Shown here piece by piece: positions 1 to 64,000 of a stretch of DNA of 64,000 nucleotides. Each line of letters opens with the position of its first letter. Within the stretch, counting starts at the first letter, position 1. A program made the position numbers and the translations under genes. This stretch comes from Pseudomonadota bacterium. Lineage in GTDB: Bacteria > Pseudomonadota > Alphaproteobacteria > Acetobacterales > Acetobacteraceae. The DNA lies in contig JAJXWD010000001.1 in the NCBI GenBank assembly GCA_021781835.1, positions 1 to 64,000 of the forward strand, read 5' to 3'. The notes below the pieces were generated by a model. The model did not search any database and was not told the DNA's origin. It worked only from the letters and a program-made list of their open reading frames with translations.

Positions 1-566
1 GGGGCGGGAGCGGCGGGGCGACAGGCTTCGAGCTGCAAGCCGCCGGGCGTGGCCAGCCATATGGCGCCCTGGCCCGCGAGCGCGGCCGCTTCCTCGGCGG
101 CGACGCTGAGCACGTCTGTCAATGTGGCCGCGCGCGACAGGCGCTGGGCAAAGACCGAGATGCGCCGCAGCGCCTCCACCCGCGCCGCCGCCGCCGCCGC
201 CTCCTGGCGCACGCGCCCGGCCAGCTGGCCCGTGAGCAGCCCGACCAGCCAAAACACCACCAGCGCGACGACATCCTGCGGGTTGGCCACCGAGAATGTG
301 TGGAGCGGCGGCAGAAAATAGAAATTCCACAATAAAAACGCGACCAGCGCGGTAAACAGCCCGACGGCGCGCCCGGCATGGCTGGCCATGGCGGCGATCA
401 GCCCGGTGAAGATCAATCCCATCGCCTCGGGCGGCAAGATCCGGCCGAGCGCCGTGCCCAGCATGGTGGTCAGGGTCAGCAGGGCGGCGGACAGCAGATA
501 GGGCTCCCAATCGCTCTGCCTTGGTTCGGGCGGCGGCGCGGTATTTGGCGCATCCTGGGCTGACAT
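1..566 (-). CDS. Partial DUF4118 (KdpD-like) sensor histidine kinase, N-terminal part; continues past the left edge
   Basis: Not in the ORF track because it runs off the window. Minus-strand reading from ATG at 566: MSAQDAPNTAPPPEPRQSDWEPYLLSAALLTLTTMLGTALGRILPPEAMGLIFTGLIAAMASHAGRAVGLFTALVAFLLWNFYFLPPLHTFSVANPQDVVALVVFW, typical of the KdpD 4-TM DUF4118 domain. Confidence 0.75.
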   Translation of the reverse strand, partial: MSAQDAPNTAPPPEPRQSDWEPYLLSAALLTLTTMLGTALGRILPPEAMGLIFTGLIAAMASHAGRAVGLFTALVAFLLWNFYFLPPLHTFSVANPQDVVALVVFWLVGLLTGQLAGRVRQEAAAAAARVEALRRISVFAQRLSRAATLTDVLSVAAEEAAALAGQGAIWLATPGGLQLEACRPAAPA

Positions 567-615
567 GCCAGAGTATGGCGCCACGGCGCGGGCCAAGGCA
601 AGGCCGCGCCTTGTC

Positions 616-2520
616 TCAAATGGCGATGCGCACGCCAAGCTCGACCACGCGGTCTGACGGGATTTGGAAGAACTCGGTGGCCGAGAGGGCGTTGCGCGCC
701 ATGCGCAGAAACAGCCAGCGGCGGATGAAGCGGAGCTTGGGCACGGTGGTCATCACATAGCTCTCCCGCCCGACAAAATAGCTGGTGCTCATGGGGTCGA
801 ACGCCAGTTCGGGGATGGCTTCGAGCGTGTCGGGCACGTTGGGGCTTTCCATGAAGCCGAAATTGAGCGTGACCTGATACATGCCGGGCGCGGCTTCCTT
901 GACCTCGTGGCGCCGCCCGGGCGCGGCGTGGGGAATCTCGAGCGTGCGCACGGTGACGAACAGCACCCGCTCGTGCAGCACCTTGTTGTGCTTGAGATTA
1001 TGCAGCAGCGCGCCCGGCACATAGTCGAGATTGCCGGTCATGAACACGGCCGTGCCCGCGCAGCGCAGCACGCGCGAATAGGGCAGGCGGTTGATGAACA
1101 GGCTCAGGGACATGGCATCTTGCGCCCAGCGCGCGTAAATGAGCCCCCTGCCCCGCTGCCAGGTTGTCATGAGCGTGGCGACCAGCAGCCCCATGCCGAG
1201 CGGCACCCAGCCGCCCTCGAAAAATTTAAGCGCGTTGGCTCCAAAAAACGCCAGATCGACGACCAGAAACCCGCCAAACACCAGGGCCGTGAGGCTCGCC
1301 GGCCAGGCGAACAGCCGGCGATAGACGAACATCGCCAGAATATTGGTGCACACGAACGTGCCCGTGACCGCGATGCCATAGGCCCAGGCCAGATTATTGC
1401 TGGTCTGGAAGGTCAGGATCAGGGCCATGACCCCGAGCGCCAGCAGCCAGTTGATCTGGGGCAGGTAAATCTGGCCTTCAGCCGTGACCGAGGTGTGGCG
1501 CACCTCCATGCGCGGCAGCAGCCCGAGCTGAATGCATTGCCGGCCCATCGAATAGGCCCCAGAAATGACCGACTGGCTGGCGATGATGGTGGCCAGGGTT
1601 GAGAGCACGACCAGCGGAATTTGCAAAGCGGCCGGCGCCGACATGAAGAACGGGTTGGCCGCCGCCGCCGGGTTGGCCAGCACCACCGCGCCCTGGCCGA
1701 AATAATTGAGCGTGAGCGCCGGCAGCACGAACCAGGTCCAGGCGAGGCGGATGGGCGCGCGGCCGAAATGCCCCATATCGGCGTAGAGCGCCTCGGCGCC
1801 CGTGACCGCCAGCACCACCGCGCCCAAAATGACAAAGCCCGCATATTTATGGCGAACCATGAAGGAGACGCCATAGGCCGGGTTGATGCCCGCCAGCACG
1901 CCCGGATCCGCCATGATGTGGGTGAGGCCGAGTATGCCGATGGTTAAAAACCACAAGACCATGACGGGGCCAAACGCGCTGCCGATGGTGCCCGTGCCGC
2001 GCCGCTGCGCCATGAACAGCCCGGCCACCACCACCAGCGAGGCAAGCTCGACCAGGTGGGTCGAGAGCGCCGGCCATACCACTTGCAGACCCGAAATCGC
2101 CGAGAGGACCGAGATGGCCGGGGTGATCATGCCATCGCCAAAAAACAGCCCCGCGCCGATGATGCCGATCAGGCCGAGCGCCACGCGCGCGCGGCCGCTG
2201 GCCGCGGTCTGGGCCAGAGCGGTGAGCGCCAGGATGCCGCCCTCGCCATTATTGTCGGCGCGCATCACGAAGGTCACGTATTTGAGCGTGACGGTGATGA
2301 TGAGCGCCCAGAAGATCAGGGACAGCAGCCCGAAAATATCGGCGCGCGCCAGGCTCTGGGCGTTGAAATAGCCCAGGCAGGTCTGCAAGGCGTAGAGCGG
2401 GCTGGTGCCGATGTCGCCATAAACCACCCCCAGCGCCCCGATCAGCATGGGCAGGCGAAGTGATTTATGGGCGGGATTTGCGGTGGACATGGTGAGGGCA
2501 GCTCTGGTCATTTCGGCCAA
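616..2520 (-). CDS. kup: Kup-type low-affinity potassium transporter
   Basis: ORF 634 aa; GALGVVYGDIGTSPLYAL and FGDGMITPAISVLSAISGL motifs are diagnostic of Kup/HAK. Confidence 0.96.
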   Translation of the reverse strand: MAEMTRAALTMSTANPAHKSLRLPMLIGALGVVYGDIGTSPLYALQTCLGYFNAQSLARADIFGLLSLIFWALIITVTLKYVTFVMRADNNGEGGILALTALAQTAASGRARVALGLIGIIGAGLFFGDGMITPAISVLSAISGLQVVWPALSTHLVELASLVVVAGLFMAQRRGTGTIGSAFGPVMVLWFLTIGILGLTHIMADPGVLAGINPAYGVSFMVRHKYAGFVILGAVVLAVTGAEALYADMGHFGRAPIRLAWTWFVLPALTLNYFGQGAVVLANPAAAANPFFMSAPAALQIPLVVLSTLATIIASQSVISGAYSMGRQCIQLGLLPRMEVRHTSVTAEGQIYLPQINWLLALGVMALILTFQTSNNLAWAYGIAVTGTFVCTNILAMFVYRRLFAWPASLTALVFGGFLVVDLAFFGANALKFFEGGWVPLGMGLLVATLMTTWQRGRGLIYARWAQDAMSLSLFINRLPYSRVLRCAGTAVFMTGNLDYVPGALLHNLKHNKVLHERVLFVTVRTLEIPHAAPGRRHEVKEAAPGMYQVTLNFGFMESPNVPDTLEAIPELAFDPMSTSYFVGRESYVMTTVPKLRFIRRWLFLRMARNALSATEFFQIPSDRVVELGVRIAI

Positions 2521-2793
2521 AATTACCGCGCGCCGACGGTGGTTTCAAAACCAGGGGGGCGGTTTTTCCCGGCTCTTTACGGCGCCTTTATGGGGCAAGT
2601 CGGCGGGGTGGGACGCGGCGCGCGCGCGCCGGGCTTTTGGCGCGCGGCCTGGCTGGAGGAGGAATCACGAAAACGTGATTATTTTTACCGAAGCTTTATG
2701 ATCGGATTCAGAACGATATGTCCCGGGGGGAATTGGCGGGCTGGCACTCTGCCATCCGCCTGAGCCGCCATGGTTAATCATGACCGCCGATCG

Positions 2794-5118
2794 TCACGCG
2801 CTGGGTGGGAAGCCGCGCCGCGCGAGCCGGGCGATGACCTGCTTCAGAAGGTCGAGCAGGAGGGTGAACAGCAAGGCGCTGAAGATGACCGGCCCCAGAA
2901 CATTCCAGCCCAACGGCGCCATCAATAGCCCCAGCCTCACGACCAGCAGGCTGAAGCCAACCATGGCGAGCGTGGCGAGGGCCAGCCAGAGGCTCGGGGC
3001 CGATGACCAGACCCAGCGCTCCTCGCGGATGACATAAACGCTGGCCTGGATCGCCAGCATCAGGGTCAGGAAGGAAAGCGTCCGCACCTGCGCCAGGGGC
3101 AAATGCCAGAGGTCGCGGCCGATCGTGAGCATCAGCGCCGCATAGCCGAGCGTGGCCAGGCCATAAATCCCGCCTTCGGTGATGATCCGGCCAATGCGCC
3201 AGTGCCGGGGGTGAGATGAAGGCAGAGCGCGGTCGGTGGTGATCGCCATGGTCAGGAAATCATTGACGATCAGCAGCAGCACCATCAGCAGCGGCGTTAA
3301 AACCGCGTGGCCGGTCATGACCAACCCCAGCGCGAGATACAGCACGAAGGCGATTTTGCGGACCACCATCGAGAGCGTGTAGGTGCGGATGCGCTGAAAC
3401 GCCGCCCTGCCCTCACGGATGGCGTCCAAGACACCGGCCAACCCCGGCGAGGTGAGCACCAGACCCGCCGCCGCCTTTGCCACATCGGTCGCCGTGGAGA
3501 CGGCGATGCCCATTTGCGCCTGGCGCAGGGCCGGGGCGTCGTTGGTGCCATCGCCGCACATGCCGACCACGTGGCCGGCGCGCTGGAACAGTTTGACCAG
3601 GTGAAATTTCTGCTCCGGAAATACCCCGGCGAACACGCCGCAACCGTCTGGCGCGGCCAGGGTGGCGGACCTTGAGGCATCGCAAACCTCGCCGGTGATG
3701 CCGACGGCTTTGGCGATCACTTGGGCGGTTTCGGGCGCATCGCCCGTGACCATGACCACGCGCACGCCCAAATCATGCAAGGCGGCGATCAGGCGCGCGG
3801 CATCCTCACGCGGCGGGTCGGCAAGGCCCAGCAAGCCGAGCAGAACAGGGGCGGAGGCGCCGGTGGTCCGGGTGACGGCGAGAACCCGGCAACCCGCTTC
3901 GACGAGGTGCCGCCGGGCCGCTTCCTGCTCGGGCGATAGCGGCGCTTGCAGCAACGCCCCGAGCGCGCCCTTGCGGAGCAGATCGCCATCCGCGAGGCGC
4001 GTTTGCGCATATTTGCGGGCCGGATCGAAGGGCATGAAGCCCGTGGCCTCGGGCACCGCCACACCGCGCGCCCGCGCGGTGTCGATCATCACCTGGTCAA
4101 CCGGATCTCCGCCCTCCGATGAAACGGCGGCGGCAGCCGCCAGAACGGCGTCTTCCGTCAGGCCCCCAAAGGCGGCGACGGCGTGGATCGACAGCGCGTT
4201 CTGTGTCAGCGTGCCGGTTTTATCGGAGCAGAGCAGGCTCATCGTCGCGGCCTCGTTGATCGCGGCGAGCCGCGTGGGCAGCACGGCGCCCCGCACCAGC
4301 CGCCGGGCCGAAAGCGCGGCGGCGAGCGTGAAGGTGGAAGGCAAGGCAACGGGAATGGACGCCAGCAGCGCGGTTAGCAGCAAGGGCACGGTTTCATCGA
4401 ATGTCCGGCCGATGGCATGGGCGTAGGCGAGCATCGCCAGCACCACGGCACCGTTGACCAGGGCCAGATCGCGCACCACCGCGAGCACCGCGCGCTGCTC
4501 GCCGCTGACACCGTGGGCATCTTGCACCAGCGAGGCGGTCTTGCCGAAATAGGTGCGCGCGCCGGTCGCCACCACCAGGCCCGTGGCCTCGCCTTGCCGG
4601 ATCATCGCGCCGGCATAGGCCAGATCCCCTGGTTTGCGCTCAACGGGCAGGGATTCACCCGTCAGCATCGACTGGTCGGCCAGCACGCCGCCCGCGGTGA
4701 TCTTGATGTCGGCGGGCACCACCGCGCCGAGCGCCAGCTTTACCAGATCGCCGGGCACCAGACTGGCCGCGTCAAGGCGCGCCCAGCCGCCATCGCGCCG
4801 GACCGAGGCCATGACCGCGAGCGTCTGGCGCAAGGCCGCGACCGCCGCCTTGGCGCGGGCTTCCTGGCTCAGCCCGAGCACGGCGTTGAAAATCAGCAGC
4901 ACGGCAATGATGCCCGCCTGCAGGCCATGGCCGAGAAACAGCTCCAGCAGGATGGTGGCTTCCAGCATCCACGGCAGGGGCGCCCATAATTTGGCCGCCA
5001 GCGCGTGGAGCCAGCTTTCGGGTTTGTCGGCAACCGCGTTGGCGCCGAATTGCCGCAGCCGGGCCGCGGCTTCGGCGGATGACAAGCCCTGGTCAAAATC
5101 TGCGTTCATGGCCAACAT
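2794..5118 (-). CDS. Plasma-membrane H+-exporting type P-type ATPase (type IIIA-like)
   Basis: ORF 774 aa; SDKTGTLTQN phosphorylation motif, MLTGESLPV, GDGTNDAPALRQAQMGIAV. Confidence 0.93.
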   Translation of the reverse strand: MLAMNADFDQGLSSAEAAARLRQFGANAVADKPESWLHALAAKLWAPLPWMLEATILLELFLGHGLQAGIIAVLLIFNAVLGLSQEARAKAAVAALRQTLAVMASVRRDGGWARLDAASLVPGDLVKLALGAVVPADIKITAGGVLADQSMLTGESLPVERKPGDLAYAGAMIRQGEATGLVVATGARTYFGKTASLVQDAHGVSGEQRAVLAVVRDLALVNGAVVLAMLAYAHAIGRTFDETVPLLLTALLASIPVALPSTFTLAAALSARRLVRGAVLPTRLAAINEAATMSLLCSDKTGTLTQNALSIHAVAAFGGLTEDAVLAAAAAVSSEGGDPVDQVMIDTARARGVAVPEATGFMPFDPARKYAQTRLADGDLLRKGALGALLQAPLSPEQEAARRHLVEAGCRVLAVTRTTGASAPVLLGLLGLADPPREDAARLIAALHDLGVRVVMVTGDAPETAQVIAKAVGITGEVCDASRSATLAAPDGCGVFAGVFPEQKFHLVKLFQRAGHVVGMCGDGTNDAPALRQAQMGIAVSTATDVAKAAAGLVLTSPGLAGVLDAIREGRAAFQRIRTYTLSMVVRKIAFVLYLALGLVMTGHAVLTPLLMVLLLIVNDFLTMAITTDRALPSSHPRHWRIGRIITEGGIYGLATLGYAALMLTIGRDLWHLPLAQVRTLSFLTLMLAIQASVYVIREERWVWSSAPSLWLALATLAMVGFSLLVVRLGLLMAPLGWNVLGPVIFSALLFTLLLDLLKQVIARLARRGFPPSA

Positions 5119-5316
5119 CCGTCAGATCATGCGGTATCAGGTAGCATCGGCCAAGGATGCCTGGAAGCGCCTGGAGGCCGGCTCTTCGCAGCGCGGCTTG
5201 CGCGCCAATGCGCTCAGGCGCATACCATGGCCATGAACAGGGCCAAAGACGCCGGTGACATTCTGGCCACCCTCGCCGAGCCCGCGCGGCATTCGGCGTA
5301 AGGACGCAACAATATC

Positions 5317-6378
5317 ATGGCAGTCAAGTCCAAAAAAACCCTTCTGGCCGCGGCGGTTGTTCTGGTGGCTGGGCTGGGGGCGGGGGCTTACCGTTATTGG
5401 CGCGCGGCGCCCGACGCCAGCCACCTCACGCTTTATGGCAATGTCGATATACGCGAGGTCTATGCCGCGTTTTACGATTCGGGGCGCATTGACCATATGT
5501 TGGCGCAGGAGGGCGATGCGGTTCATGAAGGTGAACTGATCGCCACGCTCGACCAAAGCCGCTTCGCGGATGCGCTGGCCACCGCCAACGGCCAGGCCGC
5601 CAGCCAGCAGCAGATTCTGGCCGCGCTGCTGGCGGGATCGCGCCCGGAGCAGATTGCCCAGGCCAAGGCGCAGATGGATGCGCTGGAGGTGGTGTACCAA
5701 AACGATGCCGCCAATTACAATCGCTACGCGGCACTGGCCCCCCATGGCGCGGCCACCATTCAGCAGCGCGACGACGCCCAGGCCGCCTGGCTTAATGCCA
5801 AGCAAAATTACCAAGCCGCCAGGCAGGCTTACATATTGGCCGTCAAAGGCCCGCGCGCCGAGGATATCGCCGCCGCGCAGGCCGCCTATGATGCCGCGAA
5901 AGCCAGCGCCGCCCTGGCCGCGCAAGAGTATGACGACACCAAACTCTACGCGCCCGCGGATGGCATCATTGAGGAGCGCGTGCAGGAGCCCGGCGACATG
6001 ACCTCGCCTTCCGCGCCGGTTTATGTGATCGCGCTCACCAATCCGCTCTGGGTGCGCGCCTATGTGCCCGAGAGCGATCTGGGCCGCGTCCGGCTGGGCA
6101 TGACCGCCAGCATCAGCACCGATTCCTATCCAGGCAAGACTTATCGCGGCTGGGTGGGCTATATCTCTCCCACCGCCGAATTCACGCCCAAGACGGTCGA
6201 GACACCCGATTTGCGCGCCCAGCTCGTCTATCAGCTCCGTGTCTATGCCTGTAACGCGCAAGGCCAGTTGCAGCTTGGCATGCCCGCGACCGTGAGCATC
6301 GGCCTTGCCCAACCCCAGACAGCGGGCGCGGCACGGGGCGCGGATGCGTGCGGCGGCGCCAATGCCCCCGCCACCTGA
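5317..6378 (+). CDS. HlyD-family membrane fusion protein (YbhG-like)
   Basis: ORF 353 aa; single N-terminal TM, biotinyl-lipoyl-like halves and long coiled coil (QAKAQMDALEVVYQNDAANYNRYAALAPHGAATIQQRDDAQ). Confidence 0.88.
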   Translation: MAVKSKKTLLAAAVVLVAGLGAGAYRYWRAAPDASHLTLYGNVDIREVYAAFYDSGRIDHMLAQEGDAVHEGELIATLDQSRFADALATANGQAASQQQILAALLAGSRPEQIAQAKAQMDALEVVYQNDAANYNRYAALAPHGAATIQQRDDAQAAWLNAKQNYQAARQAYILAVKGPRAEDIAAAQAAYDAAKASAALAAQEYDDTKLYAPADGIIEERVQEPGDMTSPSAPVYVIALTNPLWVRAYVPESDLGRVRLGMTASISTDSYPGKTYRGWVGYISPTAEFTPKTVETPDLRAQLVYQLRVYACNAQGQLQLGMPATVSIGLAQPQTAGAARGADACGGANAPAT

Positions 6379-8128
6379 AGACGCGCCCAAAGCGCTGGTG
6401 CTGGAGGGGGTCACGCGCCGCTTCCGGGTGGCCAGACGTGTGGTGACCGCGCTTGAGGGGGTGAGCGCGCAAACCTCGCCCGGCCTGGTGACCGGACTGA
6501 TTGGCCCAGACGGCGCGGGCAAGACCACGCTGATGCGGCTCATCGCCGGGCTGCTCCGGCCTGATGACGGCAAGATCGGCGTTTTTGGGACCGATGTGAG
6601 CACCGCGCCGCTCGAGGTGCAGGGCATGATCTCTTACATGCCACAGCGTTTCGGGCTTTATGAAGACCTCAGCGTACAGGAGAATCTCGACCTCTACGCC
6701 GATTTGCAGGGCGTGCCTGTGGCCGCGCGCCCTGGCCGCTATGCCGAGCTTTTGCACATGACCGGCATGCAGCCCTTCACCACGCGCCTGGCGGGCCGGC
6801 TCTCGGGCGGCATGAAGCAGAAATTGGGCCTGGCCTGCACGCTCATCCGCCCGCCCCGGCTCTTGCTGCTCGATGAGCCGACCGTTGGCGTCGATCCGGT
6901 TTCACGCCGGGAATTATGGCAGATCGTCGATCACCTCGTGCGCGGGGCCGGCATGAGCGTGCTGCTCTCCACCGCCTATCTCGACGAGGCGGAGCGCTGC
7001 GACGAGGTGCTGCTGCTGCATGAGGGGCAGTTGATCGGCACTGGCAAGCCGGGGGATTTCACCCAGGCGATGGCCGGGCGAAGCTTTTTGGCCCGTGCCG
7101 GGGGCACGCCCAAGCGCGCGCTGCAAACGGCGCTTGCCGCCACGCCAGGCGTGACGGATGCGCTGATTCAGGGCGAAGCCGTGCGCCTGGTGCTGAATGC
7201 CGGCGTGGCGCCGCAGACGATTCAGCCTCCCGGCATCGCGGGCCTCACGCTCGCGCCCGTCGCGCCGCGGTTCGAGGACCGGTTTGTCGATCTCTTGCGC
7301 GCCAAAACAGGCATCCAGGCCCTGATTACGCCAGCACCGCCAGCCGCCGCGCCAGCATCGCAAGCAGCCGCCATCGAGGTTGACCGCCTGACCAAACGCT
7401 TCGGCGCCTTCGCGGCGGTCGATGACATCAGCTTCCGCGTAAAACGGGGCGAGATCTTTGGCCTGCTGGGAGCCAATGGCGCCGGCAAATCCACCACTTT
7501 CCGCATGTTATGCGGCCTGTTGCCCGCCACCAGCGGAAGGCTGCGGGTGGATGGGTTTGATCTGCGCGCCGCCGCCGCCACCGCGCGCGGCAGGCTTGGC
7601 TATATGGCGCAAAAATTCTCGCTTTATGGCGATCTCAGCGTGCTCCAGAATCTGCGCTTCTTCGCCGCCGCCTACGGGCTGCGCGGCGCGCGGCGCGCTC
7701 AGCGCATCGACTGGGCGCTCAGTGAATTCGAACTGCGCGATTACGCCGACGCCACCAGCCGCGATTTGCCGCTGGGCTTCAAGCAGCGCATGGCGCTGGC
7801 CTGCGCGCTCATGCATGAGCCCGACGTGCTGTTTCTCGATGAACCAACCTCCGGCGTCGACCCTCTGGCGCGGCGCGAATTCTGGCGGCGCATCAATGCC
7901 CTGGCGGACCAGGGCGTAACCGTGCTGGTGACCACCCATTTCATGGATGAGGCGGAATATTGCGACCATCTGGTCATCATGGCGCAGGGGCGGATTTTGG
8001 CGGCGGGCACATCGGAGGATCTCAAATCGGCCGCCCGCACGGCCGAACTGCCCGCGCCAACCATGGAGGACGCCTTTGTTGCCCTGATTACGGCCGCTGA
8101 CGCCAAACAAACAGGCCACGCGGCATGA
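6362..8128 (+). CDS. ABC transporter ATP-binding protein with two fused ATPase domains (YbhF-like)
   Basis: Two Walker A (GPDGAGKTTL, GANGAGKSTT) and two LSGGMKQK/LPLGFKQR-LDEPT sets; ORF opens at 6305 but the likely start is 6344 or 6362, overlapping the HlyD stop. Confidence 0.9.
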   Translation: MPPPPEDAPKALVLEGVTRRFRVARRVVTALEGVSAQTSPGLVTGLIGPDGAGKTTLMRLIAGLLRPDDGKIGVFGTDVSTAPLEVQGMISYMPQRFGLYEDLSVQENLDLYADLQGVPVAARPGRYAELLHMTGMQPFTTRLAGRLSGGMKQKLGLACTLIRPPRLLLLDEPTVGVDPVSRRELWQIVDHLVRGAGMSVLLSTAYLDEAERCDEVLLLHEGQLIGTGKPGDFTQAMAGRSFLARAGGTPKRALQTALAATPGVTDALIQGEAVRLVLNAGVAPQTIQPPGIAGLTLAPVAPRFEDRFVDLLRAKTGIQALITPAPPAAAPASQAAAIEVDRLTKRFGAFAAVDDISFRVKRGEIFGLLGANGAGKSTTFRMLCGLLPATSGRLRVDGFDLRAAAATARGRLGYMAQKFSLYGDLSVLQNLRFFAAAYGLRGARRAQRIDWALSEFELRDYADATSRDLPLGFKQRMALACALMHEPDVLFLDEPTSGVDPLARREFWRRINALADQGVTVLVTTHFMDEAEYCDHLVIMAQGRILAAGTSEDLKSAARTAELPAPTMEDAFVALITAADAKQTGHAA

Positions 8129-9246
8129 GCGCGATGCTGATGCGCCTGCGTGGCCTGGTGCGCAAGGAGACACTGCAAATCCTGCGCGATCCTTCCTCCA
8201 TCGCCATCGCCTTCATTCTGCCCACGGTGCTGCTGCTGCTGTTCGGCTATGGCGTGTCGCTCGATGCCCGCCATGTCGGGCTGGGGCTGGTGGTTGACGC
8301 CCCCAGCGCCGCCGCCACCAGCTTCACCGCGAAATTTCGCCATTCGCCCTATTTCACGCCCCATGATTTCGCCGCCGAACCCGCCGCCGAGACGGCCATG
8401 AAGGATGGCGATATCGATGGCTTTATCTGGCTGCAAGGCGATTTCGCCCGTCAGCTCGCCGCGGGCCAGAGCCCGGCCATTGGCCTTTTTGTTGATGGCA
8501 TCGACGCCAACAATGCCCGGCTGATCGAGAATTACGTAACGCAAAGCTGGGCGGATTGGGTGGCGCAGCAGGCCGCGCTGGCGGGCGTCGCCAATCCGGA
8601 TCCCATCGATCTCGAACCGCGAATCTGGTTCAACCCCGCCGTCAGCAGCCGCGATTATCTGGTGCCGGGGCTCATTGCCGTGATCATGACCCTTACCGGC
8701 GCGCTGCTCACCGCGCTGGTCATCGCGCGGGAATGGGAGCGCGGCACCATGGAGGCGCTGATGGTCACCACTGTGAGCATGCATGAGATATTGATCTCCA
8801 AGATCATCCCCTATTTCCTGCTCGGCATGGGGGGGATGGTGGTCTCGGTGCTGATCGCGACTTGGCTGTTCGGCGTGCCGCTGCTGGGCTCGCTCATCGT
8901 GCTGGGGCTGGCCTCGTCGTTGTTCATGCTCGCTTCGCTCGGCATGGGGCTGCTCATTTCCACCATCGCCAAAAACCAGTTTGTCGCCGGGCAGATCGCC
9001 ATCATCACCACTTTCCTGCCAGCCTTCATTCTCTCAGGATTCATTTTCGATATTTCCTCCATGCCCGCGCCCATTCAGCTGCTCACCCATGTCGTCGCGG
9101 CGCGCTATTTCGTGGCCATTTTGCAAAGCCTGTTTCTGGCCGGCACGGTGTGGTCCGTCATCCTGCCCAATCTGTTCGCCCTGCTGGCCATGGCGGTGGT
9201 GTTTCTGGGGCTGGCCCGGCTGGCCGCGCGCAAGAGGCTCGACTGA
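8125..9246 (+). CDS. ABC-2 type permease (YbhS-like)
   Basis: ORF 373 aa; RKETLQILRDPSSIAIAFILPTVLLLLFGYGVSLD; ATGA overlap with upstream ATPase. Confidence 0.9.
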   Translation: MSAMLMRLRGLVRKETLQILRDPSSIAIAFILPTVLLLLFGYGVSLDARHVGLGLVVDAPSAAATSFTAKFRHSPYFTPHDFAAEPAAETAMKDGDIDGFIWLQGDFARQLAAGQSPAIGLFVDGIDANNARLIENYVTQSWADWVAQQAALAGVANPDPIDLEPRIWFNPAVSSRDYLVPGLIAVIMTLTGALLTALVIAREWERGTMEALMVTTVSMHEILISKIIPYFLLGMGGMVVSVLIATWLFGVPLLGSLIVLGLASSLFMLASLGMGLLISTIAKNQFVAGQIAIITTFLPAFILSGFIFDISSMPAPIQLLTHVVAARYFVAILQSLFLAGTVWSVILPNLFALLAMAVVFLGLARLAARKRLD

Positions 9247-9249
9247 ACC

Positions 9250-10359
9250 ATGCTGGCCCGTCTGCTCGCTTTGGTCATCAAGGAATTTCTCGCCATATTG
9301 CGCGATGGCAAAAGCCGCATGGTGCTGATCGGCCCGCCGCTCATCCAGCTTGTCGTATTCGGCTATGCCGCCAGTTTCGACCTCAATCACGTGCCCTTCG
9401 CGGTTTACGACCAGGATCAAACCGCCCTCTCACGCGATCTGGTGGCCGATTTCGCAGGCGCGCCCAGTTTCCAGCAAGTCGCGGTATTGCATAGCCCTGA
9501 GCGCATCAGGCAGCTCATTGATTCACGTGCCGTCGAGATGGTGCTCGACATCGACCCGCGTTATGGGCGCGATCTGCTGCTTGGCCAGCCAGCGCCGGTG
9601 CAAATCATCGTCGATGGCCGCAACTCCAACACCGCCCTGCTGATTTTGGGCTATGCCAGCGACATCATCACCTCGGCCAGCGAAAGCTGGGCCGCCACCC
9701 ATGGTGGCATGGCCCCGCCCGCGCGGCTCGAGCCCCGCGCGCTCTATAACCCCACGCTCGACTCACATTGGTTCATCATTCCTGGCATCGTGGCACTGCT
9801 CACCCAGGTGGTCACGCTGCTGGTGGTGGGGTTGTCGGTCGCGCGGGAACGCGAGGCCGGCACGTTCGACCAGACCCTCGTTACGCCGCTCAGGCCCCTC
9901 GACATTGTGCTGGGCAAAAGCCTGCCGGGCCTGATCATCGGCCTCGTTGAAGGCAGTGTCATCATTTTGGCCACGCATTTCTGGTTCGGCGTGCCGCTGC
10001 TGGGTTCGCTGGTCTTGCTCTATATGGGGCTGTTTTTGTTCATCGCCGCGGTCACCGGCATCGGGCTGATGATCTCCTCGCTCGCCGCCACGCAGCAACA
10101 GGCGCTGTTGGGCGCCTTCTTGTTCATGGTGCCGTCCATCATTCTCTCGGGCTTCGCGACACCCATCGCCAACATGCCCCCCCTTGTGCAAGACCTGACC
10201 CTCATCAACCCCATGCGCTATGCGCTGGTGGTGATACGTGAAAGCTTCCTCGAGCACCCCAGTCTCGCCACGCTGCTGCCCCAGTTCGGCGCCATGACCA
10301 CGCTTGCGCTCATCAGCCTCATCGCGGCGGGCTGGCTGTTCCGCAAGCGTGTGGTTTAG
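9250..10359 (+). CDS. ABC-2 type permease (YbhR-like)
   Basis: ORF 369 aa; [48 protein letters not shown]. Confidence 0.9.
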
Positions 10360-11072
10360 ATCGAGCGCTGGTTGACCCGCTTGGAAAGCGCTTCGGCGTT
10401 TTCCCGGCGCTCACTGTAGCGCTCCACCAGATAATCCGCGCAGCCGCGTGTCAGCAGCGTGAACTTCACCAGCTCCTCCATCACATCCACGATGCGGTCG
10501 TAATAAGGCGAGGTCTTCATCCGGTCGGTCTCATCGAATTCGGTGAAGGCTTTGGGCACGGAGGACTGGTTGGGAATGGTGAGCAGGCGCATCCAGCGGC
10601 CCAGAATGCGCAACTGGTTGACCGCATTGAAGCTCTGCGAGCCGCCGCACACCTGCATCACGGCCAATGTTTTGCCTTGGGTTGGGCGCACCGCGCCCAG
10701 CGCCAGGGGAATCCAGTCGATCTGCGCCTTCATGATCCCGGTCATGGCGCCATGGCGCTCGGGCGAGCACCAGACCATGCCCTCGCACCAGTTCACCAGA
10801 TCGCGCAATTCCTGTACTTTCGGATGATCCGCCCCTGCATCGTCGGGCAGGGGCAGGCCGGAGGGGTTGAAGCTGCGTGTCTCGGCGCCAAAACGGCGCA
10901 AAATCGCGGCGGCTTCCTCCGTCACCAGCCGGCTGAAGGCGCGCGGCCGCACGGAGCCGTACAGCAGCAGGATGCGCGGCTTGTGACGTGGCCGGGGCGC
11001 ATCGAACAGGCGCGCTTCATCAATCGGTGCGAAGCAGGCTGCATCGAGATTTGGCAAGGATTCGTCAGCCAT
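10356..11072 (-). CDS. arsH: Arsenical resistance protein ArsH (NADPH-dependent FMN reductase family)
   Basis: [91 protein letters not shown] is the ArsH signature; last gene of the ars operon. Confidence 0.95.
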
Positions 11073-12153
11073 GGGCTTTGACGCCATCCGCGCGCTCATA
11101 CCAGCCCTTGGTCGCGGTCACGAGTTTGACGGCCAGCAGCATGACCGGCACTTCGATCAGCACGCCAACCACCGTGGCCAGCGCCGCGCCGGAATTGAAG
11201 CCGAACAGGCTGATGGCGGCGGCCACCGCCAGCTCGAAGAAATTCGAGGCGCCGATGAGGGCCGAGGGGCAGGCGATGTTATGCGTCTCGCCCAGGGCGC
11301 GGTTGAGCCCATAGGCCAGCGTGGCGTTGAAGAACACCTGCACCAGAATGGGCACGGCCAGCAGCACGATCACCAGCGGTTGCTTGATGATTTCAGCCCC
11401 CTGGAAGGCAAACAGCAGCACCAGCGTGAGCAGCAGGGCGAGGATAGACCATGGACCGATTTTCGCCATCGCGGCATCGAACGTGTCTGGCCCGTGCCGC
11501 AGCAAGCCGCGCCGCCAGAGTTGCGCGATGATGACAGGGATGACGATATAGAGCACCACCGAGGTGAGCAATGTGGCCCAGGGCACGGTGATGGAGGACA
11601 GCCCCAGCAACAGCCCGACAATGGGGGCGAAAGCGAACACCATGATGGTGTCGTTGAGCGCCACTTGCGAGAGGGTGAACAGCGGGTCGCCGTTTGTAAG
11701 GCGGCTCCAAACGAACACCATGGCGGTGCAGGGGGCGGCGGCCAGCAAGATCAGCCCGGCGATGTAGCTGTCGATCTGCCCAGGCGGCAGCAGCGGGCGG
11801 AACAAATGCCCGATGAACAAGGCGGCCAGCAGCGCCATGGAAAAGGGCTTGACCAGCCAGTTGACAAACAACGTCACGCCGATGCCGCGCACATGCTGCC
11901 TCACCTCGTGCAGGGCGCCGAAATCGACCTTCACCAGCATCGGGATGATCATCACCCATATCAGCAGCCCGACCGGGAGATTGACCTGGGCGATTTCCAT
12001 GCGGCCAATCGCCTGGAACAGCCCCGGCGCCCCCTGCCCGGCCAAAATGCCGGCAATGATACACAGGAATACCCATACACTCAGAAAGCGTTCAAAGATG
12101 CTCATCTTCTCGCCAGCGGCTTTTTTGGCCGTAACGTCACATTGCACGGACAT
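11065..12153 (-). CDS. acr3: Arsenite efflux transporter, Acr3 family
   Basis: ORF 362 aa; [57 protein letters not shown] and [25 protein letters not shown] are Acr3 motifs. Confidence 0.95.
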
Positions 12154-12162
12154 GATCGCTCC

Positions 12163-12576
12163 TTACACTCCCAAAGCCGCGCGGACCGCCGGCACCAGAC
12201 GCGCGCTGATATCGTCGCGCACGCGGATGAAGCTCTCCAGCGGCTCGCCATGCGGATCGTGAAACGCGATGTGCAGGCGCGGCACGGGGCGGGGAAATAT
12301 CGGGCAGGTTTCCTTGGCGTTGTCGCACACGGTCACGACCAGATCGATCGGCTCGTTGATGACCGCGTCGACGTCTTTCGGGTAGAGCCCCTCGGTTGGC
12401 AGCCCGGCCGCGCGCAAGGCCGCGATGGCGCCTTCGGCGACCTTGGGCTGCGGGCGCGTGCCCGCCGAGAGCACCCGCCCCGCGGCGCCAAGCTCATGGC
12501 GCAGCAGCACTTCGGCCATCTGCGAGCGGCAGGAATTGCCGGTGCAGAGGATCAGCACCGTTTTCTGTGTCGTCAT
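12163..12576 (-). CDS. arsC: Arsenate reductase ArsC, LMW-phosphatase-like
   Basis: MTTQKTVLILCTGNSCRSQMAEVLLRHELG; Cx5R P-loop CTGNSCRS. Confidence 0.9.
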   Translation of the reverse strand: MTTQKTVLILCTGNSCRSQMAEVLLRHELGAAGRVLSAGTRPQPKVAEGAIAALRAAGLPTEGLYPKDVDAVINEPIDLVVTVCDNAKETCPIFPRPVPRLHIAFHDPHGEPLESFIRVRDDISARLVPAVRAALGV

Positions 12577-12601
12577 GGAGGGGATCCTTGATATGTCTCG
12601 T

Positions 12602-13045
12602 TTAGTCAGCCGAAAGGACGGGTTTGCCAACGAATTTGCCGGTGGCATCAATAACAATCTCGCCATCCTCCTTTACAAAGGCGCCGCGTTGCGGATGGGG
12701 CAGAATGTCGAGCACCGCCTCGGAGGGGCGGCAGAGTTTTACACCGAGAGGGGTCACCACGATGGGCCGGTTGATGAGAATCGGGTGCGCCATCATGGCG
12801 TCGATCAACCGCTCATCGGTGAGGGCGGGATCGTCCAGCCCGAGCTGGTCATAAGGCGTGCCCTTGCGCCGCAGCAGAGCGCGCGCCGGAATGCCCATCC
12901 GCGCGATGAGGTTGGAAAGTTCAGTGCGGCTGGGCGGGGTTTTTAGATATTCGATGATGAGCGGCGCCTCGCCGCTATTGCGGATCAGGGCGAGCACGTT
13001 GCGCGAGGTGCCGCAAGCGGGGTTGTGATAGATGGTGATGCTCAT
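12602..13045 (-). CDS. arsC: Arsenate reductase ArsC, glutaredoxin-linked type
   Basis: MSITIYHNPACGTSRNVLALIRNSGEAPLIIEYLKTPPSRTELSNLIARMG; CGTSRN active site; ATG at 13045 overlaps the end of the next upstream gene. Confidence 0.94.
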   Translation of the reverse strand: MSITIYHNPACGTSRNVLALIRNSGEAPLIIEYLKTPPSRTELSNLIARMGIPARALLRRKGTPYDQLGLDDPALTDERLIDAMMAHPILINRPIVVTPLGVKLCRPSEAVLDILPHPQRGAFVKEDGEIVIDATGKFVGKPVLSAD

Positions 13046-13566
13046 CGTGCGGTTTCCTGGCTGGCGTCCAGCCTCATCTGGCCAATGGCCGCGGCGCGTT
13101 GCGCAAGCGCCATGCGGTCCAAAGCCTCGAAGGGCAGAACAACGAAAATCTTGATACGGTTTTCCAGTTCGCGCAGCGTGGCACGATAGGCTTGCGCCTG
13201 CTCCAGCTCGGAACCATGCACGGCCGCCGGGTCTGGCAGCCCCCAATGCGCCGTAATCGGCTGTCCTGGCCAGGCGGGGCAAACCTCGCCCGCCACCCGG
13301 TCGCAAACCGTGAAGACAAAATCCATCTCCGGGGCGCCGGGAGCCGAGAACTCCTCCCAGCCTTTGCTGCGCAGACCATCGGTTGGCATACCCAGAGATG
13401 CCAAGAGTGACAATGCCCTGGGCTGTATCACACCTTTGGGGTGGCTGCCCGCGCTGAAGGCCTGAAATTTTCCTTGCCCCCAATGCGTAAGCAGGGATTC
13501 GGCGATGATGCTGCGCGCCGAATTGCCCGTGCAGAGGAAAAGAACGTTAAACGGCCGCTGGCTCAT
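13042..13566 (-). CDS. Second LMW-phosphatase-type arsenate reductase homologue
   Basis: MSQRPFNVLFLCTGNSARSIIAESLLTHWGQGKFQAFSAGSHPKGVIQPRALSLLASLGMPTDGLRSKGWEEF; P-loop CTGNSARS. Confidence 0.9.
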   Translation of the reverse strand: MSQRPFNVLFLCTGNSARSIIAESLLTHWGQGKFQAFSAGSHPKGVIQPRALSLLASLGMPTDGLRSKGWEEFSAPGAPEMDFVFTVCDRVAGEVCPAWPGQPITAHWGLPDPAAVHGSELEQAQAYRATLRELENRIKIFVVLPFEALDRMALAQRAAAIGQMRLDASQETAR

Positions 13567-13919
13567 GACGGTTTCCGTTGCTGCGGGGTTTCCAGCTTCG
13601 TGCCATCGCATAGCCCAACCCCACAGGCGGCGGGGTTGCCCTGGCAGCAATTCTCCGTGAGGTAGGCGAGCAAGCCATTCATGTTCGCAAGCTCGGCGGA
13701 ATAGATCAGCGACCGGCCTTCCCGTTCAAAGCGGACCAGCCCCGCATGGCGCAGTTCCTTGAGGTGGAAGGACAAGGTTGCCGATGGCAAGCCAAGCCGC
13801 TCCCCCAGCTGTCCGGCGGGCAGGCCCTCTGGCCCGGCCTGCACGAGAAGGCGAAAAACATCCAGCCGCGCCTCCTGGGCCAGGGCGGCGAGGGCGGTGA
13901 GGGCATCTGATTTATTCAT
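13563..13919 (-). CDS. arsR: ArsR-family transcriptional regulator
   Basis: Winged helix LAQEARLDVFRLLVQAGPEGLPAGQLGERLGLPSATLSFHLKELRHAGLVRFEREGRSLIYSAE; first gene of the ars operon. Confidence 0.93.
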   Translation of the reverse strand: MNKSDALTALAALAQEARLDVFRLLVQAGPEGLPAGQLGERLGLPSATLSFHLKELRHAGLVRFEREGRSLIYSAELANMNGLLAYLTENCCQGNPAACGVGLCDGTKLETPQQRKPS

Positions 13920-13941
13920 ATCTCCATTTGTATGGAAATAT
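13918..13941. promoter_or_regulatory. Candidate ArsR operator
   Basis: ATATCTCCAT-ttgt-ATGGAAATAT: 10-bp arms with one mismatch, overlapping the arsR start codon (cat 13917-13919). Confidence 0.5.
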
Positions 13942-13963
13942 GGATAAATGTCAAGCCGTGACC

Positions 13964-14018
13964 TTATACCATCCCGCCAAATGTTTGACGCTTCGAGTGC
14001 GGTGGCGGGATGGTATAA
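13964..14018. repeat. Perfect 16-bp inverted repeat with 23-nt loop
   Basis: TTATACCATCCCGCCA (13964-13979) and TGGCGGGATGGTATAA (14003-14018). Confidence 0.9.
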
Positions 14019-14060
14019 TTCTTTGAGTTTGCGCGTGGCCGCCCCACCAAGCCCACGGCC

Positions 14061-14092
14061 AATACCAGCCAGCCTGGAGGCTGACTGGTATT
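14061..14092 (-). terminator. Strong stem-loop immediately after the stop of the 14091-15335 gene; terminator-like
   Basis: AATACCAG-c-CAGCC-tgga-GGCTG-a-CTGGTATT; overlaps the gene's TAA; no clear U tract. Confidence 0.4.
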
Positions 14093-15335
14093 AGCTTTGG
14101 CGCTGGTGGAATTCGGGCGAGGTTAGCATGCGCGCCAGGAGCTTTTGCAGGCCACCCGTGAGGCCGTGCTGGGTGAGCAGGGCTTGGGCGGTTTTTTGGC
14201 CGTCCGGGTCTGGCGGGCGATGGAGGAGGGCGAGGTAGGCAGCGCGGACCAGATGACCGGGCAGCAGGGCTTGCAGGGCCGGGGCCAGGGCGGTGAAGGC
14301 CGGGGCGGCGAAGGTTAGCAGGTCTGGGGCTTGGTGGTAGAAAAAGGGAATGCGCAGGCGGGCCGGGCGGCGCAGAATGAGGCCGAGAAGCGCCGCCATG
14401 GGCGGGGCGGTGGCGGCATCGGGCGCCAGATGCAGACGCAACGCCCCTGCCCCGCCCGGCGCCACCGGCCGCACGGGCAAGACACCGCAAACAATGTGCG
14501 GGCCGTGCGTGTGCTCGCTGGTGAGGCGCAGGCGGGCGCTGGTTTCGCCCTCCAGGGCCAGCACGCCGCGGGAGCTGGTGAAATTGAACGCCACGGCGGT
14601 CACGTCTTCGTCCTCGGCCATGGGCAGGCGGATTTCGGCATCGCCCGCCAGAAGCAGGGTTTCGGCGCTGAGCAGCGAGGTGGAGACAGGCTGGAGCGGC
14701 AAATGGCCGCCCGCCAGCTCGGCCGCGCGCGCGCAACGGTAGCGGGCGCTGGTCAATTCGGTTTCGCCCGCGGGCCGGCGGTGCTGCCAGATGTCGCGCA
14801 GGGCACCGGCCAGGATTGTGCCGATCTGGCAGGCGATGGCAGGGTGGAGGTGCATGTCATCCTGGAACTGGTCCTGGGGGGTGAGCCCCTGCCCCGCCAT
14901 GGCCGCGAGGAAGGCGTAACCATCGAAAAACGGCACGCGGCAGCGCAGGGCCACCAGGCGGTAGGCGCGCGCGACGGCCCCGCCATCGGGCAGGGCCTTG
15001 AGGCTGGGCAGGATGAGCAGAGCCGGCAGGCAGCCCTGGACGGTGATCTCGGCGATGGCGGATTCGAGCTGGGATTCGATGGCGGGAAGATCGAGAGCGC
15101 CATCGGCGTGAAGGGCGGTGTCGTTGCAGGTGAAATCGAGGAGGCACAGATTGAAACAGGAGAGGTCCAGCTCGGCCAGGCGATAGGCGAACAGGGCGCT
15201 GCAGCTGGTGCCCAGGGAAAACGAGGCAAAGCCGGAAAAGGCCGGACTTTCGCGCAGGGCCTTGGCGTAGCCGTCTCGGTAGACGGCGTTGGAGGTGCCA
15301 ACCAGGCACAGAGCGGGAGAGGCTGAGCTGGACAT
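14091..15335 (-). CDS. SGNH/GDSL-like protein with C-terminal DUF4214-like segment
   Basis: ORF 414 aa; LVGTSNAVYRDGYAKAL, FTCND and DDMHLHPAIACQIG resemble SGNH blocks; C-terminus VRAAYLALLHRPPDPDGQKTAQALL resembles DUF4214. Confidence 0.5.
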   Translation of the reverse strand: MSSSASPALCLVGTSNAVYRDGYAKALRESPAFSGFASFSLGTSCSALFAYRLAELDLSCFNLCLLDFTCNDTALHADGALDLPAIESQLESAIAEITVQGCLPALLILPSLKALPDGGAVARAYRLVALRCRVPFFDGYAFLAAMAGQGLTPQDQFQDDMHLHPAIACQIGTILAGALRDIWQHRRPAGETELTSARYRCARAAELAGGHLPLQPVSTSLLSAETLLLAGDAEIRLPMAEDEDVTAVAFNFTSSRGVLALEGETSARLRLTSEHTHGPHIVCGVLPVRPVAPGGAGALRLHLAPDAATAPPMAALLGLILRRPARLRIPFFYHQAPDLLTFAAPAFTALAPALQALLPGHLVRAAYLALLHRPPDPDGQKTAQALLTQHGLTGGLQKLLARMLTSPEFHQRQS

Positions 15336-15546
15336 GCCGCTATACCAGAAATTACGATCTATGGTTGTGTTTTGTGGTGGAAATTTGGCGGGTTTGGGCT
15401 TTCAATGCAAGGAATTGTTTACTAGTATTTCATCAGTCAGCAAAAAATTACAATTTTTGCGTGTGTTTCAGGCGCTGGGCGATGGGAAAGCCAGGCGGCG
15501 CCTGATGGTGGATAATCAAGACAAACACAACCTTGGATTAGATTTC

Positions 15547-16398
15547 ATGGCAAAATCATCCAACCTCAGGCGGATCAGTGGCGGCAAGGTGGTCTTGTGG
15601 GACGATGGCGGCGTGCTGGCGGGCTTTGCGCCGCCCGGCGGACGGGCGGAGGAACCGCGCGCGGCTGGGGAAGAGGAGGCGGAGCTTGCCGCCGCGCCGG
15701 TTTGCGAAGGCTATGTGGACGGGCTGGACCCGCGCTGGAATGTGGTGGGCTGGGTGCGGATGCCGGCCCGGCCGGAGCGGCGGCTGAGTGTGGGGCTGCT
15801 GGCCGAAGAGGTATTGATTGCCACCGACACCGCGCTGCGCTTTCGTGGGGATTTGCTGGCGGCGCGGTATGGCGATGGAAATTACGGGTTTCATCTGGCC
15901 ATTCCGGGGCGGTTTTTTGATGGCGGACGCCACAGGCTGGCCGTGCGCGTGCTGGGCGAGGACAGCGAGACGGTGCTGGGGCGGCTGGAGCTGACCTTGC
16001 CCGCCCGCCCGCCCCGGCGGGCCGAGCCGCAACGCGAAACAGCCAAGGCGGCGGCGCTGGTGGCCGAGGTGCTGGGCGCCAGGGCCGAGATCACGCCCGC
16101 CGAGCTTGAGGGGTTCGCCCAGGATTTGAGCGAGGAGCTGGGAAGCATCGCCCGCCACTACGACGCGGCCACGGCCATTGGCCTGCTTTATGTGCATGTG
16201 CTGCGCCGGCGCGCCGATGAGGACGGGTTGCAGACCCGCCTGACCAGGCTGAGCCAGACCCCTGAGCAGATGAGCGAGGTGGTGCGCGAGGTGGTGTTTT
16301 CGGACGAGGCGGCGGTGAGCCTGCGCCAGGGCACTGGCGGGCGGCTGCCTTCGCTCGCGCCCCTCCGCGCCTGGGCGCGGCTGCGCCGGTTTGCCTGA
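15547..16398 (+). CDS. Glycan-cluster protein with C-terminal DUF4214-like helical segment
   Basis: Likely ATG at 15547 inside ORF 15289-16398; ends AIGLLYVHVLRRRADEDGLQTRLTRLSQTPEQMSEVVREVVFSDEA. Confidence 0.5.
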   Translation: MAKSSNLRRISGGKVVLWDDGGVLAGFAPPGGRAEEPRAAGEEEAELAAAPVCEGYVDGLDPRWNVVGWVRMPARPERRLSVGLLAEEVLIATDTALRFRGDLLAARYGDGNYGFHLAIPGRFFDGGRHRLAVRVLGEDSETVLGRLELTLPARPPRRAEPQRETAKAAALVAEVLGARAEITPAELEGFAQDLSEELGSIARHYDAATAIGLLYVHVLRRRADEDGLQTRLTRLSQTPEQMSEVVREVVFSDEAAVSLRQGTGGRLPSLAPLRAWARLRRFA

Positions 16399-16410
16399 GG
16401 CGCGGGCAGG

Positions 16411-17706
16411 ATGATTTATTACAGCCACCGCACACGCAAGGCGCTCGCGGAGGGGCATGTTTATCTGCCGCTCGGGTTCGCGCATTATTCCTATGGCTCG
16501 GTCTGCCAGAAATTCAAGAAATTGTTTGAAGACAGAGATTTATCGGCCGAAGAGCTGATGATGCCCGAGATTTACGCCAGCCATGCCGATGTCGGCCCGC
16601 GCGGGGGCGGGCGGCCGCTGCATGTGGCGTTCAAGCCTTATGAGGAGATCAGGCTGCTCAAGGGGGCGGCCAATGTCGCGCATGTGGCGTGGGAGTTTGA
16701 CCGGCTGCCGACATTGGACGGGCTGCCGCTGGGCCATCCGCGCCGGGCCAACCCGCTGAATGATTATGTGCGTGTGCTAGGGCTGGTGGATGAGGTGTGG
16801 GTGGGCTGCGCCTATACCAAGCGGGTGTTCGAGGGGCATGGGCTTGCGCATGTCGAGGTGATGCCCGCGCCGATCGAGACCGGGCGGGCGCCGCCGGGGC
16901 GGGACGCGCCCATGGGCGGGGGAGCGCGGATTGATGGTTTTGAGCTGACCCGCCAGGCCGTGGCCGCGCTGCTGGAGGGCACAGGCACGCCGCGCCTGGA
17001 CCAGGGCACGCTGCTGCGCGCCCATGAGACGAGGGCCAGAGGCGGACGGGTGTTCGTCTCGGTGTGCAACCCCGGCGACCCGCGCAAGAATATCGCCGCC
17101 ATGCTGCTGGGGTTTCAGAATTTTTTGCGCCGCCACAAGCGCCATGACCTGCTGATCGTCAAGCTCGTGCTCTCGGGCGCGCCCGAGGCCCTGCGCCTGG
17201 CGCTGCGCGAGCAGTTGCCGGCCTATTTCGAACAGATCGGCGTGCCGTTCGGGTTTATGGATTGCGCCGATATTTTGCTGGTGCCCGGGCATTTGACGCC
17301 AGACGCGCTGGGCAGCCTGTACCGGGCGGCGGAGTTTTATTTATGCACCAGCGCCGCCGAGGGCCAGGGGCTGCCCGTGCAGGAGGCCATGGCCGCGGGG
17401 CTGGTGCCGGTGAGCCCGGCGGTGACGGCGATGGAGGATTACATAAAGCCCGGCCATGCCGTGGTGCTGGCGGCCAAGCGCGCGCCCATACCGTTACAGA
17501 CCGCCGAAGCCTATGGGCTCTGCGGGCTGAGCTGGAGCGTGGTGGACCACCGGGAGGTGAGCGCCGGGCTGGCCGCGGCCGTGGCCATGGGGCCACAGGA
17601 ATATGAGCGCCGGTCGGTTGCGGCTTGGCGGTTTATCCGCGAGCAATACGGGTTTGCGGCGCTGGGTGAGAGACTTTGCGCGCGCCAGGCGGCGCTGCTG
17701 GCATGA
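16411..17706 (+). CDS. Glycosyltransferase (GT4-like)
   Basis: ORF 431 aa; VFVSVCNPGDPRKNIAAMLLGFQNFL and LGSLYRAAEFYLCTSAAEGQGLPVQEAMAAGLVPVSPAVTAMEDYI. Confidence 0.82.
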   Translation: MIYYSHRTRKALAEGHVYLPLGFAHYSYGSVCQKFKKLFEDRDLSAEELMMPEIYASHADVGPRGGGRPLHVAFKPYEEIRLLKGAANVAHVAWEFDRLPTLDGLPLGHPRRANPLNDYVRVLGLVDEVWVGCAYTKRVFEGHGLAHVEVMPAPIETGRAPPGRDAPMGGGARIDGFELTRQAVAALLEGTGTPRLDQGTLLRAHETRARGGRVFVSVCNPGDPRKNIAAMLLGFQNFLRRHKRHDLLIVKLVLSGAPEALRLALREQLPAYFEQIGVPFGFMDCADILLVPGHLTPDALGSLYRAAEFYLCTSAAEGQGLPVQEAMAAGLVPVSPAVTAMEDYIKPGHAVVLAAKRAPIPLQTAEAYGLCGLSWSVVDHREVSAGLAAAVAMGPQEYERRSVAAWRFIREQYGFAALGERLCARQAALLA

Positions 17707-18851
17707 GCGCCGGGCTGGACGAGGCGGCGGGGCGGATACAGGCGCGCGGGGCGGCGGTGTTTGTGGATGTCTCGGCGCTGTTGGAGCTGGCCTGGACGGG
17801 GATTGCCAATGTCACCGCCAATCTGGCGCGCGAGATTTACCGCGTGCTGCCGGGCAACAGCTATTTTTTCGCGCGCGGGGTGGTGATCGACCCTGCCGCG
17901 CTGATGACCGCCATAGAAGAGGCCAATGGCGCCTATCTGGAGGTGCTGCTGGAAAACGGCTTTGCTCAGCTGGGCGGGGTGGGGGATTTTGCGGGCGTGG
18001 CGGCGCACAGCATCGGGCTGTTTCCCAACATCAAGACCGCGCATGGGTTTTTCGATGTCGAGGCGGTGGTGTTTCATGACCTCTCGGCCATGCTGATGCC
18101 CGAACTGCACCAAAGCTGGGCCGCGCACGCGCACACCCAGGCGCTGGCGCGCGATGGCGAAAGCTCGGCGGTGGTGTGCTGTGTCTCGGCGGCGACGGCG
18201 GCGGATGCCAGGCTGTATCTGGGCCTGCCGGCGGCGCGCTGCGTGGTGGCGCCGCTGGGCGTGCGCCCGCCCCCCGGCGACGAGCCCGCGCGGCGCCTGA
18301 ATTACGCCGTGGTGCTGGGCACGGTGGAGCCGCGCAAGAATTTGCGGCTGGTGGCGGAATATATGCTCAGCCGCCCCGACCTAGCGGGCAGGATTGCCAT
18401 GGTGTTTGTGGGGCGCAAGGGCTGGGGACGGAGTTTTGACGAGCTGTTTGGCGAGCTGGTGACCTGCTCGCCCTGGCAGGACAGCCTCTATTTTACCGAT
18501 TTTGTCAGCGAGGAGGATAAATGGGCGCTGCTGCGCCATGCGCGCTTTGCCGTGTTTCCCTCGCTGTTTGAAGGGTTTGGGCTGCCGGTGGTGGAGGCGA
18601 TGGCGGCGGGCTGCCCGGTGATCGCGGCGCGCAGCTCCAGCCTGGTCGAGTTTGGGCTGCCCGATGAGATGTATTTCGACCCATTCTCGCTGCCCGATTT
18701 CGCCCGCGCCTTCCGGCTGGCCGAGACCATGCAGGCCGATGACGGCGCGCGGCTGGGCGCCACGCTCAAGCGCCAAGCCAGTGAATATGGCTGGGAGCGG
18801 TTTGCCGGCCAACTTTTGGCGGCGGTGGCCGAGCGGCTGCCGGGTGGGTAG
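17703..18851 (+). CDS. Glycosyltransferase (GT4-like)
   Basis: ATG at 17703 overlaps the preceding stop; VLGTVEPRKNLRLVAEYMLSRPDLAGRIAMVFVGRKGWG and FPSLFEGFGLPVVEAMAAGCPVIAARSSSL. Confidence 0.9.
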   Translation: MSAGLDEAAGRIQARGAAVFVDVSALLELAWTGIANVTANLAREIYRVLPGNSYFFARGVVIDPAALMTAIEEANGAYLEVLLENGFAQLGGVGDFAGVAAHSIGLFPNIKTAHGFFDVEAVVFHDLSAMLMPELHQSWAAHAHTQALARDGESSAVVCCVSAATAADARLYLGLPAARCVVAPLGVRPPPGDEPARRLNYAVVLGTVEPRKNLRLVAEYMLSRPDLAGRIAMVFVGRKGWGRSFDELFGELVTCSPWQDSLYFTDFVSEEDKWALLRHARFAVFPSLFEGFGLPVVEAMAAGCPVIAARSSSLVEFGLPDEMYFDPFSLPDFARAFRLAETMQADDGARLGATLKRQASEYGWERFAGQLLAAVAERLPGG

Positions 18852-18859
18852 AGGGCTTC

Positions 18860-20020
18860 GTGATGAATGTGCTGATGAACCATATTCCCAAATGCGCGGG
18901 CAATGCGGTGGCGCGGCAGTTTGAGGCGCTGCTGGGAGCGGGGGGGAGTTATGAGATCCGCACCCATCTCGGCATCGGGGCGGTGCCGGACCTCTCGCCT
19001 TACGGGTTTGTGTTTGGCCATCTGCCCTGGGACTGGGAAGAAAAGCTGGGCCAGGGGCGCCAGCGCTTCTCGTTGATGCGCAACCCGGTGACGCGGGTGC
19101 TCTCGGCTTATTTCTTTTTCGAGCAGCTGCGGCGGGAGGGCTCGGCCGTGGTGGCCGGATACCCGCCTATGTCGCTGATGGCGTATGTGACCTCGGAGAT
19201 GCCCTTGGTCATGGCGACCACCTGCAATGAGCAGGCCCGCCATGTTTTGGGCCTGACCGGGCCGGGAACGCGCGACCCCGCGCAGGCCCGGGATTTTGTG
19301 GCCGAGCGGCTGCCCATGCTCGAGCGTTTTTTTTGCATCGGGCTTTATGAGCGGCTGCAGGAGAGCCTGGATGTGGTGTGCTGGCATTTGCGCCTGCCCC
19401 GCATGCGGGCCGGACTGGTGGATAATCCGACCCATCTCGATTGGAAGCGGAGCCGTGTGGACGCCGCCGTGATCGAGGAGATACGGGCGCGCAACCTGAT
19501 TGATCTCGAACTCTACCGGGTGGTGAGCGCACGCTTTGGACGGGCCCAGGCGATGATGATGGAGGCGATGATGAGCGAGCGCTATTTTGCCGCCGCGCCG
19601 CCCCCGCCCGCCTTGCCCTGCGTGGTGGAGCTGGCCGGGCCGGTGGCCGGCAGCGGCTGGTATGGCGCCGAGGCCGAGCCGCGCGGGTGGTACAGGTGGA
19701 TGGGCGGGCGCGACGGGGCCAGCCTGTATTTCACCGCCCCCGGGGGCGGTGATATGAAGGTGACGATGAGCGTGCTGCATCTGGCCCCCGGCGTGGGGAA
19801 TGAGGATATTGAGCTGTATCTGGACGGGCGGCCAATGCGCCTGGACATGCGGCCGGAACGGGACGGCAGATGGCGGCTGACCGGCCGCGTGTCTGGTTTG
19901 CCCGCGCGCGATGGGCATGTGCTGACGCTCTCCACCCGTGTCTGGCGGGAGCCGTCCGTGGCGGATGGGCGGGTGCTGGCGCTGGGGGTTGAGCGTGCCG
20001 TGCTGGAGGCGGGGCATTGA
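18860..20020 (+). CDS. Sulfotransferase-like P-loop protein with a C-terminal accessory domain
   Basis: ORF 386 aa; MNHIPKCAGNAV (PAPS-binding-like loop), SLMRNPVTRVLSAYFFFE; C-terminal GSGWYGAEAEPRGWYRWMGGRDGASLYFTAPGGGDMKV segment. Confidence 0.65.
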   Translation: MMNVLMNHIPKCAGNAVARQFEALLGAGGSYEIRTHLGIGAVPDLSPYGFVFGHLPWDWEEKLGQGRQRFSLMRNPVTRVLSAYFFFEQLRREGSAVVAGYPPMSLMAYVTSEMPLVMATTCNEQARHVLGLTGPGTRDPAQARDFVAERLPMLERFFCIGLYERLQESLDVVCWHLRLPRMRAGLVDNPTHLDWKRSRVDAAVIEEIRARNLIDLELYRVVSARFGRAQAMMMEAMMSERYFAAAPPPPALPCVVELAGPVAGSGWYGAEAEPRGWYRWMGGRDGASLYFTAPGGGDMKVTMSVLHLAPGVGNEDIELYLDGRPMRLDMRPERDGRWRLTGRVSGLPARDGHVLTLSTRVWREPSVADGRVLALGVERAVLEAGH

Positions 20021-20346
20021 GCGGCGGGCCGCGCCTTTTGGTCACCACCCGCGATGGGGTGACGCACAGCCTGGGGTTTTTGCCCGGGCAGATGCTGATG
20101 GCGGCACTGTTTGACGGCGGCATCACCGAGCTGCGCGCGCTGTGCGGCGGGTGCCTGACCTGCGCCACCTGTCATGTTTATGTGAACGACCCGGAAAGCC
20201 CCGCCGCGCGGGCGCCCTTTGGGGAGCTGGAGAGCGTGGTGATTGGCGGGCTGCGCGAGCCGCGGCCGAACTCGCGGCTAGCCTGCCAGATGGAGCTGAG
20301 CGCGGCGCTGGATGGGCTGGCGGTTACGCTGGCGGCTGAAGGGTGA
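20017..20346 (+). CDS. Adrenodoxin-type 2Fe-2S ferredoxin
   Basis: TTG start at 20017 overlapping the preceding TGA; LCGGCLTCATCHVYV ... LACQM cysteine pattern. Confidence 0.88.
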   Translation: MSGGPRLLVTTRDGVTHSLGFLPGQMLMAALFDGGITELRALCGGCLTCATCHVYVNDPESPAARAPFGELESVVIGGLREPRPNSRLACQMELSAALDGLAVTLAAEG

Positions 20347-20350
20347 GGTT

Positions 20351-21322
20351 TTACTTTAGATTTTCTGTATAATATTTTGAAAATATTTTAAATTTTACCA
20401 AAAAAACCGCGCGAAGCTGGCGCGCCAGGCGCAGGGCCGGATGAGGGGGACGCTGCCCGGGCAGGCGGGTTTTGCCGGCCGCCAGGCGGGCATGCTGGTA
20501 ATATTGCTCGATGACGCGGTTGCGCTCGAACACGGCGTCTGTGGCGGGGGTTACGAATTCGGCGGCGCGGGCGGGAGTGGTGGTGAAGTCCCGCTCCGGG
20601 GCATAGGCGAAGCGGGCGAAGTCTGTTTGGTAAAATTCCTGGAGGCCGGCGGCCACTTGGGGGGTGAGGAAACGCCCGACGGGGATGGACCAGCTTTGAT
20701 TGAGCCGGGGCAAAGCGGGCGGCGCGCCATGATGGCCTTGGGCGGCCAGATGGGCCGCGAGATCGGCCGGCAGGCGGGCGAGATCGGCCAGGTCGTAAAT
20801 ATGGGTGTAGGCGATCTCACCGGGGAACAGGAGGGCGGTTTGGGCGCGCCAGTGCGTGTCGCAGGTGAGCGGGGTTTCGGTGGCCATCACGCGCTCGAAA
20901 AACGCCTGGAATTCGACGAATTTGGCGCGCGCCGAGGGGAGATAGGGCTCGAAGCCGGGCTCGGTGAGGAAGATCTTGTCGCGCCAGACGGAGAAGAACC
21001 GCTCATACGGGTGGCGGGTGACGCAGAAGCGGAACCAGCCCGGGCCAGAGAGGATGGCTTGCAGGCGGGCGCCCGAGAAGGCGGTGAGCGGCGGCAAGGG
21101 GGTTTGGCCGCGGTCGTGGATGAGCATGGACAGGCTGGTTTGCCGGGCCATGGGAGAAAAGCGCAGCGGTGTGTCCGTGGCCAGACCGCGCAGCAGCAGC
21201 TTGACCGAGGAGCAGGCGACTTTGGGGGTTGCCACGTAGAGGATGCGGCGCGGCTCATCAACGAATGACCCGTAGCCCAGCCAGTCGCGTACATGGCGGT
21301 CGGTTTTCATGGTTTTCAGCAT
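20351..21322 (-). CDS. Sulfotransferase family 2-like protein
   Basis: ILYVATPKVACSSVKLLLRGLATDTP (PSB loop), FCVTRHPYERFFSVWRDKI (3'-PB motif). Confidence 0.82.
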   Translation of the reverse strand: MLKTMKTDRHVRDWLGYGSFVDEPRRILYVATPKVACSSVKLLLRGLATDTPLRFSPMARQTSLSMLIHDRGQTPLPPLTAFSGARLQAILSGPGWFRFCVTRHPYERFFSVWRDKIFLTEPGFEPYLPSARAKFVEFQAFFERVMATETPLTCDTHWRAQTALLFPGEIAYTHIYDLADLARLPADLAAHLAAQGHHGAPPALPRLNQSWSIPVGRFLTPQVAAGLQEFYQTDFARFAYAPERDFTTTPARAAEFVTPATDAVFERNRVIEQYYQHARLAAGKTRLPGQRPPHPALRLARQLRAVFLVKFKIFSKYYTENLK

Positions 21323-22263
21323 AAGCGGGCCTTTGCCGGGCGCGGGGCGGGGCGGATGGTGGCGCGGTCGAGCAGGAAGGCGGCGGCCACGCGCTCGAGC
21401 TGGGCCAGGGCGAAGCCGCGCCCGGCGAGGGGCACGAGCTGGCGGCCCAGCCAGAGCCGCAGACACTGACCCCACCCGGGCCGGATGACGGCGGCGCGCC
21501 GGGCATAGCGCAGATAGCGGGCGGTGTAGCGGCGGGCGGCGAAGCGCAGGGCGGCGGTGGGCAGGGTGCCATGGCGGGCCTCATCGGCCACGAAGCCGGC
21601 CATTTCGCCAAACATCTCGGCCATGCGGCCGGAAAGCCGCCCTTCTGTCTCGGCCGGTGAGAGGGCCACCACCTGCCCGACCCAGCCGATGCGCGCGCCC
21701 CGCGCGGCAAGGCGCAGGCCGATCTGGAAATCCTGGGCGTGGCGGCGCCGGCAGGCCAGGGGCGCCACGGCCTGGAGCGCCGTGGTGCGGACGAGCATGG
21801 TGGAGGGGTTGAAATCGGTCTGGCGCAGGATGGCGCGGAGCGGGGCGCGCAGCGCGTGCGCGGGCCAGGGGCCGGGACAGGGCGGCGGCGCCTGATCTTG
21901 GGGGGTGATCTGGCCATATAGGAAGTCAAACCCGCCGGCCGTGAGCGCGGCGGCCATGGCGGCGGTGGAGCCGGGGCGCAGCTGGTCGTCGGCATCGACG
22001 AAGCGGACCAGGGGAAAGCGGGCCTCGGCGATGAGGCGCGAGGCGGCCAGAACGCAGCCGCCATTGCGCTCCCCCCGCACCAGGCGCACCAGCTTGGCGT
22101 GAGGGGAGGCTTGGAGGCGGGCGAGGCTGTCATCGGTGGAGGCGTCGTCATAGACCACGATCTCGCCGCCGGTTTGGGCGAGCTCGGTGGCGATGGCGGC
22201 CAGCGTGGCCGCTATATAGGCGGATTTATTGTAGAGGCTGACGAGATAGGAGACCCCGCTCAT
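21316..22263 (-). CDS. Glycosyltransferase family 2
   Basis: MSGVSYLVSLYNKSAYIAATLAAIATELAQTGGEIVVYDDASTDDSLARL ... VRFVDADDQLRPGS. Confidence 0.9.
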   Translation of the reverse strand: MSGVSYLVSLYNKSAYIAATLAAIATELAQTGGEIVVYDDASTDDSLARLQASPHAKLVRLVRGERNGGCVLAASRLIAEARFPLVRFVDADDQLRPGSTAAMAAALTAGGFDFLYGQITPQDQAPPPCPGPWPAHALRAPLRAILRQTDFNPSTMLVRTTALQAVAPLACRRRHAQDFQIGLRLAARGARIGWVGQVVALSPAETEGRLSGRMAEMFGEMAGFVADEARHGTLPTAALRFAARRYTARYLRYARRAAVIRPGWGQCLRLWLGRQLVPLAGRGFALAQLERVAAAFLLDRATIRPAPRPAKARLC

Positions 22264-23075
22264 GGCCGCCCTTTGGCGAGCAGGGCACGCCAGCGGCGCG
22301 CGCGCCGCCAATCGGGCAGGAGGGCAGAGTAATAGCACCAGCGCTTGGCGATGTTGATGCCCAGGCGCGTGAGCGGCGCCCAGAGCCGGAAGGCCAGCTT
22401 CTCGAGGCCGCGCACCTGCAACTGACGCGAGAAACGCTCATGGCCGATGGTGGAGGGGAACCCCTCATCCTGCCAGGCCACGCGCGGATAGACGGTGAAC
22501 ACCCCAAGGCCGGTTTTCCAGGGGCGGCCCATGAGAATATCGACCGGGACGGTGACACTGCTGAGTGCCGCGCAAAGCCGCCGGGCGGCTTCGGTATCGA
22601 GCAGGTAGCAATGCGCGCCGCCAGGAGAGGTGGCGATGCGCGCCAGCGAATACTCGCCCACCAGCGGGCCAAGGCGGCGATGGCGGCGGGCAAGATGTTT
22701 ATTATCGCCAAAGAAACGAACCAGATGCCAGATGTCGGCGTGAGCGGACAGCTTGCCTATGATGTGTGGGAAATCTTCACACACCACACAATCATCTTCC
22801 ATGATGATGGCATGAGGAATGTTTTCGGCGACGATTTTCTCGAGCAGGCGCTTGTGGCTGTGGAGACAGGCCAGCTCGGTATCGCGAAGGTCTTTGCCTA
22901 ATTGCAAACGCCGAAGGCCGGAATTGTAGAAACGCCGATTTTCAGGGGTGAGCGTGCTGGTGGACGAGGCCGGGAAGAACTCGAACTTCAACCCGAGCGC
23001 GGAGAGCCGGGCGGCGATTATGTGCTGACGGTCTGTCTGCCGCGCGAGGGTGATTATGAAAATTGGCGGTATCAT
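22260..23075 (-). CDS. Glycosyltransferase family 25 (LPS-type)
   Basis: IPPIFIITLARQTDRQHIIAARLSALGLKFEFFPA ... ELACLHSHKRLLEKIVAENIPHAIIMEDDCVV; start could be 23120. Confidence 0.88.
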   Translation of the reverse strand: MIPPIFIITLARQTDRQHIIAARLSALGLKFEFFPASSTSTLTPENRRFYNSGLRRLQLGKDLRDTELACLHSHKRLLEKIVAENIPHAIIMEDDCVVCEDFPHIIGKLSAHADIWHLVRFFGDNKHLARRHRRLGPLVGEYSLARIATSPGGAHCYLLDTEAARRLCAALSSVTVPVDILMGRPWKTGLGVFTVYPRVAWQDEGFPSTIGHERFSRQLQVRGLEKLAFRLWAPLTRLGINIAKRWCYYSALLPDWRRARRWRALLAKGRP

Positions 23076-23449
23076 CACGATAAGATCAGACTTAACCTCG
23101 ATGTGGCGGATGGCAACCAAACGCCGGCGACCAAAACCCTTGTCTCACCCCAGCCCAAAACGCCAAATCATGAGAAAATTCCTGAAATGACGGCAACAGG
23201 CCAAGGCCGCGCGCTCAGTGTGGGAGAAATGTTACGTTGCATTTGGTTACCGCGTAACACTCTTGTTGTCATCAGGGGAAAACCACTTTCAATTTGTACG
23301 CGATATTTATGCCAGTTACACCTCCTGGGCGTGCTGTCTGGTTTTCCTGGCGGAATGGCCGGGCGCCACCGCCCTGCCCTCACATGGGAGCGGGGCTGGC
23401 AGGCAAGGACGATGTGGGCGGCGGCTGAGTTTTTGGCTATAGCTTGGCC

Positions 23450-23875
23450 ATGAGTGTGATTTTTGTTCCTGAACAGCTTGGCCTGTCGCTGCTGGGCGGT
23501 GTGCTTATCGGCGCGGCGGCGGGCGGGCTGCTGCTGGTCAATGGCCGGGTTGCCGGCATTAGCGGGATTTTGAGCGCCGCCACGGCGCGCGGCACCAAGG
23601 CTTGGCATTGGGCCTTTCTGGCCGGGCTGCTGGCGGCGGGGAGCGGCGCGGCGCTGTCTGGCCGGGCCCTGCCGGCGGGCCTTGGGGCTGGGCATGTCAT
23701 GCTGCTGGCGGTTGCCGGGTTGCTGGCCGGGGTGGGCACGCGGCTCTCGGGCGGGTGCACCAGCGGGCATGGTGTGTGCGGGCTGGCGCGGCTGAGCCCG
23801 CGCTCGCTGGTGGCGGTGCTGACCTTTATGCTGGCGGCGGGCGTGACGGTGTTTCTGGAAAGGCATGGGCTGTAA
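23450..23875 (+). CDS. YeeE/YedE family transporter, first half (DUF395)
   Basis: GVLIGAAAGGLLLVNGRVAGISGIL and GTRLSGGCTSGHGVCGLARLS. Confidence 0.88.
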   Translation: MSVIFVPEQLGLSLLGGVLIGAAAGGLLLVNGRVAGISGILSAATARGTKAWHWAFLAGLLAAGSGAALSGRALPAGLGAGHVMLLAVAGLLAGVGTRLSGGCTSGHGVCGLARLSPRSLVAVLTFMLAAGVTVFLERHGL

Positions 23876-24291
23876 TGCGCGCATTGGTCACGGCTTTTGG
23901 GTTTGGGCTGCTGTTTGGCGCCGGGCTGCTGGTTTCGGGCATGACCGACCCGAGCCGGGTGAAGGCGTTTTTGGACGTGAGCGGCGCGTGGAACCCGGCC
24001 CTGGCGCTGGTGATGGGCGGCGCGGTGGTGGTGGCGCTGCCGGCCTTTGCCTACGGCAAGCGCCTGCCGCGCGCGCTGCTGGCCGATGAGATCAGCCTGC
24101 CCACGCGCACGCAGATCGACGCGCGGTTGCTGGGGGGCGCGGCGATTTTTGGCGTGGGCTGGGGGCTGGGCGGCATTTGCCCGGGCCCGGGCCTGGTGAT
24201 GGCCGGCGCGGGCGCGCTGGGGGCGGGGGTGTTTGTGCTGACCTCGGCGCTCGGCGCGCGGCTGGCGGACTGGCTGTTCACGGCCGGCTGA
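23875..24291 (+). CDS. YeeE/YedE family transporter, second half (DUF395)
   Basis: ATG at 23875 overlaps TAA of the previous gene; GFGLLFGAGLLVSGMTDPSRVKAFLDVSGAWNPALALVMGGAV and GWGLGGICPGPG. Confidence 0.88.
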   Translation: MRALVTAFGFGLLFGAGLLVSGMTDPSRVKAFLDVSGAWNPALALVMGGAVVVALPAFAYGKRLPRALLADEISLPTRTQIDARLLGGAAIFGVGWGLGGICPGPGLVMAGAGALGAGVFVLTSALGARLADWLFTAG

Positions 24292-25219
24292 GGGACGCGC
24301 CCGCGGGGGAGATGGCGGGGAGCGCGCAATCTATGGCGATGGCGTTGCGGAGCCAGATATTGGCCGGGTCCTGGTGGTTGCGGGCATGCCAGAACATGTC
24401 GATGGGCAGCACGGGCAGGGCAAATGGCAGGCGGGCATGGGCCAGCGCCGAAGGGTGCAGGCGCGATTGCACCAGCGCCTCGGGCACGGTGGCGATGAGG
24501 TCAGAGCCGGGCAGCAGGCGCTCGAGGCTGGCATAATGAGGCACACGCAGCTTGATGTCGCGGCGGATGCCTTTGGCCTCGATCAGCTCATCTATGCGCG
24601 CATGGCCGGTGCCGGCGGCGGTGACCACCACATGCCCGGCCTGCGCGAACGCCGCTTGCGTGAGCGGCCGGCCCGCCAGCGGATGGCTGGGGCGAAACAC
24701 GCAGACATAGCCCTGGCGAAAAATGGTGCGGCGGAAAAAGCCGGCGCCCAGATCTCCTATGAGGCCGATGGCGAGGTCGATTTCACCGCGCTCGAGGGCT
24801 GAGCGCAGGGCCTCGCCATTGCCGCGCACGATGGTGAGCCCGACGCCCGGCGCGGCCCCGGACAGATGGCGCAGCAGGCGGGGCAGGATGGTGAGCTCGC
24901 CTATATCGGTGAGGCGAAGGGTGAAATTGCGCGCGCTGGTGAGCGGGGTGAAGGCGAAATCCTGGCTGAGGGCCTGGCCGAGCGTGGCCAGCGCGGCCGC
25001 CACCGGGCCGGACAGATGGGCGGCGTAGGCCGTGGGCTCCATGCCTGTTGGGGTGCGGTGGAACAGCTCATCGCCCAGCAAGGCGCGCAGGCGGGCGAGC
25101 GAGCGGCTGATGGCGGGCTGGGTGACGCCCAGCGCCTCGGCCGCGCGCGAGAGTTTGCGGGTTTTGAGGATCTGGTCGAACACCAGCAGCAGGTTGAGGT
25201 CGAACTCCCGCAGATCCAT
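24278..25219 (-). CDS. LysR-family transcriptional regulator
   Basis: MDLREFDLNLLLVFDQILKTRKLSRAAEALGVTQPAISRSLARLRALLGDELFHRTPTGMEPT. Confidence 0.94.
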   Translation of the reverse strand: MDLREFDLNLLLVFDQILKTRKLSRAAEALGVTQPAISRSLARLRALLGDELFHRTPTGMEPTAYAAHLSGPVAAALATLGQALSQDFAFTPLTSARNFTLRLTDIGELTILPRLLRHLSGAAPGVGLTIVRGNGEALRSALERGEIDLAIGLIGDLGAGFFRRTIFRQGYVCVFRPSHPLAGRPLTQAAFAQAGHVVVTAAGTGHARIDELIEAKGIRRDIKLRVPHYASLERLLPGSDLIATVPEALVQSRLHPSALAHARLPFALPVLPIDMFWHARNHQDPANIWLRNAIAIDCALPAISPAGASLSRP

Positions 25220-25343
25220 GCTTGCCCCCCTGCCCTGCCGTCTTCGGTATTTGCCGAATTTGCCGGGCTGGATGCAAGCGGGATTTGGCCGTTTCCGACC
25301 ATCAACCCGCAGGGAGGCCGGGCGCGGCCTCGTCAACAGGCTT

Positions 25344-27134
25344 TCAATGGCTGTCGCGCGGGATCCCCTTGGTTTGGGCGATTTTTTGATAGGCAACGGC
25401 GTTTTCAAGAACCGCGCCCGTGTCCATTTGCCCGACCAAGCCGCGTTGAATTTCCTGCCATGGCGTTTGATGGGCCGGATATTTATAGCCCCCCGCCGCT
25501 TCAAGGGCCTTGCGGCGCTGGGCCAACTCATCGTCTGAGACCAGCATATTCACACTGCCCCGCCGGAGATCGACACGGACGAGATCGCCGGTGCGCAGCA
25601 AGGCCAACCCTCCCCCCACGGCCGCCTCGGGCGAGGCGTTGAGAATGGAGGGCGACCCGGATGTGCCGGATTGCCGGCCATCGCCCACGCAAGGAAGAGA
25701 GGTGATGCCCGCCTTGATGAGATAATCAGGCGCGCGCATATTCACCACCTCGGCGGTGCCCGGATACCCAACCGGCCCGGCGCCGCGCATGAACAAAATG
25801 CAATTGGCATCGATGCTCAAAGCCGGATCATCGATACGGGCACGATGATCCTCGGGGCCGTCGAACACAATCGCGCGGCCTTCAAATGCCTCGGGATCGT
25901 TGGGATTTGAGAGGTAACGCGCCCTGAACTCATCGGAGATGACGCTGGTTTTCATGATCGCCGAGGAAAATAAATTCCCCCGCAAAACCCGGAAGCCGGC
26001 TTTTGGCTTGATCGGCTGATCGATCGGCTTGATGACATCTTGGTTGAGCATCTCCGCGTTTCGGCAATTATCGCCAATTGTTTGGCCGTTTACCGTCAGG
26101 GCATTTTCGTAAATCATGCCCTTACGCATGAGTTGGTTGACAACCGCCGGCACGCCGCCCGCGTGATAATAATCCTCCCCCAGATAATCGCCCGCCGGCT
26201 GAAGATTGACCAACAATGGAACGTCTTCGCCAAATTCTTGCCAGTCATCAATTGTCAGATCAACGCCGACATGCCGGGCCAGGGCGTTGATGTGGATGGG
26301 CGCGTTGGTCGAGCCACCGATGGCGGAATTGACCTTGATCGCGTTCATGAAGGCTTCGCGGGTCAGAATATCAGACGGTTTGAGATCTTCGCGGACCATG
26401 TCAACAATTCTCAAGCCGGTGTGATAAGCCATCTCCTGACGGTCGCGATATGGTGCCGGAATGGCAGCCGACCCGGGCAATTGCATGCCCAGCGCCTCCG
26501 CCAATGAATTCATGGTGGTGGCCGTGCCCATGGTGTTGCAATAGCCAACAGAAGGCGCTGAAGAGGCGACAAGCTTTATGAAACCGGCGTGATCGATCTC
26601 ACCCTTGGCCAGCAATTCGCGCGCTTTCCACACAATGGTGCCAGAGCCGGTGCGCTCACCCCGGAACCAGCCATTGAGCATCGGCCCGACCGAAAAGGCA
26701 ATGGCGGGAATATCGACCGTCGCCGCGGCCATTAAACAAGCGGGGGTTGTTTTGTCGCAGCCGATGGTGAGCACCACACCATCAAGCGGATAGCCATACA
26801 AAACCTCCACCAAGCCCAGATACGCGAAATTCCGGTCAAGCCCGGGGGCCGGGCGCTTGCCTGTTTCCTGGATCGGGTGAACGGGAAATTCAAGCGGCAC
26901 GCCACCGGCCTCGCGGATGCCTTCCTTGATTCTGATTGCCAATTCGATATGATGGCGATTGCAGGGGACAAGATCAGACCCCGTCTGGGCAATGCCGATG
27001 ATCGGCCGGCCATCTTGCAACTCTTTCTGGCTGATGCCGAAATTCATATAGCGTTCGATATGAAGGGCGGTCATGTCGGGGTTCGAGCGATCGTCAAACC
27101 AGGACCGAGACCGCAATTTTTTAGGTTCCGCCAT
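25344..27134 (-). CDS. araC: IlvD/Edd-family sugar-acid dehydratase, L-arabinonate dehydratase type
   Basis: ORF 596 aa; [82 protein letters not shown]. Confidence 0.85.
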
Positions 27135-27194
27135 GTTCTTCTCTTTTCACACTCAGATATGGGCTCATGCCAGCCAACCGGCATTATTTTTTGA

Positions 27195-28127
27195 TTACTT
27201 GCCCCACCTCAACACCAGCGGGTCAAGGCGGCGGGCCAACTCCAGCAGGCCCGCGCGCAGGGCCGGATGTAGGGGCGGCAAGGGATGGCGCAGCGTGTCG
27301 TGAGCGATGACCCCCCCTTCCTTCATAAGAATTTTAGCCGCCGCTAGGCCGCATTGCCGGTTTTCCCAATTGATCAGCGGCAACCAACGCTCATAGGCGC
27401 GCAATGCGGCTTCGCGGTCATTGGCGAAATACGCATCCGTGATCTGCCTGATACCATCGGGATAGCCGCCGCCGGTCATGGCGCCGGTCGCGCCCGCATC
27501 GAGATCGGCCAGCAATGTTATGGCCTCCTCGCCATCCCAAGGGCCGTGAATGGCATCGCCACCGGCTTCGATCAAGGCCCGCAGCTTGGCGGCGGCCTGG
27601 GGTACTTCTATCTTGAAATAAGATAGATTCTCGATTTCCCGGGCCATGCGCGCCAGCAGCGGAACCGATAGCGGTGTACCCGCGACCGGAGCGTCTTGAA
27701 CCATGATCGGAATGGAAATCTCGCGCGAAATGGCATGGTAGAATTCCATGATCATCTGCTCAGAGACCCGAAACGTGGCGCCATGGTAGGGCGGCATGAC
27801 CATGACCATCGCCGCTCCCGCCTCTTGCGCGCGGCGCGAACGCTCGGCACAGACGTGGCTGCTGAAATGGGTGGTGGTGACAATGACCGGCACGCGACCC
27901 GCGACATGCTCAAGAACCACAATCGTGAGCCGCTCGCGCTCATCGTCGGTCAGTGTAAACTGCTCCGAGAAATTCGCCAAAATGCAAATGCCGTTTGAGC
28001 CGGCATCGATCATGAAATCAATGGCGCGTTTTTGTCCCTCCAGATCCAATGCGCCGTGAGAGCCGAACACGGTTGGCGCCACGGGAAACACACCCTTGAA
28101 GGCATGAGGCGGAATAATGTGAGACAT
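27195..28127 (-). CDS. araD: DapA-superfamily 2-keto-3-deoxy-L-arabinonate dehydratase
   Basis: ORF 310 aa; GVFPVAPTVFGSHGALDLEGQKRAIDFMIDAGSNGICILANFSEQFTLTDDER ... HGPWDGEEAITLLADLDAGATGAMTGGGYPDGIRQI, recognised as like Azospirillum AraD. Confidence 0.87.
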   Translation of the reverse strand: MSHIIPPHAFKGVFPVAPTVFGSHGALDLEGQKRAIDFMIDAGSNGICILANFSEQFTLTDDERERLTIVVLEHVAGRVPVIVTTTHFSSHVCAERSRRAQEAGAAMVMVMPPYHGATFRVSEQMIMEFYHAISREISIPIMVQDAPVAGTPLSVPLLARMAREIENLSYFKIEVPQAAAKLRALIEAGGDAIHGPWDGEEAITLLADLDAGATGAMTGGGYPDGIRQITDAYFANDREAALRAYERWLPLINWENRQCGLAAAKILMKEGGVIAHDTLRHPLPPLHPALRAGLLELARRLDPLVLRWGK

Positions 28128-28179
28128 GAAATTTCTCTTCTATGCCAGACGACATGCCATGAAGGCATTTTCCAACAGC

Positions 28180-28944
28180 CTATACTTCATGAGTGATGCC
28201 ACGATATTCCCGCTTCACGATCTCCAAGAGCTCCGTTACCGATGTTTCGGCCGAGCGCCCTTCGAACGTGCATGTGCCGCGCTGAACCAGCATCACTTTA
28301 TCGGCGACATCCAGTGTTTGCGCGTAATTATGCGCGATCATGATCATCGAGACATCGCCACGGGCTTTCAGCCTTTCGATCAAGGCGATGATCATGCTGG
28401 CTTCACGCGCGCCCATCGCAGCCAAGGGCTCATCGAGCAACAATATACGGGCATGAGAGGCCACGGCCCGCGCTATGGCAATGGCTTGGCGCTGCCCGCC
28501 AGAGAGCATGCCAACCTCGATATCCATGGAGGGCACATTCACCCCGATATCGGCCAAGGCTTCCGCCGCCAGCTCGCGCATCTTGCGATGATTAAGAAAT
28601 GGCAGCCCTTGGTAGAGAATCTCCCGGTTCAAGAACATGTTATGATAAACCGAGAGCGTGTTGACGAGCGCGAGATCTTGGTAAACACACTCAATACCGA
28701 AACTGCGGGCATGGTCAACGGACGTGAATTCCACCTTTTTGCCCTTGACCAACAACTCGCCCGTGGTGGGAGCATGAAAACCAGAAAGAATTTTCATCAA
28801 GGTTGATTTTCCGGCGCCATTGTCTCCCAGAATGCCAAGCATTTCGCCAGGTTTTAGATTGAGAGATATGCCATGCAGAGCCTGGACCTGGCCAAACCTT
28901 TTGGTAATATCACGCGCTTCAAGCGCATAGGTTGCTTCGCTCAT
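28180..28944 (-). CDS. Sugar ABC transporter ATP-binding protein (single domain)
   Basis: LGILGDNGAGKSTLMKILSGFHAPTTGELLVKGKKVEF; MLSGGQRQAIAIARAVASHARILLLDEPLAAMG. Confidence 0.92.
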   Translation of the reverse strand: MSEATYALEARDITKRFGQVQALHGISLNLKPGEMLGILGDNGAGKSTLMKILSGFHAPTTGELLVKGKKVEFTSVDHARSFGIECVYQDLALVNTLSVYHNMFLNREILYQGLPFLNHRKMRELAAEALADIGVNVPSMDIEVGMLSGGQRQAIAIARAVASHARILLLDEPLAAMGAREASMIIALIERLKARGDVSMIMIAHNYAQTLDVADKVMLVQRGTCTFEGRSAETSVTELLEIVKREYRGITHEV

Positions 28945-28945
28945 G

Positions 28946-29911
28946 TCAGATACGGCTCCGGCGGCGCCATGCCGCGAATTGAACATTGGAGATCATTGTG
29001 ATGAGAATGGCCGCACCGGTAATGATATCAAACGTATAGGCATTGATGCCAAGCAGGGTGAAACCATCTTGCAAAATTCCCAGAACCGCCGCGCCAACAA
29101 GGCCGCCAAGTATCGTTCCGGAACCGCCCATGAGCGACGTGCCGCCAATGACCGATGACGCGATCGCCAGAAACATCACATTCGCACCGCCAGCATTGGG
29201 ATCTATCGAGGTTACATGGAAGGCATTCAATATGCCCGCCAGACCGCCAATGGTGCTGCAGAGAATGAAATTGCCGATCTTGATGTGCTTGATGCGAATC
29301 CCCGCCTCGGCCGCCCCCGTGGGATTGCCGCCCGCCGCGATTGTTTGTAAACCCCAACGTGTATGGCGAAGGATCGTGTGCATAACCACCGCGACCCCAA
29401 CAGCCCAGGCGATTTCGCTATAAGCCCAGCCCCCGAAAATATTGCCCAGCAGGTTATTGGGGGTGTCCACCGGAAAGCCGCCGCTGATCGTGAGCGTTAA
29501 CCCATTGATCAACAACATGGCGCCCAAGGTGGTGATGAAAGACGGCACGCCAAAATGTACCGTGATGAAACCTATGCACAGACCAAGCAGCCCCGCCACG
29601 AGCAAGGCCAGGATCATGGCCAAAAAGAGCGGCACGCCGGCGCCCGCGACAAAATACATGATAAAGGGGGTCAGGGCAAAAACCTGCCCCACTGATAGAT
29701 CAACCTCGCCGCAGATCAACAGCATGATTTCGCCGCAGGCAATCAAGGCCCAGGGGGCAAAAAATTGGCTGACCGTCTGCAGATTTGGCCCCGTGAAGAA
29801 TACAGGGCTGGCAAATTGAAAGACGATCAGCAAAATGATGCCGACCAGAGATATACTTGCCTCCGGCTTACGCAACAGGAAGGCAAGTAAACCTTTTTGT
29901 CTCTTGTTCAC
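28946..29911 (-). CDS. Sugar ABC transporter permease (RbsC/FrcC-like)
   Basis: ORF 321 aa; GEIMLLICGEVDLSVGQVFALTPFIMYF; GGANVMFLAIASSVIGGTSLMGGSGTILGGLVGAAVLGILQDGFTLLGINAY. Confidence 0.93.
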   Translation of the reverse strand: MNKRQKGLLAFLLRKPEASISLVGIILLIVFQFASPVFFTGPNLQTVSQFFAPWALIACGEIMLLICGEVDLSVGQVFALTPFIMYFVAGAGVPLFLAMILALLVAGLLGLCIGFITVHFGVPSFITTLGAMLLINGLTLTISGGFPVDTPNNLLGNIFGGWAYSEIAWAVGVAVVMHTILRHTRWGLQTIAAGGNPTGAAEAGIRIKHIKIGNFILCSTIGGLAGILNAFHVTSIDPNAGGANVMFLAIASSVIGGTSLMGGSGTILGGLVGAAVLGILQDGFTLLGINAYTFDIITGAAILITMISNVQFAAWRRRSRI

Positions 29912-29954
29912 GCTCTATTCCATTCAAATTCTAGATTTACTTGCCATCTTCATT

Positions 29955-31034
29955 TCACGCGCCGATCGGCCCTGAACGGGGTACAATCTGCGGTTTGGCG
30001 CTGTCGCCCTCATATCTCGTCGAGGAATGGAGATACGGGTCGACATTGCCCTTGACCACGAATTTCAGGCCGGTATTGATGTCCGCCGGCCCGACAAGGC
30101 CGCCAGAAGCAAGATACATGACCATTTCCATGACCGTGTAAAACCCTTGCAGATAGGGCTGCTGGTCGATGGTGAAATCAAGAATGCCTTCATGGATCGA
30201 TTGCAGTGTGCGCGGCACGAGGTCAAACCCTCCGCCATGAACGCCCTTGGCGCCGAGATTGAATTCTTGCATGACCTGACCCACGCATTGAGTCGATCCC
30301 GCATCGACAGCAAACATTCCCTTAACGTCTTGATGACCAAGGTAATAGGCTTTGATCTTGGGCAACTCTTCATCGATCGTGGCGCCGGTGGCGATTTCCT
30401 CGTAGGTGATCGGCTTGCCCGAGGCTTTGATGGCAGCGGCGGCGCCATCGATACGCGGTTGAATATTCAACTGGCCCGGTGTGGCAATGAAAAGCGCCAC
30501 ATGGCCAGAGCCAACCAGAGCAACCACCTTTTGGCCCATCTCATAACCAGATTTAAAAAGATCCTGGCCAATATAAGCGAGGCGCTTGTTGCCACTATCG
30601 GCGGGGGCGTCGGCGTTATAGGAAAAAACAGGGATCCCCGCCTCTAAAGCCGCGGCCGTTGGGGCGTTGAACGCCTCGGGATCGACGATGGCAATGCCGA
30701 TCGCATCCGCCTGCGAGGCAATGGCCGCATTCATGGCATTGACCATTTCGCCAACAACCGCTGTCTGCGATCCGGTCCACTGATAGTCGCATCCGAAAAG
30801 GGCGCAGGCATCTTGGATGCCATATTGTGTGGCCACGAAGAAAGGGTTGGTTGTGACGTGGTTGACAAACACCAGGCGCCAACGCTTGTGCGCCGGAAAG
30901 GGCGAAGCCTCGGCGGCATATGCGTTTTTGGTCATGGCCGCGACACCCGCCGCCGCCAAAAGGGCCGGGCCGCCCTTCATGAGCATGCGCCGCTTTACCG
31001 CCAGCAGACGGTCTTCGTCTTGATCATCCTTCAT
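29955..31034 (-). CDS. Sugar ABC transporter periplasmic binding protein
   Basis: RWRLVFVNHVTTNPFFVATQYGIQDACALFGCDYQWTGSQTAVVGEMVNAMNAAIASQADAIGIAIVDPEAF; N-terminal signal with KRRMLMKG. Confidence 0.92.
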   Translation of the reverse strand: MKDDQDEDRLLAVKRRMLMKGGPALLAAAGVAAMTKNAYAAEASPFPAHKRWRLVFVNHVTTNPFFVATQYGIQDACALFGCDYQWTGSQTAVVGEMVNAMNAAIASQADAIGIAIVDPEAFNAPTAAALEAGIPVFSYNADAPADSGNKRLAYIGQDLFKSGYEMGQKVVALVGSGHVALFIATPGQLNIQPRIDGAAAAIKASGKPITYEEIATGATIDEELPKIKAYYLGHQDVKGMFAVDAGSTQCVGQVMQEFNLGAKGVHGGGFDLVPRTLQSIHEGILDFTIDQQPYLQGFYTVMEMVMYLASGGLVGPADINTGLKFVVKGNVDPYLHSSTRYEGDSAKPQIVPRSGPIGA

Positions 31035-31214
31035 TTCATTTCCTCCGTTTTCTTTTCCACATCTTGGTCTGTGATAATTTTTGCTGAATACCGCAGGAGA
31101 CATGGAAGCGCCCCCTTGGTCATCAACAACAGATCAGTGCTTTCACGTATCAAATTTCTTTGCTGTTTGCGCGCACACGTGACCTGAACTTGTTTTTTCG
31201 TATTTAATCAACCG

Positions 31215-31227
31215 ATATATGTCAAAT
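31215..31227. promoter_or_regulatory. Candidate regulatory motif shared with 37304-37316
   Basis: ATATATGTCAAAT, exact 13-bp match, in the AT-rich leader of the ABC operon. Confidence 0.35.
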
Positions 31228-31277
31228 ATATATTCACCTCCTGTCGATATGTTTTTTATTATGTTTAGACCTCGCCC

Positions 31278-32147
31278 TCACCCGGTAAAATCGGGAAGTG
31301 GAAAACCAGAAAATCCAGGCGTTATTTCGAACAGCCCGCCCGCCAAAGGTTCACGGGCGCGTTGAGCCGGGCTCAAGCCGATGGCGGCCGAGGTTATGAA
31401 TAAACGATCGAGATTGGCGCCCCCGAAGCAGCAGCTTGTCACTTGCGAGACGGGCAAGGAAAATGTCTGGTCGAGCCGCCCCTCGGCATCAAAGCGACTG
31501 ACACGCCCGCCGCCCCAATGCGCGACCCATAACCCTCCTTGCGCATCGAGTGTCATACCGTCTGGAAAACCATCGGAGTCTGCAAAGCGAATGAAGGGGA
31601 TGCGCGCTCCGAGCGTGCCATCCGCCTCTCGACTGAACCGATAAATGGTTCGCAGCGCCGAGTCGGTATGATAGATGATCTTTCCATCGGCCGACACGGC
31701 GGGGCCGTTGGCGATGACGTAATTTTTATCCATTTTCTGCAAGGTGAAATCTTGCCGTAAATGATAAAAAGCACCCGTTCCAGAGCGCTCTTCATCGTCC
31801 ATCGTGCCAAACAGGATGCTGCCGTCACAATCTGTTTTCGCATCATTTAGTCTGTTGCCAGATGATTCGGGCTCAACCTTTAATCGCGGCTCAAACGACA
31901 ATTCGGGATTGAGGCTGAGCTCACCGATTTCGTGGCGCAACCCCGCAATCCAGCCGCCGCCACGGCGCGGCACAACCCACGCCAGATTATCGTGCACAGA
32001 CCATCTGTCTATCGCGCCATCGGCCAGCTTGTAGCGATTTAACCGCCGGCCTTTGATATCCACCCAATAGAGTGCATTTTCGCCGCTCACCCATACCGGC
32101 CCCTCACCGAGCAAGGCGCCGGCATCATCGAGCAAACGACACGCCAT
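31278..32147 (-). CDS. SMP-30/gluconolactonase-family sugar lactonase
   Basis: GALLGEGPVWVSGENALYWVDIKGRRLNRY; NRLNDAKTDCDGSILFGTMDDEE; DSDGFPDGMTLDAQGGLWVAHWGGGRVSRFD. Confidence 0.92.
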   Translation of the reverse strand: MACRLLDDAGALLGEGPVWVSGENALYWVDIKGRRLNRYKLADGAIDRWSVHDNLAWVVPRRGGGWIAGLRHEIGELSLNPELSFEPRLKVEPESSGNRLNDAKTDCDGSILFGTMDDEERSGTGAFYHLRQDFTLQKMDKNYVIANGPAVSADGKIIYHTDSALRTIYRFSREADGTLGARIPFIRFADSDGFPDGMTLDAQGGLWVAHWGGGRVSRFDAEGRLDQTFSLPVSQVTSCCFGGANLDRLFITSAAIGLSPAQRAREPLAGGLFEITPGFSGFPLPDFTG

Positions 32148-32148
32148 A

Positions 32149-32922
32149 TCAGATCCAACCGCCATCGACGACATATTCCTGGGCCGTGCAGGCGCCACTG
32201 TCATCCGCGGCCAGGAATAAGGCCAGAGCCGTCACATGGTCCGGCATCACGCGCGCGGGCAAACATTGTTGCCGCGCACGCTCGGCATCGGCCTCAGGTG
32301 TCAGCCAAAGCTTCAATTGGCGCTCGGTCATGATCCAACCAGGCACCAGCGTGTTGACGCGCACATTATAAGGCCCCAAATCGCGCGCCAAACCACGGGT
32401 TAGACCATGAATGGCCGCCTTGGCCGCCGTATAGGCCGGCATGCCACCTTGCCCTTTTTTCCAAGACGATGACCCGAAATTGATGATCGAGCCGGAATTT
32501 TTGGTCTTCATGCCTTCGGCCACGGCTTGAGCGGCAAAAAATTGCGGCCGCAGATTGATCGCCATCCGGTCATCCCAAAATTCTGGCGTCACATCTTCTA
32601 TTTTATGGCGCTGATCATTGGCCGCATTGTTCAACAAGACATCAACCGAACCAAAATGCGCGGCGGCCTCATCGATGGCTTGCCGCAAGGCTTGAATATC
32701 GCGAATGTCACAAGGCAGGAAAAGCGGCTTGTGGCCTGTACCAAAAGCGGCCTCCTCGGCCAAGGCCCGGCTTTCGCGCTCGGCGATGTCAACGAACGCA
32801 ACCTTTGCCCCCTGACGGGCGAAACCCAAGGTGAGCGATGCCCCAATGCCTGTTCCGCCGCCGGTGATAAATATCACGCGGTCCTTTAAACTTGGATAAA
32901 TTGCCGTCAAAATATCGCTCAT
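32149..32922 (-). CDS. Short-chain dehydrogenase (candidate sugar 1-dehydrogenase)
   Basis: VIFITGGGTGIGASLTLGFARQGAKVAFVDI; NNAAND; YTAAKAAIHGLTRGLARDLGPYNVRVNTLVPGWI. Confidence 0.88.
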   Translation of the reverse strand: MSDILTAIYPSLKDRVIFITGGGTGIGASLTLGFARQGAKVAFVDIAERESRALAEEAAFGTGHKPLFLPCDIRDIQALRQAIDEAAAHFGSVDVLLNNAANDQRHKIEDVTPEFWDDRMAINLRPQFFAAQAVAEGMKTKNSGSIINFGSSSWKKGQGGMPAYTAAKAAIHGLTRGLARDLGPYNVRVNTLVPGWIMTERQLKLWLTPEADAERARQQCLPARVMPDHVTALALFLAADDSGACTAQEYVVDGGWI

Positions 32923-33177
32923 TTCCTACTCCATGGAAGATCAAACCCGCAGCGACAGGCCGGTTGTCATCACCGGCAGTTGCAGGACTTATTTAACTTA
33001 AGCCAACAAAACCCGACGCGAAGCTAAAATCGGGCTTTTGAAACGTGAACAAACAAAATGGCGTCAAAAAACCCGCAACCCTTGGCGTTCCGTGATTAAG
33101 CTGCTTTGTTTTCAATGGGTATAAGAGCGCCTAATAGGCGTCAAATACCAAACAATGGGCTACCGATAACTTTTAAA

Positions 33178-34152
33178 TTATCGCCCCAAGCCTGGTACAT
33201 TTTTTTGCTCAATCATGCCCGCGGCAGCCCTGGTCACGGCGTCGTACATGATTTTGGCCCCTGGCGAGAGCGGACGGCCGGCCATTGTCAAAATGCCAAA
33301 AGGCTGCAGGAAAATACGCTCCGGGAAAGGCAATATCTTGATCCGGTTCGTATCCGCCATCAACTTGGCGACATTCCACTCCAGCGCGGTCAGACAATCT
33401 GAGCGGCTGACCGAAATCAACGACATGAGCGCGGAAGCGGTGTTAACGATGCTTTTGGGCATCGGCACGCAGGCCGTGAGAAACATTTGCTCGATACGAT
33501 GCCGCAGGGGCGCCCCACGCGGCTGCAAGACCCATGGCCATTTGGCCATATCCTGAAGCGTGACCTGCGATTGTTCAGCCAAAGGATGAGTATCGCGGCA
33601 TAAAAAATGCAGCTCTTCGCCCCACAACTCCCGGTATGAAAACTCCTTCGGATCCAGGCGAGCCGGGATTCGCCCCAAGGCGAAATCCAGCTTTCCCTCC
33701 AACACCTTGGGGGCCAATATATCGCTGATGCTATGCTCTACGGTTATATGCAAATGAGGATGCTGCGTACGAACCGTTTCTATGACATCGAGCAAAAATT
33801 CCATCATCGGCGCGACAACGGTGCCAACCGTTACCATTCCGGTCTGCCCCTTTGTGTAGGCATTGACCTCGGAAGCCGCCTGCGCGAGCGTGCGCATGGC
33901 CACCGCGCCGTTGCGAATGAGAATCTCCCCCTGAACCGTGGGCAGCAAACCTCGCGGATGGCGCTCAAACAAGGCTTGGCCAAAAATCGCCTCCACCTCG
34001 GCGAGCAACTTCGATGCGGCTGGCTGGGCGATGTTCATGCGCTCGGCGGCACGATGTAAATTGCGGTGCTCATCAATCGCCATGATCAACTGCAAATGGC
34101 GTAACTTAAGGCGCGAACGTAAAAACCAATCCGACGACAGCGCTTGAGGCAT
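33178..34152 (-). CDS. LysR-family regulator, GbpR-like
   Basis: LKLRHLQLIMAIDEHRNLHRAAERMNIAQPAASKLLAEVEAIFGQALFERHPRGLLPTVQGE; inside the sugar cluster. Confidence 0.88.
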   Translation of the reverse strand: MPQALSSDWFLRSRLKLRHLQLIMAIDEHRNLHRAAERMNIAQPAASKLLAEVEAIFGQALFERHPRGLLPTVQGEILIRNGAVAMRTLAQAASEVNAYTKGQTGMVTVGTVVAPMMEFLLDVIETVRTQHPHLHITVEHSISDILAPKVLEGKLDFALGRIPARLDPKEFSYRELWGEELHFLCRDTHPLAEQSQVTLQDMAKWPWVLQPRGAPLRHRIEQMFLTACVPMPKSIVNTASALMSLISVSRSDCLTALEWNVAKLMADTNRIKILPFPERIFLQPFGILTMAGRPLSPGAKIMYDAVTRAAAGMIEQKNVPGLGR

Positions 34153-34262
34153 TATACGCTCCTCTCGCACGCCAAAATGGCCATGACCGGCATGCCACAT
34201 CTCCTCCGATTTTTGACTATATTTTATTTGTTATCACAATCGGAAAATTTATGCCAATATGA

Positions 34263-34913
34263 TTATTGACCCTCCGCCGTGAGGCGGTCATAGGCCGCCA
34301 CAACCGCCTTGGCGCGCGCGGCAACCTCAGCCGGCTTGTCCCCCGGCTTGTAAAGGCTCGCGCCCAACCCAAACAGCCTGACCCCCACACGCCAAAAAGC
34401 CGGAAAATCGGCTTCGCCTACCCCGCCAACCGCCCCCAACGGCGCGGTGGCTGGCAAGATGCTCCGGAGTGCCTGTACGCCACTCGCCCCTAACGCAATG
34501 GCTGGAAAAAATTTCAAGGCCGAAGCCCCCCACCGCAGGGCATTCAACGCCTCTGTCGCTGTAAAGACACCAGGCATGACAATCAGGCCATGGCCCACGG
34601 CCGCGGCCAACACTTCGGGGTCAACATTTGGCGCCACGATCAGCCTGCCGCCAATATCCGCAACCGCCCTCACCGCCTCCGCCGAAAGCACCGTCCCCGC
34701 GCCGATCAAGGAATTTCCACCAAATTTTACCACCAACCGCTCCACCGACAAAAGCGGCGATGGTGAATTCAGCGGCACTTCGATGGCTTCAATGCCCGCT
34801 TCAACCAAAACTTCTCCAATGGAGAGCGCATCCGCTGGTGACACGCCGCGCAAAATAGCGATCAGCCCGCGCCGCAATGAGGGAAATGAAGAGCCTGATA
34901 AGGGATGGGTCAT
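34263..34913 (-). CDS. dgoA: 2-dehydro-3-deoxy-6-phosphogalactonate aldolase
   Basis: RRGLIAILRGVSPADALSIGEVLVEAGIEAIEVPLNSPSPLLSVERLV; LIGAGTVLSAEAV; KFFPA; next to dgoK. Confidence 0.92.
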   Translation of the reverse strand: MTHPLSGSSFPSLRRGLIAILRGVSPADALSIGEVLVEAGIEAIEVPLNSPSPLLSVERLVVKFGGNSLIGAGTVLSAEAVRAVADIGGRLIVAPNVDPEVLAAAVGHGLIVMPGVFTATEALNALRWGASALKFFPAIALGASGVQALRSILPATAPLGAVGGVGEADFPAFWRVGVRLFGLGASLYKPGDKPAEVAARAKAVVAAYDRLTAEGQ

Positions 34914-34916
34914 GGA

Positions 34917-35873
34917 TTACTCCTCGAATATGGCGCCAAATAATTGTCTCGACGCCGCGCGCAAACCGGCGAGCGTGAGATCTTGCACATCGACCAGATG
35001 GAAATTTCGGCCAATCAAGGTGAGGGCACGGGCATAAAGCGGCGCCAAAGCTCCCTCGGCACCAAGCACAATGGGCGTGTTCTGTTCGCTTGCCGGGAAC
35101 ATGGCGTTCATTTCATGGCCAATCAAGAGCCCGGACAATCTTGCCGCGGCCTCGCTACCTTGCCGCCCTTTAAGCAAGCCCGCCGCGCGCACGGAAAAAA
35201 TCGCGCAGCTGAGCCGCCCGGCATGCTCAACCCCTTCCAGAACCGCTTCGGTGAAGGCCGGGGCGTCTGGGGAAAAGATCGTATGATTACCAATGACATG
35301 GCGTAAAACGGACTGCTTTGATAAAAGCGAAAACAATTCCCCTGTCATAACGGTTTGAAAACGCACGATCTTGCCTTGCTCAAAAGACACCCATTTGCAG
35401 TGGGTGCCAGGCAGCCCGACGCAGCCGGTGAAGCCGGGCTCTTGGGAGATAAACCCCGCGAGCTGCGTTTCCTCCCCCCTCATCACATCGGCATATTGCC
35501 CCTCGAGACGCGAAAGCCCCGGTAAAATACGGACATCAAGCCGCGCCGCCGTCACCTGGAGGGCGCGCGAAAAACATTCATCCGGCGTGGCTGGAACGGC
35601 AACATACCCCGCCTCGCGCCATCCGTTTCGGGCCCCCGCCATACCGCAAACCACAACGGGCAAAAGCTGTGTCTCGGGCCAAACAGCGCCGAGCCGCGTG
35701 AGGATCCGGCGCAAACTCGCTTCAAAATCAGCCGCGGAAAGCCCATCGGCGCCATCAGCGGAGGCCGCGTGGGCTAGCACGCGGCCTCCCTGCCCCAGCA
35801 ACCAGACACGTAGATTGCTGGTGCCCCAATCAACCACCGCCGCACGGCAGGAGAACAATGCAGACGTGGTCAT
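34917..35873 (-). CDS. dgoK: 2-dehydro-3-deoxygalactonokinase
   Basis: VVDWGTSNLRVWLLGQGGRVL; VGLPGTHCKWVSFEQGKIVRFQTVMTGELFSLLSKQSVLRH. Confidence 0.92.
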   Translation of the reverse strand: MTTSALFSCRAAVVDWGTSNLRVWLLGQGGRVLAHAASADGADGLSAADFEASLRRILTRLGAVWPETQLLPVVVCGMAGARNGWREAGYVAVPATPDECFSRALQVTAARLDVRILPGLSRLEGQYADVMRGEETQLAGFISQEPGFTGCVGLPGTHCKWVSFEQGKIVRFQTVMTGELFSLLSKQSVLRHVIGNHTIFSPDAPAFTEAVLEGVEHAGRLSCAIFSVRAAGLLKGRQGSEAAARLSGLLIGHEMNAMFPASEQNTPIVLGAEGALAPLYARALTLIGRNFHLVDVQDLTLAGLRAASRQLFGAIFEE

Positions 35874-35879
35874 GGTGCT

Positions 35880-37088
35880 TTAAAATTTGATGGAAGCGCC
35901 GACAAAGCCAGCAAACTGATTATGCCCAGGCGCGGCAGGCGGGGAATAAATATCAGCTGAGAAATCGGCATGCCCACTGTTAACAACTTCGCCCGCCGTC
36001 GCATAGAGCAGCAAGTTTGGTGTGAAGGAATATTCACCACCGGCCGTGAACAGGCTGGCATTGCCTCCGTGGTCGTTGATGCTGGTATGATACCAGGCGC
36101 CACGCAAGGTGACATGCTGGCTGACGCTCCAAACCGCGCCAAGCCACCCCATATAAGCGCTGGTGGCGTAAACGGCCGCATAGGGCGAACCGGCCGAGCC
36201 TGGCGCATAGGGCGCGCCCGGATTTTGGATCGGCGTGCCGCCATCGGCTTGCGCGCCATTGGGCGCCGACAGCCCCTCGATACCCGCGAAAAACTCAACC
36301 GGCTGAAAGTTATACGTGGCGCCGGCGATCCATTCCTTGGATGCGGAGTAGAGATTTGTGTAATGGCCATGAGTATCTTGAACTTCATCATAGATGCCGT
36401 ACAAGCTCAAATCGCCAATGTCATACTCTCCCGAAACACCATAGGCATTTGACACCCGCGTGGAATAATATCCGGAGCCGTTGTCGAAAGCCGCCATCAA
36501 CCCAAGATGAAGCCCATACAGAGCTGGGCTGCGATACTCGACCATATCGGAAGCGCCGCCCCAGTTGCGGCCATAGACCAGGGTCGCCGTCGACATATTT
36601 TCTTGAATCATGGGATCAAAATTATAGACATCATTGTCTATGAACAGATCCTTGCCTAACATAATCGTTCCGAATTGCTGGTTTTTTAAACCGACATAGG
36701 CGCGACGGTTGAAAATTGAATTCGTCGATGAATTAAATGTGCCATTGGTGGCATTAAAGCCAGATTCGACCTTATATATCCCCGTTATATTATCGCCAAG
36801 TTTCGACGAACCATAGACACCAAACATGCTGGTGCCCCAATCATTTCCTCCAGCCTGCACAAGAGTTGTCTTGCCTGTCTGGCTGTTATATTGGGACAAA
36901 TCAACATTGCTGTCGAGCCGAAGGCCGGCATCAACGCGAAGATAGATATTGATGCTCGGTACGGGTCCGTTGCCTGGATATAAAGTTACATCGGCATGAG
37001 CGAGGCTTGTCATCGCGGCACCAGATAAAATCGTGGCCGCCATCAGTCGCCCCATGCGCACACGGCCTTGCATTCTGTGTTTAATCAC
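35880..37088 (-). CDS. Gram-negative general porin
   Basis: ORF 402 aa; signal peptide, DVTLYPGNGPVPSINIYLRVDAGLR, VYGSSKLGDNITGIYKVESGFN, RRAYVGLKNQQFGTIMLGKDL, ends ...FVGASIKF. Confidence 0.88.
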   Translation of the reverse strand: MIKHRMQGRVRMGRLMAATILSGAAMTSLAHADVTLYPGNGPVPSINIYLRVDAGLRLDSNVDLSQYNSQTGKTTLVQAGGNDWGTSMFGVYGSSKLGDNITGIYKVESGFNATNGTFNSSTNSIFNRRAYVGLKNQQFGTIMLGKDLFIDNDVYNFDPMIQENMSTATLVYGRNWGGASDMVEYRSPALYGLHLGLMAAFDNGSGYYSTRVSNAYGVSGEYDIGDLSLYGIYDEVQDTHGHYTNLYSASKEWIAGATYNFQPVEFFAGIEGLSAPNGAQADGGTPIQNPGAPYAPGSAGSPYAAVYATSAYMGWLGAVWSVSQHVTLRGAWYHTSINDHGGNASLFTAGGEYSFTPNLLLYATAGEVVNSGHADFSADIYSPPAAPGHNQFAGFVGASIKF

Positions 37089-37309
37089 TAATATCCTCCC
37101 TTTTGTTTGAGTTTTGATCGCAGAATAACGTCATCATCATTCGCAACGAACGACTGATTTCTTCCCACTTCCATATCTGATTGACGCGAACAGATCGCGT
37201 GCTGATTAATTATTCATTTTACCTGTTATTCTAGCATACGTTTCCAACACCCTCGGACCCAATGGAGAGAACGAGATGAAAGACTGGTTACAAGAGCTGC
37301 AAAATATAT

Positions 37310-37326
37310 GTCAAATTCAATTTGAC
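37310..37326. promoter_or_regulatory. Perfect palindromic operator candidate upstream of the porin
   Basis: GTCAAATT-c-AATTTGAC, overlapping the shared ATATATGTCAAAT motif. Confidence 0.45.
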
Positions 37327-37565
37327 CGCCCATTAATATCAAAAGAGCTATCACTGGCGCACTCCTGGCTCTGATCCGCCAAGAATCGTTCCCCGTTGAT
37401 GATACGAACGCCTGATCCATGGCCACAAATCATGATGGCGTTACTGACCATGGGGGCGTGATATCCATGTGAATATCAAACAGATGATTTTTAATATTTG
37501 ACGATAAAGAGGCGAGATTTTCTATATATCGTCTCAGCGTTGTGAGTGATCTTCGTTACCCTCGA

Positions 37566-37589
37566 AAATCATGCGCGAAAACATGATTT
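37566..37589. repeat. Short interspersed-type palindrome
   Basis: AAATCATG-cgcgaaaa-CATGATTT: 8-bp perfect arms, 8-nt loop. Confidence 0.7.
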
Positions 37590-37706
37590 GGGACAAAACA
37601 AGCCGATCAAGAAGGAACCATATTTCACCGTTTGATTCACCGCCGAAAACCATCACACGTAAAGCAATATTCCAAGCTTTCGTGAGAACAGATGACCTGA
37701 GGAACC

Positions 37707-38837
37707 ATGCCCAACGTAGAACGATTTTCGGAAATTTTTCCCAGCGATTGGCGAGACGGTATTTTTCTGGGCCGGTTCAATGGTCCTGACGGCCCCACTC
37801 CGGTTTTGATCGAACAGGGACGTGTCTATGACATGTTTGCCATTGCGCCAACGGTTTCACAACTGACCAATTTTTTGCCGGTAAAGTCTTCTGATGGCGT
37901 TTTTCTTGGACATGCTGATATGCTTGAGCCAGAGATTCTTTCTCCTGTTGATCTGCACTGCATAAAAGCCTGTGGCGTGACCTTTGCCGCATCGACGATT
38001 GAACGGGTGATTGAGGAGCATGCGCGAGGAAATCCAGAAAAATCCCTGTCTATCAGGAACAAGCTCGAAAAACGTCTTGGCGGATCTCTTAAAAATATTA
38101 TTCCGGGCTCTAAGGATGCCGAAAGCCTTAAAAACCTTCTCATTCATGATGGTCTTTGGTCGCAATATCTTGAAGTGGCCATCGGTCCTTACGCCGAGAT
38201 ATTCACCAAGGCGCCGGTTCTCTCGGCCATCGGCTTTGGCGGCCAGATCGGCGTGCGCTCCGATTCATGCTGGAACAACCCCGAACCTGAGATCGTTTTG
38301 ATTGTAAATGGGTTTGGTCAAGCCATCGGCGCCACCCTGGGCAACGATGTCAATCTGCGCGATCTGGAAGGGCGAAGCGCCTTGCTCCTGGGAAAAGCGA
38401 AGGACAACAACGCCTCTTGCGCCATTGGTCCCTTGATTCGTTTGTTCGACGATCACTTCACGATGAGCGATATCCGCCAGGCCGAGGTAACCTTGAAAAT
38501 CGATGGGGCCGATGGGTATCGCCTGGAAGGCTCATCGAACATGTCCGAAATCAGCCGGGACCCTCTCGAGCTGGTGAGGCAAACGCTGAGCGAACATAAC
38601 TACCCAGACGGGTTTGCCCTGTTTTTGGGAACATTGTTCACGCCCGTCCAGGACCGTGACATTCCAGGGGCTGGCTTTACCCACAAGACGGGTGATCTCG
38701 TCACCATCTCCTCCCAGAAACTGGGGACATTGCGAAACACGGTGGCCACATGCGATGCCGCGCCGCCATGGACAACCGGTATCGCCGCGTTTTATGAGAT
38801 CATCGCCAAACGCCAAACCGATCTGTTACTGCCATAG
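37707..38837 (+). CDS. Fumarylacetoacetate-hydrolase-family protein, XylX-like 2-keto-3-deoxy-pentonate dehydratase candidate
   Basis: ORF 376 aa; DGVFLGHADMLEPEILSPVDLHCIKACGVTFAASTIERVIEE; NDVNLRDLEGRSALLLGKAKDNNASCAIGPLIRLFD; LFTPVQDRDIPGAGFTHKTGDLVTISSQKLGTLRNTV. Confidence 0.8.
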   Translation: MPNVERFSEIFPSDWRDGIFLGRFNGPDGPTPVLIEQGRVYDMFAIAPTVSQLTNFLPVKSSDGVFLGHADMLEPEILSPVDLHCIKACGVTFAASTIERVIEEHARGNPEKSLSIRNKLEKRLGGSLKNIIPGSKDAESLKNLLIHDGLWSQYLEVAIGPYAEIFTKAPVLSAIGFGGQIGVRSDSCWNNPEPEIVLIVNGFGQAIGATLGNDVNLRDLEGRSALLLGKAKDNNASCAIGPLIRLFDDHFTMSDIRQAEVTLKIDGADGYRLEGSSNMSEISRDPLELVRQTLSEHNYPDGFALFLGTLFTPVQDRDIPGAGFTHKTGDLVTISSQKLGTLRNTVATCDAAPPWTTGIAAFYEIIAKRQTDLLLP

Positions 38838-41066
38838 CGCCCGGATGGGCCCCAGACGCGCCGCGCCCATGGAGAGCTTTCTGATCCCCGCCGCCACCAG
38901 CTTGCGCGCCGCCCGCTCATCCCCCGCCGCCTCGCCGCAGACGGAAACCGGCCGCCCCGCCGCGTGGCGAACCACCCGGGCACAGAGGCCGATCACCACC
39001 TCGTTGGCCGGATCCGCGAAGGCCGCCAACTCCTGGTTACCGCGCTCGGCGGCCAGGGTGTATTGGGTGAGGTCGTTTGTGCCGATGGAAAAAAAATCGC
39101 ACACCGGCACAAGGTCTGGAATGGCCAGCGCGGCGGCGGGCACCTCCACCATGGCCCCCAGCGGCGGACAGGGCAAGCCGGTTTCCCGGCAAGCCGTTTC
39201 CAGCCACTGCCGGAGGGTCCGCATCTCCTCTGGGAAGGTGATCATCGGCACCATCACGCGCAGATCGTGCGCCGCTCCCGCGCGTAAAACGGCGCGCAGA
39301 TGGGTGGCGCAGAATTCGGGATGCTTCAGCAGCGCGCGGACGCCGCGCACGCCAAGGGCGGGATTTTCCTCCGGCGCCAGATGCAGGAAGGGCACGGGCT
39401 TGTCCGCCCCCGCATCCAAAAGCCGCACCGTGACCGGACGGCCCTTGAACGGGGCCAGCATGGCGCCGATGCGCGCGGCCTGTTCCTCTTCCGTGGGGCA
39501 ATCCAGACGGTCCAGAAACAGCATCTCCGTGCGCGCCAGGCCGATGCCATGAGCGCCTGATCGGGCGGCCAGAGCGGCATCCGCGGCGCCCGCCACATTT
39601 GCCCAGAATTCCAGCCCCGTGCCATCGGGCAGGGCGATGCTGGCCGGGCCGGCGCTGGCGGCCCGTGGCGGAGCGAAGGCCGCGCGGGTTTGCACATCCG
39701 GATCCGCGATCAGATCGCCGGTGGCGCCATCGAAAGCCACGGCTTCGGGGGGGGCCGCGAACGTGACGCCGCCCAGACAAGGCACCCCGGCGGCACGGAG
39801 CAAAATGGCGGCGTGGCTGGTGCGCCCGCCGCGCCGATCCAGCACACCAAGTATCTCGGGCGGCAGGGCGGCGGCCTCGGCGGCGCTCAGATCCTCCACC
39901 AGCAAAACGCATGGTTCCGTGGGCCAGGCGAGGCCGCCGCCGCCCAGCAATACGCGCAGCACCTCATCCCCCATCTCCCGCACATCGCGCCCTCGGGCGC
40001 GCAGATAGGCGTCCTCCAGCGCCTCGTAACCAGCAGCCGCCTGGGCGATGGCGCGGTGCCAGGCGGCGGCCGGGTGCAGACCATGCTCGAAAATACCCGC
40101 CTTGGCCGGCGCCAGGATGGCGGGGTCGGTTAGCAAGGCGGCCTGGGCACCCAGGATTAACCCTTCCCCCAAATGCGCCCGCACACGGGCGATGGCGGCC
40201 TGCAATGTCGCCCAGCCCCCCTCGGGCGCCTCATCGGGGGTGTCTGGAATGGGAGGCAGATGGCGCGCCGCCACCACCAGCCGGCCAGCGACGCGGCCAG
40301 GGGAAATGGGCACCGGCCCAGCGCCTGTTTGGGGTGCCGGCTCATGGGGCTGCGCGGCGGGAACCTCCGCCAGAATTGCGGCCAACGCCTCGGCCGCCTG
40401 CGCCGCCTGCGGCCCAGAGGCTTCGATCGTCACCACATCCCCTCCCTTGGCGCCCAGGGCCATCAGGCCGGTGAGGCTCTCCAGCCCCGCCACGCGGCCC
40501 TTGCAGGCAAGCCGCAGCGTGGCGTCGAAACCGGCGGCGATGGCCACGCAGCGCGCGGCAGGGCGCAGATGCAGCCCGTTCGGGTCACCCAGCGTTACCG
40601 CGCGGGTGAGGCTGGCCTGTATGGCGGGGACGGCGTTTTGTGCCTGCCCGCCCAGCGCGGAGAGCTTGGGGCGCAGGCCGGCCGCGGCTTCCGCCAGCAC
40701 CGCGGCCACCGGCAGCCCCGCGCTCGCGGCCACGCCGGCGGCCAACGCCCCTTCGACAAACGGGGCGGCGGCCAGATGCAACTTGGATTTCAGCGGCTCC
40801 TCCGCCAGATCCAGCGCCATTTCCGCGCTCAGCACCGCGCTGCCGATGTCCATCAGCACCACGATCTGTCCGCAGGCGCAAAGTGCCTCACCCGCTTCCA
40901 AAATGGCCAGCGAGTCCGTGCCCAGCTCGGCTTTATCTGGCCCCGCCCCCGCCGCCAGGGCAATGGGGAGGCGCGCGCCGGTCATTTGCCGCACCAAGGC
41001 TTCGGTGGCCTGGGCCAGGGCAAGGCTGTGCGAGACCAGAAGCAGGCCGGTCGGCAATCCATCCAT
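38826..41066 (-). CDS. dhaM: PTS-dependent dihydroxyacetone kinase phosphotransferase subunit DhaM fused to HPr and full-length enzyme I
   Basis: GLPTGLLLVSHSLALAQATEALVRQM (EIIA), GLHLRPAARCVAIA (HPr), GGRTSHAAILLRAAGVPCLGG and GVRGVRALL...MVPMITFPEEM...FFSIGTNDLTQYTLAAERGN (EI incl. PEP-binding domain). Confidence 0.93.
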   Translation of the reverse strand: MDGLPTGLLLVSHSLALAQATEALVRQMTGARLPIALAAGAGPDKAELGTDSLAILEAGEALCACGQIVVLMDIGSAVLSAEMALDLAEEPLKSKLHLAAAPFVEGALAAGVAASAGLPVAAVLAEAAAGLRPKLSALGGQAQNAVPAIQASLTRAVTLGDPNGLHLRPAARCVAIAAGFDATLRLACKGRVAGLESLTGLMALGAKGGDVVTIEASGPQAAQAAEALAAILAEVPAAQPHEPAPQTGAGPVPISPGRVAGRLVVAARHLPPIPDTPDEAPEGGWATLQAAIARVRAHLGEGLILGAQAALLTDPAILAPAKAGIFEHGLHPAAAWHRAIAQAAAGYEALEDAYLRARGRDVREMGDEVLRVLLGGGGLAWPTEPCVLLVEDLSAAEAAALPPEILGVLDRRGGRTSHAAILLRAAGVPCLGGVTFAAPPEAVAFDGATGDLIADPDVQTRAAFAPPRAASAGPASIALPDGTGLEFWANVAGAADAALAARSGAHGIGLARTEMLFLDRLDCPTEEEQAARIGAMLAPFKGRPVTVRLLDAGADKPVPFLHLAPEENPALGVRGVRALLKHPEFCATHLRAVLRAGAAHDLRVMVPMITFPEEMRTLRQWLETACRETGLPCPPLGAMVEVPAAALAIPDLVPVCDFFSIGTNDLTQYTLAAERGNQELAAFADPANEVVIGLCARVVRHAAGRPVSVCGEAAGDERAARKLVAAGIRKLSMGAARLGPIRALWQ

Positions 41067-41084
41067 GGTAAGCTCCCGAGCTGT

Positions 41085-41143
41085 TAGATCGATATTGGGT
41101 TGGAGTGAGTCGACAGACGCAAACCAGCCCAATGAAATCGATC
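41085..41143 (-). repeat. Dispersed repeat, copy A (inverted)
   Basis: Reverse complement atcgatttcattgggctggtttgcgtctgtcgactcactccaacccaatatcgatcta matches copy B at about 50 of 58 positions. Confidence 0.85.
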
Positions 41144-41175
41144 CCTCAAACAAGAATAGGAAAATCAGTCACACG

Positions 41176-41280
41176 AGAGCGCGATGCGTTGTCACGCATC
41201 CGCGCCTGGCATGTTTTAACGATCAATTTCATTGGCTTAGCTTGCGTCTGTCGACTCAATCCAAACCAATATTGATCTAG
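41176..41280 (+). repeat. Dispersed ~105-bp repeat, copy B
   Basis: agagcgcgatgcgttgtcacgcatccgcgcctggcatgttttaacgatcaatttcattggcttagcttgcgtctgtcgactcaatccaaaccaatattgatctag; near-identical to 56797-56901. Confidence 0.93.
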
Positions 41281-41894
41281 GCCGCGGCTTCCGCAAGCGC
41301 GGCGAGCAGCAAGGCCGCGGAGGTGGCGCCGGGGTCGGCATGGCCCGCCGAACGCTCCCCCAGATAAGAGGCTCGGCCCTTGCGGGCGACCATCGGCACG
41401 GTGGCCTCGGCGCCTTGCCGGGCGGCCTCGGCGGCGGCGCCGAGCGCGGCGGGGAGGGTGGCGGCCGCGCGGGCCGCCGCCACGGCTGGGGTGAGCGCGT
41501 CCAACATCGTTTTTTCACCCGGCAGGGCCTTGCCCCGCATGGCGATGCCATTGACGCCCGCCGCCAGCACCTCGGCCCAGGCCGCGACATCGAGCGTTGG
41601 CTTGCCGGCCGCGGCCTTGCCCATCTCCACGAACATCGAGCCGTAAAGCGGGCCAGAGGCACCGCCGACCGTGCCGATGAGGGTCATGCCCACGGTTTTG
41701 AACAAGGCGGCGGGGTCCGCGGGCGTGCCGAGCTTGGCGTTCACGGCATGAAAGCCACGGACCAGATTGGCGCCGTGATCGCCATCACCTATGGCGGCGT
41801 CAAGGTCGGAGAGATAGGCTTGGCGAGCGGCAATTAGTTCATCCGCGCGCTTGAGCCAGGAGCTCAGCACCGGCACGTCCAGAAGTTCAGACAT
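41277..41894 (-). CDS. dhaL: Dihydroxyacetone kinase subunit DhaL
   Basis: AIGDGDHGANLVRGFHAV; GTVGGASGPLYGSMFVEMGKAAAGK; KGRASYLGERSAGHADPGATS. Confidence 0.95.
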   Translation of the reverse strand: MSELLDVPVLSSWLKRADELIAARQAYLSDLDAAIGDGDHGANLVRGFHAVNAKLGTPADPAALFKTVGMTLIGTVGGASGPLYGSMFVEMGKAAAGKPTLDVAAWAEVLAAGVNGIAMRGKALPGEKTMLDALTPAVAAARAAATLPAALGAAAEAARQGAEATVPMVARKGRASYLGERSAGHADPGATSAALLLAALAEAAA

Positions 41895-42014
41895 TTTCCC
41901 TTGACCCGCTTGGTGAGAGTTTATCTTTTAACAGGGTTTTGCCACGGATTTTAGAAAAACCCGCGCACATGCCGCCTTTTCGTGAAAAGGTGGCATGTGC
42001 AGAGCTTATGATCT

Positions 42015-43016
42015 TCAGCCACCCCAGCGTAAAGCCGGGGTGACCACGGGGGCGTCCCAGAAGCGCAGCATGTCCTCGTCCAGCTTCAGCAACGAGAGCG
42101 AGGTGCCCGCCATCTCCAGGCTGGTGATGTAGGGGCCAACCAGCGAACGCACGATCTCCACCCCATGCGCCTTGGCGATTTCCGCCGCCTTGCGGTAGAT
42201 GATGTAGAGTTCCACCAGCGGCGTGCCGCCCAGGCTATTCACGAACAACAGCGCCTTGTCGCCAGACTTGAAAGGCAGATCGGCGAGGATGGGCTCCATC
42301 AGCATCTCGGCGATCTTGTCGGCTTGTTCCATCTTGATGCGTTTGCGCCCAGGCTCGCCGTGAATGCCGACACCGAATTCGATCTCGTCATCCCCCAGCG
42401 TGAAGCTGGGCTTGCCCGCATGCGGCACCGTGCAGGGCGTCAGCGCCACGCCCATTGAGCGCACATTGGCGTTCACCCCGCGGCAGAGTTCCGCCACGGC
42501 GGCAAGGTCTAGCCCAGCCTCCGCCGCGCCGCCGCAAATTTTCTCCGCCAGCACCGTGCCGCCCACACCGCGCCGCCCGGCGGTATAGAGGCTGTCCTGC
42601 ACCGCCACGTCATCGTCGATGATGACGGCTTCGACCCGTACGCCTTCATCTTTGGCAAGATCGGCGGCCATTTCGAAATTCAGCACATCACCCGTGTAGT
42701 TTTTGACAATGTGCAAAACCCCCGCCCCGCCATCCACCGCCTTGGTGGCGGCAAGAATCTGGTCCGGCGTGGGGCTGGTGAACACAGCGCCCGGACACGC
42801 CGCATCCAACATGCCGTGCCCGACAAAGCCGCCATGCATCGGCTCATGGCCTGAACCGCCGCCGGAGAGCAGCGCCACCTTGCCCCGCACCGGCGCATCG
42901 GCACGGGTGATGAAATTTGGGTCGAACTGGATCTTCAGCAGGTGCGGATGCGCCGCCGCCATGCCAGCCAGCGCTTCCTCCACCACATTTTCCGGCGCGT
43001 TTATGAGTTTTTTCAT
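42015..43016 (-). CDS. dhaK: Dihydroxyacetone kinase subunit DhaK
   Basis: [65 protein letters not shown]. Confidence 0.96.
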
Positions 43017-43086
43017 GCGATCCCCCTTATTATTCATTTGGAAAACGACAAGGAGCCAGAAACTCGTTTCCGGTCAAGCCGGCACT

Positions 43087-44085
43087 CTATTCGGCCGGCG
43101 TATCTATCTGCTTCAACTCATCAAGCGCGTGCTGCAGCTTCTCCAGGCTGAACCCGATCCCGCTTTGCACGGGCTTTGGCTCCACCATCTTCAGCTTGGC
43201 GTTACGGGCCGCCAATGTCGCGCCGATGAACAGCTTGTAGATGTAGATCGCGAGCGGTCCGCCCACCATGGGCCCCGCAATCGGCACCCACCAATAGCCG
43301 TGCGGCCCAGGAAATGCATTCGGCCCCCAGCCCGCGAGCCACGTGAACAGGCGCGGCCCGAGATCGCGGGCCGGATTGATGGCATATCCCGTGCCAACAC
43401 CAAAAGACATGCCAATGGCCGCAACCGCCATGCCGACCAGAAAGGGCGCCATGTTTGATTGCGGACCGACATTGGTGTTGTCGACGATGGCCAGGACGAA
43501 CAGCACCAGGAACGCCGTGCCGATCACCTCATCGATGAAGGGCAAACCCATGCCCGAGCCGTAATATTGCGCCGGGAAGGTGGCGAAGATGCTGAACGTG
43601 GTCAACCCGTCCGAGGCGGCGCGGTCCGTGACATGATGCGCCAAATTCCACGAATCGATCGCCTTGAAATAATCGAGCATCACGACCGCGGCGCCCGTGA
43701 AACAGCCGGCAACCTGGGCGATCCAGTAAGGCACCACCTTGCGCCAGGGGAAATCTCCCTTGACCGCGAAGGCCAGGCTCACAGCGGGGTTGAGGTGCGC
43801 GCCGGTCACGCCGCCCGCCACGTAAATGGCCATGGTCACCGCCATGGCCCAGCCCCAGGTGATCAGGAGCCATCCGCCGGCGCCTTGGAAGATGACCAAT
43901 GTGCGCCCTGATTGCGTGAGCCCCACGACGGCGACGGCGACAACGCCGGCGCCAAACGCAATCAATACGATACAGCCCAGAAACTCGGCCAGCATTTCGG
44001 CCCAGATCGATTCCGCCCGCCAGCCATGTTTAACGCCAAGTTTTACTTTTTCCGCCATGTGTAGCGGATCCGTTGATTTTGACAT
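43087..44085 (-). CDS. glpF: Aquaglyceroporin (MIP family, GlpF-like)
   Basis: GVTGAHLNPAVSLAFAVKGDFPW; GYAINPARDLGPRLFTWLAGWGPNAFPG (two NPA motifs). Confidence 0.93.
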   Translation of the reverse strand: MSKSTDPLHMAEKVKLGVKHGWRAESIWAEMLAEFLGCIVLIAFGAGVVAVAVVGLTQSGRTLVIFQGAGGWLLITWGWAMAVTMAIYVAGGVTGAHLNPAVSLAFAVKGDFPWRKVVPYWIAQVAGCFTGAAVVMLDYFKAIDSWNLAHHVTDRAASDGLTTFSIFATFPAQYYGSGMGLPFIDEVIGTAFLVLFVLAIVDNTNVGPQSNMAPFLVGMAVAAIGMSFGVGTGYAINPARDLGPRLFTWLAGWGPNAFPGPHGYWWVPIAGPMVGGPLAIYIYKLFIGATLAARNAKLKMVEPKPVQSGIGFSLEKLQHALDELKQIDTPAE

Positions 44086-44112
44086 CGTGTTCTCTCCCGA
44101 GAAATTATTTTA

Positions 44113-45612
44113 TCAATCGACCCAATCGAAAGCGCGCTGCACGGCCTTTTTCCAGGATTTGTAGTAATGAGCGCGTTTTTCCTCGCCCATGGCGGGCTCC
44201 CACTTCTTGTCCACCTGCCAGTTGGCGCGCAGATCCTCGGTGTTGCGCCAATAGCCGGTGGCGAGGCCCGCGGCATAGGCGGCGCCAAGGGCCGTGGTTT
44301 CCGTGACCTTCGGGCGAATTACCGGCACGTTCAACACATCCCCCTGGAACTGCATGAGCAGTTCGTTGGCCACCATGCCACCATCGGTCTTCAGGCTGGT
44401 GAGCTTGATGCCGCTATCGGTTTCCATCGCCTCCACAACATCGCGCGTCTGGTAGGCCGTGGCTTCAAGCGCCGCGCGGGCGAGATGCGCGCGCGTGGCG
44501 AAGCGGGTGAGCCCCGCGATCACACCACGGGCGCTTTCCTTCCAATAGGGCGCATAAAGACCTGAAAAGGCGGGAACGATGTAAACATCGCCGTTATCCT
44601 CGACGGATTTCGCCAGCGGTTCGATCTGCGGAGCAACGTCGAACAGTTTCATATTGTCGCGCAGCCATTGCACCAGCGCGCCGGTAATGGCGATGGCGCC
44701 TTCCAGCGCATAGACCGGCTTATCCCCATCGAACTGATACGCCAGCGTGGTGAGCAGACCGGCCTTGGACTGCACCGGCTCCGTGCCGGTGTTCATCAGC
44801 ATGAAGCAGCCAGTGCCGTAGGTGTTCTTGGCCTCGCCAGGGGAGAAGCAGGTCTGCCCAACCAGGGCCGCCTGCTGGTCGCCCAGAATGCCGGCCAGCT
44901 TGGCGCCGCGCAGCGTGGGCGTGGAGATCTCGCCATACACGTTGGAGGAGGGACGGATTTGCGGCAGGCAGGCGCGGGGAATATTGAATTCGCGCAGCAT
45001 GTCCTCGTCCCAGTCGCAGGTGGCGAGATTCATCAGCTGGGTGCGGCTGGCATTCGTGACATCCGTTATATGCACGCCGCCCTTGGTGCCGCCAGTGAGG
45101 TTCCACACCAGCCAGCTATCGATGGTGCCAAACAGCGCCTCTCCCGCTTCCGCCCTGGCGCGCGCGCCTTCCACATTTTCCAGCAGCCAGCGCAGCTTCA
45201 GGCCGGAGAAATAGCTGGCCAGCGGCAGGCCGGTCTTGGCGCGAAAACGATCCTGCCCGCCATTTTTCGCATATTCGGCGCAAAGCTGGTCCACGCGCGT
45301 ATCCTGCCAGACCAGCGCGTTATAAAGCGGCTTGCCGGTTTGCTTGTCCCAGATCAGCGTGGTTTCGCGCTGGTTGGTGATGCCCACGGCCACCAGATCA
45401 TTGGCGGAGAGTTCCGCGCGCGCCAGGCAGGCCCCAATCACCTCGTTGGTGTTGTGCAAAATCTCCAGCGGGTCATGCTCGACCCAGCCGGGCTTGGGAT
45501 AGATCTGCTTATGCTCCTTCTGCGCGACAGAGACGATATTGCCCGCCTTGTCGAACACGATGAAGCGCGAGCTGGTTGTGCCTTGGTCAATGGCGCCGAC
45601 ATATTTTGTCAT
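44113..45612 (-). CDS. glpK: Glycerol kinase
   Basis: [63 protein letters not shown]. Confidence 0.97.
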
Positions 45613-45652
45613 GTGTTACCGTTTCCTCGTTGTCGTTATAGTCTCGAAATTT

Positions 45653-47140
45653 TTAACCGGAAAGCACGGCCTGGCCCAGATAGTCATCGATGCGTGCCGC
45701 CGTGCCCTCCGGCACATGTAGCCCCAGGCGGGAGCGGCGCCAGAGAACATCCTCGGCGGAGCGCACCCATTCATGACGGGCGAGATAGGCCAGTTCGGCC
45801 TCGCTCACCCCGCCGCCCAAATCCTCGCCCATGTTTGTGCCGGCAAAACGCTCGGCCCGGGTGCCATAGGCCCGCACCAGCCGGCGGGCGAGGTCCAGGG
45901 GCAGTGAAGGAAACCGCCCCTGGAATTCCGTGAGATATTTGTTGAAGTCGGTGAAGTCGCCCCCAGGCAGGACGGCGTCGCCGGTCCAGGAAGAGCCGAC
46001 CGGCCGGCCCATGGCGGGCAGCAGCTTTTCCAGCGCGTGCTCGGCCAGCTTGCGGGAGGTGGTGATCTTGCCACCAAACACCGAGAGCAGCGGCGGCGTC
46101 GCCTCGTCATGTGTCAGATCCAGCACGTAATCGCGCGTGACCGCCTTGGCCTCGGTGGCGTTATCGTCATAAAGCGGGCGCACCCCGGCATAGGACCAGA
46201 CGACATCGGCGGGGGTGACCGGCTTGCGGAAATAGCGGCTCACGGCGGCGCAAAGATAGGCGGTTTCCTCGGGTGAGATCTCAACCTTGTCGGGGTCGGC
46301 ATCGAAGGGCACATCGGTTGTGCCGATGAGGGAGAAGTTCCGCTCATAGGGAATCACGAACACGATGCGCCCATCGGGATTTTGCAAGATGAAGGCTTCC
46401 TCGCCCTCATAAAGCCGCTTGGTGACGATGTGGCTGCCCTTGATCATGCGGACATTATTTTCGGTATTGCGGCCGAGCTTTCTGCTCAGCACCTCCGCCA
46501 CCCAGGGGCCGGCGGCATTGACCATGGCGCGGGCGGCGATGGGGCCCGCCTCGGTCCGTGCCAGCCAGAGCCCGCCTTCCGGGCGCGCGGAAAGCAGCTT
46601 GCAGCGCGTGTTGATCTGCGCGCCGCGCTCCGCCGCGTCCATGGCATTCAGCACCACCAGGCGGGAATCCTCCACCCAGCAATCCGCGTAGGTGAAACCG
46701 CGCTTATAGCTGGGCTGCAAAACCCCGCCCGCCGGATGCGCCGCGAAGGAAATGGCGCGGGAGGCCGGCAATGCCTTGCGCTTGGCCAAATGATCGTAAA
46801 GGAACAGGCCCGCGCGGATCATCCAGGCCGGGCGGAGATGTTTTTCGTGTGGGAGCACGAACTCCAGCGGCCAGATGATATGAGGCGCGATTCCGAGCAA
46901 TTTTTCGCGCTCGATCAGCGCTTCACGAACCAGACGGAACTCATAATACTCAAGATATCGCAACCCGCCATGAATCAGCTTGGTACTGGCGGAGGAGGTG
47001 TGCTGAGCCAGATCGTGCTGCTCCACAAGCTGCACGGAAAGCCCGCGCCCCGCCGCGTCGCGGGCAATGGCGGCGCCATTCACGCCCCCGCCCACGATCA
47101 GCAGATCGGTAAGTTCCGCGTTTGAACCCGCTTGTGTCAC
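45653..47140 (-). CDS. glpD: Glycerol-3-phosphate dehydrogenase (FAD-dependent)
   Basis: GTG start at 47140; DLLIVGGGVNGAAIARDAAGRGLSVQLVEQHDLAQHTSSASTKLIHGGLRYLEYYEF. Confidence 0.95.
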   Translation of the reverse strand: MTQAGSNAELTDLLIVGGGVNGAAIARDAAGRGLSVQLVEQHDLAQHTSSASTKLIHGGLRYLEYYEFRLVREALIEREKLLGIAPHIIWPLEFVLPHEKHLRPAWMIRAGLFLYDHLAKRKALPASRAISFAAHPAGGVLQPSYKRGFTYADCWVEDSRLVVLNAMDAAERGAQINTRCKLLSARPEGGLWLARTEAGPIAARAMVNAAGPWVAEVLSRKLGRNTENNVRMIKGSHIVTKRLYEGEEAFILQNPDGRIVFVIPYERNFSLIGTTDVPFDADPDKVEISPEETAYLCAAVSRYFRKPVTPADVVWSYAGVRPLYDDNATEAKAVTRDYVLDLTHDEATPPLLSVFGGKITTSRKLAEHALEKLLPAMGRPVGSSWTGDAVLPGGDFTDFNKYLTEFQGRFPSLPLDLARRLVRAYGTRAERFAGTNMGEDLGGGVSEAELAYLARHEWVRSAEDVLWRRSRLGLHVPEGTAARIDDYLGQAVLSG

Positions 47141-47205
47141 GATGGCAGTTCCCTCGCTTTTCCCTGAGACAGGATATTCGCGGCAACAGATAAACGACCG
47201 GCTCG

Positions 47206-47223
47206 ATTTTCGCAATCGAAAAT
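47206..47223. promoter_or_regulatory. Candidate GlpR operator in the glpD-glpR intergenic region
   Basis: ATTTTCG-caat-CGAAAAT perfect inverted repeat; TTTCG/CGAAA half-sites are typical of DeoR/GlpR regulators. Confidence 0.5.
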
Positions 47224-47377
47224 ATCTAACGTAATATTTTTCTTTCTTCGCACATGCACAATGGAATTTTGCTTCATATAACAACATATCGAATAGGACA
47301 GGGCGCTTTGGGGCCTCAACACGCTGGCAACGCGGGGGCGGTGCGCTTATGCTGCGGGCAGATGACGGGAGGGTGGG

Positions 47378-48151
47378 GTGTTCGAAAAACAAGGAAATGA
47401 GGAGCGGCAGAGCGGCATCGTGGAACTGGTGGCCAAACAGGGCTTCCAGACCATAGAGGCGCTGGCCCAGCATTTCGGCGTGACGGTGCAAACCATCCGG
47501 CGCGATGTGAACATGCTGGCCTCGGAAGGCAGGCTTTCGCGCTATCGCGGCGGGGCGGGACTTTCATCTTCGATCGAGAACATGGAATATGAGCGCCGGC
47601 GGGTGGTCAATCTGGCGCCCAAGCAGCGCATCGCCGCCATGGTGGCGCAGGATGTGCCCGATAACGCTTCGCTCTTCATCAATATCGGCACCACCACGGA
47701 GCAGGCGTCGCGGGCCCTGCTCTCGCACAAAAACCTGCGCGTGGTCACGAACAACATCAATGTCGCGAAAATCATGAGTGATAACCAGCAATGCTCGATC
47801 GTGATGGCGGGCGGCAAGGTGCGCAACCGCGACGGCGCGGTGATCGGCCAGTTGGCGGTGCAGATGATCGAGCAGTTCCGCGCGGATATCGGCATCATCG
47901 GCATCTCGGGAATCGACAAGGATGGCGGGTTGTTCGATTACGATCTGGACGAGGTGATGTGCACCCAGGCCATCATCCGCAACTCCCGGCGCGTATTTTT
48001 GCTGGCCGACCATTCCAAATTCGGCCGCCCGGCGATGGTGCGGGTGGGAGATCTCTCGCAGATCAACGCGCTGTACACGGATGCGCCACCGCCGGACTCG
48101 ATTGCCGCGATTCTGGAAGCCTCCGGCGCCACCCTGGAGATTTCTGGCTGA
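47378..48151 (+). CDS. glpR: DeoR-family regulator of glycerol metabolism
   Basis: RQSGIVELVAKQGFQTIEALAQHFGVTVQTIRRDVNMLASEGRLSRYRGGAGL; divergent from glpD. Confidence 0.92.
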   Translation: MFEKQGNEERQSGIVELVAKQGFQTIEALAQHFGVTVQTIRRDVNMLASEGRLSRYRGGAGLSSSIENMEYERRRVVNLAPKQRIAAMVAQDVPDNASLFINIGTTTEQASRALLSHKNLRVVTNNINVAKIMSDNQQCSIVMAGGKVRNRDGAVIGQLAVQMIEQFRADIGIIGISGIDKDGGLFDYDLDEVMCTQAIIRNSRRVFLLADHSKFGRPAMVRVGDLSQINALYTDAPPPDSIAAILEASGATLEISG

Positions 48152-48241
48152 CCATACTTAAAGCCCCTCATGGCGGGTGCGTGAACCTGCCGCCTGAGAG
48201 ATGAAACTCATGGGTTCATCCACCCCTGCAAAATTATAGCC

Positions 48242-48268
48242 GGCGCTGAACAAGATTATTTCAGCGCC
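48242..48268. repeat. Inverted repeat downstream of glpR / upstream of a glycosyltransferase gene
   Basis: GGCGCTGAA-caagattat-TTCAGCGCC, perfect 9-bp arms. Confidence 0.7.
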
Positions 48269-48290
48269 CCTTAACCTTCGCTGAACAAGA

Positions 48291-49658
48291 ATGACAGAGG
48301 TGGAACCAAAAACGGGAATGGCGTTGGTGACCGAACGGCAAAAATTGGCGGCAGAAGAAGCGGGCGAAGTCTGGCTGGATGTTTCGCGGTTGTTGTTTCA
48401 GATTTTTCGCGGGCGGTTGACCGGCATCGACCGGGTGGAAATCGCCTATGCCGAGCAAATGCTGGCGCTGGCGCCCGAGCGGGTGCGGTTTGTCGCGTTT
48501 GATTATTGGCGCGGGCGGTTCAGGCGGCTCAACCAGCGGCTGGTCACGGAAATGATCGGCGAACTGGGCCCGGCCTGGGCGCGGGGCGAGATGCGCGCGC
48601 TGGGGCGGCGGGCCTTGGGGGAACTGGCGCGGAGCCAGCTTCTGGCCCCTGCCCTGGCCCGCCAGAGCGGCGGCGCGCGGCCGGTTTATGTCAATGTCTC
48701 TACCCATCCGCTGCAATGCATCAAGCCTGTCGGGCGGTTGTTGACGGGCACCGGGGCGCTGTTCGTGCCGCTGGTGCATGATTTGATCCCGCTAGAGCTG
48801 CCGGAATATGTGCCCAGCGCCTGGGCGGGGGATTTGCGCCGGCGGCTGGCAACCATTGATGCTTATGCCGATGGCGTGATCGCCAATTCGCAGGCCACAG
48901 CAGAGGCGCTGCGCCCTTATATGCCCCTGATGCCCCTCGCCGCCCTGCCGCTCGGCATAAACCCGCGCGCGCCGGGCATGGTGCCCGCGGAGGAGCGGCC
49001 TTATTTTGTCATGCTCGGCACGATCGAGCCGCGCAAGAACCACCTGCTCATTTTGCAGCTGTGGCGCCAGATGGTGGAGGAAATGGGCGAGCGGGCACCA
49101 CGGCTTTATGTGATCGGCCAGCGAGGGTGGGATAATGAGCAGGTCATCGACCTGCTGGAACGCTCGCGCCTGTTGCGGGGCCATGTCATCGAGACCGGCA
49201 TGATCCCGGATGGTGAGATGGCGGCGCGGGTAAAGGGCGCGCGGGCATTGCTCATGCCCTCGTTCGCCGAGGGGTACGGGCTGCCCGTGGCCGAGGCGCT
49301 GGCCATGGGCGTGCCGGTGCTGTGCAGCGACATTGCCGCCCACCGCGAGGTGGGACAGGCCGTGCCGGACTATCTCAACCCCGTGGACGGGCTGGGGTGG
49401 CGGGCCATGATTGACGCCTATGCCACGCCGGGAAGCCCGGCCCGCGCGGCGCAGCTGGCCCGGCTTGGCACTTGGCGGGCGCCGGACTGGCGCGCGCATG
49501 TGGCGGGGGCGCTCGCGTTTATCGGCCAGCTCACACCCCGGCGGGCAGAGGCTCAGTCCAGCTGGTCGCGCACCATGTTGGCCACCAGCATGGCCAGCAC
49601 CCAGAGGATGAAACCCGCCACCGCGGTTTCCAGCATGACCAGCCAACGCACCGGATAG
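48291..49658 (+). CDS. Glycosyltransferase (GT4-like) of the capsule cluster
   Basis: ORF 455 aa; MLGTIEPRKNHLLILQLWRQM; LLMPSFAEGYGLPVAEALAMGVPVLCSDIAAHREV; C-terminal ~35 codons are antisense to the next gene. Confidence 0.9.
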   Translation: MTEVEPKTGMALVTERQKLAAEEAGEVWLDVSRLLFQIFRGRLTGIDRVEIAYAEQMLALAPERVRFVAFDYWRGRFRRLNQRLVTEMIGELGPAWARGEMRALGRRALGELARSQLLAPALARQSGGARPVYVNVSTHPLQCIKPVGRLLTGTGALFVPLVHDLIPLELPEYVPSAWAGDLRRRLATIDAYADGVIANSQATAEALRPYMPLMPLAALPLGINPRAPGMVPAEERPYFVMLGTIEPRKNHLLILQLWRQMVEEMGERAPRLYVIGQRGWDNEQVIDLLERSRLLRGHVIETGMIPDGEMAARVKGARALLMPSFAEGYGLPVAEALAMGVPVLCSDIAAHREVGQAVPDYLNPVDGLGWRAMIDAYATPGSPARAAQLARLGTWRAPDWRAHVAGALAFIGQLTPRRAEAQSSWSRTMLATSMASTQRMKPATAVSSMTSQRTG

Positions 49659-50728
49659 ATCGAGGAACGAGGCACCAAGGGCTGCACGAAGCTCTCGAGG
49701 TAGAGGGAGCGTTCATCGGCCTGGTTGCGGGCGTTTTGCAGGGCTTGGAGGTCGGCGGCGTAAAGCTGCTGGTCGAGCGTTTCGGTGGTGGTGAGGGCGT
49801 CATAGCCGCTCATCACGCTGGCCAGGCTTTGCGGCCCGCCAGGGGCCGCGGCCAGGCGGGCGCTGAGATCATCCGCCTCGCGCTGCTCGGCATTGATGCG
49901 CGAGGTGAGGATTTGCACCTGGGGAGACTGATCGGTTTGGCCCTGGGCGCGCAGGGCGGCGAGTTGGGCTTCATCCTGCGCGAGGGTGAGCAGCACCGAA
50001 CCGCCAATGCCGCTTTGCTGCTGGGCGGTGAGCTCGGGGAACAGCACGGCGTAGCGGTTGCGGTACGCGGCCAGGGCGGCCTGGTCGGCCAGCAAGGTGG
50101 CGCGGGCGGCGTTGGCGGTTTGGGTGGCGTAGGAAAGCGCGTTGGCGCGGGCGGCGCGCGACATGCGGTCAACCAGGCTCTGCGCGCCTTGCAGGATTTG
50201 CGCCGCGAGGCGGGCGGAATCTTGCGGCGAGAAGGCGCGCACGGTGACGGTGATGATGCCCGATGACAAATCCAGGCTCGGACGCACCATGCGCCGCCAA
50301 TAGAGAAGCTGGCGCTCAGGGGGCAGATGGCTGCCCATGCGCGCCCAGAAATCCCCGCGCGGGGCGGCGAAAAACTGGTTGAGCGAGAGGCTGGGCGGCA
50401 GATCGGCCAGGGCTTGCGGGCTTTCGATATATTGCACCACCACCTGCGAATCCTCGACCAGCGCCAGCATGGGGTTGAAACCCGACAGCGCGCTGCTCAC
50501 GCTGGCGGGGGCGGCGCTTTGGGGCATTTGCTCGCGCACCACGAATTTGGTGGTGGTGACGTACTGGTCGGCCGCGAAGCCGTATTCGTAGAGGCCGGCC
50601 AGCGCCGTGGGCAACGCCACCAGCGCCAGAAACGAGGCCAGCCGCGCGCGCCGGCGCAGGTTTGGCCATGCAAACTTGGCGGGGAGTGGGCGGGCTTCGT
50701 GGCGGGGGAAAATGGGCAGGGTGTCCAT
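49553..50728 (-). CDS. kpsE: Capsule polysaccharide export inner-membrane protein, KpsE/PCP family
   Basis: ORF 391 aa; N-terminal TM then AADQYVTTTKFVVREQM, central coiled coil, C-terminal TM WLVMLETAVAGFILWVLAMLVANMVRDQ. Confidence 0.88.
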   Translation of the reverse strand: MDTLPIFPRHEARPLPAKFAWPNLRRRARLASFLALVALPTALAGLYEYGFAADQYVTTTKFVVREQMPQSAAPASVSSALSGFNPMLALVEDSQVVVQYIESPQALADLPPSLSLNQFFAAPRGDFWARMGSHLPPERQLLYWRRMVRPSLDLSSGIITVTVRAFSPQDSARLAAQILQGAQSLVDRMSRAARANALSYATQTANAARATLLADQAALAAYRNRYAVLFPELTAQQQSGIGGSVLLTLAQDEAQLAALRAQGQTDQSPQVQILTSRINAEQREADDLSARLAAAPGGPQSLASVMSGYDALTTTETLDQQLYAADLQALQNARNQADERSLYLESFVQPLVPRSSIYPVRWLVMLETAVAGFILWVLAMLVANMVRDQLD

Positions 50729-50739
50729 GTTGTCTCTCT

Positions 50740-51414
50740 TCAGGGCGCGCCGGTGGGGGCGCCGAGCAGCAGGGCGCGGTGACGGGCGATGGCGCTGTCC
50801 AGCTCATCGAACAATTCGAGCCGGCCGCCATGCAGCACGGCGCCCATGTCGCACCAGGCGCGCAACGTGCCTTCATCGTGCGAGACGATGATGACATCGG
50901 ACTGGGCGGCGCGGGCCTCGAAGGCTTCGAGGCATTTGCGGCGAAAACGGGCATCGCCCACGGCGGTTACCTCGTCGATCAAATATAGATCGAAGCGGAT
51001 GGCGAGGCAGGCGCCAAAGGCGAGGCGCGCCATCATGCCCGAGGAGTAGGTCTCGACGGGGGTGCGGAAATAACCGCCAAGCTCGGCGAAACGCTCGACA
51101 TAATCGAGGGTTTCGGCCTCGTTGGCGTTATAGATGCGGGCCAGGAAGCGGATATTTTCGCGCCCCGTGAGATGGGGGTGAAAGGTGCCGCCAAAACCAA
51201 GCGGGAAGCTGACCCGGTGGGAGCGCGAGAGGCGCCCGCGATCGAGCGGCTCGACCCCCGCGATGAGCCGCACCAGGGTGGATTTGCCCGCGCCGTTGGC
51301 GCCGAAAATGCCAATGGAGCGGCCAGATGGCAGGTCGAGCGAGACATGGTCGAGAATGACCCGCCGCTCATGCGCTGTGCGGTAGGATTTGCAGGCATCG
51401 CGCAGGGTGATCAT
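50740..51414 (-). CDS. kpsT: Capsule polysaccharide ABC transporter ATP-binding protein
   Basis: ORF 224 aa; GIFGANGAGKSTLVRLIAGVEPLDRGRLSRSHRVSFPLGFGGTFHPHLTGRENIRFLARIY; YSSGMMARLAFG. Confidence 0.94.
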   Translation of the reverse strand: MITLRDACKSYRTAHERRVILDHVSLDLPSGRSIGIFGANGAGKSTLVRLIAGVEPLDRGRLSRSHRVSFPLGFGGTFHPHLTGRENIRFLARIYNANEAETLDYVERFAELGGYFRTPVETYSSGMMARLAFGACLAIRFDLYLIDEVTAVGDARFRRKCLEAFEARAAQSDVIIVSHDEGTLRAWCDMGAVLHGGRLELFDELDSAIARHRALLLGAPTGAP

Positions 51415-52985
51415 GACACCGGCCGCAGGCGCCGGCGCAGGCCAAGCTCGAGCCCCAGACCCAAAACCAGCGCGCCGCCCACCCAGGCCAGCAGATAGGG
51501 CAAATTGAGCCAGATGGGCCTGTATTCGGGGTAGAAGCCCGCGCGGAACAGCTCGACACCCTGGAGCACCGGATTCCAGACCAGCGCCGCGCGCAGCTGG
51601 TCGGGCATGGTGAGGGGGGTGTAATAAATGCCAGAGGCGAAATAAAGCAGGCGGATCACGGCGTTGAACACCGTCTCCCAGCCATGGAAGTAATTGACCA
51701 GCACCAGATTGACCGCCCCCACCCCGGCGCCGAGCAGGGCCAGCAGCGCGAAGGCCAGCAAGGCGGTGAGCGGCGCGGCCGGCATGGTGCGGTACCCCAT
51801 CAGCCCAAAAGCGCCAAACACCAGCAGGGCCACGGCGATTTCGGTCATGAACTGCAAAAACAGGCGGGCGGCCATGATGTCGGTGGTGCGCAGGCCGGGC
51901 AGCAGCAGCAGGGCGCCGGCGGCGTTGCGGGCGTGCATCACCTCATCCGCCACATGCGAAAACAGCAGATAGGGCAGCAGGCCGGTGCAGTAAAACTCGA
52001 ACAGGCTGTGACCCAGCGGCGGCGGGGCGAGATTGACATAGGCGAACATGACGCCAAGCGTGAGCAGATGGGAAATGGGCTCGGCCACCGCCCAGAGATA
52101 GCCGAGCACGGCGCGCGAGTGGCGCGTGCGCATCTCGCGGAGCGCCAGCGCCCAGATAATGCGCCCGCGCTCGGCCAAGCGGGCCGCCAGCGGCGGGCGC
52201 GGCCGGGGCGGCGGCAGACGGCGGAGCGGTTTGGCGGGCGGCTCCCAGCCGGGGGGCGCGTGCGCCACCGCCACCCCGATGCGCGCCGCCAGCGCCGCGC
52301 AATGGGCCCGGTAGGCCGAGATTTCGGGCGCCAGCGCGCAGGCGCGTTCGGCTTCGGCGAAGGCGGCGGGCAGATTGCCCAGCATCTCATGCACGCCGCT
52401 CAAGGCGCGGGCCAGATGCGGGTCTTCCGGCTTGTGGGCCATGGCTTCGGTGAGCACGGCCAGGGCATCGCCATGGCAGGCGCGGGCATTGAGCAGGGCG
52501 GCGCGCTGGAGGGCATAGCCGAGATTGTCGGGCGCGTGTCTCGCGGCCTCGGCGGCGGCGGCGAGCGCGCGCTCGAGCCGGCCCTGATGCTCGTTGCAGG
52601 TGGCCAGCATGGACCAGGCCGCGGCGTTTTCGGGCATATGGGCCAGGGCGGCCAGCAGCGGGGCCTCGGCGGCGGCCGGGCGGGCGCAGGCAAACAGCAC
52701 ATGGGCGTGGTGAAGCTGATATTCGGGCTGGCCGGGGGCATGAGCGGCGGCGGCGCGGGCCAAGGGCTCGGCCTCTTCCGCCTGGCCAGCGGCGACGAGA
52801 AAACCGCTGAGCCCGCGCAGCAGCCGGGCATTGCCAGGCGCCAGCGCCAACCCCTGGCGCAGCAGCGCGATGGCCGCCGCTCCCTCGCCCCCATGGTGGA
52901 GGATTTCGGCGGTGGCGGCCAGGGCCGCGACATTGCCGGCATCGCGCTCCAAGGCGGCCAGGGCTTCGGCGGCGCTCAGGGGCAT
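51411..52985 (-). CDS. Fusion of N-terminal tetratricopeptide repeats and C-terminal KpsM-like ABC-2 permease
   Basis: TPR-like units over aa ~1-230, Pro-rich linker GWEPPAKPLRRLPPPRPRPPLAARL, then LALREMRTRHSRAVLGYLWAVAEPISHLLTLGVMFAYV ... FYCTGLLPYLLFSHVADEVMHA. Confidence 0.88.
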   Translation of the reverse strand: MPLSAAEALAALERDAGNVAALAATAEILHHGGEGAAAIALLRQGLALAPGNARLLRGLSGFLVAAGQAEEAEPLARAAAAHAPGQPEYQLHHAHVLFACARPAAAEAPLLAALAHMPENAAAWSMLATCNEHQGRLERALAAAAEAARHAPDNLGYALQRAALLNARACHGDALAVLTEAMAHKPEDPHLARALSGVHEMLGNLPAAFAEAERACALAPEISAYRAHCAALAARIGVAVAHAPPGWEPPAKPLRRLPPPRPRPPLAARLAERGRIIWALALREMRTRHSRAVLGYLWAVAEPISHLLTLGVMFAYVNLAPPPLGHSLFEFYCTGLLPYLLFSHVADEVMHARNAAGALLLLPGLRTTDIMAARLFLQFMTEIAVALLVFGAFGLMGYRTMPAAPLTALLAFALLALLGAGVGAVNLVLVNYFHGWETVFNAVIRLLYFASGIYYTPLTMPDQLRAALVWNPVLQGVELFRAGFYPEYRPIWLNLPYLLAWVGGALVLGLGLELGLRRRLRPVS

Positions 52986-52986
52986 A

Positions 52987-54036
52987 TCAATAAGGCGCCC
53001 CGAAATTGCGCGGCACGGCGGCCATGCTGCCAAGCCCGGTGATGGCGGAGAGGATCTTGGCGGCATCGGCCACCGGCGCGTCGCTCACATACAGCACATC
53101 GCCCGGGTGCAGGGTGAAGCGGCTGGCGGTGAAGAAGCTGGCGGGGTCGCTCAGATCGAGCTGATAGACAATCCGGGCGGCGCCGGGGCGGTAGAGAAAC
53201 ACCCCGCGCGGGGCGGCCAGGCTGTCCTGCAGGCCCGCCACCTCGGCGAGGGCGGTGAGCAGGGAGAGTTGCGGAGCATCGTAAGGGAACAGGCCGGGAT
53301 GGTTGACGGCGCCAAAAGCGTAGAATTGCAGGCGGCGGGGCAGCAGGGTCACCTCATCACCGGGCGAGAGGGGAATGTCATCGGTGCCGTCGGCGAGCAG
53401 GGTGGCAAGGGGCAATTCGGCCGTGCCGGTGCCGCGGCGCAGGCGGACCAATGTTTCATCGGCCGTGCCGCGCGCGCCGCCCCCCTCGGCGATGAGGGCG
53501 CTCAAGGTAAGTGACCCGGCCAGCGGGTAGAGGCCGGGCTTGGCGGCATCCCCCGCGAGCACCACATTGTCGGCGGTGGGGGTGGCATCGAGCACGCTGG
53601 CTTGGATTTGATGGCCTTGGGCGGCGAAATTGGCCGTGATGCGGCGCGAGAGGGACAGAGCGCTCTCGCCCGCCACGTGCAAAACGCCAAGATAGGGCAA
53701 GGCCAGATCGCCGCCGGCGCCGACCCGCAGGCTGGTTTGCAGGGCGGGCGGGGCAAGCAGGGTCTGGCCGGTGGGGTTGGCCTCCCAGAGGGTGATCCGC
53801 ACCTCATCGCCCGGGGCGAGCCTGCCTGGGGGCCGCGCGGGCGGCAAGGCCGCGAAGCCTTGCGCGGGGGCGGGCGCCGGGGGCGGGTTGGGGGTGGTCA
53901 TGTCCAGCCGGACCAGCCGGTAGCCGGAGGCTTGCAGCACCGCACCGGTACGCGGGCCGCTCTCGGGCAGGCTGGCGCAGGCGCCAAGCCCGAGCAGCAA
54001 CGCCAATGCCGCGCCAGGCGCTATTGGGCGGCGCAT
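52987..54036 (-). CDS. Outer-membrane polysaccharide export protein (Wza/KpsD family, SLBB)
   Basis: Lipobox LLGLGACASLPE; LAPGDEVRITLWEAN; VVLAGDAAKPGLYPLAGSLTLSALIAEGGG; TLHPGDVLYVSDAP. Confidence 0.9.
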   Translation of the reverse strand: MRRPIAPGAALALLLGLGACASLPESGPRTGAVLQASGYRLVRLDMTTPNPPPAPAPAQGFAALPPARPPGRLAPGDEVRITLWEANPTGQTLLAPPALQTSLRVGAGGDLALPYLGVLHVAGESALSLSRRITANFAAQGHQIQASVLDATPTADNVVLAGDAAKPGLYPLAGSLTLSALIAEGGGARGTADETLVRLRRGTGTAELPLATLLADGTDDIPLSPGDEVTLLPRRLQFYAFGAVNHPGLFPYDAPQLSLLTALAEVAGLQDSLAAPRGVFLYRPGAARIVYQLDLSDPASFFTASRFTLHPGDVLYVSDAPVADAAKILSAITGLGSMAAVPRNFGAPY

Positions 54037-55391
54037 GCCACGAGCTCGCGCTTTTGCACGGAGAGGAAATTAGCCTCGAGATAGATGGCGGCGTTGGTGG
54101 CGGTGTTGTAGCGGAGATCCGGCACCGCCGCCGCGCGCCCAGGGCTTTGGATGCGCGTGGCCAGCTCGGCGAAATTGCCGATGTCGAAAAACTCGATGAG
54201 GTCGGGATGGTAGCGGGCAAAAGCCCGGAAGGCCGCGGTGCGCGAGGCGATGACGCGCGTGCCCATTTCGAGCGCGATGGAGATGGGGCCGGAACTGGCC
54301 TGGCCGACTTCTAGATAGGGGAAGACCGCGACATCGCACTGGGCGGTGGCGGCGAAAAAATCATCGTCGGACAGGGCACCCATGAAATGCACGCGTTCAT
54401 GGAGGGTGTTGGGATGGTCGTTGAGGAGGGCGGTGAGCTCGGCGCCACTGGGGGCGAGGCGAAGGCCGCTTTCTTTCAAAACCTCGAGCGGGGATTGGCC
54501 GATATGAGCGGTGGAGAGCAGCTTGCGGATATAAGGGTCGAGCGGCTCCTCGCGCCGGATGCCCTGGGGGTGCAGGCCGCCGAAAATGAGCAAATGATAG
54601 TCGGGGGGCAGGAATTCGAGCGCGCGGATGGCGGTGTCGAACCCTTTATAGGCGGAGAGAAAGCCGAACGTGCCGATGAATTTGACATTGGCGGGCAGAC
54701 CGGAAAATGGCGCCGGGACGGCGCGGCCGGTGCGCGCGCGCAGGCCGCGCGCGGCTTCGGGAGAGATGAAGGAGAGCGGGTGGTGATGCACGCTGCGCAG
54801 GGCGAATAAATCCTGCATCATGCGCTGGTCGCGCCTGGTGTGGACGATGACCGACACCGGCTTGTGCGCCTGGAGGCTGCGCAGCAGACCCTGAATGCCG
54901 CGGCTGAGCCGGCCGGCGCGCGTGGCCTCGGACAAAACGCGCCCCGCCCCGCTCACATGCCCGCGCGCCAGCAGGCGGCCCACCGTGTCCCACGGCATGT
55001 CCTCATTGAGGAGGATGGTGTGGAACGTGACCGACAGAGCCGGCGCGGCCTTGGCGAGGCGGGCGAAACGGCGGGTGATCTGGGCGACGGTGCGCCCGAG
55101 CGTGCCGTGCTCGAGCTGGATGTTGACACAATCAAACCCATGGAGCTGAGCGGCGATGTCCTTGATGTGGGCATCGGCCAGTTTTTGGATGCGGCGGTGG
55201 CGGCCGCGCAGGAGGTACTGGTCGAGGTCGAAGATGGTGACATCGACGAACGGGGCCAGTTGTTTTTCGAGGGCGCGGGTATAGCCGGCGATGCCGCACA
55301 GCTCGTCATAGGTGCTGACGATGGCGAGCCTGGGGCGACGCGGCGCGGACAGGGCGGGCGGAACATGGTAGGAGGAGAGCGTGTCAGGCAT
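54021..55391 (-). CDS. Glycosyltransferase (GT4-like)
   Basis: ORF 456 aa; RLAIVSTYDELCGIAGYTRALEKQLAPFVDVTIFDLDQ; FIGTFGFLSAYKGFDTAIRALEFLPPDYHLLIFGG. Confidence 0.87.
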   Translation of the reverse strand: MPDTLSSYHVPPALSAPRRPRLAIVSTYDELCGIAGYTRALEKQLAPFVDVTIFDLDQYLLRGRHRRIQKLADAHIKDIAAQLHGFDCVNIQLEHGTLGRTVAQITRRFARLAKAAPALSVTFHTILLNEDMPWDTVGRLLARGHVSGAGRVLSEATRAGRLSRGIQGLLRSLQAHKPVSVIVHTRRDQRMMQDLFALRSVHHHPLSFISPEAARGLRARTGRAVPAPFSGLPANVKFIGTFGFLSAYKGFDTAIRALEFLPPDYHLLIFGGLHPQGIRREEPLDPYIRKLLSTAHIGQSPLEVLKESGLRLAPSGAELTALLNDHPNTLHERVHFMGALSDDDFFAATAQCDVAVFPYLEVGQASSGPISIALEMGTRVIASRTAAFRAFARYHPDLIEFFDIGNFAELATRIQSPGRAAAVPDLRYNTATNAAIYLEANFLSVQKRELVACAAQ

Positions 55392-55572
55392 TGAAGCCCC
55401 GCGCGCGACCGGAGAAACCGGCGGAGGACCGGCTGGTGAAGTGAGTGGCGAGGTGAGTGCTCATCGCGTCCCTTTTGTCTTTGCAGGCGGGATGAGACTG
55501 ACATGGCCGGGTTGAGACTTGCTTAATCCCGCGGCCAGGAGGTGAGGAAATGAAGCGGGGCTTGGCGGAGGG

Positions 55573-56511
55573 TTAAGATGCCGGGCGCAGCGCGCGCGGC
55601 GAGACGCCAAAGCGCGCCTTGAACAGGCGGCTGAAATGGGCCGGGCTGATGAAGCCGCAGCGCCAGGCGATGGCCTCGATACGCAAGGCGCGCCAGCGCG
55701 GGGCGCCCAACATTTCGCGCGCGGCATCGAGCCGGCGGTTCCAGACGAAGCGCATCAGGGACATGTCCTCGCCGGCGAACAGCTTGTGCAGATGCCCCAC
55801 CGAGAGATTGACCGCCGCCGCGATGCGCGCCGCGTCGAGCGTGGCATCATGCAGATTTTGGGCGATGTAATGCTTGACCCGCAGGCGGGTGGCGGCGGTG
55901 GCGGCGCTGTCATCCTCGCGCAGGATGACATCCATCAGATCGAGCAGCTGGCAGCCCAGGCGGGTGCGCATCTCCGGGTTGAGCGCCGGGCCGTGGGCGG
56001 CGATGAGGCGGATCATGTCCTGGACGAGGCGCACATCGGGGGAGGTGATGTCGGGCGCCAGCCAGCGGTTGAGGCGATAGCGGTAGCCGCGCTCGCGCAA
56101 GGCCGCCTTGGGGGCGTTGACCACCAGCAGCCGGGCATGGGCGGGCACATGCTCCTGGAAGGGCTGGGCGGGATCGACGATGATCAGCCCGCCGGCGCCC
56201 AGGCGGCGCTGTTCGCCGTCGCGCTCGAACACCGCCTCGCCCTCGGCGATCATCTTGACCATCAGCACATCCTCCTCGGCGCGCTGGCGGCAATGGGGGC
56301 GGAGGGTTTGCGGGCTCATCGACACATCGGCGACCCGCAGCCCGCCAACCTCGCCCATGCTGATGCCCGAGGCGAAGGCGATGCCGCGCGGACGGGCGCA
56401 GCCGAGCGCGTAATCGCGGTTGAGGGCCTCGCACCATTGCTCGAACGCCAGCAAGGCCGCGCCGGGCGCGGCACTGGCTTGGGCCCCCTGCCCCGCCGGG
56501 TCGTGGTTCAT
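55573..56511 (-). CDS. AraC-family transcriptional regulator
   Basis: C-terminal HTH RVKHYIAQNLHDATLDAARIAAAVNLSVGHLHKLFAGEDMSLMRFVWNRRLDAAREML ... AIAWRCGFISPAHFSRLFKARFGVSPRALR; start could be 56559. Confidence 0.93.
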   Translation of the reverse strand: MNHDPAGQGAQASAAPGAALLAFEQWCEALNRDYALGCARPRGIAFASGISMGEVGGLRVADVSMSPQTLRPHCRQRAEEDVLMVKMIAEGEAVFERDGEQRRLGAGGLIIVDPAQPFQEHVPAHARLLVVNAPKAALRERGYRYRLNRWLAPDITSPDVRLVQDMIRLIAAHGPALNPEMRTRLGCQLLDLMDVILREDDSAATAATRLRVKHYIAQNLHDATLDAARIAAAVNLSVGHLHKLFAGEDMSLMRFVWNRRLDAAREMLGAPRWRALRIEAIAWRCGFISPAHFSRLFKARFGVSPRALRPAS

Positions 56512-56632
56512 CTCCCCCTCCTTGCCGCCGCCTGCCGGGCGGCTTGTTTGCGAGATCATCCTACCCTGTTCATAGCGCCGGTCTTGACCAAAACGCCATG
56601 TCTTCTTGCCTGTGGGGCGTATTGGGGCGATG

Positions 56633-56648
56633 AGGCTTTTAAAAGCCT
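56633..56648. repeat. Perfect 16-bp palindrome; its 12-bp core is repeated at 56776-56787
   Basis: AGGCTTTTAAAAGCCT; second AGGCTTTTAAAA. Confidence 0.8.
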
Positions 56649-56796
56649 TGCGATCATTGGCAGGCGCTTTTTGGGCGTCCGTTTTTTGCAACTCGGCAGG
56701 GGCGCGCCACCGGTTCGAGCGATCCGAGCGGGCGGCCCCAAAAACTTTTGATAATTTTTCAGGAGATTTTTTAAGAGGCTTTTAAAACAGTTTCTT

Positions 56797-56901
56797 AGAG
56801 CGGGATGCGTTGTCACGCTCCCGCTCTGGGCATGCTTTAACGATCAATTTCATTGGCTTAGCTTGCATCTGTCGACGCAATCTAAACCAATATCGATCTA
56901 G
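56797..56901 (+). repeat. Dispersed ~105-bp repeat, copy C
   Basis: agagcgggatgcgttgtcacgctcccgctctgggcatgctttaacgatcaatttcattggcttagcttgcatctgtcgacgcaatctaaaccaatatcgatctag. Confidence 0.93.
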
Positions 56902-58112
56902 AGCCAGGTGCCGCCCTGGCGCTCGGTGGGGGTATCGGTGGCGGGGTTGAATTCATGAATCCAGCCAAGATGGTGGAGCATGTGCGCGTGGCTGGCGAAG
57001 CGGGCGTTGCGGGCGCTGGCGGCCGGGCCATCGGGGAGGTGGAGCATGTCGGCGGTGGTGATGGAGGCATATTGCACCTTGCGGGTGCGCCCCCGGCGCT
57101 GGCGCTCATATTGCTCGAGCGCCGCCGCCCATTGGTTGCCGGCATGACCGGCCAGGCTCGCGGCCAGCACCACCGCATCCTCGATGGACTGGTTGGCGCC
57201 CTGACCGTGATGAGGCACCAGGGCGTGGGCGGCATCGCCCAGCAGGGTGACGCGCCCGCGCGTCCAGCGGCCCAGAGGCGGGCGGTGGAACAAGCCCCAG
57301 CGCTGGCTGGTGGGAACGGCCGAGATCATCTCGACCACCGCCGGGTGCCAATGGGCGAAATGGCGGAGCTGCTCGCCCGGCGCCGCGGGCATGACCCAGT
57401 CGCGCGCTGGCCAGGGCGAGGGGTGGCGCTCGACGAGCAGGAAATTCTGATCGCCATTGCCGATGGGGTAATGCAGCAAATGCCCGCCCGGGCCCATCCA
57501 GAACTGGATGGCCTCGCGGTCGGGCAGCAAGGAGAGCGCCCCGGGGGCGACGATGCCGCGAAAGCCGGAGCAGCCGGAATAGAGCGCGTCGTCATAGCCT
57601 AGCAGCATGCGGCGGACCAGGGAGCGCGCGCCGTCGGCGCCGATGACCAGATCGGCCTTGGCGCTGTCGCCATCCTCGAAGGCCAGCACCACCTCGTGCC
57701 CGTCATCTCGCAGGCCCGACAGGCGCTTGCTGAGGTGGATATGCGCCATGCCCACCGCCTGGGAGAGAATGGCCTGCAGATGCGCGCGGTGGATGCCCCA
57801 GTAGCAGGCGCCGAACTGGTGCTCGTAGGTGGGAGTGCCGCCATGGCGGCCGATCTCGGCGCCGCTGCGCCCGTCGCGATAGATGAGGGTGGGGATGCTG
57901 GCGCAGACCGCGTCGAAGGCGCCGCGCAGGCCGATGCTGTCATAAAAACGGGTGGCGTTGGCCGACAGCGCGACGGCGGCGCCCACCTCGCGCAGCTCGG
58001 CGGTTTGCTCATAGAGCGTGGCGCCTATGCCATGGCGGCGCAGGGCGAGCGCCAGGGTGAGGCCGCCGATGCCGGCGCCGACGATGGCAATGTTGAGAGC
58101 GGGGGTGGTCAT
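56898..58112 (-). CDS. FAD-dependent aromatic monooxygenase (salicylate / 3-hydroxybenzoate hydroxylase-like)
   Basis: IAIVGAGIGGLTLALALRRHGIGATLYEQTAELREVGAAVALSANATRFY; DLVIGADGARSLVR; GRVTLLGDAAHALVPHHGQGANQSIEDA. Confidence 0.9.
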   Translation of the reverse strand: MTTPALNIAIVGAGIGGLTLALALRRHGIGATLYEQTAELREVGAAVALSANATRFYDSIGLRGAFDAVCASIPTLIYRDGRSGAEIGRHGGTPTYEHQFGACYWGIHRAHLQAILSQAVGMAHIHLSKRLSGLRDDGHEVVLAFEDGDSAKADLVIGADGARSLVRRMLLGYDDALYSGCSGFRGIVAPGALSLLPDREAIQFWMGPGGHLLHYPIGNGDQNFLLVERHPSPWPARDWVMPAAPGEQLRHFAHWHPAVVEMISAVPTSQRWGLFHRPPLGRWTRGRVTLLGDAAHALVPHHGQGANQSIEDAVVLAASLAGHAGNQWAAALEQYERQRRGRTRKVQYASITTADMLHLPDGPAASARNARFASHAHMLHHLGWIHEFNPATDTPTERQGGTWL

Positions 58113-58352
58113 GGACACTCCTTTGAAAACATGCGGGTTTTTGTTGTGCATGCCGTATCAGATTAGGGCGGCGGGCCGGGCGGGAGCAATGCACCGGCGG
58201 TAAAGGGCACTATAACCGCCGGTTATGGCGCGGCGGACAGGCAAGAGTTTGGCCGCGCGCGGTCAAACCGGTGGGCGGCGCTGAGGTATAAATCTCGAAA
58301 ATTTACCACGGGCCGGGGGAAACACCGTCCGGGCCGCAACCAGCGAGGAGGA

Positions 58353-59861
58353 ATGTCTGATGATGAACGTACCGGGGAGCCCGCCATGGACCAGATGACC
58401 GGGATCGCGCCAGGCGCGCAGGCGGCGTGGAGCGGCGCGCTCTATGATGGCGGCTTCACCCCAGCCCAAGGCGGCCTGCTGGAGGTGACCGAGAAGGCCA
58501 CGGGCCAGACGCTGGCGACGGTGGGCCTGGCCACCCCGGCGGATGTGTCGCGCATTGCCGCGCGCGCCGCCGCCGCGCAGCCCGCCTGGGCGGCCAGGCC
58601 AGCGCCCGAGCGCGCCGCCATTTTGCGCGACGTGGCCGCGCGGCTGGAAGCCGACTGGGAGGCGGCGGCGGGGTGGATCATGCGCGAGACCGGCGCGGTG
58701 CGGCCCAAGGCGGATTTTGAGATTTTCACGGTCGTCGCCTTCTTCCGGGAAGCCGCCGCGATGCTCGACCAGCCAACGCGGATGGATGTGCAAGCGAGCG
58801 GCGCGGCGCGCTCTTACGCGCAGCGCGTGCCGCACGGGGTGGTGGGGGTGATCTCGCCGTTCAATTTTCCGCTCATTCTCTCGATGCGGGCCGTGGCGCC
58901 CGCCTTGGCGGTGGGCAATGCCGTGCTGCTCAAGCCCGACCCGCAAACCCCCATTTGCGCCGGGCTGATGATGGCGCCGCTTTTTGAGGCCGCCGGGCTG
59001 CCGGCCGGGTTGTTTAACGTGCTGCCGGGCGGCGCCGAGGCCGGCGAGGCGCTGGTGAGCGACCCGCATGTGCGCATGATCGCCTTTACCGGCTCGACGG
59101 CGGCCGGACGCAAGGTGGGCGCGCTGGCCGGCGGGCATTTGAAAAAGGTGAGCCTGGAGCTGGGCGGCAAAAATGCCCTGATCGTGCTGGCGGATGCCGA
59201 TCTGGAGCTGGCGGTTTCGGCCGCCGCTTACGGCGCGTTTTTGCACCAGGGGCAGATTTGCATGGCGGCGGGCCGGATCCTCGTGCATCACGACATTGCC
59301 GGGGCCTTTACCGCCAAGCTGGTGGAGCACGCCGCGCGCCTGCCGGTGGGCGACCCGATGAGCGGGCAAGTGGCGCTTGGGCCGCTCATCAATGCCCGCC
59401 AGGCCTCGCGCGTGCAGGGGCTGGTGAGCCAAAGCGTGGCCGCCGGCGCGCGGCTGCTCACCGGCGGGACCGCCGAGGGGCTGTTTTACCCCGCCACGGT
59501 GCTGGCCGGGGTGACGCCGGGCATGGCGGTGTTTGAGGAGGAGGTGTTTGGGCCGGTGGCCAACATCGTCACCTTCGGGACCGATGACGAGGCGGTGGAA
59601 CTGGCCAATGCCGGGGAATACGGGCTCTCGGCCGGGATCATGAGTGCCGATACCGCCCACGCCCTGGCGCTGGGCGCGCGCATACGCACCGGCATGCTCC
59701 ACATCAACGACCAGACGGTGGTGCATGAACCCCATATTCCGTTTGGGGGCGTGGGGGCCTCTGGCAATGGCGGGCGCATCGGCGGGGCGGCCAACTGGGA
59801 CGAGTTTACGCAATGGCAATGGGTGACGGTCAAGGACGCGCCGCCCGCCTATCCGTTTTAA
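58353..59861 (+). CDS. Aldehyde dehydrogenase, benzaldehyde dehydrogenase-like
   Basis: ORF 502 aa; GVVGVISPFNFPLILSMRAVAPALAVGNAVLLKPDPQTP; FTGSTAAGRKVGALAGGHLKKVSLELGGKNALIVLADADLE; FLHQGQICMAAGRI. Confidence 0.92.
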   Translation: MSDDERTGEPAMDQMTGIAPGAQAAWSGALYDGGFTPAQGGLLEVTEKATGQTLATVGLATPADVSRIAARAAAAQPAWAARPAPERAAILRDVAARLEADWEAAAGWIMRETGAVRPKADFEIFTVVAFFREAAAMLDQPTRMDVQASGAARSYAQRVPHGVVGVISPFNFPLILSMRAVAPALAVGNAVLLKPDPQTPICAGLMMAPLFEAAGLPAGLFNVLPGGAEAGEALVSDPHVRMIAFTGSTAAGRKVGALAGGHLKKVSLELGGKNALIVLADADLELAVSAAAYGAFLHQGQICMAAGRILVHHDIAGAFTAKLVEHAARLPVGDPMSGQVALGPLINARQASRVQGLVSQSVAAGARLLTGGTAEGLFYPATVLAGVTPGMAVFEEEVFGPVANIVTFGTDDEAVELANAGEYGLSAGIMSADTAHALALGARIRTGMLHINDQTVVHEPHIPFGGVGASGNGGRIGGAANWDEFTQWQWVTVKDAPPAYPF

Positions 59862-59891
59862 AAAACACAAACACCGCCAGGAATCTGCTTA

Positions 59892-60416
59892 ATGAGCCCA
59901 AACACTCTGTTGAAACAAGCCATGTCAGATGTAGCCGATCTCAAAACGTCTCTCGATTCGGTTGCATCGGCCAAGGACCATCTTGAAATTCACGAACGGC
60001 TGGAAATAACAGGTGATCCTGAAATTATATGGAATAGCTTCAAAATTTTTGGAGCGATCGACCATTGGCATCCCGCGACGCTCAATTGCCGGCTCATTCT
60101 GGGCGAGGAAGGCGTGGCTGGCGCCGTTCGGGAGTTTGACATTAAAGGCGGCGGCCACGTTATAAGTGAATTGCTGCGTTACGACGAAGAGCGGCGATAT
60201 TTTCGCTACCGGATTTTAAAGACCAATCTGCCGCTCCATGGTTATGTTGGCGAAATGTGGGTAACCTCGGACGCACCACAAACATGCACACTGCATTGGC
60301 GAGGCGCCTTCATGCGTCCTCCAGGCGCGGGCAAAGACCGTGACCAACCGACCAAGGATCTGGTTAAAGAGGTTTTTGTTCAAGGGTTGTCTGGAATTCA
60401 AGCCAAACTGTTCTGA
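59892..60416 (+). CDS. SRPBCC-superfamily (polyketide cyclase/dehydrase-like) protein
   Basis: ORF 174 aa; HERLEITGDPEIIWNSFKIFGAIDHWHPATLNCRLILGEEGVAGAVREFDI. Confidence 0.75.
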   Translation: MSPNTLLKQAMSDVADLKTSLDSVASAKDHLEIHERLEITGDPEIIWNSFKIFGAIDHWHPATLNCRLILGEEGVAGAVREFDIKGGGHVISELLRYDEERRYFRYRILKTNLPLHGYVGEMWVTSDAPQTCTLHWRGAFMRPPGAGKDRDQPTKDLVKEVFVQGLSGIQAKLF

Positions 60417-60496
60417 CCCACGCGCCATCGGCACCGTTTGGCCATGGCCGCCACTCTCAAACAAAACCCACTCTCAAACAAAACAAGGAAACGACA

Positions 60497-61606
60497 ATGG
60501 TATCTTGCACTTGCGCCGTCGTGCACGGCAAATCTCAACGCTTCAGCGTGGAGACGCTCACCCTCGACGAACCGCGCGCGGGGGAGGTTCTGGTCGAGAT
60601 TGTCGGGGTGGGCATTTGCCATACCGACATTGTGGTGCGCGACCAATATTACCCAACACCCCTGCCCGCCGTGCTCGGCCATGAGGGCGCGGGGCGCGTG
60701 ATGAAAGTGGGCGCGGGGGTGACCAAGGTGGCGCCCGGCGACCATGTGGTGCTGGCTTTTGGCGCATGCGGCGAATGCCTCAACTGCAAGCAGGGCAAGC
60801 CGGGCTATTGCCTGAATTTTTTCGGCTATAATTTCGCGGGGTCGCGGCCCGACGGCTCAAAACCCTACAAGACCGCCGAGGGCGCGGAGATTTCGGGCTG
60901 TTTTTTCAGCCAATCCTCGTTTGGCACCCATGCGCTGGCGCTGGAGCGCAATGTGGTGAAAATCGGCAAGGACGTGCCGCTGGAACTCATGGGGCCGCTG
61001 GGCTGCGGCATCTCGACCGGGGCGGGCACGGTGATGAACGCGCTCAAGCCCGCGGCCGGCAGCACGATCGCCATTTTTGGCGCGGGGTCGGTGGGGCTGT
61101 CGGCGGTGATGGCGGCCAAGACGGTGGGGTGCGCCACCATCATCGCGGTGGATTTGAACCAGGGCCGGCTGGCGCTCGCCCAGGAGCTTGGGGCCACCCA
61201 TGTCATCAACGGGCGCGATGGCGACACGGTGGCGGCCATTCAGGCGCTGACCGACGGGCTGGGGGTGAATTACTCGATCGAGTGCACCTCGGTGCCGGCG
61301 GTGTTCCGGCAGGCGGTGGAAGCCTTGCGCGTGACCGGCGAATGCGCGCTGGTGGGCGCGGCGGCGCTGGGCACGGAAGTCACCTTCGACATGAACGCCA
61401 TTTTGTTCGGGCGCTCGGTCAGGGGCGTGATCGAGGGGGAGAGCGTGCCTGATATTTTCATTCCCCAGCTCATCGAGCTGTGGAAGCAGGGGCGGTTTCC
61501 GTTTGACAAGCTGGTCAAATTCTACCCGCTTGCCGAGATCAACGAGGCGGTGGCGGCCTCGGAAACGGGCGCGGTGCTCAAGCCGATCTTGCGCACCGGC
61601 GCCTGA
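60497..61606 (+). CDS. Zn-dependent alcohol dehydrogenase, aryl-alcohol dehydrogenase-like
   Basis: ORF 369 aa; GVGICHTDIVVRDQYYPTPLPAVLGHEGAGRVMKVGAGV; CGECLNCKQGKPGYC; GPLGCGISTGAGTVMNALKP. Confidence 0.92.
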   Translation: MVSCTCAVVHGKSQRFSVETLTLDEPRAGEVLVEIVGVGICHTDIVVRDQYYPTPLPAVLGHEGAGRVMKVGAGVTKVAPGDHVVLAFGACGECLNCKQGKPGYCLNFFGYNFAGSRPDGSKPYKTAEGAEISGCFFSQSSFGTHALALERNVVKIGKDVPLELMGPLGCGISTGAGTVMNALKPAAGSTIAIFGAGSVGLSAVMAAKTVGCATIIAVDLNQGRLALAQELGATHVINGRDGDTVAAIQALTDGLGVNYSIECTSVPAVFRQAVEALRVTGECALVGAAALGTEVTFDMNAILFGRSVRGVIEGESVPDIFIPQLIELWKQGRFPFDKLVKFYPLAEINEAVAASETGAVLKPILRTGA

Positions 61607-61663
61607 GCAAGGCGCGCGATGATGCCGCCCGCCCCGTGCGGGCGGCATTTTCGTTGGCGGTGA

Positions 61664-63685
61664 CTACCCGGCCTGGACCGCGCGCGCGCTCATGGTCAGC
61701 AGCTCATAGCGGGCGAGCGTTTCGTCATGCTGGTTGAACAGCTCGACATCCCAGCGCACCTCGCCATATTCGGGCTGGCGGGCGGGGGATTTGCGCTTGA
61801 CGGTGAGGCGCACGCGGATTGAATCACCCGGTGAGACGGGCTTGAGGAAGCGCAGATTATCGAGCCCGTAATTGGCCAGCAGCGGGCCGGGCGCGGGGTC
61901 TACGAACAGCCCGGCGGCGAAGGAGAGCAGCAGATAGCCATGCGCCACGCGCCCCGGAAAAAACGGGTTGGCGGCGGCGGCCTGCTCATCCATGTGGGCG
62001 TAGAACTCATCGCCGGTGAAATGGGCGAAATGCTCGATGTCGTCGAGCGTGACGGTGCGGGGCTTGGTGAGCACCGTTTCGCCCACTTGCAGATGATCGT
62101 AATCGCGGCGGAACGGGTGCTCTTGCGTGACGGGCGCGGGGGCGCCTGGCAGCCAGGTGCGCGTCAGGCTTGAAAGCCTGGCGGGCGAGCCCTGGAGGGC
62201 GGTGCGCTGCATATAGTGAAACACGCCGCGCAGGCCGCCCATTTCCTCGCCACCCCCGGCCCGGCCCGGCCCGCCATGGACAAGCCCGGGCAGCGGCGAG
62301 CCGTGACCGGTGGAGTCTTTGGCGCAATCGCGGTCGAGCAGCAGCACGCGGCCATGATGGGCGGCGATGCCGAACAGCAGCGTGTCGGCGTGAAGGGGGT
62401 CGTAGGTGTAGAGCGAGGCGACCAGGCTGCCCTCGCCTTTGGCGACCAGGGCGATGGCATCGGCCAGCGTGTCATAGGCCATCAGGGTGGCGACGGGGCC
62501 AAACGCCTCGACCGCGTGCGGGGCGTGGGCGGTGAGCGGGGCCGGGCAGCGCAGCAGCACGGGCGACATGTAGGCGCCATGGGCTTTGGCGGGGTCGCCG
62601 AATATGATCTCGGCCTCGCTTGTGAGTTCGGCGAGCGCCTCCTGCACGGCTTGGCACTGGGCGACGCTCGCCAGCGGGCCCATGCGGGTATCCTCGGCGC
62701 GCGGGTCGGCGGGGGTGAATTTGGCGAGCTGGGCCGAGAGCGCGGCGATGATCTCGGCTTCCAGGGTGCGGGGCACGATGATACGGCGGATGGCGGTGCA
62801 TTTCTGGCCCGCCTTCACGGTCATCTCACGCGTGACCTCCTTGATGAACAAATCGAATTCCGGGGTGCCGGGCACGGCATCGGGGGCCAGCACAGCGGCG
62901 TTGAGGGAATCGCGCTCGGCGATGAAGCGGACGGCGTTGCGCGACACGGCGGGATGGTCGCGCAGCGCCTGCGAGGTGGCGGCGGAGCCGGTGAAGGAAA
63001 GCACGTCCTGGCCCGTGAGGTGGCTGAGCAAATCCCCCACCCCGCCGCAGATGAATTGCAGCGCCCCCGGCGGCAGAATGCCCGCTTGGATGATAAGGCG
63101 CACCACGCGCTCGGCGACGTAAGAGGTGGCGGTGGCGGGTTTGGTGATGACCGGCACGCCCGCCAGCAAAGCCGGGGCGAGTTTTTCGAGCATGCCCCAG
63201 CAGGGGAAATTGAAGGCGTTGATGTGCACGGCCACGCCTTGCAGGGGGGTGAGCACATGCAACCCGATGAAGCCGCCCGATTTGGACAGCGGCTCGGTGG
63301 CACCCTCGACCACGAAACGCTCGGCGGGCAGCTCTTTGCGCCCGCGCGAGGCATAGGCGTAGAGCGTGCCGATACCGCCATCGATGTCGATGAAATGGTC
63401 GCGCTTGGTGGCGCCGGTGTCGAAGGACAGGGCATATAGCTCGTCCTTATGGGCCGAGAGATGGGCGGCCAAGGCTTTGAGCATGTCGGCGCGCTGATGG
63501 AAGGTGAGCGCGCGCAGATTGGCGCCGCCGATGGCGCGGGCATGGCGAAGCATGGCCGCGAAATCGAGCCCCTGGGTAGAGGTTTGGGCAACCGGGCGGC
63601 CATCTATGGCGCTGGGAATGGTGGCCAGACCCTGGGTAGGGGTGAACCAGGCATCGAGGGCGTAGGAGGTGAGGATGGTGGTCAT
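61664..63685 (-). CDS. paaZ: Bifunctional aldehyde dehydrogenase / MaoC-type enoyl-CoA hydratase, phenylacetate pathway PaaZ
   Basis: MTTILTSYALDAWF; SGGFIGLHVLTPLQGVAVHINAFNFPCWGMLEKLAPALLAGVPVITKPATATSYV; C-terminal hotdog domain FPGRVAHGYLLLSFAAGLFVDPAPGPLLANYGLDNLRFLKPVSPGD. Confidence 0.94.
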   Translation of the reverse strand: MTTILTSYALDAWFTPTQGLATIPSAIDGRPVAQTSTQGLDFAAMLRHARAIGGANLRALTFHQRADMLKALAAHLSAHKDELYALSFDTGATKRDHFIDIDGGIGTLYAYASRGRKELPAERFVVEGATEPLSKSGGFIGLHVLTPLQGVAVHINAFNFPCWGMLEKLAPALLAGVPVITKPATATSYVAERVVRLIIQAGILPPGALQFICGGVGDLLSHLTGQDVLSFTGSAATSQALRDHPAVSRNAVRFIAERDSLNAAVLAPDAVPGTPEFDLFIKEVTREMTVKAGQKCTAIRRIIVPRTLEAEIIAALSAQLAKFTPADPRAEDTRMGPLASVAQCQAVQEALAELTSEAEIIFGDPAKAHGAYMSPVLLRCPAPLTAHAPHAVEAFGPVATLMAYDTLADAIALVAKGEGSLVASLYTYDPLHADTLLFGIAAHHGRVLLLDRDCAKDSTGHGSPLPGLVHGGPGRAGGGEEMGGLRGVFHYMQRTALQGSPARLSSLTRTWLPGAPAPVTQEHPFRRDYDHLQVGETVLTKPRTVTLDDIEHFAHFTGDEFYAHMDEQAAAANPFFPGRVAHGYLLLSFAAGLFVDPAPGPLLANYGLDNLRFLKPVSPGDSIRVRLTVKRKSPARQPEYGEVRWDVELFNQHDETLARYELLTMSARAVQAG

Positions 63686-64000
63686 GGTGTGTCTCCGTCC
63701 TGGCGCCAGGCACTCAGGCGCTTGTTGGTTTGGGCGAGAAGGGTGAGCAACGGCGCGGGCGGCTCGTGGGCGGCGCGCAGCTCGTCGAGCAGGGCTGGCA
63801 GGCCGTGCGCGTCGGCCGCCCACATGGGGCCGCCCTTGGCGCGCGGAAAGCCGTAGCCGTTGACGAACGCGACATCGATGTCGCTGGCGCGCTGGGCGAT
63901 GCCCTCGGCCAGCAGCCTGGCGCCCTCATTGGCCATGATGGCGAGCAGGCGGCGCCAAATGGCCTCTGGGGTGAAGCTTTGGGCGGGGGTTGTGCGGGAT
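63682..64000 (-). CDS. 3-hydroxyacyl-CoA dehydrogenase, C-terminal part; continues past the right edge
   Basis: ...GARLLAEGIAQRASDIDVAFVNGYGFPRAKGGPMWAADAHGLPALLDELRAAHEP; ATGA overlap with paaZ. Confidence 0.8.
   Translation of the reverse strand, partial: SRTTPAQSFTPEAIWRRLLAIMANEGARLLAEGIAQRASDIDVAFVNGYGFPRAKGGPMWAADAHGLPALLDELRAAHEPPAPLLTLLAQTNKRLSAWRQDGDTP

Follow-up and report, generated by a model that had tools for sequence, protein, structure and literature searches.

A rare TPR-KpsM fusion in a capsule-export operon of the Acetobacteraceae and the possible role of its TPR arm

Why would the permease of a capsule exporter carry a TPR domain of its own? This question is raised by a gene (P0001) in a 64,000-nucleotide stretch of DNA from a bacterium of the Acetobacteraceae (contig JAJXWD010000001.1 of assembly GCA_021781835.1), the whole of which is called the window below. 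In the exporter, two KpsM subunits act together with KpsT, enclosed by a cage of KpsE, and to our knowledge it has not been resolved how a cytosolic capsule polymerase hands its product over to the KpsMT exporter. An initial annotation of the window described a TPR domain joined to a KpsM-type permease, and proposed that the TPR may dock glycosyltransferases or the lipid-linked glycan to the exporter. Here we consider whether the fusion is real, how widely it occurs, which genes accompany it and what its TPR domain might bind.

The gene cluster and the fused protein

The cluster is read on the minus strand in the order GT54021 (the glycosyltransferase gene at 54021), an OPX/KpsD-like gene, TPR-KpsM, kpsT and kpsE, with overlaps and gaps of about 16 bases at most. 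The features, including a convergent neighbor on the plus strand, are as follows in window coordinates.

54021..55391, minus strand: GT-B glycosyltransferase (GT54021), at the head of the operon and overlapping kpsD; weak GT4 Pfam match, GT-B fold
52987..54036, minus strand: outer-membrane polysaccharide export protein (OPX), KpsD/Wza-like, Poly_export and SLBB (Pfam/NCBIfam)
51411..52985, minus strand: TPR-KpsM fusion gene, 524 aa in a single frame without interruption
52278..52973, minus strand: N-terminal TPR domain of the fusion, seven helical hairpins, residues 5-236 (Pfam, AlphaFold2, Foldseek); predicted to be cytosolic, net acidic
52191..52277, minus strand: Pro/Arg-rich, low-confidence linker, residues 237-265, without a conserved start codon
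51414..52190, minus strand: KpsM-type ABC-2 permease, residues 266-524, with interface helix 266-288 and TM helices
50740..51414, minus strand: kpsT, ATP-binding subunit (Pfam/NCBIfam), whose start overlaps the TPR-KpsM stop (ATGA)
49553..50728, minus strand: kpsE, BexC/CtrB/KpsE family, PCP-3 (TIGR01010, E=4e-55)
48291..49658, plus strand: GT4 glycosyltransferase (GT48291), convergent with kpsE, conserved within the genus

Because its start codon lies one base beyond the TGA of kpsD and its stop codon overlaps the start of kpsT, the fusion gene is part of the operon, and it occupies the position between kpsT and a Wza/KpsD gene that was assigned to it at the outset. It is also the only permease of the cluster, as had been claimed. 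A search of the genome from which the window comes gave no second KpsM-type match, and the remaining ABC-2 matches are of other kinds.

Two further arrangements in the window are worth recording. The kpsE gene (minus) and the GT4 gene at 48291 (plus) overlap tail to tail at 49553-49658. This stop-free overlap is exactly 100 nt in 8 of 8 same-genus loci, even though the encoded proteins share only about 55-60% identity, and by comparison of these sequences it is a fixed double-coding antisense overlap. Elsewhere, at 5317-10359, the window encodes a membrane-fusion protein, a tandem ABC ATPase and two consecutive ABC-2 permeases, which are unrelated to the capsule cluster and which we read as a YbhGFSR-like efflux operon.

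The uninterrupted frame was initially described as TPR repeats, a Pro/Arg-rich linker and a complete KpsM-type permease, and Pfam, NCBIfam and AlphaFold2 all agree with this description. In the TPR half, the Pfam models TPR_19 (E=5e-13), TPR_16, TPR_14, TPR_2 and TPR_17 score above their cut-offs within residues 20-210, and ABC2_membrane matches residues 277-485 of the permease half (E=4e-10; 39.9 bits vs a cut-off of 26.9). The best NCBIfam match of the permease half is KpsM (2e-30, residues 276-510). The KpsM equivalog model NF050053 (E. coli type) gives 106.5 bits and does not reach its curated cut-off of 300, so that by this score the permease is classed as homologous to E. coli-type KpsM, not as an equivalog. 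The closest solved permease in a phmmer search is Schlegelella thermodepolymerans KpsM (PDB 8TSH chain C, 2e-26).

The AlphaFold2 model of the fusion has 14 helices arranged as seven TPR hairpins over residues 5-236 (pLDDT about 90-97), followed by an unstructured low-confidence stretch (~247-260), the interface helix (266-288) and the TM helices. The pTM is 0.50, and the position of the arm relative to the permease is not predicted. Foldseek aligns the permease half to 8TSL chain C with a TM score of 0.88 over 257 columns (29% identity), and the KpsM fold of interface helix and TM helices is present in the model. The TPR half, matched separately, resembles superhelical TPRs such as O-GlcNAc transferase (OGT) and designed TPRs. 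No signal peptide was shown on the fused arm. A 551-aa entry in the list of open reading frames begins at 53066, with an upstream ATG that lies within kpsD, but homologues align from the Met at 52985, which is the better start and the one originally preferred.

Distribution and origin of the fusion

The same architecture was found at 23 loci in 22 genomes from three families, and three additional loci are cut by contig ends. Same-genus fusions have permeases that are 90% (G007) or 62-65% identical to that of the window, and they sit in a complete syntenic cluster. In the remaining two families, fused genomes number 9 of 75 and 5 of 248. A class-wide sample of 385 genomes includes a KpsM relative in 18, with the fusion in four from three families, and a phylum-wide sample of 399 genomes includes a KpsM relative in 70, only three of which are fused. 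Thus, the TPR-KpsM architecture is rare among KpsM-bearing genomes, which disposes of the concern that it might prove common. Pfam confirmed both TPR and permease domains in nine diverged fusions, and the permease matches of two (L150 and L056) fall slightly under the gathering score. Among PLSDB plasmids, no match extended across most of the fusion, and a whole-protein search of genome contigs returned only generic TPR matches, in cyanobacteria and an acidobacterium.

This recurrence bears on whether the fusion is an artefact, either of two genes merged by a sequencing frameshift or of an internal start that yields an ordinary permease, both of which the initial annotation had raised. Such a doubt can draw on the generic character of TPR homology and on how common potential start codons are in the DNA of the window. 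However, the identical frame is present in 22 genomes, and dN/dS is below 1 over both the TPR and the linker. In the comparison of the window with its 90%-identical relative G007, the TPR has a value of 0.30, the linker 0.28 and the permease 0.17, which points to purifying selection on the TPR and permease halves alike. The fusion is therefore not a product of chance, and a frameshift is rejected by its conservation across many species. An internal start is rejected for want of a usable start codon: none is conserved in the linker when fused genes are compared, and one fused gene (G016:C230, locus L029) has no ATG, GTG or TTG from about residue 205 to a Met within the interface helix. We regard an artefact as so improbable that it can be set aside.

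A tree of 98 permease domains places 21 of 21 fused sequences in one clade (100/93 support) and the 77 unfused sequences outside it. Only one change between fused and unfused states is needed, and none of 500 shuffles gave so low a number. Permeases within the fused clade diverge to identities as low as about 33%. This pattern indicates a single fusion origin among the sampled sequences, with loss in no sampled descendant.

Several other KpsM loci with long frames (G539, G503, G689, G1007 and others) were considered as further fusions and rejected, as they carry no TPR. That of G1007, from elsewhere in the phylum (L147:8231-10093), encodes in one frame a KpsM-like permease with a long non-TPR N-terminal extension containing repeated DDRIAEWRKRR-type segments. 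KpsM may have acquired N-terminal additions on more than one occasion. A separate TPR gene lies beside unfused KpsM at one of 43 loci (L171), so that supply of a TPR in trans by a neighboring gene is not the rule for unfused KpsM. The gene in question (L171:3304-6840, from G651) is a 1179-aa open frame whose best-scoring TPR repeats are toward its C-terminal end. One genome (G016) carries two different whole TPR-KpsM cassettes (L026 and L029), each with its own glycosyltransferase.

The companion glycosyltransferase

The search for both the fusion and GT54021 covered roughly 720 distinct genomes. A homologue of GT54021 is present in 25 of 25 fused genomes when the contig-cut cases are included, and in all 22 fused genomes of the genus and two families. 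In the 385-genome class sample, the GT54021 family occurs in exactly the four fused genomes. By locus, homologues lie within about 9 kb (phmmer) of 21 of the 23 fused genes vs none of 43 unfused KpsM genes, and the two exceptions (L055 and L152) are both contig-cut and belong to genomes that have the glycosyltransferase on another contig. Three genomes that seemed to have the glycosyltransferase alone (G002, G475 and G454) were rejected as such, since each has a fused locus that a contig end interrupts; in the case of G454, the assignment is based on a surviving permease end that is 99% identical to a fused gene. The sole genome with a homologue (30% identity) and no fusion nearby is G487.

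Outside the genus, 12 of 14 fused loci have GT54021 nearby, whereas a kpsD-like gene is found at two and a GT48291-like gene at three. KpsT and KpsE are kept in all fused loci, and no gene family beyond the exporter genes and GT54021 was found in nearly all of them. Thus, the docking idea fares differently for the two glycosyltransferases of the window. For GT54021 there is circumstantial support in its full co-occurrence and its retention when other cluster genes are swapped, whereas there is none for GT48291, which most fused loci beyond the genus have not retained. The fold of GT54021 is GT-B, like that of the retaining GT4 enzymes HepE, PimA and MshA, although these are generic GT-B (GT4-like) fold matches, and a GT54021 profile matched no sequence in the PDB.

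The GT54021 family also occurs on plasmids of Pannonibacter phragmitetus (43% identity) and Rhizobium sp. (33%), directly before an unfused ABC-2 permease and ATPase. These permeases are matched by no TPR-KpsM query, and we read the permease/ATPase pairs as Wzm/Wzt-type. The loci are L218:11986-14907 (P. phragmitetus p.p-1) and L219:11935-14739 (Rhizobium sp. T1473). In the former, the glycosyltransferase is annotated as a hypothetical protein, and a methyltransferase gene and two sulfotransferase genes follow the permease and ATPase; it is possibly a sulfated-polysaccharide cluster. As the family can also neighbor a Wzm-type permease that has no fused arm, linkage of the glycosyltransferase to an exporter does not depend on the TPR, and from gene neighborhoods the family would seem to be exporter-linked in general.

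Two considerations temper the co-occurrence. First, the cassette travels as a unit and so its genes may be found together through co-inheritance; in a mirror-tree comparison, distance correlations are high for every pair of cassette genes, with no special signal between the glycosyltransferase and the TPR. Second, the fused genes form one clade and their loci are therefore not independent.

Role of the TPR arm

Our preferred reading, to which we assign a probability of about 0.5, is that TPR-KpsM proteins are a KpsM subfamily whose TPR arms hold cytosolic glycan-assembly machinery, chiefly GT54021, at the canyon entrance and so couple synthesis to export; both the binding and the coupling are what we infer. 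Each KpsM subunit would carry a cytosolic arm of seven TPR repeats, and a flexible linker would connect this arm to the interface helix where the export canyon opens. As KpsM is dimeric, every exporter, with its KpsT and its KpsE cage, would have two arms. These might hold glycan-assembly enzymes, most likely the product of the first gene of the operon (GT54021), at the canyon entrance, and chain synthesis would be coupled to export. A narrower proposal, in which the arm directly recruits a dedicated GT54021-family enzyme to the canyon mouth and a single polypeptide would link synthesis to secretion, is offered more tentatively.

In the solved KpsMT-KpsE complex, the N-terminal interface helix of KpsM is at the cytosolic face, beside the canyon entrance (PMC11041684). 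Since KpsM starts at this helix and the fusion has no signal sequence, the arm is predicted to project into the cytosol, and on the basis of the KpsM structure there should be two such arms per exporter. Recruitment by a TPR has a precedent in the Vi system, where the TPR of TviD recruits TviE (PMC9597891), and for TagF-like capsule polymerases a contact between their TPRs and the ABC transporter has been proposed (PMC5974469). Pairwise identity among the fused TPRs is 55% (0.55) at concave positions vs 37% (0.37) at convex positions, as expected for a ligand-binding TPR. In favor of docking we counted the single fused clade, purifying selection, this concave conservation, GT54021 co-occurrence and the retention of the glycosyltransferase when kpsD and GT48291 are swapped. 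Counted against it were the presence of GT54021 beside unfused exporters and, in G487, away from any nearby fusion, possible co-inheritance of the cassette and the lack of independence among loci.

The arm might instead organize the exporter, dimerizing KpsM or binding KpsT or KpsE for assembly or gating, and not recruit a glycosyltransferase. The TPR of Cps1B mediates oligomerization of that capsule polymerase (PMC5974469), and the constant presence of KpsT and KpsE in fused loci, with distances that correlate with those of the TPR (r 0.84-0.89), is consistent with this role. However, KpsT and KpsE also lie near many unfused KpsM genes (about 27-28 of 43 loci at the cut-off used) and need no TPR there, and the special companion of the fused clade is a glycosyltransferase. 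We consider an organizing role rather unlikely.

A lipid ligand was also suggested initially, and VexE provides the model: it has a TPR domain whose strongly basic groove is proposed to be a channel for the glycolipid product (PMC9597891). By analogy, the lipid-linked glycan, or just its lipid end, could be carried into the exporter along the groove of the fused TPR. Of 22 fused genomes, 18 have no member of the family PF05159 (KpsC/KpsS beta-Kdo transferases), so that the lipid end of the glycan may differ from the canonical one, as it does in Vi, but the family is missing from 10 of 29 unfused genomes as well. Moreover, the TPR halves have net charges of -5 to -19 (17 sequences measured), unlike the basic groove of VexE. 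A protein ligand is therefore favored, and this part of the original docking idea becomes improbable.

Neither KpsC nor KpsS was found in the genome of the window. Among the four fused genomes that do have PF05159 (G477, G094, G480 and G642), G477 has the gene about 20 kb away from a second KpsM, which is unfused; in G094 and G480 it is on another contig, and in G642 no more than a few kb separate it from GT54021 homologues. Most TPR-KpsM systems probably do not use the canonical poly-Kdo linker.

Lastly, the TPR could bind another cytosolic partner, such as a regulator or a modifying or sugar-nucleotide enzyme, while the glycosyltransferase is merely co-inherited and sets the polymer type. 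Cassette-wide co-inheritance would allow this, as would the occurrence of the GT54021 family beside exporters that have no TPR. Nevertheless, the exporter genes and GT54021 are the only gene families that were found in nearly all fused loci, which makes a different partner hard to favor, and we judge it about as improbable as a lipid ligand. Recruitment of glycan-assembly enzymes, with GT54021 foremost, accordingly remains the reading that we prefer.

Comparison with known systems

No described TPR-KpsM was found in the open-licence literature. The fusion is a real, rare and long-conserved KpsM subfamily, and apparently an undescribed variant of a known exporter. KpsM of S. thermodepolymerans (8TSH/8TSL) and of the E. 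coli group 2 system share with it the ABC-2 fold, the interface helix and KpsT, KpsE and OPX neighbors. However, solved KpsM is about 260-274 aa long, starts at the interface helix and has no TPR, in keeping with the initial statement that the normal protein lacks one, whereas the fusion is 524 aa long. The E. coli group 2 system also has the KpsC and KpsS that are missing from the genome of the window, and what it exports is a Kdo-linked phosphatidylglycerol glycolipid.

Other polysaccharide systems place their TPRs differently. VexE, a TPR-LPLAT protein of Vi antigen synthesis, resembles the fusion in having an N-terminal TPR and in serving a capsule that depends on an ABC exporter, but there a soluble acyltransferase carries the TPR, whose concave face is basic, whereas the TPR of the fusion is on the permease and is acidic overall. 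The C-terminal TPR of TviD gathers capsule enzymes at the membrane through its recruitment of TviE (PMC9597891), but it belongs to a membrane-associated O-acetyltransferase and not to the exporter. The TagF-like group 2 polymerases Cps1B and Cps7D likewise have a TPR in a group 2 capsule system, with a suggested transporter contact, yet there it is the polymerase that carries it and here the transporter. BcsC, PgaA and PrsT also use TPRs in polysaccharide export, but these are periplasmic and on the outer-membrane side, whereas the TPR of the fusion precedes a cytosolic interface helix and has no signal peptide.

What sets TPR-KpsM apart is that the transporter itself bears the TPR, which has persisted over long evolutionary time alongside one glycosyltransferase. 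TPR-KpsM and GT54021 thus form a concrete, testable pair for the coupling of synthesis to export, and a natural fusion of this kind could stabilize, for structural studies, a synthesis-export complex that would otherwise be transient.
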